A DNA stretch of 64,000 bases from Agelas oroides (lineage: Eukaryota > Porifera > Demospongiae > Agelasida > Agelasidae), in NCBI GenBank assembly GCA_949130485.1, contig OX422203.1, positions 3,315,178 to 3,379,177 of the forward strand, given 5' to 3'. The notes under the pieces were generated by a model. That model searched no databases, was not told the origin of the DNA, and saw only the letters and a program-made list of their open reading frames with translations. The position numbers and the translations under genes are program-made. This document shows, in pieces, positions 1 through 64,000 of the stretch. Every line of letters begins with the position of its first letter. Positions within the stretch are counted from its first letter, which is position 1.

Positions 1-29
1 GAACTTGAAACGGCATTGACAATTTAGTA

Positions 30-221
30 GTGGTTCCAAGCATGTAATAACATTTCCAGGTAGAAGGCCAACCACTCTCTGGAGCTCCGTACCAAACTTT
101 TTGAAACCAATCTCCTGATTTTCAATCACATGACAACTGACCAGCTGCAGCACAGGAAACTATACTGACAACTGACCATCATAACATCACTGATTACTAA
201 AGCTGTGAGTAGCTACTTTAT
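30..221 (+). repeat. direct repeat A, copy 1
   Basis: About 190 bp that recurs in the same orientation at 1389-1589 with scattered substitutions; both copies end in the same ctgtgagtagctactttat stretch. Sequence after the two copies differs: a dispersed repeat follows this one and an inverted-repeat element follows the second. No gene is seen. Confidence 0.85.
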
Positions 222-611
222 TTAGTGTAGCTATAAGTTGGCAGCTGAATGCAGCGCCTTACCTATGTGGTGTTCATAATAGCACAGAGCGACCAATGAA
301 GCACCCCCATTCCTTGACTCATCTCAGGCCATAAGTGCACTCAATAGCCTCCATCTTCATCGATTGTTCATCAATTGCTGGCCAAGAGACCCTGATCTGA
401 CATGACAATGTTCGGGATAGATTTTCAATGTGCTCGTGGAACTGTGTTTGTCATTTTTGTACTAGATTATTTTTTTAGCAATTATCACGAGTAGGTCCTG
501 CAGGAGCCCTAGATGATTTGATGTACTTTTAGCTAGCTAGTCTCATAGGTCCAACTTTGGACCGGTTGCATTTTTTGCAGGGGACATTAAAATTTGACTT
601 TGACTTTGACT

Positions 612-1020
612 AAACCTTGCCCACTACTATACTACGGGAAGAGTCCGTGCCATCCGCGCGCGTGGTCAATTTCGCTTGTGCACTAGTGTCGTTCCCAGAA
701 CAATGAGCGTGGTATTTGGCCTGGGAACGAGACTAAATGTGCGCATGCGTACAAAATTAGAAAATGGCGTCCTTCACAACGGACAGCAACCACAGAGTCA
801 GAGTGTTGTGAATGGCTTTTGTTGACCAGGGTGAATTTGAAGCTATGAAGACGCTGAGTGGTCGTAGAGCTCCGCGCTGTGATAAGCATCAGTTTCATTT
901 CGTGCTAAAATAACGGTGAGTACTTAATTAAACCGTTTGCGAGATATCGTTGTTGAACACAGTGGTAGTCAGAACGAATACGAAAAATGCCACCAGTCGT
1001 TTGGCCAGCGGCCCAATAAC
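612..1020 (+). repeat. dispersed repeat R, copy 1
   Basis: Matches 5144-5560 (+) and part of 36655-37150 (reverse). It shares a block with gtttgcgagatatcgttgtt and an inner tag(c/t)ctcgttcc...ggaacgagacta hairpin. A leading 63-bp block (219-281) matches 5084-5143, so copy 1 carries about 330 bp of extra sequence (282-611) that copy 2 lacks. No supported coding. Confidence 0.75.
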
Positions 1021-1028
1021 AAAGACTT

Positions 1029-1295
1029 AAAAAAAACATTAAAAATGTAAAAGGATGTAGGGATGGCATGCCAAAAAGTATGCAAACAAGGTAGGGATGA
1101 TATAATAGTGAAGGTAAATTTACAAAGCCTCATCCCTGCATCGTTTTCACACTAGTTTGCAACTGTATATGTAAAAAGATGTAGGGATAGGGCTTTGTAA
1201 ATTTACCTTCACTATTATATCATCCCTACCTTGTTTGCATACTTTTTGGCATGCCATCCCTACATCTTTTTACATTTTTAATGTTTTTTTTTTTT
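1029..1295. mobile_element. palindromic MITE-like element
   Basis: The arms at about 1029-1129 and 1191-1292 are nearly perfect reverse complements around a 60-nt loop. Both contain gtagggatggcatgccaaaa and its complement. The outer ends are A- and T-runs. Non-coding and probably mobilised in trans. Confidence 0.8.
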
Positions 1296-1388
1296 AAATC
1301 TTGTTTCTCGTACATTTTTGATGCAAGTTAATCTCAGTTACAGTTAGACCTAAGCCTAAGAAGAATATTTCTTTCAAGTGTAACCATA

Positions 1389-1589
1389 GTGGTTGCAAGC
1401 ATGTAATAACATTGCCAGCTAGAATCTGATGAAGGCCAACCACTCTCCGGAGCTCCGTACCAAACGTTTTGAAACCAATCTCCTCAATTTCGATCACATG
1501 ACGACTGACTAGCTACAGCACAGAAAACTATACTCACAACTGACCATCATAGCATCACAGATTACTAAAGCTGTGAGTAGCTACTTTAT
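1389..1589 (+). repeat. direct repeat A, copy 2
   Basis: Second copy of the 30-221 repeat. It abuts directly the ggggcgagcgtgagc end of the TIR element that starts at 1591. Confidence 0.85.
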
Positions 1590-2324
1590 CGGGGCGAGCG
1601 TGAGCAAGCCCCCTTCTAGTGATGCTAACGGGACTTTCGTATATGTGTCGTACGTCGTGCCGCATATCCTAAACTTATCCAATTTAACGCACGTAACGTC
1701 TATAAAATACGTATAGTGCAGCACAGATAATACATTATCTACTAGGTGAATGCACAGCATTGTGGGGGCGAGCGTGAGCTCGAATGCGATGGATGCGCAA
1801 GTGCGTGCAGTAGAGTGTGAGCGAAGCTGAAGGCCTGGGAACCGCTCCGAGCATGTAGTATATTTCTGCATTTCCAATGCAGCAATCTCTGCATGAAACT
1901 TCCGCATCTTAGCCTGAACAGAGGGCTGTTCAAACAAAGGCAGCTGTGACTGTTGTCCTCTTTGCCCTTCCCTGTTACGCTGTAGTCTGGCCTCTCTCTC
2001 ACTGCCAGTCTCAGCAGCCAACCTGTGATGTTGGTTGGCACTCATCTGCTGTAGCCTGGCTGCTCTCTCTTCTTCAGTCTCAGTTGCCAGACTCTGACGT
2101 CGGTTATCGCGTATTTGCCGCAATCTGGCGTCTCTCTCTTCGGCAGTCTGTGCGGCGCGTCTAGCCCTATCTCTTGCTCTCCGCACTCTCAGCCGTTCCT
2201 ATCTCTGTTCCGCGGTTTCAGAGGCACGACGAGCTCTCTCTCGCTCTCTTCTACGATGCAGTCTGTCTTCTCTGTTCCGTGATGACTCGGGGACTCTTGC
2301 TGAAGAATTGCTGTACGACTCCAT
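1581..2324 (-). pseudogene. Helitron Rep/helicase ORF, N-terminal fragment (broken)
   Basis: Read from an ATG at 2324. The fragment opens with a Ser-rich start, then repeated Arg/Glu-rich segments of the RRARDRARRAAQTAEER and ETEEERAARLQ type, then AKMRKFHAEIAALEMQKYTTC with the first half of a Cys finger. This arrangement is known from the N-terminus of animal Helitron proteins, ahead of the Helitron-like N domain. An in-frame TAG at 2199-2201 interrupts it. The second half of the finger is deleted, and the frame runs into a tail shared with the copy at 4405-5094. No Rep or helicase domain is present. It is a captured or deleted fragment, not a working gene. Confidence 0.65.
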
Positions 2325-2492
2325 TGTAGAACACGTGGCGTCTGCACTATACGTATTTTATTGACGTTACGTGCGTTAAATTGGATACGTTTAGGATATG
2401 CGGCACGACGTACGACACATAATATATAATAATATATATAAAAGAAAGTCGCCGTTAGCATCGCTAGAAGGGGGCTCGCTCACGCTCGCCCC
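1591..2492. mobile_element. TIR element carrying a Helitron N-terminal fragment
   Basis: Inverted terminal repeats of about 130-150 bp: 1591-1720 against the reverse complement of about 2341-2492. They begin ggggcgagcgtgagc and include acgtaacgtc and gtacgtcgtgccgcatatcc. The right arm has a short AT-rich insertion. The interior holds an inverted Helitron-type N-terminal coding fragment. The same ggggcgagcgtgagc motif is repeated internally at about 1764. No clear target-site duplication. Confidence 0.7.
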
Positions 2493-2499
2493 GATGAGT

Positions 2500-2649
2500 G
2501 CAGACGCCACGTGTTCTACAATGGAGTCGTATAGCAATTCTTCAGCAAGAGTCCCCGAGTCATCAGGGAATAGAGAAGTAGCGATTCCGGACGGCTTTTT
2601 CAGATTAATGTACGTATATCAGGACGTTCACCAGAAGAGTCGTCGCTAA
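2500..2649 (+). pseudogene. third Helitron N-terminal start fragment
   Basis: A forward-strand copy of the same start (MESYSNSSARVPESS) sits just outside the TIR element, head to head with the inverted copy at 2324. It loses similarity after about 25 codons and stops at 2649. Unlikely to be functional. Confidence 0.55.
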
Positions 2650-4400
2650 ATTACGAGCTGAACGGTTCTTGTCCCATGCAAATCGGCTGCGTAGAAGCTG
2701 AGATCCGTAACTTGAAAGGGGATTTGCACACGAAAATTTTTCCGATCCTTTGTAATGGAAAACGTCGTCTATAGTTCATCATTTACGGTATGTTCACGTG
2801 GTCTACAGTAGGTGCTATATCTCAGGAAAGGCTGGATGGATTTGAATGCAACTCGTACCAAATTGATGGTCGTTAACTCTGCATTTCAACTGTCGTGATT
2901 CCGTACCCGTAGACGAAGCTAGAAGCACAGATAATGCAACCTGACTATGAGGTATGTGAGCTATTGATGTGTAGCTATGTGCTTTATGGGATGAACCAGT
3001 ACACTGTACAACTGGGTAAAGCTCACTCGAGCTTAATCAGACTTGTACTTTTTACATTTGTTCTCTACTACAGTGCTTTTAAATGCTGCCAGCAATTGGC
3101 ATTGGGGCTATAAGCTCTAGAAGGGAGAAGCGTAAGTTGTTATTAGTAATGCATGTCAAGTAGGTGCTTTCCCCTAGCTGCTGACCAATAGATAGCCTCA
3201 GTTGTCATTAGTAATGGCATTTCAAGTAGTTACTTACCCCTAGCAGCTCTGTAGTAACTGCTCTTGTACTGCTGGTTGTGGTTCACTTCCAACAAATGTG
3301 GTGCATTTCCCAGACGTCCCTGCCTCAAATCCATTACTGCCCCCTTCAGCAACAATACTCAATCTTCTGTGAAATCACTCTTTTTGACACACAGTAACAT
3401 GAATAGTGGAACAGTTAGCATCTAGCTGCACTGTTGCTTTTTATGAGAATCATCCTCTGTATGACAATGCTGTTGCACTCTTCTTGTTAATCTATATACT
3501 GTACATGACATTACGTAAAGTTCAGCCTAATAATTTTCTTTGGACACTTTATCCCTGTTCACTTAGTGACATATAGTTAATTTCCATGGGTACTGCATTG
3601 ATTTTGCCTTGATTCAAATAGTGTGGCGTGAGCGTATCAGCATGCATATGCTTGTACAAGTACAAGCGTACACTTGCTAGTACTTGCATACTGAGTGTTG
3701 ACACTTCATGCTTATGCTTCCTGTTCCCACTCATTTGAAGCAAGGTGAAATCCACAGCACATCAGATGTTTGCCAGAACCATGTGTGAGCACATGCATGA
3801 ATTTTGCTCTTGTACCTGCATACATGTATCCTATTAGGTTTGTAACCAAGACTTTCCTATTCCTTCTCTCATAGATAGTCTGCGATGGAGGACTGAAAAG
3901 TTGGTTGTCAAGATAATGCAATTGTAGTTGCACAAGATGTTATTTATTTACACTGCAGAACTTTTGTGGCTTGCAGGCACGTGTCCCTTTGTCAGTATTA
4001 CTGCAATGTGGCTTTGTGTTTTATGTACTGGTTCACAACAATAAATGTGTTGAACAAACAGTACTTGTGCAAACTTACACTAAAGATAATGCTGCTAAAA
4101 ACAGTCGTTCTGGGGGCGTTCGGGGCCAAGGATTTCGAATATAGCAGTTGGTAGTTCGTATCGCTTCTACTTTTTTGTTTACGCTCATTTAAAACGTGAA
4201 AAATTCGCCGGGAAAAACATACTTTACCCAAACTTTTGCCAACTAGCACCAATTGAGAGTACAGGCATTGAGCATCCGAACGATATATAGTTTATGGGGG
4301 TTCTTCTCACTAGCACGCAGCACCTTTGCTCGAAACGTCGATGGTTCGCGTGACCACTTCCTGCATATTAATTGAACGGAAAAATTTCATGCCTACGCGA
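2650..4400. other. no gene recognised
   Basis: Nothing supportable beyond short low-complexity stretches and a tandem duplication of about 50 bp (about 3134-3180 and 3200-3247, both ending cccctagc(t/a)gc). Confidence 0.5.
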
Positions 4401-4404
4401 CAAG

Positions 4405-5094
4405 CTTCCGGAATCGCTAAGAGAAGACAGACTGCAGCGTAGAAGAGAGCGAGAGAGAGCTCGTCGTGCCTCTGAAACCGCGGAACAGAGAGAGGAACGG
4501 CTGAGAGTGCGAAGAGCAAGAGATAGGGCTAGACGCGCCGCTCAGACTGCCGAAGAGAGAGACGCCAGATTGCGGCAAATACGCGATAACCGACGTCAGA
4601 GTCTGGCAACTGAAAGCGAAGAGGAGAGAGCAGTGCAGATGAGGGACAGGCTGGCCTCTGAGACTGAAGAGGAGAGAGCAGCCAGGCTACAGCGGATGAG
4701 TGCCAACCAACGTCACAGGTTGGCCTCTGAGACTGAAGAAGAGAGAGAGGCCAGACTACAGTGTAACAGGGAAGGGCAAAGAGGACAACAGTCACAGCTG
4801 CCTTTGTTTGAACAGCCCTCTGTTCAGGCTAAGATGCGGAACTTTCATGCAGAGATTGCTGCGTTGGAAATGCAGAAATGTACTACATGCTCGGAGGCGT
4901 TCCCAGGCCTTCAGCTTCGCTCACACTCTACTGAGTGTATGCGCTGTAACCGAGACAAGCATGTGCCAAAGCTGTACTCATCCATGAACAACATGGACCC
5001 TGGCCCTAGCAATAACGCCGTGAATTGCGCATCCATCGCATTCGAGCTCACGCTCGCCCCCAACAATGCTGTGCATTCACCTAGTTTAGTGTAG
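4405..5094 (+). pseudogene. Helitron N-terminal fragment, longer copy
   Basis: An open frame of about 230 codons with the same Arg/Glu-rich repeats as the 1581-2324 copy, then an intact Cys-rich segment (CTTCSEAFPGLQLRSHSTEC, then MRCNRDK) followed by YSSMNNMDPGP. This Cys finger plus NNMDPG arrangement precedes the Helitron-like N domain in animal Helitron proteins. Immediately after it the frame enters the non-homologous tail CASIAFELTLAP, also found in the other copy, and ends at 5094. Rep (HUH) and PIF1-like helicase domains are absent. The in-frame ATG at 4372 may not be the original start; similarity to the other copy begins near 4405. Likely a non-autonomous derivative. Confidence 0.7.
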
Positions 5095-5475
5095 TTATAA
5101 GTTGGCAGCTGAATGCAGCGCCTTACCTATGTGGTGTTCATAAACCTTGCCCCCTACTGCCGGAAGAGACCGTGTCAGCCGTGCGCTTGGTCAACTCGGC
5201 GCGATTTCCCTCGTGCACTAGCCTCGTTCCGAGACCAATGATCGTGGTATTTGGCCTGGGAACGAGACTACTTGTACGCATGCGTACAAAAATTTGAAAA
5301 TGGCGTCTTTCGTAACGGACAGCGAGTGTTGTGAATGACTTTTATTGTGACCAGTGTGAATTTGTAGCTATGAAGACGCTGAGTGGTTGTAGAGCTCCGC
5401 GCTGTGAGTGCTTAAACCGTTTGCGAGATATCGTTGTTGAACACAGTGGTCTTAACATGAAGAAAGAAAGAACGA

Positions 5476-5519
<44 letters not shown>

Positions 5520-5730
5520 ATACGAAAAATGGCACTTTCGCTACCGCACACTTCTGCGTTTAGCTGTCTTCTGCGTGGCTTTTGGCCACTTATGAGTCTT
5601 GCTGATCACAAAGCCACTCAAAAAGGAAGCCTGGGGGCTTAAATAAGCTTTTAGCGTATTTGTGGTGAAGTTATACGGCTTTTGCTTAAGTATTGCATAT
5701 TGCACTCGACTGCTAAACTCCAAAGTATTT
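5084..5730 (+). repeat. dispersed repeat R, copy 2
   Basis: Best-preserved copy of the family also at 219-281 plus 612-1020 and reversed at 36655-37150. It includes an inner foldback (about 5213-5272) with tagcctcgttcc/ggaacgagacta ends and a tail (ttttagcgtatttgtggtgaag) that recurs inverted near 36700. Confidence 0.75.
5462..5519 (+). repeat. (AAAG)n microsatellite
   Basis: About 14 units of aaag/gaaa inside repeat R copy 2. The corresponding site in copy 1 lacks the expansion, so the array grew after dispersal. Confidence 0.95.
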
Positions 5731-5739
5731 ACAACGTTG

Positions 5740-6125
5740 TTATATTTAGATCTGCAAAATTACTAGCCTCTGCTTCTGGCTCTTCTTCGAGCCTCATTTC
5801 AGACATCTTTTCTGAGAGTGCCCGCTGCGCCTATACTTTTATTGGTTACAACTCTATATATGGGTATAAACATCTTAAAACCTACTCTCAGTGCGACCGA
5901 TTATGTGGTTCCTTTATCAGGGATGCCCGAAATGCTCCAGAACTCAACCGTCACCTGGAAGATGATATCTATTATATCTCTACTGTGTAAACTGAATTCC
6001 CTCTCTTCAACTATACCTCTAATATTCAGTTTTAACTTAATTATCTTATGTTGTATGTTGTAATTATACTCATCTGCTCCTCTTGTTGGAGTGTTCAATT
6101 ACAATTACAATTACAATATTGCGCA
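5740..6125 (+). repeat. possible retroposon 3' end with (CAATTA)n tail
   Basis: AT-rich sequence that ends in three to four units of caatta at about 6096-6118, a tail type seen on some non-LTR elements. No reverse transcriptase or promoter is recognised. Tentative. Confidence 0.25.
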
Positions 6126-6639
6126 TCGGCGCCATCCCTGCATAGAGAGTCTACCGACTCTCTGATAGAAATTATTCAGGTACAGGAAGTCACGTAGAGC
6201 TACATTCCAGTGTGTAATTAACGCAATGAACTTTTCTACAAGCTAGCTCCAGCCAGCAATGGCAGAAACGAACTGGTGTCACAGGATATTTTGCACCCCA
6301 GGAAATCTGGCACCCCCACGCAATTTTTCCTAGGAAAATGGGCACTCCCTGTGAGGAGGCATAGGGAAAGGGACCTATGGAATTCAAAGGTCAAGTTGTC
6401 CTTGTTTTTCGACATATTTAAATGCTGATTGTTGTAAACTAGAACTTATGAATTTGAAGCCAATTGTTTTATTTTCTATTGTTGTATAGCCAATACATTT
6501 TTTCAGGGTTCAAAGGTCATCTTGGACTTAATTGACCTTTGAACTTACTAGGTCCCTTTTCCCATGCCTCCTCACTCCCTCAGGAAATCTGGCACCCCCT
6601 ATTGTGGTATTTTAGGCACCCCCCGCATGCCTATTATCC

Positions 6640-6780
6640 TAGGATATCATGCACCCCCTAGCCATTTTCCTAGGATATCATGCACCCCCTGCCTATTTTC
6701 CTAGGACATCATGCACCCCTGCCTATTATCCTAGGACATCATGCACCCCTGCCTATTTTCCTAGGATATCATGCATCTCT
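6640..6780 (+). repeat. short tandem repeat, ~31-bp unit
   Basis: About five units built on cctaggatatcatgcacccc followed by tgcctatttt, with single-base variants between units. Degenerate related motifs extend left to about 6275. The units abut without unique spacers. Confidence 0.8.
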
Positions 6781-6894
6781 CCCCTCCGCCCCTCCCCCCC
6801 ACCCCATCATTACCCTAAATTTCAGTAGGATATTATTGGTTAATTAATACACAAAATATGTTACGATTATGTACACAGTAAAATTTATCTGTTA

Positions 6895-7352
6895 GTTCAG
6901 CCATCGTTTCTTGCCTTTTCCTCTGCATTCCTGACAACTCCATGACACAGTGTCACTTTCGCCAGTTATCCCTACACAGCGATAGTGAAACCACTGATCA
7001 CATTCAACCATATTGTCCTTTCCTTGGTCTGATATAGTGATGTCCGGTGAAGAAAAAGGTCGAAGAGGAAGTTGGCCACATGGATTGCTTCTTTGGTTGG
7101 GGTAGCACAAGCTTCTGGCCACTTAGTGAAGTAGTCACTACTGCAGACTCTGTACAGCTGACCATCTCTGACTCTGTAGTACTTAGAGCGCTTCAGAATC
7201 ACTCCTTTGTCCTGCTTTGAGGCACATTCGGGATATTTGTCATGCATAAGGTATTGGAGAGTTTCATCGTACATGCGCTCCTCCTCTGTTTCTCCATTGC
7301 TCTCTGTCTCAAAATCCGAGTGGTCAGCAGGTTGTTCGGCGGGTAGTTCCAT
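6895..7352 (-). pseudogene. gypsy-type integrase and PHD-finger remnant
   Basis: From the start at 7352 the frame gives an acidic leader, then a segment ending YRVRDGQLYR, typical of the region before an integrase zinc finger. It then jumps directly to DYFTKWPEACATPTKEA from the integrase core; the zinc finger and first catalytic region are missing. In another frame (to about 6895) follows the C-terminal half of a PHD-like finger (CDQWFHYRCVGI and WSCQEC). Ty3/gypsy-derived genes that combine integrase and PHD are known in invertebrates. This is an internally deleted, frameshifted fragment. No LTRs are seen nearby. Confidence 0.6.
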
Positions 7353-7434
7353 TTTTTGGGGGAGTAAAAGTACTCATTGTTCTTGATACCACACCTTTTA
7401 TCCTAAGCTGGAAACGTCGAGGTACGAAAACGCT

Positions 7435-7888
7435 AGCCTCGTTCCCAGGCCTACCCCGTTTTTTGTTCTTCGGTTTGCGTTCAATATAATACACGGAGGC
7501 GGAAGAGCACGAAAAGCGGGGAAGGCCTGGGAACACTTGTCACGTGAATGACGTCTGGTGGACGCGAGGTGGACGTAGGGGGGGCGGTGCCCAACTACAA
7601 ATACCGTACTAGACTTCATCATCGAGCGCTTCAACGATAGCCCGGGCCCCAGACGTTCACGAGATCGACAGTACTTGACTTCACCGGTAAGAAACTCGCT
7701 CTATGGTTTATTACACACGAATTTGTAGTTGGGCACCGCCCCCCCTACGTCCACCTCGCGTCCACCAGACGTCATTCACGTGACAAGTGTTCCCAGGCCT
7801 TCCCGTTTTTCGCGCTCTTCCGCCTCCGTGTATTATATTGAACGCAAACCGAAGAACAAAAAACGGGGTAGGCCTGGGAACGAGGCTA
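7435..7888. mobile_element. long-TIR foldback element (TAGCCTCG family)
   Basis: 454 bp with arms of about 167 bp (7435-7601 and 7721-7888), almost perfect reverse complements, ending tagcctcgttcccaggcc. A perfect 9-bp duplication cgaaaacgc flanks it (7426-7434 and 7889-7897). The 119-nt centre is unique. Non-coding. A diverged relative lies at 31717-32139. Confidence 0.92.
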
Positions 7889-8155
7889 CGAAAACGCTTC
7901 AATCGCTGTCACTGTTTGCGTTCGCACGCTTACGCTCGAGGATGCCAAATTTCCGGGGGGAGGTCAAAGGTGGAGCCACATAATCCTACAATGGGGGTGC
8001 CGCATAGCCTCGTCCCCAGGCCACTCCCAGATTTTATCTCGCAGCTGTGGAGAAAACTCGGGAGAAGGCCTGGTACCAATACTACGTCACGGACCGGAAA
8101 TGGTGGACTCGGTTAGTATGTAATGTGGACTCGGTTTCATAATGATGGCAACGTG

Positions 8156-8696
8156 CCCACGCAATATGCGGCCAGTACAGCAAGCGCTCGAATAGTAAAG
8201 TTTGCCCAGGCGTTTTGCCGACAGCTACGGACTTCGCAGGTACCAAATCGCTAACGAAGGGTGTGTAGACGTAAGTGGAAGGCGTTGTGCGTGTACGTCG
8301 ACTGAGGAAAGCAGCAGGCTGAGGGCAAGCGCGTCGCTCCGTGTCAAAACAAGTCTCTGCACTCGGGCCACTACCCTCAAGGACGGAGAAACAGATGGCA
8401 AGGCTACTTGTAGGTATGTACAAGTTATCTAAGCCGTTCAGCCCTGGTTCTGAGTCTCCTTGAGGATAGTGGTCCGAATGCAGACACTTATTTTTACACG
8501 GAGCGACGCGCTTACCCTCAGCCTGCTGCTTTCCTCACTGAGGACCTCAGTCGACGTACACGCACAACGCCTTCCACTTACGTCTACACACCCTTCGTTA
8601 GCGATTTGGTACCTGCGAAGTCCGTAGCTGTCGGCAAAACGCCTGGGCAAACTTTACTATTCGATCGCTTGCTGTACTGGCCGCATATTGCGTGGG
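8156..8696. mobile_element. palindromic insertion in the left arm
   Basis: Left and right halves (about 8156-8390 and 8452-8696) are reverse complements that start cccacgcaatatgcggcc. The right arm of the giant element lacks it and reads directly across the equivalent point near 18790. Two mirror-image open frames in its arms are a consequence of the palindrome. Confidence 0.8.
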
Positions 8697-9209
8697 TGCG
8701 GTGGCCCGGTCATCTCACTTCTAACTTTGCGATATCACATTCGATATTCGGTCAGTGCGCAGTCGATTTCCGTTAGTGCGTTTCCACTTTTGCGTTCCTG
8801 ACAGCGCGTTTCTGCTTTTGCACTACAACCTTCGCACTTACGGTATTGCGTTCAATTCGGATTTACGGTAACACGTGCGTTTAATTGTTTGTTTACGTTT
8901 CCATCTTGCGCTTCTACTGCTACCTGCTGCCAAGTAGGAGAGGAGGTCAGTTGGGGGGGGGGGGGGGGGGGAAGGGTTGATTAAGTCGCTGCATGATTGC
9001 ATGTAATGAGGCTTGAGCAGCAGTGCATTCCCAATATGAAATAATAATGTCTAGGTTGTGCCTGCCAATTCCTCAGAAACCCACTAATTAAGCCATACAG
9101 AAACATCTGCAGAGACTTGCTGAGTTGTCCTATTGCAAAACTTGATGTAGCCACATTCTATAGCCAGCCGAAGTTGTTTGTTGGATCAAAGCTAACTGTC
9201 AAAGCAAGT

Positions 9210-10075
9210 GCTACGATTTGCGCTCAAGATTTGGTGTGCACGGGCAGTAGCCCCTTCAAAAGTGTAATTTAAAGTTTGGTGTGTGTACATGGAAAATAAT
9301 CGAGTAACGAGCTTGGTATATCAGCGTGCGTAGTGAGGACCTATTCGTAAGTAAAAAGCCTGCTGGGTGGGGTGAGTTTGTGATGCTGGTTACTCGCCTG
9401 TATTGGAGCTTGAAGGTTGAAAGTAGACATGTGGGTAGGCAACTTGTCACTCCACATTTGTACCAAGTTGGGAGGGGAATGGGTGTGGATTAGCATGCAT
9501 CAAAGGAAGAGCATTTCACCTTATTTTAACCTACTGCGTATGCAGCACAAGTGGGTCTTTGAGCTCAAGATTTGGTGTGCATGGGCAGTATTCCCTTCTG
9601 AAGTGTAATATAAAGTTTGGTGTGTGGACGTGGAAAAGAATCGAGTAACGAGCTTGGTGTATTAGGGTGCGTAGTGAGGACCTATTCTTAAATAAAAAGC
9701 CTGTTGGGTGGGGTTAGTTTGTGATGCTGGTTACTAGCCTGTATTGGAGTTAGGAGGTTGAAAGTTGACGTGTGAGTAGCCATCTGGTCACTCTAGGTTT
9801 GTACCGAGTTGGGTGGGGAATGGGTGTGGCTTAGCCTGCATCAAAGCGAGAGCATTTTACCTTATTTTAACCTACTGCGTATGCAGCACAAGTGGGTCTT
9901 TGAGCTCAAGATTTGGTGTGCATGGGCAGTAGTCCCTTCTGAAGTGTAATATAAAGTTTGGTATGTGGACGTGGAAAAGAATCGAGTAACGAGCTTGGTG
10001 TATTAGGGTGCGTAGTGAGGACCTATTCTTAAATAAAAAGCCTGTCGGGTGGGGTTAGTTTGTGATGCTGGTTGT
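9210..10075 (+). repeat. 341-bp tandem repeat, left array
   Basis: The landmark aaagtttgg recurs at 9271, 9612 and 9953, exactly 341 bp apart. Units include gtagtgaggacctattctta and end near gtgatgctggtta. About 2.5 copies. Confidence 0.92.
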
Positions 10076-10195
10076 GTTACTGGTTAGTTCCAAGGATTTA
10101 TACTTTTAGACCACAAGATATTCTGTAATGAGATCAGGTGTACCCCCATGTTCTTTCTGTTTCAGATAAAGGGAGGTGAAGTTGAAAGTTCAATC

Positions 10196-13138
10196 ATGGA
10201 AAGTAAGTGCTTAGGTATAAGATATTTTGTTGGTGTTAGCACAACCTAGTTTAGTCTAGAAAGTAAATTTTGCCCATCCATCCATACATGCCGACTGTCT
10301 ACGCATATGTTGGTCCATTGTTGTGTGATTGTATGCCTGTTGGATTAAGTACATGACCATGTGCAACCTGTTGCTATGCAGGCCTAGCTAGCTAATTTTT
10401 GTAGCCAGTTGTTACTTATTGTTCAACAGTTGTGGCTGCTCCCAATTTTTATTTTCTAAGATTGAACAGTTAAACATGTCAAATTTAGAATTTGTAGGAT
10501 GAAATCCATGACATTCTTCAACTTCTCTTCATAGGTGACCTGGGTCATATGACCTTAAGAGGCATAATTGAAAAAGTTGCTCGTGAACAGCAAGGTTTGC
10601 GTTTTTGATTACTTTTTCAGTGCTGTATGCAGCAATGATTTGTTTCTACATGCATAATTTCTGTAGGTAATTCTCAACCATCCCAAATGCCTCGTCATCG
10701 AGAGGCAGATGCCCTCTTACAACGCTATCGAGGCTTACAAAAGGCTGCAAAGCAACCTCTGAAAGTTGAGCAGATAAAATGCCGACTGGTATGCACTAGT
10801 ATGTGATGATGTAAATACACTGTGGAAATATTGCATATGGAATTACATACTACTGTTGTGCTCACACAGATTGATGTGTGTCTGATGGAGTTGACACCAA
10901 CAAAGCTTTGTTGGAAAAGGGCAAGCCAGCTGGTTAAGGTTGGGGGCTTCTTGGACCATGAGGACTTGAATGCTACAAAAAAGAGATGTGCTGATGCCTT
11001 AGACCTCCATGAGAACCCTGACAGGCTTGTATTGGTGGTCAAGGGAGCAACGGTTGACCAGAGTGCCTTTGTATCACTAGGAAGTTTTATGGCATCATTT
11101 ACTGCACAGCAAAGAGCTCACTTTTTTTTTGGAATTGGCATAAAGGTCCTGAATGTGTTATGATTTGTATCTAACATTGGATGCTACTTTCACATCATTT
11201 TTTTGCTATGATAATACAGGACGAGGAATGCTGTTCACATGAGACTAGTTCGAAAACATTATGGGATCGGTCAAGGATGGGGTACCGTGAGAGAGAGGCA
11301 GGAACTAGTCCAGAGGACTCAAGTACAAGTCGCAGATCCAGGACATCTGTGTGTATAGCCAAATTGTTGTTAACTTCTGTTACTTACATTATTTTACTTT
11401 ATTCTTATTAGACACGTTTGTCTCAAAGGAGCAGCAGTTCCAACCGCTCCCGGTCCACCTCAAGGGAACACCAGCCACCTCTTCCAAGGGCAGGTCAGTG
11501 TTGATGTGTACTGGAAGTTAGTGGCTGGACCTAAGAAGCCTGAGTATGCTGGTATAGATCATGCAGCAGGATGTAACTAACTAGGTCTACTGGTCGTATA
11601 CATTGCTTGTGTCCAGACTCCACATCATGAAACTCATCTGTATTATGACTGGATTCTAAAACTATTCTATCTCACTGTGTAGCAAATAAAGGATTGCCAG
11701 AGTACACTTACACCCAGTTGTTGTCCGCTACTGATAACTGTGCGAAAACCAATCTGTTGGGTGTTGGTGGGTTTGGAGAGGTGTATTTGGGTAAAGTTAG
11801 ATCGACACCAGCTGCAGTGAAGTTCTTTAAAAAGGTAATGTTTTTCTTTTAACAACACATTACATGGCAAAACATGATATCCACTAGTATAGCGCTATTA
11901 CTCATTCTCATAACTTACACTTTGTGGCCTCTGGAAATACAGGGCAGCCAGGAGCTGACTAAGAACCTGGATGTGTTGTGTCAGGAAGCAACAATTCTCT
12001 CAAAGTATGTACATGCTAATTCATGATACTAATGAATGAGAAGAGGTGTGATTTGTAATTGTTTCAAATTTACAGGTACAGTCATCCAAATCTTGTTATT
12101 TTGCTTGGGGTATGTCCCGATCCAGAACACCCTGCTATTATATATGAATTTTTGGAGAATGGGTCATTGTATGACCTTCTGTTCAGTGTGTCATCAAAGG
12201 TATGAGCCATACTAATTACTACATTCTGCAGTGTGTGTACATATTTGATTCTGCTCAGAATGATTCACCTCTCACTATTTAAGGAACACCGAAAGCTCGG
12301 AGATATTCAAATGCGATGCAACATTCTACTGCAGGCTGCACTGGGCCTATCATACCTACATTCTGAGGAGGGAGGATTAAGTGCTGCTGTACACCTTGAT
12401 GTGAAGAGGTCAGAAAGAAGTGAGTATGCACTCAAGTGTCAGTTGTTATTTATAATATTATCTTTGTATTGCAGCAACAATATCCTGCTAGATGGAGCAA
12501 TGCGAGCCAAGATTGGTGATTTTGGCTTTGCAATGCAGCTGCCAGAGAAAACAGGTGGCCAGAGCTTCATTCGTACCTCTATGCTGTGTGGGACTCCTGG
12601 TTATGTAGCACCCGAGTTTCTCTCAGGGGAAATGGGGGCCCAAGTGTGATGTGTTTTCATTCGGTGTGGTAAGAGCTGGAGGCAAACTTCTGTACTTGTA
12701 TACTCAATCATGGTGTAATTGTACATTTGTAGGTTGTCCTTGAAACATATAGCGAGCTGAAAGCGTATGATGCCAAGAGGGATATCTCAATGTTGGTATG
12801 TACTGCTTACAATGATTAAGATGATTGTACTAAATGCTATTATGAATTGCATATTGTAGCATGAACTGTTTGATGAGGCTTTTTACAACTTGGAGCTCTT
12901 CAAAGGTCTGTGTGGGCTAAGGCTCCGGAAAACCACCACTGTATGTAACATTCCATACCAGAGCCTGTGTCATCTGGCTGAGGGTTGTGTTGCAACCAGG
13001 CGCAAAAGGATCACCATGTCAAAGGTCAGATAATAAACACTTCATTGCCACAATCATGTACATTAACTATTTCTTGTGCTTTAGGTGGTGGAGGTTCTTG
13101 AAGAGGTTGTGCATCTGAAGCTGGTTGTCTTGCAGTAA
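10196..13138 (+). CDS. IRAK/RLK-Pelle-like protein kinase (transposon cargo)
   Basis: Exons: 10196-10202, 10535-10594, 10667-10788, 10870-11145, 11220-11348, 11412-11493, 11683-11834, 11943-12004, 12076-12199, 12284-12408, 12475-12668, 12733-12795, 12860-13024, 13085-13138; all GT-AG. Phases agree except for one base. Predicted product is about 537 residues. The first ~225 residues are unrecognised and end in an Arg/Ser-rich linker. The kinase domain follows: glycine loop GVGGFGEVYLG, Lys in AAVKFFKK, HLDVK in place of HRDVK, SNNILLD, DFG, and VAPEF. No death domain is recognised. Exon 12475-12668 has one extra base, most simply in the G5 run at 12634-12638, which puts a TGA in frame just after the APE motif. 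This may be a real frameshift or a sequencing error. The ATG lies about 120 bp inside the left arm. Confidence 0.82.
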
Positions 13139-13540
13139 AACACTTACAAACTGGTCACGTATTGTCATATCATTAACTTTGGAGTGTCATGGTCTCAATC
13201 TACAACAGCTAGGCATCTTGTACACGAAAACTTCATAACCATTTGACATATTATTCAATGACTGATGATCATAAACTCATCTCCAAAATATTGAGTTATT
13301 ATCTACAAGAGATAGCAAACACTGAAGCACAAGATTGCTATTTAAAAGTGTTGTGCAAGTTAAACTAGCAGGGTACAACAACTTAGGTTGTAGACTTTGC
13401 AGCTTCAAACACCACTGGATCCACTGCATGGTCTTTTCTGTAGCAGGTCAATTAACATAGTCAAACAGCTAGATTTGCCCCATTGTGTCCTAAAGATACC
13501 TGATAACTGAGGAATTGTGTACAAATCTTCGGGTACACCT
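13139..13540. other. spacer, no gene recognised
   Basis: AT-rich sequence between the kinase stop and the degenerate integrase copy. It probably contains 3' untranslated sequence of one or both converging genes, but no polyadenylation site can be assigned firmly. Confidence 0.4.
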
Positions 13541-14000
13541 ATCCAATATTAGAGGTCAAATTTGTTTATTGGCCAGTACGTATACATCACACAATGCAAG
13601 ATTACATACCTATGCTCTGTGTTCTGCAGCTGAAATTCACCATCTGCCCAAGTGACCAGGAGTACAAAAGGACAATAAGTATCATTGTTATGTTTGTGGT
13701 GTCTTCACATATACTTTAAACAATCTTTATCCACCAGGAAGTCTTCTGTCTGTACAGAATTGACCATAGCCCTTCTAAGGAGGTTAAAGTATAATTTATA
13801 GGAGTGCTTTAAAAGTACTCAATACAATGGCAGACAATTCACTTACTGTACAATGTACGTATGGGTGTCCTGTTTAACAATCATTATGTATGTAGTGCAT
13901 GACAAGTGACATACCCATCTATGCATCCAGTGATAGGAAAACCATATGGTGAGAGCTTTTCATATGCATCTACATGCCACACAAAATTTGGACCCTGTAA
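13540..14000 (-). pseudogene. degenerate second copy of the integrase
   Basis: Exon-like blocks parallel the intact gene upstream on the same strand: about 13916-13997 corresponds to its first-Asp exon (VWHVDAYEKLSPYGF), about 13738-13790 to the exon with the catalytic Glu (LWSIL and WW), and about 13620-13690 ends in a TEHR-like exon. The large middle exon with the second Asp is absent and frames are disturbed. A tandem partial duplication, not a working gene. Confidence 0.6.
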
Positions 14001-14449
14001 TCAATAGAAATGCTAGCTAGACATTTCATCAGCAACTATTTAAACTGAGTTATATTCATGCAGCTTGTATATTGTTAGAAAGTCATAGCATTCAACAACT
14101 GTATGGAGTAACAACTTGTTCAGGTAGATACATTTCAGGCATTTCTGCTTACAAAACAGTACACCTTGAGGGTCCAAATCCTCAAAAGCTGCCGTACAAA
14201 TTTCCTTGTACAAGTGCACGTTTAATGATTACACTTTACAAAAACATTATAGCTGTATGCAGACCACTTAATAGTCAAGTTGTACTTGGTCTGTAGCAAC
14301 TTCCACATAGCCACAGCAAATGTTAGGACCTTTTAGTTAGCTAACAAATGTTGACAGTTGCATGACAAGTTCATTGAAGTTTGTTTTTCTTACTAGTAGA
14401 TTGTTAGTGCAGGCTGAGTATGTCAGAAACAGCTCACAATTCTCAACAC

Positions 14450-16546
14450 TTAATGCATGTGCTGGATGAGAATATCAAACACAGTGTCACAATTCACAAC
14501 AGAAATAGAGTCTTGATGAAAACCAAAGTGCACCATTAACAGTGCATTGGCAGCTTCACGGAATTCCTCAGGGTAGAACAAAGGTTTCTGAGTGTAATAA
14601 TTTATAGCTGCTGCTTCAAATACATCTTTGTCAGCAGAGCACAAGTAGCTCCTTGTTCCTAGAAAAGCCAAAACAATGAAACACAATGCATCATCACGAG
14701 ATGGTTTTGTAGAGGTACCTTGTAGCTGAGGCAGCCTAAAAAGGTCATCGGGGATTCCATCAGGGCACTTGGATAGTCGATTGCAACGAAGTCTGTGAGT
14801 ATTCCACAGATCTGACAATTCTTTGATGTCTTGTTCTATCATCCCGGCATACACGTATGCAAGGCAATGTCTGTTGTATGAAAAATAAGTATGTGACATA
14901 ATTATATAACCATTTGTCACACATACATGTACCTGTGCTCTGTGGATCTCGGATTAAGTTTTCCTTCTGCCACTAGACTCTGCAAAAAAAAATTATACAC
15001 AATAAAAACATTCACACATTAACACTAACAACATTTGGAAGTACCTGGAACTTGTCAATCCACCATCCTGTTTTACACTTTCTCAGGATAGACCATAGTC
15101 CTTCAATCCTCTGTTCCAACAACATGAAAATCTAATAATGGTGGATCCAAATGCTGACAAAACTTTTCACCTACAGTGTTGGTTGTAGACTTTCCATATT
15201 TGTATGACTTAACCCCATGCCACTGATCCTGATGCCAATGCCTAAGAGCCATGTGAGATGTAGCCACCATACAATTTTCTGTGCCATAATCAGATCTCAA
15301 CATGGTTGGGCAACCTAGTGATGATGATGTACTACACATTATGTATGATCCCACTGAATAAGATGATAAATCACCTTCACATTCAGCTACAGTGGTCAGA
15401 TAATAAGTTGCAACAAGTTTAGGGTCATGAGTTGTGGGCGACACTTCCATCCACATAATTCGTCGAGAATATCTATAGTGGAAACCAATGTATAACTGCT
15501 GCTCCTATACAAAGTTTGTATCATTTTACATACCCATCTATACATCCATGAATGGTGAAACCATATGGGGCCAATTTGTCATACATGTCAAGGTGCCACA
15601 CAAAGTTTGGACCCTACAATATAAACAACAGTAATGCACAATCGGTCCAAATTTTGCTATGTGTTAGGTCTGGTAGCAGAAGTTACTGCATTTTCTGTCA
15701 CAACAGAGGATGATACCAATAGCAGCTAATGCCAACTACAATGTTGTATTTTTGGGTATCATGGAGTACAGTATGTATCAGTCATTCTCAAGTGCTTTCA
15801 CAAACAAGAAGACCATTCAGTATCACTGGGGAGCAACTTTAAATATGCCTGTTTTTGGAAAATTTAAACTTGCACATTTTCTACCCCCACACATGCCTCA
15901 ATACCATGTGTATGTGTAACTACAAGAAGTTATGTCCTGACAAGTAACTCTTCAATAGTTTATGTTGCTCTCAAAACAAGGTTCTCTCAAGTACCTTGTT
16001 TATGTAACATCGCCTGTGCAACTGCTTCCTCTTTCGATGATCACGTCCTTCAGGATCAAGCACAGCCAACAATATTCTTACTGTTTCCCTAAGATGCAAT
16101 GTTGATCATTATCTGTTGTTATGATTGTAACATCAATGTTTTCCATACTGACCTTTTAACAACAATATTATATTTGAGTTTCAGTAAATTCCACATCAAA
16201 CGATACCCAATCATTTTGTTGGATGTTTTCAACTCTTCCTAAGTGATTCAAGGACGTGCAAAGTATAACAAACATATACTTAATTCTCAACAAAGTCATC
16301 GTTTACTTACTATTATTGCAAGACATGCTTGCAGTATATTGGAGTGTGATTCATTTTGTTTTCTTCTGAGGCCAAGAAAGCTGAGTCTTCTCTTTAGCCA
16401 TGATATGCTACACAGAGATTTTCAAATTATGTCAAAGCAATGAATCTTTAACGCAACTAATTCATGCCCACCTTCTCTTTAATCCATGGTACAAACAAAG
16501 GTAACTGGCAATCACATAGTACGGCTTGCCAAGATGAAAGTACGTT
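14450..16546 (-). CDS. DDE/rve-type integrase (candidate transposase)
   Basis: Exons in gene order: 16546-16472, 16407-16311, 16238-16153, 16088-15995, 15613-15534, 15472-15175, 15110-15045, 14979-14933, 14870-14450; all GT-AG, phases consistent, no internal stop. Landmarks: YFHLGKPYYVIASYL; a helix-turn-helix-like KRRLSFLGLRR; LAVLDPEGRDHRKRK; catalytic Asp in VWHLDMYDKLAPYGF; YSRRIMWMEV; second Asp in MLRSDYGTEN; Glu in RIEGLWSIL; C-terminal WNTHRLR and PDGIPDDLF. This layout is that of an integrase core-domain family common in marine animals and fungi, which I name only from memory. The true first exon lies above 16546 and is unresolved; a hydrophobic frame at 16600-16720 does not join in phase. 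The intact triad supports activity. Confidence 0.82.
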
Positions 16547-16949
16547 CTAAATAAATCTGTTGTTAAAAATATGGTAACATTGTAACTCAATTCGTTGTAA
16601 TACATGGATGAAAACGTACACTATATGGTTAGACATACCATCATAATGATCCTCAGCAATAGACTTAACCGGCGAACACACCAGCAACAACACCAACACT
16701 ACCTTCAAATTTACCATCCTATGTAACATACAATAAAGATAATGTTTCATAAACAGCATGTAGTGTCAATATTTTCTACTATTAACTGCATTTCTGTTCA
16801 TCTTTCAATAATGCACAATTTCCCAATGTAAGGTCCACCACTGTAAAATGGTCTTCCACTTAACAAGTCTGACCACATTCAACAATTGTGTGCATAGCCT
16901 GACTCCGGTAGACAACATGGGCATTTGAGTTAAGAGAAATTACTCATCC

Positions 16950-18240
16950 ATTGATACCCGCTAAGCCACGCCCATTCCCAGGTACAAACCTAGAGTGACC
17001 AGATGGCTACCCACACGTCAACTTTCAACTTCCTAACTCTAATACAGGCTAGTAACCAGCATCACAAACTAACCCCACCCAACAGGCTTTTTATTTAAGA
17101 ATAGGTCCTCACTACGCACCCTAATACACCAAGCTCGTTACTCGATTCTTTTCCACGTCCACACACCAAACTTTATATCACACTTCGGAAGGGACTACTG
17201 TCCATGCACACCAAATCTTGAGCTCAAAGACCCATTTGTGCTGCATACGCAGTAGGTTAAAATAAGGTAAAATGCTCTTGCTTTGATGCAGGCTAAGCCA
17301 CACCCATTCCCCACCCAACTCGGTACAAACCTAGAGTGACCAGATGGCTACCCACACATCAACTTTTAACCTCCTAACTCTAATACAGGCCAGTAACCAG
17401 CATCACAAACTAACCCCACCCAACAGGCTTTTTATTTAAGAATAGGTCCTCACTACGCACCCTAATACACCAAGCTCGTTACTCGATTTACTTCCACGTC
17501 CACACACCAAACTTTATATTACACTTCAGAAGGGACTACTGCCCATGCACACCAAATCTTGAGCTCAAAGACCCATTTGTGCTGCATACGCATAGGTTAA
17601 AATAAGGTAAAATGCTGTCGCTTTGATGCACACTAAGCCACGCCCATTCCCAGGTATAAACCTAGAGTGACCAGATGGCTACCCACACGTCAACTTTCAA
17701 CTTCCTAACTCTAATACAGGCTAGTAACCAGCATCACAAACTAACCCCACCTAACAGGCTTTTTATTTAAGAATAGGTCCTCACTACGCACCCTAATACA
17801 CCAAGCTAGTTACTCGATTCTTTTCCACGTCCACACACCAAACTTTATATAACACTTTGGAAGGGACTACTGTCCATGCACACCAAATCTTGAGCTCAAA
17901 GACCCACTTGTGCTGCATACGCAGTAGGTTAAAATAAGGTAAAATGCTCTCGCTTTGATGCAGGCTAATCCACACCCATTCCCCTCCCAACTTGGTACAA
18001 ATGTGGAGTGACAAGTTGTCTACCCACATGTCTACTTTCAACCTTCAAGCTCCAATACAGGCGAGTAACCAGCATCACAAACTCACCCCACCCAGCAGGC
18101 TTTTTACTTACGAATAGGTCCTCACTACGCACCCTGATATACCAAGCTCGTTACTCGATTCTTTTCCATGTACACACACCAAACTTTAAATTACACTTTT
18201 GAAGGGACTACTGCCCGTGCACACCAAATCTTGAGCGCAA
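16950..18240 (-). repeat. 341-bp tandem repeat, right array
   Basis: The landmark aaactttat recurs at 17168, 17509, 17840 and 18181 (spacings 341, 331, 341). About 3.7 copies against 2.5 on the left, so the arms have changed copy number independently. Confidence 0.92.
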
Positions 18241-18880
18241 ATCGTAGCACCTGCTTTGACAGTTAGCTTTGATCCAACAAAGAACTTCGGCTGGCTATAG
18301 AATGTGGCTACATCAAGTTTTGCAATAGGACAACTCAGCAAGCCTCTGCAGATGTTTCTGTATGGCTTAATTAGTGGGTTTCTGAGGAATTGGCAGGCAC
18401 AACCTAGACATTATTATTTCATATTGGGAATGCACTGCTGCTCAAGCCTCATTACATGCAATCATGCAGCGACTTAATCAACCCTTCCCCCCACACTGAC
18501 CTCCTCTCCTACTTGGCAGCAGGTAGCAGTAGAAGCCTAGGGGTACAATTGGGTAGCAGTAGAAGCGCAAGATGGAAACGTAAACAAGCAATTAAATGCA
18601 CGTGTTACCGTAAATCCGAATTGAACGCGATACCGTAAGTGTTATTTAGCGAAGGTTGTAGTGCAAAAGCAGAAACGCGCTGTCAGAAACGCAAAAGTGG
18701 AAACGCACTAACGGAAATCGACTGCGCACTGACCGAATATCGAATGTGATATCGCAAAGTTAGAAGTGAGCTGACCGGGCCACCGCACGTGGGCACGTTG
18801 CCATCATTATGAAACCGAGTCCACATTACGTACTAATCGAGTCCACCATTTCCGGTCCGTGACGTAGTATTGGTACCAGG

Positions 18881-20620
18881 CGGGGTTCACTAAGTTCACC
18901 CAACTCCATGTGGTGACGTCATAAACTGTAATGTGCGCATTGCGCGCGCAGAGCGCCATGGAACTGGATCCAGACTAGACATGTATATAGCACATTAGTC
19001 TCGCAAGCCACACCTCTCTGCAAAGGGTAAATAGCTCCTAGATCCTCGAGTCGAGTTTGAGTTGCTGGAGGGCATGCAGCAACAAAACACCAGTTGAACA
19101 AGACATCAGGTAGTCTGTATTGTATTCAAAGAGATTGTGCAACTTCAAGAAATTATGTAGCTAATACTGGACTCGTGTAAAAACCCCCAACAGGTTCAGT
19201 CAGTATTTTAATATTGAATACTGTGATCATGTTCGTCCCTAGCTTGTGAGCTAACCTGTTACCTACTAAGACTAAGACTTTCCTACTAAGACCAAGGGGT
19301 AGTCACATGCCGTGTGTTCAAGCGTTTGCGACTGGGATCAAGGTTTTTGATTCGCAAAAAGTGTGCTTAATTGCTTGATCGTTCCCTTCTGTGTTCTTGA
19401 TCCATTGATTTGAGCAGTTCAGAGGTCACCTTGATCAGCCCCCAAAAAGGGCTTTGATCACTTGATTCAATTTTGATCCCGGTCGCAAATGCTTCTACAT
19501 GGGACATATAAGTGACTACCCCTTGTAAGACTAAGGTCCCAGTTAGACAGGATTCCTCATGTTTTTGTGGGTTACTATGGCAAAGTGTAGCATCCTTCCC
19601 AGACTCTCAGTGTATCCTCACTTGATTTATTGCAAGCCTATTAGTGGAGCCCGGAAATGAGTTAGGCCATGTAGTCAAACTGGGGGCAGAGAGGCAATAG
19701 GTGATAGGGAGGAGCAAGGTAAAATTAAAGAAGATGTAAATGTTCTTCAGCACTAAACTGTCGGCATTTTGAGATCAAGATTTTAAATGCAATTATGACA
19801 TTCTTTGTGTAGTAAGCAACCATTACATTTGACGAGACATGTCCCTCAGAACATGAGACATTTGTGAGAGTATGGCAATGAGACTACTTTGGGAGTACAC
19901 TTCAACAGATTGCACTGTGCATGATTCAGTTTGCAAGAGCAGTTTTCTCTGAAAATAGTGTATGTACGCTAGAGTTCAGTATTCTTATTAAAAATTATGT
20001 TGCACATCTTTGGACACAATACAGACTCTGTGATTTTTTCTGGTGTTTTGTTTTTCTGCATGCCTGCCAGCAACTGTTTTGCATGACTTGCTGAGGGACA
20101 AGTTTTTAGTATCTTAAATAATGCCGTCAAGTGAAACCGTACCCCAAGATGCTCACACAAAATTTGTTCTTGTACTCAGATTGTAGTAAACATTTAGGTC
20201 ATCACATGTAAACTAGAACTTACTATAAAAAATCTGCACATGATCACTAGTATAGACTGGTGAAGCTAGACCTGAGCGTGAAAGACTAGGCTAGTAAGTC
20301 ACACAGCATGTTACTGAGCTAGCTGTTGCACTCACAAGCTACAAAAAAGGCATGAGAAAAGTAGTGAAGCTCTTCAGGTCCAGAAATTATGCTGAATTTA
20401 GTTCACAGAGTTACTGTAAGTATAAAACTACGACCCGTAAAACTATAGCAAGCTGTAAGTGAAAGTTTACCTCACAAGGGACTTTATACTGAGCTTCTTC
20501 GGGTCCAATTAACATGTCTGGATCCAGTTCCATCTTCGATCCGCGCGCGCAATGCGCAAGGAATAAACATTACAAATTGTGATGTCACCACATGGAGTTG
20601 GGTGAACTTAGTGAACCCCG
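18881..20620. mobile_element. nested TIR element in the right arm
   Basis: Starts cggggttcactaagttcacc and ends with its complement. The inverted ends match over about 105 bp, including a gcgcattgcgcgcgc block. A duplication taccagg flanks it (18874-18880 and 20621-20627); it may be 8 bp if the last G is counted. The uninterrupted sequence is preserved in the left arm near 8065-8080. The interior has no recognisable transposase. Confidence 0.9.
19295..19529. mobile_element. small foldback element inside the nested element
   Basis: Ends aaggggtagtcac and gtgactacccctt. Inner segments gcgtttgcgactgggatcaa and ttgatcccggtcgcaaatgc are also inverted. About 235 bp, non-coding. Confidence 0.7.
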
Positions 20621-21003
20621 TACCAGGCCTTCTCCCGAGTTTTCTCCACAGCTAGCTGCGAGATAAAATCTGGGAGTGGCCTAGCGCCTGGGACGAGGCT
20701 AGGTGCCGCATATCCTAGGATTATGGGTCTCAGTACTTTCACGTCGTTTCATCCCAGGCTCCTCCCGAGGAGCCTGGGTACGAGGCTATAACAGCTCACA
20801 TCCTTGGCACAAACGTGCTGAGACTCTGGAGGGTTTAGTGGAACTAACATCTTATCAGGAAACTTTGCAATTCAATCTTCCACAGTAGCTAGATTGTAGC
20901 TCATTGAGGGCCATTTGGAAGATTAAAGGCTCATTTTGGAAGATTAAAGTAATTTATCTACACGAGTCCCACCTAGTATAGTTTTGCCTATACATACACG
21001 GAG

Positions 21004-21580
21004 GAGGTGTCACGTTAAATTTGGACCCCCGTAAAATACGTTCCCCCCGGAACGAATATTTCAGAACAACCGCGAAATATTTGGACCTACCCTGAAAAAA
21101 TTGTTCCCCTTTCCATGTGTGCAAGTGTACCACCGTACCAAGCTGGAAAGCCGCTTGTTTAACTTGTGCCGATTGTGAGTAGATGTCCTATGTCTATTTC
21201 AAGAATTGATGTGATATCTGTAGCTGTGCAACAATGCCAGAGGCTACAACAGCGTCGGCATCCGATTCGGTAGCGTGGAGATCGCCGAGAAGATGAACTA
21301 TTGATTCACCGTATTCAGAATGGAAGCTACCTTCCTGGCTTTAGTTAGACAAGTGTTTTAGCCTTCACAATTGTATGGTGAGCCTGAGCAGCACCTTCTT
21401 CATCAGACGTGAACACTTTGGATAACTTGCTTGGATCTATGGGGGTCAGAATATTTCGTACGGAGTCCTTATATTTCAGAAAAATAAGTTCCAGGGGGTC
21501 CATATTTTTCGGCTTTTACTGAAAAATTAGTTCCGGGGGGTCCATTTTAGAGGGGGTCCGTTTTTATCATGACAGACCTC
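21004..21580. mobile_element. TIR element with ggaccccc repeats
   Basis: Inverted ends gaggtgtcacg and catgacagacctc. Subterminal short repeats of the tttggaccccc / gttcccccgg type occur in opposite orientations at the two sides. No coding region. Confidence 0.55.
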
Positions 21581-21764
21581 AAAAACCATAAACTGTCAAA
21601 ATTGGGGGGTGGGCGCTTGCCCGGGACAATACGGTACCTGTACTGTGGGACGTGGGAACGAGGCTAGGCTAGGGACGTAAGGCTTTGGCGCCGCGCCGGC
21701 TTGTCAGCAGCTCTAACTATTTGGTCCCGCACAATCAAATCACTCAAGCAGACAACTCGTGGCG

Positions 21765-24700
21765 ATGTCGCGGAAAGGGTTCCAGCAACTCAAATCTGAC
21801 GACGACTGGGATGACGACTCACGAGAAAGCCACTTGGTGACTGTTCGTAAGAAGTGGACTAAACAGAGGTATAATGAGGATAAATGAGCAAGGAGACCTA
21901 TCATGGCTATGCTCGGGGTCCTGGCTTTGCCAGGCTACCCCTAACCCCTGATTATGTGAATCTGCAGCTTGGGTTGGTTGAGTTTGGCTTGAGAGACTGC
22001 TAGCAAGTTGGTAGCCTAACTAACCCCTCCTATTTTTGGCCAACTGATTTGGTAGTCTCGGAACCAGACCCTCGAAAAATCGAAAAGGAGGGTCTGGTAA
22101 ACGGGGCGGGGTGGAAGTGTACACTGCGGAATGTTATTAATTGCTGAACCTTCCGTAGCCAGTTCGAGCTTTCTGCTGAACCAGACACTCGCAAAAGTGT
22201 TCTAATCTTTCCCGCTTGGTGTTTACAGATTTCTGTAGCGAAGCTAAACGTGAAGACGGCTCTCGTGCGGTTAGCATTTCTAATAAATGCACATCAGAAT
22301 GCTAATCAAAAGCCAATCGGAAGTGCGCCTGCATACCGGGTGCAGTGTACACTTCCACCTCAGCCGATTTACCAGACCCTCCTTTTCGATTTTTCGAGGG
22401 TCTGGTTCCGAGACTACTGATTTGGTGCCATACCACACCAGTCCCACTGCAGATAGCTTTATAATTTCAGGTTTTCACATGCATTTAATTATGCTGCAGA
22501 GTAGTTTTCACGCTTAGCATCATAGTCATTGATGTTAAGAATACGTAACTGCGCTTAGCTATTGGGTAGGATTTAGGTCTTAATGCTCGGTCATTATTCT
22601 GTATTCAAGCAGCAATTGTTTGTCTGTCATATTCAAATTAAACTAAAATAAATTTTGACCTGAAAAATTGAGTAGACGAAACAGCGGTATACGAAATTGG
22701 AATAGACGAAACATCGGTAGACAAAACATGAGTAGACGAACCAGGAAGATACCATGTTAAGGTGGGTCTGGGGTGTGACTTGAAGAATTTTTGCTACATT
22801 TTTTTGGTACATCTGTTGGTACATCTGTTGTCTTTGGACCGCCAAATTATCTCCTGCTACAGGCTGTAGGCACATGAAAAGACTAGTAAGTATTCAGAAA
22901 TCAACAAAATCTCCCAGGAATACGTTTTGCTATAAGTTGGATGGGTGGAGTTTTAGCGAAAATGCCAGAGTTAATGGCAGTGCTGTGCTCCCAGCTTTTT
23001 TGCAGTTTCAAAATACTCCCACCGTGAAAAATAGTGTGAATTGTGCCGAAAATCAACCTTGTTCATCATCAAGCCTAGCCTCATTCCCAGGCCCAAAAAG
23101 GAGGAGGAGGAGAAAGGGCCTGGTTTCAGTCGTTCGTGCATGAGCTTAATTATCTGTAATTTAAACATGTGTTGATCAGTGTGAGGGTGCCAATGACACC
23201 TTCAAAGTCACATGGTCGATTGCATGACGTTGCTATTTACCGTATCAAACCAGCCTAGCTAGCTAGCCTGAGTAGCTTTTATCTCAGCGCCTTGGCCAAC
23301 AGCCTTGCCCTGATTATCAGCGAAGATCTCTAGCAGAAAGAAGCGTAATGGAAGCCCAAGTTACCTCTTGCAATGATTTTACCGGTAGGTAGCCTCTTCT
23401 TCTTGTCAACCGACTCCACGGGAGCTCACACTTTCCCTTTATAGCTTCAGATCGGTTGCTGGATGAGTACAATCAAGTGGGTTTCTTTGCAGGCCATATG
23501 CTGCTATCATAAATCTACAGACAGTGTAACGCTTAGTATCAATATTTGGCGTCATGAGTGTATGGGAGTGTATCGATAGCAGGCAGTGGCGATGGAATTC
23601 CACCGTGATTAAGCACATGCATGCCCGAAAGGCTGAAACCAGCCCCTTTCTCCTCCTCCTCCTCCTTTATTTCGGGCCTGGGATGAGGCTACATGAAGCC
23701 AGATGCAAAGGGAGTGGGGGGGGGTCTTACTTTGAGGTCACTTTGACACTATAAATGTACAAAATTGCATTTGGAGATGCCCCCTTACAGTAATTGATTA
23801 GCACTTTAATCTAACCAAGCATTCAACTCACTAGTGTGGGGCTCGCTAATGCTAGCCACAATTATGTGAACATTTAGAACACTCCTAATAATTACAATAC
23901 TTATCTCTCAATAGTATTTTGGTTTTCAATTTTTAGGTGCTGCTTCTTTGTGATTCTCCCCTTAACTGTGATTATTGTGCTGGTACTAGTGGCTGTGGTC
24001 ACAGGGGTGGCAGTACACTTTGCACAATCAGGTAGGAAGGGGGGCACATTCACAGGGCCATTGATCAGGTGAGGAGGTGTGACCTATCCACTCTTACATT
24101 GTGACAAAGCTGTCGGATGATTTTGCAGTAATACCTAATCACGCAACAGGCAGTCAAAACCATCTGTGTGTATGTAGCCACTTAAATGACTACTGCACTT
24201 GCCATCAATACTGCGTTTTGCACAGAAAAGATACAGTCTACATGCAGACCTCAGCCTTCTCATGTAGTTTATTCTACCTCCAAAATAGACAACTAAAAGT
24301 TCAGTTTGTGTAAACTATGATTACTAAACAGTTCGCAATACAGCTGTAATTCAGTAACAAGTCCACGAAATTCCGGGAAAAAATCCTGGCTCATTACTGA
24401 ACAGTTTTATGATTTAGCTCAGCCATAACTAGCTCAGTACTGCTAGTAGCACTTATATAGTTATACGAATAGAGAAGTAAAGAACGTGTACAGAAATTAA
24501 CAGAGTTCTTTGACGTTCTGCCCATATTTGTACCAACAATTGAAAATCGCTCAAAACTGAAAGCGGTCCATAAGGCACTCGCAAAAACACTTGTATCTCA
24601 GAGAGTATAATATATCGAGCTAGAAGATAAAAGCTCAAATTCCACGGGGAATATGAAGCGTACAATACTGTGAAAAATGGCCTCACGGGCTCAAACATAC

Positions 24701-27700
24701 ATACAGTAGAGAACACGCTATTAACACACAACCAATGCTGCCTAGCTCTCCTGATCTTTTAATGTAACATACAAAATGTCCAATTTTCATAGCATGTTAT
24801 ACTGCTGATTGTAATGTGTTCACGCTGCGAAGATCGTCTTGTAACTCCACTTTGCCCATATTTGTACCACAACTCAAAGATGGCCCATATCTGAACCTGG
24901 ATCTTGTGAGCAAGCGCTACCTCTACATACGAAGCAGCCAGCAGAAATAGCAGCGCTATGAACTTAGAGTAGACAGATCTCCCAACACACCGTGTAAGTA
25001 TCGTCTCGATTAAGGTTCCTAACTTGGAGATACAGCGCTTGAAAGTTGACCGTGCACTGAGCTCATTGCTTAGGTTTGATGACGTCACGCAGTTGCACAG
25101 GTGGAATAAATTTCGCGGTCTGTGTGTAGACTATAGCAGAAAAGGTGGGATAGGGGGGAATGGGTGGGGTCTCCTGAGAGGTGAAATACACGTGGCTGCT
25201 GCTGTGTTGGCTATAAATAGGCCTTGGTCAGTAGTAGGTAGGCCATTTTTCTCCTCCTTGGCATGAATGGGCTTAGAAAGTTTAAAACCTGATGACTTTG
25301 TGGCACCTTTATTTCTAGGCTGTTTTCTAGATAAGTGTTTGCTAACCAAGAACCCTGACTGACTAATGCAAGCATTCAGTGAGTGCCTGTGGTTAAAAAT
25401 TGAGTTAGTGATGAGATTCAAAGGTTAACAGTAGCTTCTAAAGATTAAAGGTTAAATTATTGAATAATGGGTTTAAAGAGATACTAGACAGTGCCCATCT
25501 TGGGTATATTAGTAAGGTACATACTTGTTGGATTGAAGAGTAGTAGTGTAATACTTGGTTGTCTTCTGCCTAGAGGTAGACTCATCATGTATGTGTATCA
25601 CTCCTCTGCATATTTTGTATCATGTGCATGTGCAGAAGTGAATGACTTACAAGTATGTAATTTATACTAAGAATACATTGTGCCTCATACCATTGCCTAT
25701 GAGCGTACTTGCCAACATATTAAAAAACAACACACACCAGTTTATGTACATCTTAACACTTATATAGCTAGCTTTACCAATCATGCAAGCTTATGAGATG
25801 GGGTTTCAGAAGTCAAATACCTAGCCATTTCTGCCTTGTGCTTCCATCAGATTTTGGTACTTCCTCAAGTTACTTTCTGGGTGGCCCGTGTGTTTGTCAC
25901 ATTCTTGTTAGTGTTGGTGGTCACTCTAGATGGGTTGTTAGCTGGACAAAGATTATGATGTTTAATGCTAGTTAAACAAAGTTAATCGACGAACGGCTCT
26001 TGAGCGCGTGCAATTACGTAATACTGGACGGGCTTTGCGCATGCTCAGTCCATGCTTGTCCTTGGCAACCGCCTTTGCACTCATTGTTAGCCATTGCAGC
26101 TACCCTTTTCGCCTGTATCTACTCAAAAATTTTCCCACCCATGTACCCAACCCCCTTTTCAGACTACATTTCTCCGTCTTAATTAGACGTGATCTGAGCT
26201 GCGCCAATACCTGGAGGCTCCGCCCCCAGTGATTTACCCCCAAGCTTCAGACAATGTGTCATTATAGTCGGGGGCAAGCTAATTACTGGTTGCATGTGCC
26301 TAATGCTAATAAACTGCCCCTGCTATTGAGCAGCTCTAGTCCTCCATTAGGCCCAGCTCACCCCCCACAAGAAAGGAGTATGGTATAATGTGTGGATTGC
26401 ATCCAGCAGCCCTGTATATGCACAGTAAGGAGATTAACTGTAAAAACCATACCAGCTGCCAGGTAGCCAAATGTGCAGGTAGCTGCTCACGTTCATAGGC
26501 ATTGGGTGTTGCTTATGTAGACTGTGTGAGCCAAACAATTCTATGCTGGAATTTATTTTCGTGGAATACCTCTTACCATATCGGTGCATGCACATTTTTC
26601 CCTTTATGCTACTTCCTTAGACCCCAGTGTTACATGTGGTCACACTCACATAGTACAAACCTTAAGCACTGGCAGAGCCTAAAACAAATTCTCTACCTCA
26701 CTTTATTACAAAAGTTTTTGCAGTGAGTGCACAGTAGCCTCGTTCCCAGGCCTCGCCCAGCTTTCCGTTGCTTGCAGTACTGAAAGCGACGGAAAGCTGG
26801 GCGGGGCCTGGGAACGAGGCTAAGTACACAGCATAAACTACACAACAAGATCAAAATAACAAACAAGCTTAAAGTTGGATTATGAAGTGATGGTAGCAAC
26901 GGTGTGAGAAATATGGCTTCTCTACTACAAATTCTACAGATGGTCTGATATGATATTGTGGCCTCATCTGGAATCAAAAATCCCCTGTTTGGGATCCTTA
27001 TCCTCCCAAAACATATATGCATGTGAGGTTGTACCACATTGTACATGTCGGGTCTATACCAAAAGTTGAAATGATGCCTATACAGTGACAGTCTGTGTGT
27101 ACCATATCCCTACTTTCTGAGAAGAGGTAATTACTCAAAATGTGTCATTTATGCAAGTTTGTTATGTTAGTTGACTTTTCAAATGCACCCTTGTTATACA
27201 AACCATGCACTAATTACTCCACTAGATACACACATCCTCTGAATCTACATTTAAAACTCAGACTCACACCCCAAGGCCATTCACTAGAAGTCTTTTAGGC
27301 TATGGATACGTATTTCCACTTCTGCTTGGAGCTAGCACTAGAAACTTGAGCCAAAGCTTCTTTGAGCCATTCTCTGGGGGTTCACGACCTTGACCACAGA
27401 TTTCAATGGTCAGGGCTATCCGACCAGCGAACACTCCTCTTGACTGAGCTGACTCTCTAAAGGCGTGGAGGACAAAAATCACCCAGCCGAAGACAAGAAG
27501 TTGATATGATCGCTAAAAACTCAATTTATTAGCTATGTTAGTGTCTTACGGTGGCTTATGCAATGGCGACTTTGTCGAGGAAACATGATTCGCTGGAGAT
27601 ACAGCCAGCTTTTTACTTACTATGGCACATCATCGCTCAAGACACAAAGTGATCAGAGCCGTCACAAGGGTATTACAAGCGAAAAGAACGACCAAGACAG

Positions 27701-30700
27701 CTGGTAAGGCTAGAAATTTATGTGAGTAAATTGTAAGCTTACCTGCCTTGTAGACTTCATGCTGCAATTGTGTGATTATCAAGTCTTGAATGTCTCAGTC
27801 TTATATACGATTTACCTGATAACACTTTGTGCCGCTTTTCTCATGTCTTTCTTCCCAACCATTTGAAAAACTTGCACACGTGGCCTTGCAAAAATCACCT
27901 GGTAATTTTCAAAAATGTGGTCACTGTAAAGCACATGAATGATGACATAGCAGAAGTAAATGGCTTCAACCACTAATGTTACCAGGCTCTTTCCTCTATG
28001 AGAAAGAGCCTGGATATGAGGATATCTACCCCACCCTTTTTGCTAGTGCAAAACCTATCGTCAAAATGGACAGCACCAAATGGTGTCATCGGTGGTCAAA
28101 AGATTAAATGATGATTCGCCATGATGATGTTACTTGGCACAATGCGCTGTGAAGATAGACTTTGCACTAGCAGAAAGGTGGGACATGCACATGGCAGCCA
28201 TCTTGGCTGGCTGTAGAAAAGCCTTCACCTAGCCTTGTTCCCAGGCTGTTCCTGCCTCCAGTTTTTCCGTTTTTATACTGGAAGCAATCAAAAACTGGAG
28301 GCGGGAACGGACTGGGGACGAGGCTAGCCTTCACCAGCATTGGGTGCGCTATCTTTTGGCCTACTGTAAAACACGGAACAGACTGCGGAATGGACTCATT
28401 CCGCGGACTCACCGGAAGTGAAAGTATGCTTTGATCTCATGCCGAAATGACCACTTCGCACACTCAAAGCATACTTTCACTTCCGGTGAGTCCGCGGAAT
28501 GAGTCCATTCCGCAGTCTGTTCCGCGTTTTACAGTAGGCCCCATCTTTCTCCACCTTGACTTGGAAATGTTCCTCTCACCTTGTTGGGGCTCCATTTCTG
28601 GCACTGTAGGTAGTTTTCTATCTGGACAGGGGGTTGCTGGTTGAGAGCCCTAACTATGCAAGGCTCACCAATCAATAGGTGTGGTTTAACAGTGTGGTGG
28701 TTGAGAGGCTCCACAATCTAAAACTGGTGTCTACAGAAAGTCTTATAAGGGTTAACAAAAATTTAATTGTGGAACTGCACCCTCTCCACCACTTTCCATT
28801 TACAGCTTGTTTTGTATACTACAAGTGATCAAAACTGGATGCTAGGAAAGCCTGAATTCCAAAACAGTACTGGTACCCTCTCTAGGGGTTGTATTGTGGT
28901 TGGCAAAGTGGAACCCCTCCCTTATTCAACACCAAATATAGTTACATGTATCTCTTACACTTATCATAGTTAAATTGCAGTCTGTATACATGTTTCAAGT
29001 TACCACTCCTCTTCTTACTACTAATTTGATCCTTGAAGATTTATTTATTCTACCTAACGGTGCAGGTGGTAATTCTACCAATGGTACAGGTGGGGGTGGT
29101 AACCTCACACTGACTGTCAACACAACGTCACTGGCTCACTCGGGGGACTGGGTGACAGTCACATGGAAGAATGTGCACAACCCTAACTCTAGTGACTGGA
29201 TCGGAGTGTACCTACCTACTGTCAGTGGAACAATTGATGCCAGAAACCATGCTCCAATTAAATTTAAGGTACATTACATCATCATTGATTTTTTGCTGTT
29301 GAAATTAGAAGGACAATGAGCTCTTTTGAGTGTCTCTCGTGAGGGGGATTAATCTCAGGGAATACCTTCACAGCCAACATGAAACGGTCATGCCACAAGC
29401 AGTCAACACTGTCATTTGGAAAAAGGGCACTGCAGAGAGTTTGTTAACAACACTCCCTCTGCTGATACGATCAGAGATTGTTTTCAGACATTTTGTTGGC
29501 TCAGCCTCATACACAGGCTTTGGTGGATGCATGTTTAATTACAGTGTGAAGTGGTGGCCGGGACAAGTATATATTTTCAATTGTAGTGCAGTCCTGACCT
29601 CCCATGTTATTCTCATGCAAGTTTTCTCTATTTCATTTTTAGTGTGATTGAATGTACTAGGCTCTCCACTTATAATTTGCTCCTGCATTTGGGAACAAGA
29701 CCACATTGGCCATGCGTTGGTTGTCTGAAGTTATATAGGAGAACCTGGGATAGCAAAGTTGCCCTTTTCCAAACAGAGCTAGATCTGCTCTTGAGTGATT
29801 GGCATCTGTTTGTTTCCTGCAGCATGCTAATGCTTCCTCAACCCACATGAGTCATGGCCGTGGGTCACTACAGTTCCGATTGGTTAACATGAGAGCAGGT
29901 GTCATCTTTGGATTCTTCAGATCTGGTGAGTTGTCTTGTAGTCAGATCTGTTGAAATGAACAGATGATTGATATTTTTGTAGATATTTGGACGAAATTAC
30001 ACAAAATGATTCTTGGTACATGTAAGTGAATCAGAGGAAGGAGAGTACGTAGGTGAAATGAGCCTAAGCCAATTTGTTGAGAAGTATGTAGTGTACCTGA
30101 GGAGGTTGGACACTTTGTTCACTGTTGTAGAGCTAGCCGTCTACACACAATTGGCCTTTTTACTCCTTAGTAATTAAGGCCGATTTTGCAACTACACACT
30201 TTATACTACATAATTACGTACATGTACGTACATCTAACTCACACGAATGTATGGGAGTCAATGGGGAGGCTTTGCAGCTGTGCACAGTATATGAAAAGCT
30301 GTTTTACGGCAAGTCACACAAGAATCCGTATCAGTACTAAAGTCATGTGAGAATCAGTATCAGGTACTACAAGTCACGTGCACTGCATCTGAACGTACAA
30401 TGAAATCAAAGCTTCTTATGATAAATCATTATCACCATGGTACCAAGCTACACGTATACCAGAACAAATATCACTCATTTGTTGCCGTTGGCATTGTTAC
30501 TTGTACTGTACACTCGTAACGATACAGACGGCAACAAACTCATGATATTTTCCGGCTGGTACAAATATCATATCAATTGGTCATAAACTACCACTAGGTC
30601 ATGTACACTGCAACTTGCCCTATACCTTTCTTCCCTGCACTCTGTTTCCTTTCCCAGGGTTGAATACCTCAGCAGAGATAGCCCAGTTCTATAATCCAGT

Positions 30701-33700
30701 ACCAGTAACAGTGAGCAGTGTGGTCCGATTCCAGAACGTGAATGAACCTCTGCAGGCCCACCTGGCACTGACTGGAAACCCTGCTGAGATGATGTAAGTA
30801 TGGTTATTAGGTGCACCTTGCTATTGGCGCATACTTTCTTCCTGGTACACGGCATCATTTGTTAAGCGCATGTGCATCAAAAGAGCACACGATGGTCAGC
30901 AAGAGATCGAGTGAAAACCATGGCATATAGCACACTTGATGGTCATCTTGATGTCAACTAAGGAAGAGCTACACAGTTTTTTTTTTCCCCACTTCTGGCT
31001 AACACAAAGCTCACAAGCCACACCCTTCACAGCTTATTCGCCTATACCTTGAACACACAATGGTGCTGAAAACTACGCTCTCTTAGAGGAAGATGGAGTT
31101 CTGATTTCACATTGATACTTGCCAGGTAGACGTGTCTGACGATGTACTGCACAGCACCAGAGTGCTGTGTATCATGCCAATACTTGTTGGGCGTGACTTT
31201 AATTGTATCCCATATTTAGCACATACCCGTATGGCGAGAAATTTTTGCGGGACAAAATTTTTGCGGATTGGCCGCTGGCAAAGATTTCGCGAAAAAATTT
31301 TCGCAGTTCGACGATCACAAATCACAAAGCACGACGATCACAAAATACGGTGTCTTCTATTAGGTGCATGTTTGCTTACTGCTTACGCTCATAAGCACAT
31401 ACGCTTATTAACCAGAGTCTACGGTATAGCTGACACTGCATGCCTTCCCCCTTTATTAACTGTGTAATGAGTTTTTTTAATCAAGAAATAGCTCTGATAT
31501 GATTTGAGAATATGCTGCTTATATAGTGTCAAGACAAGAAAATACAGGTGTACAGTGTCGAGAAATGCAGCAGAGCATACATACTGAAAGGAACATACAA
31601 GCCGTACACAATTAGTGAATTAGTGTAATTACTGCAACAAGTCCCCTACAACATGTCCACTGTCCATGCTAACTGTAAGAACAGATGCAGAGTTACACTG
31701 ACAGGCATCCAAACTCTAACCTCGTTCCCAGGCCTCTCCCATTTTTACCTTCCATTTGCATTCACAATAATACATGGAAGCGGAAGAGCAACAAAAAACA
31801 GGGAAGGCCTGAGCTCATTCATCACATGAGTGGACGCGAGGTGGACGTAGGAGGGAGGGGCTGATATTCAAATATGTACGTACTAAACTTGAAAGTAAGT
31901 TTCTTACTGGTCAAGATGAGTAGTTTTGACCACGAGTCCAGAACTGCGGTAGACCGTTCGAATGGATGATCCAGTGCGTTGTTTTTGTGATTGGACCCCT
32001 CCCCCTACGTCCACGTCATGTCCACCTGATGTCATTCACATGATGAATGAGCCCATTTTTCGCCACTCTTCCGCTTCTGTGTACTATACTGAACGCAAAC
32101 CGAAGAACAAAAAATGGACGAGGCCTGGGAATGAGGCTATCTGAACTCTTCATATATAGATGCTTCATGCTCTAAATGACTTAGGATTGTAAGCTACAAG
32201 GACGAGGGTGAGGGACTTTAGTAGCTGTTGCAGTAGAGGTAGAGTTGGTTGAAGGGCACAGAAGATTGTCAAAATTCAATGTCACAACTGTGTTGTGCTT
32301 CTCTTCTCCTACCATACATGTACAATTGTACTCGTTACTCACACTAGACTGACGTGGGTCACTCAAGATAGTCAAACTCCAGTTGTGAAGTGGGGAGTAA
32401 AGAGTTTGCAGTACATCCGCACCAAAAAGGTATAGCGGTAGAGAATCTGAGAAATTGCATCAGTCCACAACGCATGTGCATTAACTGCATAGCCTGCTGT
32501 TCTTGTCAAAGAAGGTTTTATACAAACTCTTTGCTATAAACATGCGCAAAAGTGTGCTGTTTCATGGGACCATCCAGAATGCTGTATCCAGAAATTTGAA
32601 GCAATGATCAATCACTCACATGTGGAAAGATTTTGAGCACAATGTAGTGTATACAGTGTGGTACTATACAGAGTGGCATAAATGCACATGTAGCTTTTTG
32701 CCAGCCCCATTGCCTTGATAGATAATAACAATGGTTTTAAAACTTGTCTCTAAATTGAACTGTGCAGATGTTCTGTGTGTTGCATAGAGATGTTTTACAA
32801 CCTGCTCATCATGTTTGAAGCATTTGTAGCAGTCTCGGGTAGAAGTCGAACCTCATTCTGTTGTGTACTTTGATTGTTACTGTGTGCGGTGTTGCGCAGA
32901 ACTTCCGTTAAGGGCGGGGCTCATATGAGACTTGTCTGGTATTTATATGTGTGGCAGCCCAGCTACTGACTTTGGTTACCCTGACCCCAAATGATTCGTC
33001 ACGTTACAATGGATGGGTAAGGAATGCACTGTCCCTTTGCATTCCTATCATACATGTACATCCTATCATGCATCTGTGCAACTCGTATGAGCACCACCCT
33101 AAACAGAAATTCGGCACTGCAATGCTTCATAAAGCTATAACACGATTAGTCTACCTGGGACTGCCACATTTCCATTCAGGCTGATTCCAGCACATACAAT
33201 GCAAGTGACATGTGTGGCAGCCCGGCCACTGACTTTGGTTACAGTGACCCTGGACTGATTCATCAGGTCACAATGGATGGGTAAGGGAGATGCTGTTTCA
33301 TTCCGATCCTGTTTTACTGACTGCAGTCCATTCCACCCGCTGCAGTCTGACTCCTGGACTAAAGTATTACTATGTGTTTGGAGATAACAGCTCTAGCACT
33401 TGGAGTCAGGAGTTTAGTTTCACAGCCGCTCCCTTACCTGGACCTAGTGCTACAACCAGAGTTGTGGTTTATGGAGGTGAGATATTTGTACATATGTGTT
33501 CAGTATGCCGTCATTTTAGCAGTAAGGCAAACCAAGCCAACGAAGCACCTTATGCTTGTGGAAATAGAGCCTATCTCATGCATTTTTTCCACTTCAGCCA
33601 CTTTAATTCAGCTGTTTAGGTTGACAGATCTAGACTGACAGACTAATTAGTTTATCCCAGTTTGTGTATGTGCATGCGGAGGTGCCTTACAAAGACCATC

Positions 33701-36437
33701 TAGCCAACTATAGATTCTAAGAACTTTGTTTGACCGTGTCTGTCACCAAAGCCCTCTTGAATACTGTGCTTGATTAGACAATAATAAACTTTTGTCATTG
33801 AGACCAGCATACATGTACATGTACATTCATGAGCTACTTGTTGCTTGCTCATGCTGACGCCACACTTGTGGTGAAAATGGGAAATTGTCTATATGTTTAT
33901 ATACTGTAGTCTCACGAAAGAGCGCCCATGGGCGGAACACCTTACAAGCCTGCCAAAGAGGGGGGTGGGCACTCTTTTAAGTGTTTCCGCAATTAACCAC
34001 GAAAGAGCCCCCATGTATATTTACAGCGACTCATTGCCCACAAATTCGCTAAAGGTTTGGACATACAATGGAGCCGCGGGCCTTGGAAGCTCACGTTCTG
34101 ACGGCACGCAACACTCTGAATGGCAAAACGCCACCATGAGCATGCTATAGCTAGCGAGCACAGCCCATTAGCCGGCTACGACGCTAAGCCACCCTTCCAT
34201 AAAGTGTAACGCAAGTTTTCTTACCTCAGATATGCATAGCGCTTGACTCTGTCCTTCTCAACACTCCTTGAGTGTTAGCCACACCTAGCTAGATTGACTG
34301 AGGGTCAGTAAGAATTTTGGAGCATGGCAACAGTGATCACAACTTGATGATCCCTCACTGTCTAGGTTGTTGGATAGGTAACCTACAGCATTTAGACTGA
34401 GATGGCCACAGTTGACCCGTTTTGTCAGTGAATCAATGACAGGATACTATCAGGAGTCAACTCATTCTGTAGTGTATAAGAGCAGTATGTCACCTGCATA
34501 CATTGGAGAACTGCTTGTGTGAGATTACATGTAAGTGTTACATGTTGCACCAGTGCTCCATACCACTCACTCATACGCGCCCCACAATGCACTGCATCTC
34601 CCTAGTTACGTAGTCTCGTAGAACACTTTCCAGCTCTTCCATTTGCGTTCACGATGTTATGAGCATCTTGGGTTGCAGTTTTGACATCATTGATTTTCTG
34701 ACAAATTTTTGGAGCAATCCCTTTTCTCAAATCCCATGACAGATGGTTGAAATGAGAAGTTTGGGAAAGGATACTGTTGTGGATTTGATCCTTTTGGAAA
34801 ACAGGGAAACGGCTGAGTAAACACTAGTAGTAAACATTAAATTAAATTATCACACAACTGCAAACATGGGTTGTAACAGTTGCAACAATTTGATTGGTCA
34901 GATGTGGTGGCTGATATCTTAGATTCATTCCTAGGACTCCCCCATTTTACTCTAAGCCTTGTGTTTGTATTCACAATAATAGTGGACACAAATGGAAAAG
35001 TAAAACTGGGGACACCTAGAAACAAGACTACACTAGGGGAATGCAGTGCATTGTGGGGCAAGCGCGAGTTAGTTTTTGTGTCGTCTACCCCGGCATACAT
35101 AGTAGTGAGACAGTCGTTTGTATATACATAACAGCATGACACTCAATATGCACATGTAGCATTTGTATAGGAATAATAAAGTGTGACATGACGTAAGCCA
35201 GGAAAGTTTTTCAGGAGTTACCAGAAGGGGTTAGGGTGGTGGTATAGCCAACACTTGTTTTCCTTCCACAGATATGGGTGTTGGCCAGGCTGACCAGAGT
35301 CTGCAGGTTATACGTGCTCAGCAGGCAGCCCTGAACACAACACGCCTGGTGCTAAACCAGATAAACCGGACAGACTTAGTACTGCACGTTGGAGACATCA
35401 GTTATGCCAGGGGATATGCCAGCGTGGTAAGAAGGTTCATACACACCTGTACATGAGGTAAAAAGCAACATGACTCACAACCAGCTGATTTTCTAGACCG
35501 TGACAACTAGATGACAATATCGGGTATTATTATTTTATTCTTCTGCAGTGGGATGACTTCTTTGATCTGATTCAACCTGTTGCTGCCAGAATACCTTACA
35601 TGGTCTGCATTGGAAATCATGAGAGAGACTGGCCCAACTCTGGGTAGGACTTTGGTAGCCTTTGTTCTTGGCCTACGTGTATTATCACTTTAATCACTGT
35701 TCCTTTGTAGTTCATTCTATGGTGTTAATGACTCATTTGGAGAGTGTGGGATACCCTATGAGAAAAGGTTCCCAATGCCTAGACCCTCCCTGGATGAAGC
35801 ATGGTAAGATCATCATGTGCTGGGCTCATGTGACTTAATCGCAGCTTCACATCACATGAGTTGATGATTGTGCATCATGTGACTTAATGGCAGCTTGCAT
35901 GATGTGAAGGTCACATGGTTCATGTGATAACTGTGACGTCACCTGAATCATATAGTGTGACCAAGAGCACATAAGAACGGGTGGCTTGAGTAAGAATGTG
36001 TAACTCCAATAGAAGCCCAAATTATTGAAACCATGCTAAAAATAGAACACCTGGTCATGTGCTTAGCTACAATGGCTTATCTCTACAAAGCATGCACAGT
36101 AGATATTACTATTTTTAGTACTGGTGGTAAATTCCGCCCAGTTTCAAATTTTTAGGTGCTCTTGTGTGATTATCTACCATATTGGTGGTGGAGTTACACA
36201 CTCTTACTCTAGCTGCCCGTTCTCATGCACTCTTGTACTGTACCATATTGGTTGTGATTAACTGTTGCATATTCTCCCTTGTTGTAGGTATGCATTTGAT
36301 TATGGCAGCGTCCACTTTGTGCTCATGAGTACAGAGCACAATTTCACACAAGGCTCACCACAGTACAGTTTCCTTGAGAACCACCTAGCCCAAGTGAATC
36401 GCAGTCTAACACCTTGGCTCATCTTTGCTGGTCACAG
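21765..36437 (+). CDS. membrane-anchored purple acid phosphatase, 3'-incomplete
   Basis: Twelve exons with matching phases: 21765-21868, 23937-24031, 29066-29268, 29823-29925, 30658-30793, 32349-32430, 33180-33280, 33346-33476, 35272-35426, 35549-35643, 35711-35803, 36288-36437 (482 codons). The ATG at 21765 gives an acidic cytoplasmic tail, then a hydrophobic segment (FVILPLTVIIVLVLVAVVTG) predicted as a type II anchor. A Gly/Asn linker and the beta-sandwich N-domain (VTVTWKNV, SDWIGVYLP) follow. The metallophosphoesterase domain shows YGDMG, GDISYARG, GNHERDWP, GECGIP and WLIFAGH. Plants' PAP24/27-type enzymes share this order. The last motif (GHxH) and about a quarter of the protein are missing; no further exon is seen before 39.3 kb. 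The introns are loaded with foldback elements. Confidence 0.85.
22053..22416. mobile_element. foldback element, TAGTCTCGG ends
   Basis: Inverted ends of about 48 bp (tagtctcggaaccagaccct). Perfect 9-bp duplication ctgatttgg at 22044-22052 and 22417-22425. A further inverted pair, gtgtacactgc, lies inside. In intron 1 of the phosphatase gene. Confidence 0.9.
22671..22742 (+). repeat. short degenerate tandem repeat
   Basis: Three units built on gtagacgaaaca(t/g)cggta with period near 25-27 bp. In intron 1. Confidence 0.55.
23076..23691. mobile_element. foldback element, TAGCCTCATT ends
   Basis: Ends tagcctcattcccaggccc and gggcctgggatgaggcta. Subterminal ggaggaggaggagaaaggg and its complement are inverted. 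9-bp flanks catcaagcc and catgaagcc differ at one base. In intron 1. Confidence 0.88.
26735..26822. mobile_element. minimal foldback element, TAGCCTCGTT ends
   Basis: 88 bp that fold into a near-perfect hairpin (gcctcgttcccaggcc with its complement). 9-bp flanks agtgcacag and agtacacag differ at one base. Confidence 0.92.
28230..28326. mobile_element. minimal foldback element, TAGCCTTGTT ends
   Basis: 97-bp hairpin. Perfect 9-bp duplication gccttcacc at 28221-28229 and 28327-28335. Confidence 0.93.
28358..28540. repeat. near-perfect inverted repeat, 76-bp arms
   Basis: Arms 28358-28433 and 28465-28540 (ggcctactgtaaaac...; ccgcggactcaccggaagtg) around a 31-nt loop. No clear target duplication. 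Confidence 0.88.
31717..32139. mobile_element. diverged long-TIR foldback element
   Basis: Same family as 7435-7888: both arms carry gaacgcaaaccgaagaacaa-type and gtggacgcgaggtggacgta-type blocks. Flanks tccaaactc and tctgaactc match at 7 of 9. Lies between exons 5 and 6 of the phosphatase gene. Confidence 0.8.
32946..33040 (+). pseudogene. duplicated decoy of phosphatase exon 7
   Basis: Copies the 3' half of exon 33180-33280, including its donor (ggatgggtaagg), about 263 bp upstream. Substitutions give a stop codon after the TDFGY segment, and the 5' half is missing, so it cannot replace the real exon. Confidence 0.75.
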
Positions 36438-36654
36438 GTAAACAATATGACTTGGTGTGTCGTAAGTGGCCATCAGCTATGACATTCTGAAAATTGTCCA
36501 ATTATAGAGTATGTGTAGTTGCATGTGCTGTCACATGTGGGTGTGGCTTATTGATTTGTTGCTATAGAGATGCCAGTTTTGTTGGGCAGTTACTTGGTAT
36601 TGCAAGCACATAATTCTGTTCTAAACTACAGCCATTATCAGAGAGTCAGTAAAC

Positions 36655-37150
36655 TCTATGTCAGGATGGCGCAGACATGCAATACTTAAGCAAAAGCCGT
36701 ATAATTTCACCCCAAATACGCTAAAACCTGCCTTCCTCTTTGTGTGCTTTTATGATCAGCAAGACTTATATTATAGTTGCCTCAATGGAAGACAGCTAAA
36801 TGCAAAAGTGTGCGGTAGTGAAAGTGTCATTTTTGTTATTCTTTCTTTCTTCGTTCAGACCACTTTGTTCAACAACGACAACTCGAAAACAGTCAAGTAT
36901 TCACCATAATTTTAGCATGAAGTTGATGCTTACCACAGTGCGGAGCTCAGCGTCTTCACAGCTTCAAATTTACCCTCGTTGATAAAGCTGTTCACAGCAC
37001 TGCCCGGCTGCTGTCCGTTGTGTAGGATGCCATTTTCTGATCTTGTACGCATCCACACACGCAGCCTCATTCCCAGACCAAAGACCATGGTCATTGGTCT
37101 GGAAACAAGACTAGTACACACACGAAATTGCACATTGACCAGTAAGCACG
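36655..37150 (-). repeat. dispersed repeat R, copy 3 (inverted)
   Basis: Reverse complement of the family at 612-1020 and 5084-5730. It contains a tagtcttgtttcc/cattcccagacc hairpin. It lies just past the last phosphatase exon found. Confidence 0.75.
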
Positions 37151-37229
37151 GCTGACATGGCCTCTTCCCGTGGTAGTGGGAATGGCTCATGGCTTGCTTA
37201 TAGCTACACTAACAAATACTCATAGCAGG

Positions 37230-38518
37230 GTTGTGAACAGATTGGCTGTGTGATCAGCATGCCAGCCACAGCTGTTCTTGCAGGGTTGCTTCTCATTGTC
37301 AGCTTCTCCATGTCACACTCAGTGGTGGAGGTAGAGGGGACAGACTGGGTGGAGCCAGTTTTACTGTGGGTATCAGTTTGTATGCCTACTGGGATGGGTA
37401 AATCTTCTCTCTGCAAATTTCTTCGGAAACTTGTTATGGAAGCAGAAAAAGTGTGTGGGGATCATGAGGATGATTCTATCTCTTGGATGATGGACGACCA
37501 GTCCTTCGAAAAAATGGGAGATATCATGCACAAGAACCACTGGAAACTACTAGGACTGCATGATGAACTTTCAATGTTTTTGTCGCAGGTCAACATTTTT
37601 CAAGGACGTGGGTTATCTGACTCGCATGAACTAGAGGTGTTTCTCCAACTTTATGGAGCAGAGAGATGGGTACGACGAACTGGTAAGGTTTATGCATAAT
37701 AACTGATACTTTCCTAAACATGCAATTAGTATAATTAACAGCATGGTTTCGAGTGCAATTTGGGATTAATAGCACGAGTGAATGGCTGCTAATTGCACGA
37801 GGCGAAGCCGAGTGCAATTATGCCATTCATGAGTGCTATTAATCCCAAATTGCATGAGAAAACATGCTGTTACTTGTTAATCATAAACTTCGCCTAGTTT
37901 ACAGTATGCTATAATAAGTATGAGTATGTATGTGATGTGGTGGTTTATAGTATACAAGTTTACAGTAAACTGTATAGTTTACACCAAATTGTTGTCACAA
38001 GTTACAAGTTTACATTATGTTAATATAGTTTACAGCAAATTGCTACTGACCAATCAGTGAGCGATTACACCTTGCATGGTTTTGTAGTTTTTGTATTTTT
38101 TGTCCAATCAGAATCTTTCCTACCTGTGCAATTACAAAAACAATTGCACACCTTTCTATGGGAGTAAATGTATTGACACTAAATAAGTATATGATTATAC
38201 ATTTAATCATTGTGAGTTTATTTACTCTACGTGGCCTACACTGATCAACACAGTGGTACTAAGTAGTAGTTACTGTATTGAGTCATGATTCACACTAATA
38301 CCTTCACATAGTTTCTGGAGAAGCAAATTTCGCAATGGAACACACTGGTCTGACTGTTGGAGGATTCACACAGCCTGTTGTTGCTCGGACTTTCATTGAA
38401 CTCCAAGCAAACATTGAGAAGGGTCTCTGCCAAAGGTTTCTCTGGGTCGTACCAAAGCCTGTTGCTATCCCTCTTGATGAGCTACAGCAAGTTGACAAAG
38501 AGTTCTCTACAGCAATTG
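37230..38518 (+). pseudogene. DUF3987-like P-loop ATPase fragment
   Basis: Two in-phase exons, 37230-37682 and 38312-38518, GT-AG. The first encodes a hydrophobic stretch, PTGMGKSSLCKFLRKLV (Walker A-like), an acidic segment, WKLLGLHDELSMFL (Walker B-like) and ELEVFLQLYGAERWVRRTG. The second continues with GGFTQPVVARTF and GLCQRFLWVVPKPV. This order fits the DUF3987 family, relatives of plasmid and mobile-element primase-associated ATPases. There is no start codon and the end is unclear after 38518; a frame at 38672-38893 might continue it. It lies on the same strand as the phosphatase gene but shares no domain with it. Probably a fragment of an unknown mobile element or gene. Confidence 0.55.
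37734..37876. mobile_element. small foldback element
   Basis: Arms aacagcatggttt...gcaatttgggattaatagca and the complement, about 48 bp each. An inner pair around gtgcaatt occurs too. In the intron of the DUF3987-like fragment. Confidence 0.7.
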
Positions 38519-39359
38519 GTAAGAAAGCTGCACTGTGTGTACTTGTAGATGCATCCTTGCACTTGACACTAAGGCATGATTACAATCATACGTCATTTAT
38601 GTGCAATGTATCCACACAGTTGGTCTTATGTCTTTTGGATCCGCACGGTTGTTAATTTCGACCACCCTTAATTGAAACTGGTTGCATCATTTAACTATTT
38701 GCACTTCAGTGTGACACAGCCTGTATGCAGTCTACGAGATCATCTCTTCTTTGCAGAAGTGGATCTGGCTAAGACTACAAATCACTGGTACATGAAACTA
38801 AAATACCAGCTTTTGAGTGACAGTCATTTACATACTGTTTCAAAAGATCATCTGGGAATGGCCACTTCTATGCATACGCATCAAAGACAATAATATTCTT
38901 GCCATGACCTAATTTGCCACCTAGACACATCTAAAACACTGCATAACAGTAGTAATGAAAGCTTAGCCTCATGGAAATGAAGCTATGCAAATGTTAACAT
39001 TGGTTACCTTTTAAAAGCCTCTAATTTACCTTGCTTATGTCTTGCTGCTTAAGCAATGGTTGTTCAACATTAGATACTCAATAGAACCATCTTCCTAGTT
39101 CACTTCAAGGTTCAACTCCACTTGCTCATATACATGCACAGTTTGCCAGATTGAACTCTCTACAGAGACTATATCCAAACATAGGTATATATGTGAGATG
39201 AAAATTTGTTTACGGTGAGCTACTGATATCACAGGAGTAACAGTACAACTACCAGAGTTGCATCCAGTTTGGGTATAAGAAGAGACAAACTAACACAAGA
39301 CGTCATATTCTTTCACAATATATTTCTAATGATATCAATTAGAAGCTACTAGACAAACA
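38519..39359. other. no firm gene
   Basis: AT-rich. A frame at 38672-38893 (+) may be a downstream exon of the DUF3987-like fragment, but no family motif supports it. Confidence 0.35.
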
Positions 39360-40133
39360 CTACTTTTCAGCTGTTTTTTCTTGGCCAATCAGAGGTGGCA
39401 TATCAAAGAGCACGACTGTTGTAAGGGGCAATATGGTAACTGCTCTTGGATCACTGATCAGTTTGCCTGCAGCCCATCCTTCAGCTCTACCACAAACTTG
39501 TCCAACAATGCCCCCAACTGCTCCTCCAACAGCAGCACCCAGAGCAGGGACAGGTATCGCAACCTGACCTACAATAGCGCCCCCTACCGCCCCAACAAAC
39601 GTATTTGCAGATATGAATGACTCTTGGACAATACCCCGTTTGAACTCCACTTGAGTTATTTGATCAAACTTTTTCTTACGATGCAGTTTGTACACAGATC
39701 TTGCAAGGAGTGGTCCTTCAAATGCTAGATTGATGGCAACTGCAACACCAGCAACTATCCCTATGGCAGTTCCAGAGAGTGCAGCACGGAAGCCTAGTTG
39801 GAAGAGTGCTTCTGCACTATCAGCAGGAGAGTTGGCTACAACATTTGCACCAGCTTTTGCACCAGCTTTTGCACTACCTTTTACTGCAGCCTTTGCACCA
39901 CTTTTTGCTGCAGCCTTTAGACCAGCATGAGCAATTCCTTTTGCAGCAGCTCCTGCACATGCATGGGCCACATGGACATGTCCTAGGGAAGCTCCAGCGA
40001 CTATAACTGCTGCTGTGGTGCGCTGTAAGGCATAATGCTGATGTTCAGTAACTTGGATGCTAACACACTCGTCTACAGTTGCTTTCATTATCAAGTGCTC
40101 ACAGTTGTTGACCACAAGGTTATACGGCGTCAC
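39360..40133 (-). CDS. 3' exon of LRAT-domain protein (NCEH motif, hydrophobic tail)
   Basis: Begins at a splice acceptor (cattacag) at 40133, phase 0, and ends with TAA at 39360: 257 codons. The first residues, TPYNLVVNNCEHLI, hold the Asn-Cys-Glu-His motif that carries the catalytic Cys of LRAT/H-rev107 thiol acyltransferases. An Ala/Gly/Lys-rich repetitive stretch, KLHRKKKFDQITQVEF and a Gly-rich hydrophobic C-terminus (VGAVGGAIVGQVAIPVPALG), likely membrane-associated, follow. I infer that it is joined to the exon at 58304-60253, because that exon ends at exactly the point where an LRAT domain should continue with this sequence and both junctions are phase 0. No closer partner exon was found. 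Confidence 0.75.
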   Translation of the reverse strand: MTPYNLVVNNCEHLIMKATVDECVSIQVTEHQHYALQRTTAAVIVAGASLGHVHVAHACAGAAAKGIAHAGLKAAAKSGAKAAVKGSAKAGAKAGANVVANSPADSAEALFQLGFRAALSGTAIGIVAGVAVAINLAFEGPLLARSVYKLHRKKKFDQITQVEFKRGIVQESFISANTFVGAVGGAIVGQVAIPVPALGAAVGGAVGGIVGQVCGRAEGWAAGKLISDPRAVTILPLTTVVLFDMPPLIGQEKTAEK

Positions 40134-40439
40134 CTGTAATGAAAGATGTGTGAATAATCATGGTTACAGGCTGTACATACCTTCTGAAGGTATAAAACAG
40201 ATAGCTGTCTTTCTTTTTTATGATTGGGTACACTACTTATTGTAAATGGAGATCTCCTGCAAATTGGGTTGCCCCTGGCCACCAGCTCATCTTCATTTAC
40301 AATAGGCAATGTATACTGCTTCTAGACACAAACTGGCTTTCACAAGCAGGCATTATTCACTAACAGCTACATGACACTACATCACTCTACTAAACTCCTT
40401 TGCAATTACACCCCAAGTTACACCCAAAGTGGAAAAATA

Positions 40440-40860
40440 AAAAATACCACAAAAGTGAATGTGTATGCCTTATGTTTTAGTGTTTCTTTCCCAGCCTGAG
40501 TAAAAAGCACTTATCATTGAAGTATCTACTGTGTAAGCGCTAAGGTTCAGATCTAATCCATGGTGATTGGACGGGCCAAACATTTGTCATCAACGAATTG
40601 GACCTACGGCGACACAGGATTTACAGTGGCCAAAGTACCTATCTTAGTATGAAGATAATTGTATTTCATAAATTTTCAACTACTGCTGACTTGAGTTATG
40701 ACCAAAGGTTCACTGACCACACACGTGTCTTCCGCTCTTGCAACTCAGGAACTTTGTAAAAAAACCTACGGTAGATACAATGCTAACAAACTACATCCAC
40801 TAGCTACATATTGTAATAGCAAACTACGTCTAAGAGCTTCAAACAGATTGTTTAAGAACG
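40440..40860 (+). repeat. direct repeat B, copy 1
   Basis: Diverged match to 56450-56950 in the same orientation, with landmarks cattgaagtatct, aagcgctaaggtt and taatccatggtga. The two copies lie near the two ends of the proposed intron. Confidence 0.65.
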
Positions 40861-40887
40861 ACCAATCTCAGCCACACGGGAACACTT

Positions 40888-41013
40888 TAGTCTCGTTCCC
40901 ACATGGGCGTGTACCCCACGTGACAGGAACGTGATTGCTCATGTGGTCGCTTGCAGTACGAAATTCACGCAGAACAGCAAGCGACGAACGCGCAAGGCCT
41001 GGGAACGAGGCTA
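40888..41013. mobile_element. foldback-family element, TAGTCTCGTTCCC ends
   Basis: Ends tagtctcgttccc and gggaacgaggcta, with inner gtcgcttgc/gcaagcgac inverted. No 9-bp flanking duplication remains. Confidence 0.7.
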
Positions 41014-41617
41014 ACTTTGAGAACTACCTCATCGTCAGCTGCTGGGACGTCCTGTCTGCTCTTCAGCGACCGTTGCTTTGTTGTGGTGTGGCTACTCCGC
41101 TGGATCAGCACGTCCACGTTCCCCGTATATGTACGCGAGTGTGTGTGCGTCTACTAGTCTCGCCGGCTAGACTCTCATGCGGGAGGAGTCTGGTCAAATT
41201 CCCATCATACTTTTGTGTTGCATACTCAGCAGCAGGGCGCCTAATGAAGTAGGTGCAGTGGCGGATCTAGGATTTTGAAAAGGGGGGTTCCAGCGGTCGC
41301 TATACTTTGCGAAGCGCGCCCGCTAGGGGGGGGGGTCTGGGGGAATACCCCCCCTAGGAACATTTTTGATTTCAGACCTCCCGAGATCGTTTCTGGTGCC
41401 GTTTTGGGGTGAAATAGGAAGAGTTAGACGACCTACTGCCAAATCTAGTCATTGTGTTTGAAGCCTTTAAATGCTCGCACAACCAGTGTTTTTGAGCATA
41501 TCTCCCAAAAAACAATGACTAACTGCCCCACCCATTTGAGCCATAAATGCCCCACCCATTTAAGTCATGAATGCCCCATCCCCATCTCCCATTATGTTTT
41601 AACTTCACATTTTATCT

Positions 41618-42001
41618 ATGTGTGAAATTTTGAACATCGATGTGCCAGCGGTGTTGGTGCTCCCCCACTCGACACACAACTTCAGCATTGTACCACAAGG
41701 AGCTATATATGTAACAGGAGCAGTGAATGCAGTGGCAACAGCCATCCTGGTGGATGCAGGTTCAGCAGTGACCATTCTGCACAAGGATCTGTGGGAACAA
41801 AGTGCCAGAAGTATATCTGGTGCACTGGAAGCAATTTCGTCACCTGTTACTGTTGTCAATGGTCAACCGCTACACATTCTCGGACTAGGGACTGTTCGGA
41901 TCTGCATAACAGATATACAGTTTGTTCACCAAGCACTGATTGCTGATGATGTGTCACAAAGCTGTTGGGAGCAGACTTCCTTGTCCCCCATGGAGTTGTA
42001 A
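41618..42001 (+). pseudogene. gypsy aspartic protease segment
   Basis: Open frame with ILVDAGSAVTILHKDLW, where Asp-Ala-Gly-Ser replaces the usual Asp-Thr/Ser-Gly of retropepsins. A frameshift near 41965 breaks the frame, and 42000-42540 is readable only in pieces. Confidence 0.7.
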
Positions 42002-42539
42002 TTGACTTCAAAACCAACCAGCTCCGAGTGGGTGAAGCAGTGGTGCCAATACATCATTCAGCCATGGAAGCGCTACCAAAGCAATTGTGTAGGGTGTCTG
42101 TCACTACTACAGCTATCATTTGAGGAGGGGAAGAGAAACTGCTGTGGGCCACTGTCCACCACCCTCGGAATATTGCTGTCCACTACCCTGGTGTGCTGGA
42201 GCCAAAAGAGGGCACAACACCAGCTACTGGTTGCCAGAGTTGTGGCTTTGCCAGACACCGAACTGGTGCTGGTGAGAATGGCTAATTTGACATCTGTTTC
42301 AGCCACTCTATACCGAGAAATGAGGATAGGAGACTTCTGGCCACCAGGTGAGGCCTGTACTGGGAAACCCGCTACAAGAAGATACTGGAATCTACAGGGC
42401 TGGCTCAAGTATTACACATTAGACAGAAGTCATCAGGTGCAAATGAGGCTGAATATGGAGCAAGCTTCCTGGGTGTGGACACCAAAGACCTTGATGCCTC
42501 ACAGCTCCAGGAGTTAGAGACACTTGTCAGTGATTACTG

Positions 42540-43498
42540 AGACACCTTCTCTACTGGTAGACAAGATCTTGGAAGGACTAATGAGACATACCATCAAATT
42601 GACACCGGGGATGCAGCCCCCATCAAGCAGGCCCCTTGCAGACTACCAATCCATCGCCGGCAGGAAGTTGAACATCTGATCAATGAGATGCAAGAGCAAG
42701 GTGTAATTCACCCCTCACAATCTCCTTGGGCATCCCCTATCGTGCTGGTGCAAAAAAAAAGATGGCTCCATTCGTTTCTGCTTGGATCACAGGAAAGTCA
42801 GCAAAGTCACAAGTAAAGATTCCTACCCATTACCCAGGGTAGACGACCTACTCCACTCGCTAGCAGGGGCACAGTGGTTTTCAACACTGGATCTGGTCAG
42901 TAGATACTGGCAAGTTGAAGTCCACCCTCAACATCGGGAAAAGACAACCTTCACCACTGGCCAGGGATTATATGAATTTCGAGTGATGCCTTTTGGGTTA
43001 TGCAATGCCCCAAGCACATTTCAGCATCTGATGGAGCTGGTATTGGCTGGGCTAAGATGGGATATCTGCCTGGCTTACCTGGACGATATGTGGTGTTTGG
43101 ACACACTTTTGAAGAGCATCTTCAGAGGCTACGAATTGTCCTGAGTCAGCTAAGGAATGCCAATCTCGAGCTCAACCCCAAGAAATGTCAGTTCTTCCAA
43201 CAAAGTGTCTCCTTCCTGGGACATGTTATCTCACGCCATGGAGTAAGTACAGATCCAACCAAAATTGAGAGCATTGAGAAATGGCCAACACCCATCAACA
43301 TACAAGAATTGCAAAGCTTCCTTGGATTGGCATCATATTATCGCCACTTTGTGAAGGGATTTGCAGAGATTGCCGCCCCGTTGCACCGTCTGCTGCAGAA
43401 AGGCACTTTCATCTGTTCAGAAAACTGTGACCTAGCATTTAACTCCCTGAAATGAAAATTGATGTCAGCTCCTGTCCTTGGCTACCCACAAAGCAATT
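42540..43498 (+). pseudogene. gypsy reverse transcriptase segment
   Basis: RT blocks in order: QGVIHPSQSPWASPIVLV, then a frameshift at an A-run (about 42750-42760), DYPLPRVDDLL-type block (SYPLPRVDD), FSTLDLVSRYWQ, FRVMPFGLCNAPSTFQ and the catalytic YLDD. A second frameshift follows near 43090. The thumb (HVISRHGVSTDP, FLGLASYYRHFV) is read from another frame up to 43455. Non-functional as it stands. Confidence 0.88.
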
Positions 43499-44467
43499 TA
43501 CCAACTTCAGTGAAGAGGTGAGCTTCAAAAATTGAACCTTGATCTGAGTGGATGGCCTCAGGAACTCCAAAGCAACAAATCCATTCATTTACCAGAGCTC
43601 TTGCCGCAGTAGCTGCCTCCTTGTTTGGGAAAGCATAAGCTTCTGTCCAACATGTAAAATAATCGCAAACAACTAAGGTATGTTTGTTGCCATTGTGAGT
43701 TGTTGGAAGTGGGCCCAATAAATCCAATGCAATGTGTTCCATTGCATAACCAACATAACTTGGGATTAAAGGTGCTCGTGGAGTCTGGGTTGGTGACTTT
43801 CGACTGGCACAGCTGGGGCATTGTTGACACCAGTCTTCAAAATTGCTTCTCATCCCTGGCCAAAAGAATCGATCTTTGATTTTGGCCAGAGTTTTGGTCA
43901 GGCCAAAGATGTCCACCACCAAATCCATTGTGCAGTGATTGAATCACCAAGGGGACAAGACTCTGAGGTACAACCAGTAGCTGTTGACTTGTAGCTCCAC
44001 TGGTGTCATCCCAATGTCGGAACAATACTGCAAACACTTCGGCTGGAGCATCATTTTTAATTTGTATTCCCACATGGCTTTGGCCACACTGACGGCATGG
44101 GAATCTGGAAAGTGCATCTGCATTCTGATGACCTTGCCTGGTCGATGCTCCAGGCTGAAGTCAAACTCTTGCAGCCATCGCGCTACTTGTCCTTCAGGTT
44201 CTTTGAATCCTTGGAGCCATTGCACAGCTGCATGATCAGTGCAAACCACAAAGGGCCGTCCAATCAGGTAGGCACGGAAGTGGCGCATGAAGTAGACTAG
44301 TGCCAGTAGTTCCCTCCGAGTGGCACAGTAATTCGTTTCTGCTTTGGTCAGACTTCGACTACCATAGGCAATGACTCTCTCAATTCCTCCCTGTTTTTGT
44401 GAGAGGACAGCACCAATTCCATTCTTGCTAGCATCTGTGTCAAGATAGAAGGTGCTGCCTGTTGGTA
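43499..44467 (-). pseudogene. inverted RNase H plus integrase block of the gypsy element
   Basis: On the minus strand: RNase H (FYLDTDASKNGIGAVLSQ, TRRELLALVYFMRHF, CTDHAAVQWL), then, after a frameshift, the integrase zinc-finger end (CQQCPSCASRK) and core (LDLLGPLP, DYFTCWTEAYAFP, HSDQGSIFEA). The flanking RT and integrase C-terminus are on the plus strand. The ends of the block are a 7-bp inverted pair, taccaac (43499-43505) and gttggta (44461-44467). Confidence 0.88.
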
Positions 44468-44880
44468 TAGAGAAAACAAGAACCACACCATACCATCCAC
44501 AATCGGATGGCTATGTAGAACAGATGAACCGAACATTGCTCATGATGTTGAGCATTCGAGCACAGGAGGAGGAGAGATGGGATGAATTCCTCCCAGAACT
44601 ACTGATAGCATATCGGGTAAGTGTCCATGATACAACAAATTCACTCCATTCCACCTTATGTTTGAGAGAGAAATCAATCGACGTGATGTTTGGAAAAAGC
44701 CCTGATCCAGTACAAGAGCACACTGAATATGCTAGAGAATTACGAGCTCGCCAGGTGAATGCCTTTGGACTGGTAAGAGAACACACCAAGGCAGCCCAGA
44801 AACGGCAAAAAGATCGATAGGATTGCCGGGCATCTGGAGGAAGATATGAAGTAGGAGACTGGGTCTGGCTTTACTCTCCT
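44468..44880 (+). pseudogene. gypsy integrase C-terminal segment
   Basis: Plus strand: TTPYHPQSDGYVEQMNRTL, with the catalytic Glu in the usual place, then ELLIAYRVSVHDTT, a stop at 44820, and a GDWVWLYSPA-type end in frame after it. Confidence 0.82.
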
Positions 44881-45158
44881 GCAGTCCAGATTACTATGCA
44901 TCCCACATTCATCTATGTACCGAAACAAGTCAGAGACAATACGCAGAAGCCTGCATTCCGATAGACAATACCAGATGCCAGGAGTCCTTCTCGAGCCTTC
45001 CATGAACTTTGAACTTCCATTGTCCTGTTGTATCACCATTGTGACCCTATTATAGCACCAATTATTATTTCTGCTATAAAAACTCGCTGTATGATGATTG
45101 ATGATATAATACATTTTGATGGCTGAGTGAACGTTACAGTTATAAGTGCTGACACGGC

Positions 45159-45436
45159 CGTTGTAGTTCTGGACATCGCTGAGTCTACAGATCGGCATTG
45201 AAAGGCTGTTTCACTATTATCTAGCTAGACTCAACTGTATGCTCCTAGCATGCTGTCATAGTGAGCGGTAGCCAGCACTGTGAACGTCGCTAAAGCGACT
45301 GTCTTCATTGCCGTTTGAGCAAAACGAGGTGTAGGGTAGAAGCTACACTGCTTGCCAGCTAGCTAGATAACAGTGAAACAGCCTTCCAGTGCCCATCTGT
45401 AGTTTCAGCGACGTCCACTAATCCAGAACTCCAACA
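45159..45436. mobile_element. foldback element
   Basis: Arms of about 75 bp (gttgtagttctgga, ctacagatcggcattg, ggctgtttcactattatcta) with their complement at about 45357-45436. Confidence 0.75.
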
Positions 45437-45546
45437 AAGCCCGAATATCGCATATAACACTGAGTATGGACTGCGTGGGCAATAACTTGATTATCAAAAC
45501 CACACATAAACCACACCTAGTACGTCACAGGGCACGTGATCAGATC

Positions 45547-45603
45547 TTCCAGGCTCTCCCCGTTTTGTTTTTTTTGCAGGGGAGGAGCCGGGTACGAGGC
45601 TAG
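45547..45603. repeat. short foldback related to the TAGCCTCG family
   Basis: tccaggctctccccgtttt pairs with ggggaggagccggg; the right end is acgaggcta. The left terminus is degraded. Confidence 0.45.
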
Positions 45604-45799
45604 TCCTGACTGTAACCCGGGTTTGTTTTTGTAAACCTCCGCCGAGCGCCTTGCGTGCCACTTTAACTGCTTCATTGGCTATTTAGCACTTTTATATAAA
45701 TTATATAGCACCTACTTCATGCAGTGAGGTAGAAATATCATTACTACTACACATCTGTATTAGTAACGGAAAACGCACGAGCAAACACGGAGACCGTTT

Positions 45800-46338
45800 A
45801 TTCTTTTCTCATTTAGCACCACTTTCCCATGCTTGTTGACGGTGAACAAAGGTTTCATTCCTGGGATACTGCACCATGGCACCACCCAATATGAACTCAG
45901 ATTTGAGATCCAATCCTTCCTCTGGCCTGTGTATTAACTTAAATTATATTCTTTATTTATCGAGCATAACCACACCCCAAGACGCTCACAGGAGGTTAGT
46001 GCTGCAGGTTTACCTTGGCTTGAACACTTCAGAGTTCAGTACTATACGTAGGTAAAATCTTTATTAGTACGCTTTTAGGAAAAAAAGGTTCACTCCTACA
46101 AGACCTGAAGTAGAAGGCTAAGAGATCAGGGTTTTGTGCTGCAAATTTACCTGAAGTGAAAAGCCTTAGAGTTCAGAGTTTTGTGGCTTCTTAAAAAGCT
46201 TTGCCCTCAAGGAGCCAGACATCAGTTTATCAATCATTAAAGCGAGGCACGCTTTCACCTGCTTTATACTAACGCGTTATGCGCGTGTTATTACACAGTA
46301 GCGCGCTCAATACACGTAGCAATGATTTTATACGTAGT
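45800..46338 (+). repeat. ~620-bp satellite unit, diverged copy
   Basis: Matches the units at 52810-54680: tttcattcctggg, catg...atgaactcagattt, cctctggcctgtgtat, and an end at atgattttatacgtag. The DIRS-like element starts exactly where this unit ends. Confidence 0.8.
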
Positions 46339-47099
46339 TTAACATAGTGTGGTGCTTTTCATCAACTGCTTTAACTGTAATTAATGACTATTACAATAGT
46401 AAACATTACCATGAAAAAGGTTTGGTGAATGAGCAGCAGGGGGCACCAGCGTGCTGGCCTGTTCATTAAAATATTTTCATCCAGTATTGTGATTAATAAT
46501 GTCCTTCAAACACAACGGATAAGATGTTTTGGAGGCCATTGCGGAGCTTAGCACCGTAACCTCAGCCCTCTACTGCCCAAGGTCTCGTTGAGGGAATAGA
46601 ACATCAAAGATCTCCCCAACGGACATGTCGCATGTCCCTGCCACTTCAGTGATTGTAAAATTTGTTTTCAGGGAAGGGCGGGAGGGACTTTTAGCCACCG
46701 CAATAACTGTGGTTCCGCTGCGCAGCTGTCTTGCAGAAAAGAAATGCAACCAAGGTAACTTAGCGCATGCGTATTAACTTTACGTACGCCGCACCGCAGT
46801 GAGGTGCTTGGCCGGCCTGCGCGTGGGCACCCCCTATGTTAACTTGCTTTAACTGTAGTTAAAGCTTATTTAACATAGTGCGGTGCTTTTCATCAACTGC
46901 TTTAACTGTAATTAATGACTATTACAATAGTAAACATTACCATGAAAAAGGTTTGGTGAATGAGCAGCAGGGGGCACCAGCGTGCTGGCCTGTTCATTAA
47001 AATATTTTCATCCAGTATTGTGATTAATAATGTCCTTCAAACACAACGGATAAGATGTTTTGGAGGCCATTGCGGAGCTTAGCACCGTAACCTCAGCCC
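46339..47099 (-). repeat. 3' split direct repeats B1-A2-B2 of the DIRS-like element
   Basis: B copies: 46870-47099 and 46339-46567 (catagtg(c/t)ggtgcttttcat through ccgtaacctcagccc). A2: 46690-46869. A 122-bp linker (46568-46689) separates A2 from B2. Confidence 0.88.
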
Positions 47100-47210
47100 A
47101 AAGGTAAGACAAAGTCTTAACCTACCTCCAAAACATGGAAAAAGATAAAAGTACATAAATATGACAGAAGATTGACATGGTAAACCGGATGAATGACCTG
47201 AATTCCAGGT

Positions 47211-48240
47211 TTAAGTTGGTATATTACTGAGTTTGCTGGAAAGTGAGGCCAAGATGTGACGAGGGGTCTTTACATACAGTAGATAGGCGCAGCTCTGCCA
47301 CCTGCCCAAAAGTTTGATAGTGGCATCATTGAGACCACATTGAGCGGCGGTTGTCGCTGCGCCACTACGAAAGGAGTGTCCCGCATACTTCTGTTGGTCC
47401 AGCCCAGACCTTGTGAGGGCGGCTCGAATGCACTTGACGAAGCGAAAACGGGACAACAGACGACCATCCTTGAAACGGAAAAGAGCACCGGGATTGTTAC
47501 CTCTCACTGCGAGGTAGGCCATCATTGCTGCTACTGGGCAAAGGTCGTTGTTCGTGCGGCCGATGTACACATCGATGCCTTTGCGAAAAGGGTCCGTCTT
47601 TGATACCTTCAAATGAACCTGCAATATTGAGGGAGCCGCAAGATTGTCCACTGCAATGTCATCGAGGCTCAAGTGGGATCCAGGGTCGTAAGAAGAATCT
47701 GACATAGTGGTTATTTCCCCGGCTCTGAAAAAGCCAAAGAAACAGAGTGTGCTTGCCGCCCACAGCATAATGCAGTCGAAATTTGTAGGGTCTTCATTCC
47801 AAACCGCTCTGATTTTCCGAAGGATGGGCGGTGTGATTGGAAGGCGTATCCTTCCGACACCTCTATTCTTTGATTGAGTGGATCTGATCCCCCAAAGCAC
47901 CAAACCAAGCTTGATCATGTTGGGAATCTTGGGATCTAGCAAGCCCTGAGCAATCTGGAAGTGTCTGACCCCGGAGAGGTAACATTTGATAGATTGATGA
48001 GTTACATTGTGATCAGCTAAAAATGCAACATAGTAACATAGGGTTTCTTCCGATAATGGTAACGGGAGTAATTGGAATAACTTGCAAAAATCTGTATATC
48101 TTCGGATTGCCGAGTTATAACTCCTCTGCGTTGAAGGGGCTAGAGCACTTTCAAAGTATCTGCGAACAGATTCGTCCAGTCCTGCGAGAGCCAGTCTGGT
48201 TTGTTCGTTATCAGCAGTGCAATCAGTGGTGCAGGAATGA
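47211..48240 (-). CDS. DIRS-like tyrosine recombinase
   Basis: The frame with an ATG at 47942 gives only the catalytic part. The same frame is open upstream to at least 48240 and encodes the N-terminal helical domain (LAPSTQRSYNSAIRRYTDFC, LSGVRHFQIAQG), so the protein overlaps the RT-RNase H ORF in another frame. Catalytic residues visible: Arg in FFRAGEIT, Lys in LKVSKTDPF, HSFRSGAAT (His and second Arg), and a Tyr near AYLLYVKTP. It ends at 47211. In this retroelement class the enzyme inserts the circular DNA copy by site-specific-type recombination. How translation starts is unresolved; frameshifting or splicing are possible. Confidence 0.88.
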
Positions 48241-49936
48241 TGGCTGGACTGGAGTTGGCCTGAGGGTGTAAAGAATGAAAGAGAGAAAGACGGTCACAGG
48301 ACAGAGCATCTGCTAAGATATTTTGTTTGCCTGGGATGTGTTTGGCAATGACTCTGAAGTGGAAATGTGCGGAGAAGAAGAACAGACAGCGCATCAAGTG
48401 CATGATGTCTGGTTCCCTGCTATATCCTCTATTCAAGACTTCTACTACTGCCAAGTTGTCACATTGTGTAACTATTGTCTTCCTTGACCACTCGTGTCCC
48501 CAAATTGCAGCAGCTAAGATTATAGGGATCAATTCCTTCCTTGTGATGTTTGCTTTGTCCATCCCCTCAGGCCACTGATATTGGAACCATTGGGTTCCCA
48601 ATAGAGCACCGCAGCCCCAATGCCCGGAAGCATCTGACAGGAGGGTAAGATCTGGGTTGAGCTTGTCAACCTCCCAGAAGAGGGAGACGCTGTTCCATCC
48701 TGCTAAGAACTTGTGCCACCATTCAAGATCTGAGCGGAAAGCATAATTCAAGCGGCAGTGGTGGTCCAGCCCTTTTAGTGTTGAAGCCAGGCTAATCATT
48801 CGGCTCAGGAAAACTCTGCCGGGCTTCACCACTGTGCTTGCATGTTGGAGCTGGCCTATGAGGGACAGCAGTTCCCGTTTCAAGCACTTCTTCCTGCCCC
48901 TCCACGCTTCAATTGTCTCTTGCAGTCGTCTGAGCTTTTCTGCTGGCAGGCGTAATTTGTGTTTCACCGTGTCGATCTCAATACCCAGGAAAATTAGAAC
49001 GGTGGTCGGGCCCTCACATTTGGCAAGGGCATATGGGACACCCAATTCATTGAAGATCTGCAACATGACCTGAAAGTTCCGATCGCATTCGTCTGAGTCA
49101 GGAGCACCGCATGTCAAAAAATCATCCAAGTAATGGATGACAAAACTCACTCCTCGCTGTTCCATCACCCACTGCAAGGCGTCGGCTACAGCATTGAACA
49201 GCTTTGGGGCAGATCTGAGCCCAAATGGTAGTGTCTGATCCACAAAAATTCGTCCGTTCCAACACATGCCAAGCAGGGGTCGGTCTGCAGGATGAACTGG
49301 CAAGAGCCTGAAGGCATTTTTGACGTCCAGTTTTGCCAATTTCGCGCCTCTTCCCAACCGTAGAACTTGGCGAACCGCATCATCAACTGAACAGTACGAC
49401 AAACTGCAGAGCTCTTTTGGAATGCCATCATTGACACTGTGTTGGTCTGGGGAGGATAAGTCTACGATCAGCCTCCAATTCCCTGGGGATGATTTCTTCG
49501 GGATAACACCGAACGGACTAATCTGCAGACCTGGCATACTTGTCTCATTTGTGATCTCAACCACCCTCCTTTCTATTACCTCCTTGGCCAGGTAGTCTTC
49601 AACCACTTGAGGATTGGCTTGTGCGGACGGTAAATTCTTCTTGACTGGCTTGCAGAAGTGGTTGGTGCGATCAAAGCCAATCCTGAAGCCATATATAAGG
49701 CCCTGTATGAGGTACTGGGCAAACAGCTTGTCTGGGTGGTCTGCTAGAGCTCGTTCCCATGCTGTGATATTTAATGGAGTTGATATTTCACTGATGCTAT
49801 GGTCAGGAGGGCCAATGGGCCTATACCCATCAAGAGCCAGCAGATGTGCTGTGTATTGGTAAGGTGAGTTACTCTGGGAGTCACTAGCATGAGGTCCTTG
49901 ATCTAGCTTGCACTTTTTTACAGCCACATCTGTCAA
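48140..49936 (-). CDS. DIRS-like reverse transcriptase-RNase H
   Basis: About 598 codons, uninterrupted. RT blocks: ISPFGVIPKKSSPGNWRLIV, LAKLDVKNAFRLLPVHP, LPFGLRSAPKLFNAVADAL, catalytic IHYLDDFLT, LGIEIDTVKHKL. RNase H: LLSDASGHWGCGALL, RKELIPIILAA, VTQCDNLAVVEVLN and GKQNILADALS. There is no ATG at the left limit of the frame: the first codon at 49936 is TTG. A polypyrimidine tract plus cttgacag sits just upstream, so the ORF may be an exon spliced from the gag transcript. The 3' end overlaps the recombinase frame. Confidence 0.92.
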   Translation of the reverse strand: MTDVAVKKCKLDQGPHASDSQSNSPYQYTAHLLALDGYRPIGPPDHSISEISTPLNITAWERALADHPDKLFAQYLIQGLIYGFRIGFDRTNHFCKPVKKNLPSAQANPQVVEDYLAKEVIERRVVEITNETSMPGLQISPFGVIPKKSSPGNWRLIVDLSSPDQHSVNDGIPKELCSLSYCSVDDAVRQVLRLGRGAKLAKLDVKNAFRLLPVHPADRPLLGMCWNGRIFVDQTLPFGLRSAPKLFNAVADALQWVMEQRGVSFVIHYLDDFLTCGAPDSDECDRNFQVMLQIFNELGVPYALAKCEGPTTVLIFLGIEIDTVKHKLRLPAEKLRRLQETIEAWRGRKKCLKRELLSLIGQLQHASTVVKPGRVFLSRMISLASTLKGLDHHCRLNYAFRSDLEWWHKFLAGWNSVSLFWEVDKLNPDLTLLSDASGHWGCGALLGTQWFQYQWPEGMDKANITRKELIPIILAAAIWGHEWSRKTIVTQCDNLAVVEVLNRGYSREPDIMHLMRCLFFFSAHFHFRVIAKHIPGKQNILADALSCDRLSLFHSLHPQANSSPAIIPAPLIALLITNKPDWLSQDWTNLFADTLKVL

Positions 49937-50498
49937 GTCAGGAAGAAAGGGGGATCAACCATAAAGGAATGATGTACAAGACCCAAAGGCAAGCCGTGCA
50001 AGAACTACCATCCCTACATTGACACACATAATCGAGCTGAAACATTCATAACACTACCAGTTTATCCTTGCTAATATTTTCATAAAAGATAATATACAGT
50101 CTCAACCACATGAGGCTGTATATGTGGCAATCCCAAACAGAAATCAAATGCAACTCTGGTTATACTCTCTCCTGATATTGCAATAGTACTATGTTTTCAC
50201 TAAATTTCATGCTCCCATTTGTTCACGCATATCTGATTTATATCAGCTGAGGGGTAGAAAATACAGGGCGAGACAGCACTCAACCCTTTTCTGCATGGGA
50301 CTGCACAAATAAAATGTTTAATACTATGACATACTGCATGAAGCTTGCCTCCTGAAGAGGCAGGCACATATGACTGAGCTGAATGTAATGCACACCCTAA
50401 AGCACAATATATGATGAAATCGGTTCAGACCAGCTGAAGATAAGTGACTGGGTAATGTCCTTGATAGTGTCAGTTTGAGTGTTATGGCCTGGTATCAG
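49937..50498 (-). other. inter-ORF region of the DIRS-like element
   Basis: About 560 bp between gag-like stop and RT frame with stops in all minus-strand frames; consistent with an intron or spacer. A C/T-rich stretch precedes the candidate acceptor near 49930. Confidence 0.45.
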
Positions 50499-51512
50499 TT
50501 AGTTTTGTGCGGCTTTACTCTTCTCTTCCTCCAATGCTTGCTTGCTTGAGCACTTGGTGCGGGGGTGGTTACCTTTGCAGCTGGAGCAAATATGCTTGTA
50601 GCGGCATGAAGCTCCGTACTTGCAGTCTCCCCCATACTTGTTGTACTTTATGCAAATAAAGGAGCTGCGAGGGCTAGATCTGCCTTTTGGTGCTAGCTGT
50701 AAGCCGAACAGTTGAGAGCATGTGGCTGGTGGCTGACTGGCTTCCCCATAGGAAGCCTTGATATTGTAGGGGCAATCTGCAGTATCGTGATCTAGTGTCA
50801 CACAAAGTTCACACCAAGAAGTGCTCTTTGCCCAGCCAGTAAATGAACGGGAGTATATCGACGGATCAACTTTTGACCAATCACGATTCCCAATAGCAGC
50901 TGCCTGCTTGCGATAGCTGGAGTCATAGATGACCCATGAGGGCCACCTATACTGGTTGTTAGCTTGAACTATCTCCCGCATGTATGCCAGCATGTCGGGT
51001 ATAGAATCGGGGTGTTTCATTGCCATCACGCCAGCATAAATGCAAAAGCATTGGACCCATACTGTAATGTTGGGTATCAGAATGGTGCCAGTGTCAATCG
51101 GTGCTTTGAGACCTGAAATCTTTGCAGGTGGTAGTTCGCTGAAATCCACATACTCCCAATTGATCATCCTTTCCACTGTCTTCCTAGGCAATGGGGGAAT
51201 CCCATGACCTGGCAAGATTTCTGCGGCTGGTTTGGTTGCAGTTGCCAGGAGGGGGAGGCTGGCTTTCCCATTGTCATCAACATCAGCCTCACTCAGAAGC
51301 TGGGTCATGGCAGGGAAACTAGTGCTGCTCTCGGCAATGGGGGCTGCTTCGCCGGTACCACCCCCCACTAGAAATTGCTTGACTGCTGGCAACACAGGTG
51401 GCATTGTGCCCAGAGTGATTCCTGGGAATGTATAATAAGAACTGCGGTGACAATGCTGCCAGATTAATACAGTTGTGCATTCAAATGTGCTTTGCCCTAC
51501 TTGATTAACCAA
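50499..51512 (-). CDS. DIRS-like gag-type protein
   Basis: About 337 codons; the best ATG is uncertain. The N-terminal third is low in motifs, then WPSWVIYDSSYRKQAA and DWSKVDPSIYSRSFTG, a pattern of DIRS/Ngaro gag-like proteins. Two Cys/His clusters follow: CELCVTLDHDTADC, and CIKYNKYGGDCKYGASCRYKH with CSSCKGNHPRTKC, probably nucleic-acid-binding zinc knuckles. The tail is Glu/Lys-rich. Role inferred: RNA packaging for the element. Confidence 0.82.
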   Translation of the reverse strand: MVNQVGQSTFECTTVLIWQHCHRSSYYTFPGITLGTMPPVLPAVKQFLVGGGTGEAAPIAESSTSFPAMTQLLSEADVDDNGKASLPLLATATKPAAEILPGHGIPPLPRKTVERMINWEYVDFSELPPAKISGLKAPIDTGTILIPNITVWVQCFCIYAGVMAMKHPDSIPDMLAYMREIVQANNQYRWPSWVIYDSSYRKQAAAIGNRDWSKVDPSIYSRSFTGWAKSTSWCELCVTLDHDTADCPYNIKASYGEASQPPATCSQLFGLQLAPKGRSSPRSSFICIKYNKYGGDCKYGASCRYKHICSSCKGNHPRTKCSSKQALEEEKSKAAQN

Positions 51513-52628
51513 CCAATCAAGCTGAATCTGCAGGTATGACTTCCTGTTTGCACCTTAACTCGCGCTCACTTGGCTCGGCCATCTGCATGTGTTCATCTGC
51601 AATTCTTTAATTGACAATTGCTGCCCGCCAAAATGCCAGAGCACATTGCAAATAATTTGCTTTCCAGCTTTCGGCCCTCTTGCAATGACTATCAGTCAGC
51701 CGTCCGCCTAACCGCCAACCTGAACTCAAGCTTGCAACCACTGCCATACAGCCTTCCATTGCATTGCTGACAAATGCTTATTCACCCACTGCTTGGTTGC
51801 TATATATGATCTGCTTGCAGCCCATGCAACAGTTTAATACAGCCCAGCCAACTGCCGCCAGCCTTGCATCAGCTCTACCTGCTCCTGCCAGCCATTGGGC
51901 TCGCAACTTTTCTGCTTCAGCCTCGCCCTCATAAATGCTTCTGCAAAGCTTCTGCCACCGCGTACTCTAATTTAAATTCGCGGTCCACTTTTGTATTAGA
52001 ACTTGATGCTGATAGACATATAGGTGCTAAGCTTATAGGCTCGGTGTAGTGTAGTTTATATTTTCTAACGCCCATTACAAATATAATAGTCTACCTGAGC
52101 TGACTACATGTATGTAGAATGCAAATTAAGCGCCAAAATATTGAGAAAAGGCTGGATAGGTACCGCCTGGGCTCATATTTTTTAACTCAACTTATTCTAT
52201 ATCTCTGGAATGACAGCAAAATTGGCTGGCCCGGCAAGCTAAACCAAGTAAGGGCTTGTGGAACAGCAGCAACTGGACCCTGCTATATGCTTTCCTTTAC
52301 GGACAGCGGTCTCGCCCCGAAGGGCGGACAAAAAATAAAAAATAAAAAATAAAAATTTTTTTTATTAGACCAGTTGGTTGTTCCAAACGTAAGATATCAC
52401 CTATAGACAACATCAACGCCACGGGGAAAGCTCACCACCACTAGTCCCCTGAGGAGGGGTAGCGCTTGGGACGAGTTCAACAGCTCGAGACGAATCCCCG
52501 TCTTGGGTGGAGCTGCGAAGTTGCTGGACCACGCAGTCGGCGATAGCCCGAACGGTCTCCTCAGAGAAGGGCTCCTGGGGAGTAAGCGACCTGGCGCTAG
52601 TGTCGTCGGTTCCTTCGTGGGACATAAC
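51513..52628 (-). other. 5' leader of the DIRS-like element
   Basis: No ORF with family motifs. A C-rich stretch (51830-51940), a small hairpin gtctcgccccgaagggcggac at about 52309 and an A-rich run lie here. A 76-codon frame (52413-52643) of unknown meaning ends near the terminal repeat. Confidence 0.5.
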
Positions 52629-52809
52629 TTTTAGCCACCGCAATAACTGTGGTTCCGCTGCGCAGCTGTCTTGCAGAAAAGAAATGCAACCAAGGTAACT
52701 TCGCGCATGCGTATTAACTTTGCGTACGCCGCACCGCAGTGAGGTGCTTGGCCGGCCTGCGCGCGGGCGCCCCCTATGTTAACTTGCTTTAACTGTAGTT
52801 AAAGCTTAT
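52629..52809 (-). repeat. 5' split direct repeat A1 of the DIRS-like element
   Basis: Same sequence as 46690-46869 with a few substitutions (ttagccaccgcaataactgt through tgtagttaaagctta). Confidence 0.9.
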
Positions 52810-54680
52810 ATATTGAACGTGTGACGTCACGTAAGCGGAAAAATCGCTTCGGGAGTCGCTGTGAGGGGTGACGGTGGTGTAGCTGGTGAGAGTTGTTGGT
52901 CTACCAAAGTTTCATTCTTGGGGTAAGTGCACCATGCCATTAACGAATATCAACTCAGATTGGATGTCCAAAGCTTCCTCTGGCCTGTGTATTATATTGC
53001 ATTGCATTATATTATATTATATTATTTACGAGCAAATTGACCGCACCCTAAGATGCTCATAAGAGGTTAGTGCTGCAGGTTTACCTTGGCTCGAACACTT
53101 GAGAGTTCAGTGCTATACGTAGGTAATATGTTTGCTAGTAGGCTTTAGGAAAACAAAGTTCACTGCTACTTAGCTACAAGACCTGAAGTAGAAGGCTTTA
53201 GAGATCAGGATTTTTTTTACCTGAAGTAGAAAGCCTTAGAGTTCCGAGTTTTGTGGCTTCTTAGAAAAGCTTTACCCTCAAGGGAGGAGCCAGACATCAG
53301 TTTATCAATTGTGAATAGCAAGGCACGCCTTCACCAGCTTTATACTCGCGCGTTACACGCGTAGTATTAGACCGAAGCACGGTAGCGCGCTCAATACACG
53401 TAGCAATGATTTTATACGTAGTTATATTGAATGTGTGACGTCACGTACGCGAAGAAAATCGCTTCGGGAGTCGCTGTGAGGGGTGATGGTGGTGCAGCTG
53501 GTGAAGGGAGACTTGTTGGTGTACCAAAGTTTCATTCCTGGGGTAAGTGCACCATGCCATTAACGAATATCAACTCAGATTGGATGTCCAACGCTTCCTC
53601 TGGCCTGTGAATTATATTATTATATTAATTATATTATTTACGTGGGTCCTTTAAGTTGCATCTTGGGGTGTAACGAGCAAAGTAACCGCACCCCAAGATG
53701 CTCACGGAAGGTTAGTGCTGCAGGTTTACTTTGGCTCGAACACTTTAGAGTTCAGTGCTATACGTAGGTAAAATGTTTGTTAGTAGGCTTTAGGAACAAA
53801 AAGTTCACTGCTACTTAGCTACAAGACCTGAAGTAGAAGGCTTAAGTGCTGCAAATTTAGCTAAAGTAGGAAGACTTAGAGTTCAGAGTTTTGTGGCTTC
53901 TTAAAAAAAGCTTTACCCTCAAGGGAGGAGCCAGACATCGGTTTATCAAATAGTGAATAGCGAGGCACCTTCACCTGCTTTCTACTCGCGCGCAATACGC
54001 ACGTAATATCAGCCCGAAGCACGGTAGCGCGCTCAATACACGCAATGATTTTATACGTAGTATATTGAACGTGTGACGTCACGTAAGTGCTTCGGGAGTC
54101 GCTGTGAGGGGTGACGGTGGTGTAGCTGGTGAAGGGAGAGTTGTTGGTCTACCAAAGTTTCATTCATGGGGTAAGTGCACCATGCCATTAACGAATATCA
54201 GCTCAGATTGGATGTCCAACGCTTCCTCTGGCCTGCGTATTATTTATTTATATTACGCGGGTCCTTTAAGTTGCATCTTGGGGTGTAACGAGCAAAGTAA
54301 CCGCACCCCAAGATGCTCACCGAAGGTTAGTGCTGCAGGTTTACCTTGGCTCGAACACTTTAGAGTTCAGTGCTATACATAGGTAAAATCTTTGTTAGTA
54401 GGCTTTAGGGAAAAAAAAGTTCACTGCTACTTAGCCACAAGACCTGAAGTAGAAGTCTTAAGAGATCAGGGTTTTGTTCTGCAAATTTAGCTGAAGTAGG
54501 AAGCCTTAGAGTTCAGAGTTTTGTGGCTTCTGGCTTCTTGAAAAAGCTTTACCCTCAAGGGAGGAGCCAGACATCAGTTTATCAATCGTGAATAGCGAGG
54601 CACCCCTTCACCTGCTTTATACTCGCGCATTACGCGCGCGTAATATCAGCCCGAAGCACGGTAGCGCGCTCAATACAGAT
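52810..54680 (+). repeat. ~620-bp satellite array, three units
   Basis: Units 52810-53423, 53424-54061 and about 54062-54680. Each starts atattga(a/)cgtgtgacgtcacg and ends in tagcgcgctcaatacacg plus atgattttatacgtag. Each has an atgccattaacgaatatcaa start, an AT-rich variable zone, and, in two units, a hairpin gcatcttggggtg / caccccaagatgc. The third is truncated at its end. Confidence 0.9.
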
Positions 54681-54756
54681 ATTTTCCAGTCTTGCTCACA
54701 GTTCACTGAAAGTACATACTTTGTAGTTAAGCTTATAGTTTGTTGTTAAAAATCAC

Positions 54757-54838
54757 CTGAGGAAGAATTGTCTTTCCAACTGCAGTCTTCTTGGCAGTCG
54801 TCTTGCTCGATCATGTTCAACACGCCCTTCTCAAAGGT
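54757..54838 (-). CDS. candidate orphan exon (low confidence)
   Basis: 82 bp between tttag and a gtgatt donor; open frame gives EKGVLNMIEQDDCQEDCSW followed by KDNSSS. No family is recognised. It lies inside the proposed LRAT-gene intron on the same strand, so it could be an exon of that gene or chance. Confidence 0.2.
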
Positions 54839-54984
54839 CTAAAGTACATGCGAACCTTCACAATGATGCAATTCCAAAATGATTATTATTACGTATTTTC
54901 AATAACTATAACTATTATTACATCATCATTACATCATCAACATGGATCGCGGTGAACTTAGCCTCTCCCTAATAATTATTTATA

Positions 54985-55105
54985 TTATGTGGGTCCTTTA
55001 TTTCGCATCTTGGGGTGTATTATTATATTACGCGGATCCTTTAAATCGCATCTTGGGGTGTAATTTATAGTACGTGAATCCTTTAATTCGCATCTTGCAT
55101 GGGGC
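54985..55105 (+). repeat. short tandem repeat, ~50-bp unit
   Basis: Three units containing tcctttaa(a)tcgcatcttgg. They are extracted from the hairpin part of the neighbouring satellite unit and amplified. Confidence 0.7.
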
Positions 55106-55146
55106 ATAATAATATCATGGTGCCAGCGTCTAACAGTGGTTAGCAG

Positions 55147-55687
55147 CAGTGGCGTAGCCAGGACACAGCTGATGCCAGGGCACATCCCAGGTTTGTACAC
55201 TGAAGCGCGGAATCAACTTAGGGTGCTGGGGGCATGCTCCCCCAGGACAATTTTTGAATTTATGAGCCACCCAGGTCGGTTCTGAGGCTATTTTAGGCCA
55301 TACTGTCGCCTTGGATCTGGAACACTTCCTACCATGCCTTTGGTACGGATGTGCACACGGTGTGAAGTCATTTTACTACTTATATGGCAAACTCGAGATC
55401 AGGGGAATGCAGGAGACTTCGTTATAAATGTCCATCACGAATCAGGCGCTGAATGAATGCATAAAGGTCTTGAAATCAAGCAGTGTAGTATAGAAATTCT
55501 GAGGATACAGATAGCTATAGTACTTTGCTCGATCTCAAGACCTCTATGCATCCAGCGCCTGATTCACGATTGACTACGGTACTGTCGGCTCCAATAATTT
55601 CCAGGTGCGTTTGCACTGGTGGGGAATAGCCTCTAGTTGCTTGGACACGTGTCCCAGTGCATGTGTCCCAGCTTGGTTACGCCACTG
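55147..55687. mobile_element. hAT-type non-autonomous element
   Basis: 541 bp with ends cagtggcgtagccaggac and its imperfect complement. 8-bp flanks gttagcag and gttagctg (one mismatch). Terminal CAGTGGCG and 8-bp duplication fit the hAT superfamily. No transposase inside; two inverted tgcat(a/c)...gcgcctgattc segments form an inner palindrome. Confidence 0.8.
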
Positions 55688-56449
55688 GTTAGCTGCAGAA
55701 AGTCGAATGTCTGCCCAGCGGCGCAAATGGCTCCATAGCCTGGGCCTAGCTGTATTGCCTGTACGTACCTTATTCAGTCACCCTTGATATCCGCGGGCTT
55801 TCCAAAGAACTAAACGCCATTCTCGAATAGTAGCCGCCTTAATAAAGCAGTAACAGAAAAAAAGTAGTAGTCACGGCGTCTGATCAAAGAAATATGGTAT
55901 ACCTGATATTACAACATACATGCATAGTATTTGAGAAGGCAGAGTGTATATCAACAAATATGAACTACATTTCTCTGCAAAAAAGCCGGCCTATAGTTGT
56001 CACCTGATGGATAGCATGCAGTTTCACCAATACTAAGGGCAGTTGATCCTAAGGGAAGGAGTGTCCATGCAATTACTGGAAACTGTAAAGTATGCTCAGA
56101 TCTTCACCATCATGTCATTTACTTAACCAATTTTAGTAATTGAATAATGATAACCTGAGAAGCTGTGCTGGAAAACTGCTTCACAGGAGAGGGCTACAGT
56201 GGAAACAAAAACAGCAATTGTGGGACTTAAGAACTATAGCATTAGTCAACTGATTATCAAATAAGAACAGTTACAGCAGAATAAAGAAAAGAATCATATT
56301 ACCATAGAATTATTTTGCCAATTTTAAGTTTAGGCCATGTCAACTAATTCAATCCCTGTAGTAACTCAAGCAAGTTATAGACAGTTCAAAATGGAATGAT
56401 TAAGGCAACACATGCATGGTACAGGTCTAACTACAGATTTAGCAAAAAT

Positions 56450-56950
56450 TACACCCCAAATGGAAAGAAAAAATATATAGTAATGAATGAGTGAATGATT
56501 AATATTGAGAAAAGCCATAAGAGTGCTTGGACATGCCTACTATTTCAGCCTTTCTCCCCCAGGCTAGCAGGGCCTACTCAACTTTTACGAGGCAGCTGGA
56601 AGCAGTTATCATTGAAGTATCTATGGTTCAAGCGCTAAGGCTAAGGACTAATCCATGGTGAGTGCATGAGGCGAAATATTTGCTACCCACAGAAGTGGCT
56701 TACAGTCACACAGGATTTCACAATGGCCAAGCTAGCTATTTTAACATGAAGGTACCTGTATTTGCAGAACCTGGGCATATGCAATTTTTTTAAACCACTG
56801 CTAACCTGAGTTATGATCAAAAGTGTTGGTCACTTCAGTTACCACACCAAAGTCATCCAGACTTGCAGCTCTTGAGCCTTGTATAAAGACTATGGTAAGT
56901 ACAAGCTATATCTATTAGCTACACATTTCTGGCAGCAGATTATTGATCCA
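56450..56950 (+). repeat. direct repeat B, copy 2
   Basis: Diverged partner of 40440-40860, 16 kb away, same orientation. Confidence 0.65.
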
Positions 56951-58303
56951 GCACAGCCACACTGAACTACAAACTCACTTTGGCACAGTTGAAGTGCGCA
57001 CTTAGCTACTGGTTTGCTGCACTACAGCACATACTGTACGTCCACAGCACTTTTGATAGAAACAGCGATTCTTTAGAACACTGACTGACTCTCTTAAAGC
57101 TTTGGGTGGTATTCTTAGCTCACCCACAACTCAGAGACAGCAGTAGCACATCGATCTTCTGCCCAGCAGAATGCGGCCTGCGCTACAGCCATATATGGAA
57201 GTTGGCTGGCTTTGTTTATCATCTCGCCTCTATGTGGCTTCAATTATCATCCCCAAAGGCATTTTAGCATCACAATGGCAATGCTTTTTGGTATGAACTG
57301 GATTGTGCACCTAGATCTGATTCCCTGCTCCCCTGTGTAGTTATAGCCACACACACACCATCTGATCAACTGGATTTGATTTCCTGTTCCACAATTGGTC
57401 TATTGTAGCTATAAGCTTCCACACTAGTGTGTGTGAATAGAAAAAAGCTTGAGTCTAGCTTTGACAGCAAGCAAAATGATAGCATCAAAATCAGTAAATA
57501 GAACAAATGATAGTCTGTTAACTACTTCTACAAGAATGGAAAGAAGTTTTATTAGATGATTTAACAAGTTTTACCAGAAAAGTTCTTACTTAACACATTG
57601 GTCACAATTAAGCACATTTAGTCTACAAAGTGGAAGAAACAGGAGATCTTTAATCATGCACTTTGCTTTTTTTTGTTCCGTATTAACCTTCAAACTTTGC
57701 AGATCAATTCCAGCATTTACTTAAGGCATTAGCACAGGATGTTAATTGTGATAAGTAAATACATAGATAATATGTGACTTTCTCAGCGAAAATCGACCAC
57801 TTGGGGTAAATATTAAATTTACTTTACCTGAGTTCAAAGTTCAAATTACTACGTGCTTAACTGATTGCACTTGCTGCGCTTGAGCACTGATAGTGAGTAA
57901 ACACGAAGGACTTCCGCTGTGTAACTTAAGATCATAGTACGTATGCATAATTTTATGGTCTCACAGGAGACTGGAAGTACTACGTATGCGTTCAGGATTT
58001 ACGAATGTCTTAAACGAGGTGTAAGATCGTAAACTAGCATACTGATCGAATTTAGACGCGCGTAACTTTGGAACGGTAAGGCCGATCAAAAGATAAAAGT
58101 ATCATTGTGATAGGCAATAAATGCACTATTTGCTGGTGTAATAATCTCATTTTTGTCAAAATATGCCGATTGGTTGATTTTTGCTGAGAGAATCAGATAT
58201 AAAGAGCTGCACTTAATTGTATACAGAGAAGTGCCAAATGGATAATTGAGATCAAGCAACAACCTAAGGATTTAATAAATGCTCATGCTGCACTCAGAAA
58301 TAC
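56951..58303. other. no gene recognised
   Basis: AT-rich intron-like sequence. No motif, repeat partner or ORF could be supported. Confidence 0.45.
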
Positions 58304-60253
58304 CTCGTGACTCCATGTTCTACTCTTCAGATAGTCAATACCCCAATCTGGTTCATACCGTTCAGGGTATTTGATTAGAAACACGTTGTCTCCTTTTTTA
58401 AAAATGTCAACTTCTTCCTCATTGATATATGCTTTACTAGCAGATTTCATCAGACCTTCTGTTGATGTAAAATGGATAACTGTGCATTTTCGATCATGGG
58501 TAGGTTTTTTAGTGACCATCATGTGGTGATATGCACTGAGAGTAAAAGGACGTTCTATGTGGTCTCCTGGTTGAAGGTCTAAAGCGGACTTAACTCTTTC
58601 TCTACGAAGCAAAGTACGATCATCCTGAAGACTGTCAATCTTAATCGTCATCACATTTCCAGTTTTCAAATAGTTCACTAGTTTCTGGCGTTTGTACTTG
58701 AACTCATCTGGTTTGATGATATGTTTTCCCAGTAATTCTTGTGCATCATCTATGACTTGGCCTGGTGAAATACAAGCACCATCATTGTAGTTAAGACGAT
58801 AGTACTTGCTGCTCTGAGTGAAGGTAAGTTCCCTTTTAGCTATTTTTCCATTCCATGTCTCAATAGCTGAGCAGCTGGAGTGAGATTTCACCTCTTCCAC
58901 AAGGTAATGGTGCCATGGTGTTATCTTATTTTCTTCTTCAACAAGGTAATCTCCTTGATTAAGTTGGGCAAAGGTACAGATGCGGCTCTTAGATGCTGGT
59001 ATGGCATTGTTGAGAAGAAAGTCAACTTCAATTCCATCCTCAGAACCAGTCTTTGCCCATCGTATAAACCACATACGTCCTAGAGGTGAAAAATGGTGCT
59101 TACCAAGCTTTGACCTAGCTCTCTCAATAGCTGTTGTAACTGGAAGAGATTCAGGATAACTAATTCGATAGATGTCATCCTTGACGGGGTCGAGGGTCTC
59201 CTCTGTCTCTGAGATGTGACCACGATAGCAGTAAATAGTCTTGAACGTAACTGAGAAATTTGATGTTTTTTTGTCAGTAATCATGAAGTGCCACCAGTGT
59301 GTGTGATATACTCTTGGGATGCCATAAGATCGAATAAGATGATCTCCCACTTGCATTTCATCAATAGACATGATTTTGTCACGTTGAAATGGGCATACTT
59401 GAGCAATTTGTGACTTAAATTGCAAAAAATCGGTAAGTACCACTTTTCTCCCTATTTTAGCCCATGAAACAAACTTGCTAAATTCAGTTCCACATTCCTG
59501 AAGGATTTTAAGCGCTTTGTCACTCATAGCCCTCTGAAAAACATCATCTACTGGTAAGCTCTGTTTATAGTTGATGCGATAGACTTCAGTGTCTTTCTTG
59601 ATGACAAGTGTGCCATATTGTTCCAGGGTCTCAGAATTGAGATCAGGTGTGACTATGAAACTATTTTGACCAGCATGCTTGAGCACTAGTACTGATTTGT
59701 AGATGCCATTTTTGTTCTTCACCATAAGGTGGTCGCCTTCATCGATTGCTATTCCAGCAACTACTTTGGTATGACTGAATTCGTTTTCCTCCATGAAAAG
59801 GCACTGTTCATTCAATGCGTATTTCCTACCCGTTTTCATTTTTGTGACAAATTTGTCACTATCACGTTTGCCACTTGCAGACCACTCCCTTTGCTCAACT
59901 TTCTGAGCATTTTCAATTGCTTCCATCGAAGAGCATGACTCACTGTAGTCAATGCGAAAAGTGTGCTGTGTATCCAGTTTGTGGTCCTCTTTGACGACTA
60001 CTCCACTTCTACATGTGTAACCAGTGTATGTATTTTGTTCTGTGTCAGTGCTAGCAACAAGGAAGTGCTGGGTACCCATCATGATATGATCACCTTCACC
60101 CACATTATTCAGGTCTGAGATTGGAACTTTTGTGAGCACTGGAGTCAAATGATTATCTGTATTTGGAGCATAGTACGGATAAGACAAATTTTGAGCATCA
60201 AAGCCTCTGAGCTTATGATAATTTTGAATGCTTGTGACAAATGTATATTTATC
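58304..60253 (-). CDS. LRAT-like tandem-repeat protein, large exon
   Basis: About 650 uninterrupted codons. There is no ATG at its left limit: the open frame begins at GTG, a TAA precedes it, and a tgctag acceptor lies at 60254. Upstream exons are therefore missing. The sequence is five related units of ~120-150 residues, each with a GDH(I/L)-type start (VGEGDHIMM, IDEGDHLMV, MQVGDHLIR, LNQGDYLVE, LQPGDHIER), a His-rich strand in most (PWHHYLVEEV, AYHHMMVTKK), a Y(R/L)I(N/D/S)Y or YRLNY strand and an F(V/I)xWAKTG-like end. This is the LRAT/NlpC-P60 fold pattern. Units 1-4 have lost the Asn-Cys-Glu-His motif (RDSDKF, GTEFSKF, LGRMWF, KYKRQKL), so they should be inactive. Unit 5 stops before that point, at GAG|GTATTT, and would be completed by the exon at 39360-40133. 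The role is unknown. Confidence 0.8.
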
Positions 60254-60735
60254 TAGCACAAATTAAACTGTGACAATGCCACATCTTGATCTTGACCCTT
60301 GGCTCTACAAGTTTAACAAAAACCAAATAATAAGAAATGCTTGCACTCAAACATGATCCACTGGTAAATCTAGGCAATGCACATACCAGGTTACAATAGC
60401 AACAGTGTGGGTATATGAAGGACTATATGGGGTAGTTTTATTCTGGTAGATACTGGTAGATAAACCATTACCCTGGTTACAATATGCACCTGCAAGTCAA
60501 ACTCTGGTAAGTCACTGGTGAGCTTAGAACTAAGCTATTATGAGGTACCTTCCTGTACATATCAGTCTACCAAACCATTGCCAAGCTACTATAGATCATT
60601 TATTGATTTTAACAGCTCATGTATAGTGTCCAATTTCATCCAAATACACATACCAATGTATTGTAAGTCTTTATAAACTGTGCATAAAATGCTATATGTA
60701 TATGTAACCAGTTGTTCACTGTGTAGTTTTCTGTA
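60254..60735. other. no gene recognised
   Basis: AT-rich sequence upstream of the LRAT-like exon. It should hold an intron of that gene; no 5' exon was found. Confidence 0.4.
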
Positions 60736-60739
60736 GTAA

Positions 60740-62500
60740 TGTACATCACTGGAACATTGTGCAGGCCAATGGCATCACAAAGGGAGTGGCAAATGCTGTT
60801 TTCTCCCTGGAGCAGGTGCCAAAGGGATCTGCCAGTAGCCACTTTCTAAATCAAGGGTGCATGGTCACGACTGTACCGATACAAGAGCCAGGCACCTCAA
60901 TTTCAGGGTCCACTGAGGTCTCTTCATGTAACTGGGTAAGGACCAACCCACTCTAGATTTAGTCGGTTCTGTTGCATGGCAGCAGCACCAAAACTTCATC
61001 TCCAACCTCAAAGCTATTCAGTTTGGCTCCTCGATCATGAACAGTCTTCTGCTTTCTGCTGTGCTTTCTCCAAATTGGTCTTGACCAGCTCACTCATCTC
61101 CTCCAAGCGATTCCACATCTCCACAACATGAATGATTGCTGTTGTCTGCTCAGCAGAGGACCTGTCCACAATTCCCTCAAAACATCCAGCGGCCCTCTCA
61201 CTCTCCTTCCATACAACAACTCAAATGGGGAGAACCCATGCAGTCGACTCCTGTGGGATGTCACAGTATGCAAACAGATAGGGCAGGTATTTGTCCCAGT
61301 CCTTCCGGTTCCTGCTCACGAATATCTTCAGCAGCATCTTAAGAGTGCCATTAAACCTCTCCACCAGACTGTCAGTCTGATGATAGGGTGAAGTTCTATT
61401 CTTCTAGATCTGCAGCAGACAGTAGACTTCTAGCAGTGCAGACATGAATTTGGTTCCATGGTCTGAAAAAATTCATCGGGAATCCCCACGTGAGCAAAAA
61501 CAGCTATTAGCTTCTTGGAGATACGGGGGGGGGGGGTTCTGTGCTGGGCCAGGCAATGGCTTCTGGGTACCTGGTTGCATAATCATATAGATAGTGAGGA
61601 TGAAGCAGTTGCCAAATCGTGTCTGCAGTAATGGCCCAACGAAGTCCATGGCAATTTGCTGGAAGGGTTTGGTGATCAGCAGCATCGCTACTATCTCCGC
61701 CCTAGCTGGGCATCTAGGTTGACTCCACTGGCACACTTTGCACATTTGGCAATAGTCGGCAACATCCTTGAAGATCCCCAGCCAATAATACCATTGCAGA
61801 ACCTGATCCTTCGTCTTTGTCACCCCAAAGTGCCCAGCCATTGGAACATCATAGGCAAGACGCAACACAATGGAACGACACTTTCTGGGCAGCACCAGTT
61901 GCTCACAGCTCCATACATCGCCAGGATCAGACTCCTGCAAATAGAGCTGTCCATCCGGTAGAAAAAGTGGATCATCCTCCTGGCTCCTCTGTCTGGTATT
62001 CTCCAGCTAGTTCTCAAACGTTTGCCAGACTAGGGTCACGCTGCTGCCACAGCTTCAACTCTCAGGGTCTGCATCTAGAACTTTGTGCTCCTCCATACTC
62101 ACTTCACCAGCAGCCTCCCTATCTTGTGTCAACACTTTCTCCCTCCACCATTGCACCATCTTCATCGCTCTTCTCTCCCTGTTGGCACTCCGCAGCCCTC
62201 TTCACCACCGAATCACACTCCAGCTGTCCCTTCACCTGACTGTCATCAAAAGTTTCTACTCTGCAGATCTGTTCAGTCTCATCACTGTCCTCCTTCCCCT
62301 TCAGCTCTTCTCGCCTTCCCATTTCTGCTCCTCACGCCTCTTCTGCTCCCTTCCTCTATGTTGCGCCCTTGTCAGCACAGCAAGGTCCTGCTCAACTTGA
62401 ATACTGAGGCTTCATAGAGATCGGTCAACAGCAGGACATCAACTGGAAGTTTTGGGGCCACAAGTACCCGGCTCTCTTCCACGGTCCAGTCTAAAGCTTC
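60740..62500 (-). pseudogene. second Ty3/gypsy remnant, deleted and reordered
   Basis: Minus strand. Near 62490-62400 a protease-end segment (VLVAPKLPVDVLL); 62400-62000 a low-complexity acidic linker; 61940-61560 the integrase zinc finger and core start (MAGHFGVTKTKDQVL, CQMCKVC, MDFVGPLL) with frame loss near a G-run; 61460-61000 integrase remainder (DHGTKFMSALLE, DSLVERFNGTLKMLL, WDKYLPYLFAY). An RT piece (LDLESGYWQIP) lies beyond it, at about 60750-60900, which is the wrong order. The main RT-RNase H block is missing. No LTRs seen. Non-functional. Confidence 0.75.
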
Positions 62501-62539
62501 ACTACAGATGTGGGATAGATCACTGTGTCACTGTGAGCA

Positions 62540-63429
62540 CAAAGTTCACTTCTACTTAGCTTCAAAGCTGCAGGTTTACCTTGGCTCGAACACTTTAGGA
62601 TTCAGTGGTACATAGGTAAAAACTTTGTTATAGGCTTTAGTAAAACAAAGTTCACTTCTACTTAGCTACAAGACCTGAAGTAGAAGGCTTTAGAGATCAG
62701 GATTTTGTGCTGCAAATTTAGTAGAAAGCCTTAGAGTTCAGAGTTTTGTGGCTTCTTAAAAAAGGATTTTCCTACAAGGGAGGAGCCAGACATCAGTTTA
62801 TCAATCGTGAATAGCAAGGCACGCCTTCACCTGCTTTCTACTCGCGCATTACTCGCGTAATATTAGCCCGAAGCACGGTAGCGCGCTCAATACACGTAGC
62901 AATGATTTTATACGTAGGTATATTGAACGTGTAACGTCACGTAAGCGGGAAAATCGCTTCGGGAGTCGCTGTGAGGGGTGACGGTGGTGTAGCTGGTGAA
63001 GGGAGAATTGTTGGTGTACCAAAGTTTCATTCCTGGGGTAAGTTCACCATGCCATTAACGAATATCAACTCAGATTGGATGTCCAACGCTTCCTCCGGCC
63101 TGTGTATTATATTGGTTTAATTATATTAATTAAACGAGCAAAGTAACCGCACCCCAAGATGCTCATAGGAGGTTAGTGCTGCAGGTTTACCTTGGCTCGA
63201 ACACTTTAGAGTTCAGTGCTATACATAGGTGAAATCTTTGTTAGTAGGCTTTAAAGTGCACTGCTACTTAGCTACAAGACCTGAAGTAGAAAGCCTTAGA
63301 GTTCAGAGTTTTGTGGTTTCTTAAAAAAGCTTTACCCTCAAAGGAGGAGCCAGACATCAGTTTATCAATCGTGAATAGCAAGGCACGCCTTCACCTGCTT
63401 TATACTCGCGCGCGTTACGTGCGTAATAT
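62540..63429 (+). repeat. ~620-bp satellite, two partial units
   Basis: 62540-62919 is the 3' part of a unit and 62920-63429 a unit cut off at the gcgcgttacgtgcgtaatatta segment. Same family as 52810-54680. Confidence 0.88.
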
Positions 63430-63510
63430 TACTGTTGATTTCCGTTCCGTTTGAACATGTCCGTGTTCCGTGCCGTACTCCGTGCTCCGTGTTCCGTTCC
63501 GTAGATTGTC
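63430..63510 (+). repeat. CCGT-rich imperfect repeat
   Basis: Repeated ttccgt/gtccgt/ctccgt words directly in front of the next gene; probably part of its 5' untranslated region or promoter. Confidence 0.6.
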
Positions 63511-63528
63511 CTTTCGCGCGCCAGCATC

Positions 63529-64000
63529 ATGGAAAGGTGGGATAGCTACTACCACCAGCACTACTATGATGGATATCCAGGAACGTATTCTGGAGCTAGC
63601 CATGTACGTTATCCGTTTCAGTGGGGCAATGAGACTCCGAGCTTTACACCCTTTGCAAGCAGACGCTACAGTGATATTTTTACGTCAGCAACGGAATGTG
63701 GAGCACAAAGCTGGGCCTCCTCCATTCCTGAGAGATTAGGTTCTGAGTCAGAAGTGAGCCAACCTGACTCGCCACTCTCTCCTCAGGTATGTTTTGAGTT
63801 ACTAAACTTTGACGTGCATTAAATAGAACGGTCAGTGCAGCATGATTTTATTTTTCTGCAGAGTCCGATAAGTGTTGAGGATGAAGATGAAGAGGACTGT
63901 GGGACACAAGCAGTGAAATGCTCTCTGAGGATCATGATAATCAACCCTAGTAAGAAGAGGGACTACACAATGGTGAAGGCTGATAAATCTGTTGCTGAAA
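63529..64000 (+). CDS. 5' end of an unrecognised gene (runs off the window)
   Basis: ATG at 63529; exon 1 63529-63786 (86 codons, phase 0), intron 63787-63861 with a good acceptor (tttctgcag), exon 2 from 63862 to the window end without a stop. Exon 1 is Tyr/Ser-rich and likely disordered (MERWDSYYHQHYYDGYPGTY). Exon 2 starts with an acidic run (VEDEDEED) and continues CSLRIMIINPSKKRDYTMV. No domain can be named. The start is chosen as the first ATG with in-phase splicing. It lies just downstream of the satellite array. Confidence 0.6.

Follow-up and report, generated by a model that had tools for sequence, protein, structure and literature searches.

The region from 8005 to 20701 of the window (the whole 64,000-nucleotide stretch of Agelas oroides contig OX422203.1 that was analysed) is a nest of three mobile elements and not one unit of 12.7 kb. 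The middle element is a 10,091-bp transposon carrying a spliced integrase gene and a protein kinase gene in convergent orientation, and it belongs to a group that carries such a kinase in nine families of this genome, a recurrence that hints at some function of the kinase for the transposon. Taken as a whole, the account that we regard as very probable is a nest of insertions in which the 10.1-kb transposon is of the IS3EU/GingerRoot kind and the kinase serves as a conserved accessory protein. An earlier note, made from the letters of the window, had described a single giant transposon with 9-bp duplications; this giant transposon is unsupported, and a kinase-bearing integrase transposon lineage is supported. 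The features of the locus are listed in Table 1.

Table 1 Features of the nested locus (window positions)
Feature	Position	Strand	Basis or remark
9-bp target duplication GGTGCCGCA of foldback MITE, left	7996..8004	.	Flush with matching end
Foldback MITE, left and central part (palindrome)	8005..8696	+	Intact copies L061, L062
6-bp target duplication CGTGGG of integrase element, left	8691..8696	.	Single in intact MITE copy L061
Kinase-bearing integrase transposon, 10,091 bp, ends TGCGGTGGCCCGGTCA...TGACCGGGCCACCGCA	8697..18787	+	Other copies, duplications
Left arm of integrase element; 341-bp tandem units at 9217-10073 (2.5 units)	8697..10073	+	
Spliced kinase gene as modelled (Pelle/IRAK/RLK-like); earlier exons possible	10687..13138	+	Frame shift near 12,630
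Remnant of second, diverged integrase copy	13498..14001	-	Repeat comparison, protein similarity
Spliced rva_4 DDE integrase gene as modelled; first exon(s) probably farther upstream	14450..16391	-	Pfam, catalytic motifs
Right arm of integrase element; 341-bp tandem units at 16981-18241 (3.7 units)	16981..18787	-	
6-bp target duplication CGTGGG of integrase element, right	18788..18793	.	Single in intact MITE copy L061
Foldback MITE right end, first piece	18788..18880	+	Repeats, comparison with other copies
Third element, inverted ends CGGGGTTCACTAAGTTCACCC, in MITE right end	18881..20620	.	Interrupts MITE; TACCAGG duplicated
Foldback MITE right end, second piece, severed by third insertion	20621..20701	+	Repeats, comparison with other copies
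9-bp target duplication GGTGCCGCA of foldback MITE, right	20702..20710	.	Flush with matching end

Organisation of the nested locus

The perfect 9-bp duplication reported in the earlier note is present, GGTGCCGCA occurring twice in the window (0.27 occurrences expected; two reached in 3 of 100 shuffles) with the matching ends flush against both copies. It flanks a foldback MITE that has many copies in the genome, two of which, L061 and L062, are intact palindromes of 831 and 827 bp, each with its own 9-bp duplication. Positions 8005-9000 gave 102 genome matches (from the best 40 of 1039 candidates scored), many of them ending exactly at query base 692, which is window position 8696, and beyond query base 701 the window stands alone among these matches. 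The sequence from 8697 onward recurs elsewhere in the genome without the surrounding MITE. On this evidence the region is wrongly read as one 12.7-kb unit. A 9-bp duplication at all three MITE sites, with long inverted ends, would suit a Mutator-like element but also other groups, since AcademH likewise makes 9-bp duplications (PMC10045372); no transposase was found for the MITE.

The 10.1-kb element lies within this MITE and has ends and target duplications of its own. A genome search with its exact 16-base end gave 10 occurrences (reversed control, 0), and 6-bp duplications were found at three of the four two-ended copies examined, namely CGTGGG in the window, TCATGG at the copy on C8 and CATAAG at the copy on C1, all three of which end TG...CA. 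The C8 copy (3196455-3208199) contains the arms, the integrase and the kinase in the same convergent (tail-to-tail) order as in the window, with introns at the same place or within one codon at four joints, and the C1 copy retains only kinase fragments, with no integrase match. The earlier note had proposed a search for further copies and would have abandoned its reading if the arms elsewhere never flanked both genes; the search yielded the C8 and C1 copies, and at C8 arms, integrase and kinase occur together. The inverted arms bearing 341-bp units were also confirmed. For its movement the element would rely on the spliced rva_4 (DDE) integrase that it encodes, with the TG...CA ends within these long arms as substrate. 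The third element is flanked by TACCAGG at 18874-18880 and 20621-20627, a motif that is single in L061.

The order of events would be as follows: a foldback MITE of approximately 830 bp inserted and made the 9-bp duplication, the MITE then received the 10.1-kb element, a cut-and-paste transposon of the IS3EU/GingerRoot kind, with a 6-bp duplication, and the third element, of approximately 1.7 kb, entered the right end of the MITE before or after the 10.1-kb element.

Integrase and kinase genes

The hand-spliced integrase peptide was assigned to Pfam rva_4 by profile search (E 5e-31), and its catalytic residues were identified by eye as D (WHLD), D (RSDYGTEN) and E (RIEGLW). The integrase gene of the earlier note is therefore real, and the description of it as intact holds over the modelled part, in which one splice was judged by eye. 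A PDB search with the integrase core gave 0 matches, and the homologues obtained by database search carry no transposon name.

The hand-spliced kinase peptide matches Pfam Pkinase (E 3e-41), and its best sequence matches are SymRK, BIK1 and IRAK4, together with plant RLK/RLCK, in agreement with the IRAK/RLK-like kinase of the earlier note; the window copy is, however, frame-shifted near 12,630. The C8 kinase is without N-lobe exons, so that a complete kinase can be read from neither of the two arm-bearing copies. The N-terminal part of the kinase gave 0 matches among 1246 candidates in a database search, and the predicted fold of the N-terminal exon has a mean pLDDT of 42.5. Recent capture of a host kinase was rejected, because neither of two whole-genome kinase searches gave a close host copy among the best candidates.

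Window and C8 were compared over hand-picked ungapped pieces, with the most diverged parts left out, which lowers pN. The pN/pS ratio was 0.39 (95 % 0.32-0.47; 245 codons; pS 0.78) for the kinase and 0.29 (0.22-0.37; 201 codons; pS 0.77) for the integrase. Both genes look constrained over the segments compared, with synonymous sites saturated.

Pairing of integrase and kinase in related elements

The association of kinase and integrase extends beyond the single locus seen by the earlier note. A tail-to-tail kinase adjoins 16 of the 18 related integrase loci read (14 of 16 relatives surveyed, the window and C8), in nine families that were defined all-against-all and share no long DNA match, and the two genes are convergent in all 16. 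The count includes L066, where only the kinase end remains before the terminus; at L069 and L079 no kinase was found in the 2-3 kb read beside the integrase. Pfam Pkinase was detected in 7 of 8 kinase pieces tested from the relatives. In family D, the kinase-integrase stretch is 99.6-99.9 % identical at three loci, which could partly be segmental duplication; the 99.8 % identity of C15 and C2 continues farther out, and reading outward reached no ends of the family. L064 represents the single further family for which both ends were read, and its duplication is of 4-5 bp and not 6. The ends of L064, L066 and L069 are TATGG or TACGG.

Two kinds of kinase are represented, those of families D and G being set apart from the rest by distances of 0.70-0.80 (20-30 % identity). 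The window kinase shares 45-64 % identity with the kinases of families B, E, F and I, compared with at most 39 % for host-genome matches (best candidates of the whole-genome search); it is 39 % identical to that of family C, level with the host, and 26-27 % identical to those of D and G, below the host. The D kinase is about 24-35 % identical to host kinases. Since the D and G kinases are no closer to those of the other families than host kinases are, a single common gain is not established. Co-divergence of integrase and kinase across 8 families was not significant (Mantel r 0.19, p 0.17; some pairs with only 26 positions).

Alternative explanations and role of the kinase

A single giant transposon spanning 8005-20701 would account for the 9-bp duplication lying flush with matching outermost ends, but at other sites the outer 0.8 kb stands as an independent MITE flanked by separate 9-bp duplications, and the 8697-18787 element is bounded by a 6-bp duplication of its own in the window as well as at C8 and C1, where it lies outside any MITE. 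The C8 and C1 copies refute the single element, to which we give practically no credence; the outer MITE, the integrase element with 6-bp duplications and the 1.7-kb third element are separate, and the locus illustrates how nested insertions can imitate a novel giant transposon. Equally negligible in probability is a coincidental pairing of integrase and kinase in a kinase-rich genome. Kinase-like ORFs are indeed numerous, with clusters on C3 and C7, and a kinase match was obtained at one (L050) of 12 loci retrieved for unrelated purposes, but 16 of 18 related loci are paired, always convergently, and the window kinase is closer to those of four other families than to the host (best candidates).

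Transposons capture pieces of host genes, and the damage to the kinase in the window, C8 and C1 copies would suit a chance capture with no role (Pack-type cargo). We consider this unlikely in view of the constraint on the compared segments, the convergent kinase in nine families, the retained intron positions and the lack of a near host parent gene among the best candidates. The preferred reading is that the kinase would be a conserved accessory protein of the transposon lineage which benefits the element, most probably through phosphorylation of the integrase or of a host factor restricting transposition or expression. How often it was gained is more finely balanced. Several independent gains by related transposons, each retained for a similar benefit, have a probability that we put only slightly below even: the two kinase kinds differ clearly, the D kinase is at least as close to host kinases as to those of the other transposons, co-divergence was not significant and fungal IS3EU elements have an alpha-kinase (PMC12730594), but the kinase sits in the same position, convergent with the integrase, at every one of the 16 positive loci, and a single ancestral gain would be the simpler account of that. 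More tentatively, the kinase may count as a second core protein in an animal lineage of IS3EU/GingerRoot-like transposons, maintained by selection for phosphorylation that controls transposition or protects the element against host silencing, with the rust-fungus relatives having converged through an alpha-kinase. Cut-and-paste transposons are described as having no more than one or two conserved proteins (PMC3520738). If a role of this sort were true, control of transposition by phosphorylation would be directly testable with natural integrase-kinase gene pairs.

Comparison with known transposons

Ginger1 also has an integrase-type transposase, but the part of PMC2836005 consulted describes CCGG/CCGT duplications (4 bp) and OTU or Ulp1 partner domains. 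The three duplications of the present element (window, C8 and C1) are 6 bp and of other sequence. Polintons carry polymerase and capsid genes; no unspliced ORF at 6000-23000 of the window is over 156 aa. Like the present element, Polintons have an integrase-type transposase and 6-bp duplications (the latter from PMC10045372, in part). Intons, compared by description from the accessible part of PMC3520738, resemble the element in having extra conserved genes on an IS3EU-derived transposon but are fungal and encode five to six proteins; the same report also gave transposons with conserved host-derived proteins. The literature searched (titles and the starts of abstracts, mostly outside subscription journals) contained no animal transposon with a kinase.

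The ends and the duplication length point to a place with the IS3EU/GingerRoot group. The likeness to the IS3EU superfamily of Repbase (PMC12730594) comprises 6-bp duplications, TNYGG... ends, a DDE transposase and a kinase opposite to the transposase. The window element differs in its long arms with 341-bp tandem units and in the TG...CA ends of its window, C8 and C1 copies, complete IS3EU families being always TA...TA in the portion of PMC10045372 seen. GingerRoot, from the same partial source, has 6-bp duplications with TA...TA or occasionally TG...CA ends, a combination that the window element shows, and is supposed to have relatives in animals; that part of its description mentions no kinase, and the window element has one. 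Rust-fungus members of IS3EU are reported to carry an alpha-kinase opposite the transposase, and also TET/JBP genes (PMC12730594), whereas the kinase of the window element is of the Pelle/TKL type. The claim of an undescribed lineage was accordingly too strong, given that the ends and 6-bp duplications fit IS3EU/GingerRoot and that a kinase is already on record in rust fungi; what stands is a kinase-bearing lineage.

Nested insertions

The window corresponds to C21:3315178-3379177 of the 259 Mb genome. The 9-bp duplication GGTGCCGCA, which an earlier note had taken as the mark of one giant transposon at 8005-20701, is present in the window at 7996-8004 and 20702-20710 only, but it belongs to a foldback element of about 830 bp (MITE; window pieces 8005-8696, 18788-18880 and 20621-20701), because intact palindromic MITEs on contigs C2 and C20 have 9-bp duplications of their own. 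A genome search with 8005-9000 gave at least 102 matches (40 of 1039 candidates scored), many of which stop exactly at query base 692, window position 8696, and among which the window alone continues beyond base 701. The sequence of the integrase element (10,091 bp) is also found elsewhere in the genome without the MITE. Its flanking CGTGGG is single in the uninterrupted MITE at locus L061, which can stand for the empty site that the earlier note had proposed to seek. Nested insertions, with their ends and duplications, are demonstrated in the window. Of the four copies with both ends, the remaining one (531 bp, C8:1210631-1211161) lacks a 6-bp duplication of this kind.

Directly to the left of the MITE lies another foldback element (7434-7888; arms of 87 bp and 84 bp, 98% and 100% complementary), and a further inverted-repeat pair at 22052-22417 (76 bp, 93%) is perhaps another MITE.

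Features of the nested elements and families of integrase-kinase loci (window coordinates unless a contig is given)
Feature	Location	Strand	Details
Integrase element	8697-18787		ends TGCGGTGGCCCGGTCA and complement; CGTGGG on both sides
Integrase element, C8 copy			flanking duplication TCATGG
Integrase element, C1 copy			flanking duplication CATAAG
Third element	18881-20620		own inverted ends; TACCAGG on both flanks, single in L061
Intact MITE	C2:11655866-11656696		831 bp, palindrome, ends TAGCCTCG, duplication agaaaacat
Intact MITE	C20:5986397-5987223		827 bp, palindrome, ends TAGCCTCG, duplication tacagcatg
Integrase	~16391-14450	minus	several exons, GT-AG introns; Pfam rva_4, E 5e-31
Second integrase copy, remnant	13498-14001
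Kinase	10687-13138 as modelled	plus	Pfam Pkinase, E 3e-41
Family	L064, L065, L075, L076		96-98% identity
Family D	L067, L068, L070		99.6-99.9% identity
Family	L071, L072		95-100% identity, in pieces
Family	L066, L073		99% identity over 747 bp
Families with one locus each	window; C8; L074; L077; L078

Genes and copies of the integrase element

Both the integrase and kinase genes of the inner region and the inverted arms around it, with their 341-bp tandem units, are real, as the earlier note had described. The D, D and E residues of the integrase were found by eye, as was the splice preceding the E, which the script did not find. Named homologues, among the best 120 of 187 proteins (the majority nameless), come from two sponges, several cnidarians, a brachiopod, a mollusc, a sea cucumber, two beetles and a fish. 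The PDB proteins nearest to the window kinase include SymRK, BIK1 and IRAK4, and a frame shift disrupts the gene at about position 12,630.

The C8 copy (11.7 kb) carries arms, integrase and kinase together in the same convergent order, which supplies the second copy sought. Its kinase is without the N-lobe exons; four exon joints fall at the same place as in the window kinase, or at most one codon off, in the models that the script ranked best. Across ungapped segments picked by hand, the window and C8 kinases share 57% protein identity (pS 0.78, pN/pS 0.39) and the integrases 65% (pS 0.77, pN/pS 0.29). Both genes look to have been under long-lasting constraint, because these ratios accompany saturated synonymous sites, though the choice of segments is biased to conserved parts. 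The window arms (8697-10073 and 16981-18787) are about 76-83% identical in DNA to those of the C8 copy (L046/L047), though the enclosed genes have saturated synonymous sites; the arms appear to be of more recent origin than the genes they enclose, as if families had exchanged or homogenised arms. The C1 copy (L048 497-8925, 8.4 kb), with its 6-bp duplication, holds 5' kinase pieces alone, partly inverted, and no integrase match, and is likely a non-autonomous derivative.

Spread and origin of the integrase-kinase pairing

A genome search with the integrase protein gave at least 146 matches (150 of 197 candidates scored), comprising relatives with a single exon, which share about 25-40% identity, and, by eye, at least 30 multi-exon loci, mostly of higher identity. 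Eighteen multi-exon loci, chosen non-randomly by good score, were read: the window and C8 copies completely, L064-L066 over 6.5-7 kb, and, for L067-L079, just the 2.2-2.9 kb that extend outward from the end of the integrase. A convergent kinase is present at 16 of the 18 (window, C8 and 14 of the 16 L064-L079 loci), one being a short fragment (L071, E 2e-5); none was found in the stretches read at L069 and L079. All-against-all comparison sorted the 16 into nine families. Pfam Pkinase was reached by seven of eight kinase pieces of the relatives, the exception being the 74-aa piece of L077. In a rough control of 12 loci of 1.2-8.2 kb (L049-L057, L061-L063), which had been retrieved through matches to the MITE or the arms or through a single short match to integrase DNA, one kinase match occurred, at L050. 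There a large single-exon host-type kinase ORF (3854-4669; C12:7446.6 kb) and a solitary left arm of the integrase element are separated by about 2.4 kb, probably by chance.

At L066 the kinase end alone remains ahead of the terminus (3960); the segment shared with L073 covers the ends of both genes, and L066 seems to be a member of that family that has undergone internal deletion. Family-D copies on C15 and C2 (L083, L084) are 99.8% identical over 1.4 kb more, in which no element end was reached; either very recent mobility or segmental duplication would account for this.

The kinases fall into two kinds: those of families D and G differ by 0.35 from each other and by 0.70-0.80 from the others. 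Compared with the window kinase, those of B, E, F and I show 45-64% identity, that of C 39%, and those of D and G 26-27%. The window kinase's host matches (best 103 of 541 candidates scored) reach 29-39% and are mostly large single-exon ORFs. The matches listed for the family-D kinase were the three loci of that family, a handful of relatives with 48-86% identity, and host kinases with about 24-35%. On these comparisons, the kinases may have been gained once and then have diverged deeply or been replaced, or they may have been gained several times. Integrase and kinase distances across eight families gave no significant correlation (r 0.19, p 0.17). None of the transposon kinases looks like a recent capture. 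In L067 and L073, which have D/G-type kinases, a short segment upstream of the kinase domain appears Ig-like by eye (GTYRC.V / GQYRC.V). In the host genome, kinase-like ORFs with a single exon are clustered at C7:9.20-9.56 Mb and C3:18.15-18.33 Mb.

Proposed mechanism and comparison with known transposons

The cuts at which DDE integrases insert element ends are staggered, which gives duplications of fixed length. The two genes are paired, and constrained over the segments compared; the kinase might act on the element's behalf, with either the integrase or a host factor as its phosphorylation target, a tentative proposal to which we give slightly less than an even chance.

Among the papers listed by the literature searches, none showed an animal transposon paired with a Pelle/TKL kinase. 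In the text of PMC10045372 on these groups, IS3EU elements have TA...TA ends and usually 6-bp duplications, and GingerRoot elements 6-bp duplications and TA...TA or occasionally TG...CA ends. The window element ends in TGCGG...CCGCA (TGTGG in its C1 copy), and is not filed as IS3EU proper because it lacks TA...TA ends; the relatives L064, L066 and L069 have TATGG or TACGG at their ends, followed by the same TGGCCC, and L064 has a duplication of 4-5 bp. Judged by ends and duplications, the integrase element would belong to the IS3EU/GingerRoot group or stand next to it. The idea of regulatory cargo is not new, since PMC3520738 describes 'Intons', fungal elements derived from IS3EU, as well as transposons whose host-derived proteins are believed to control transposition.
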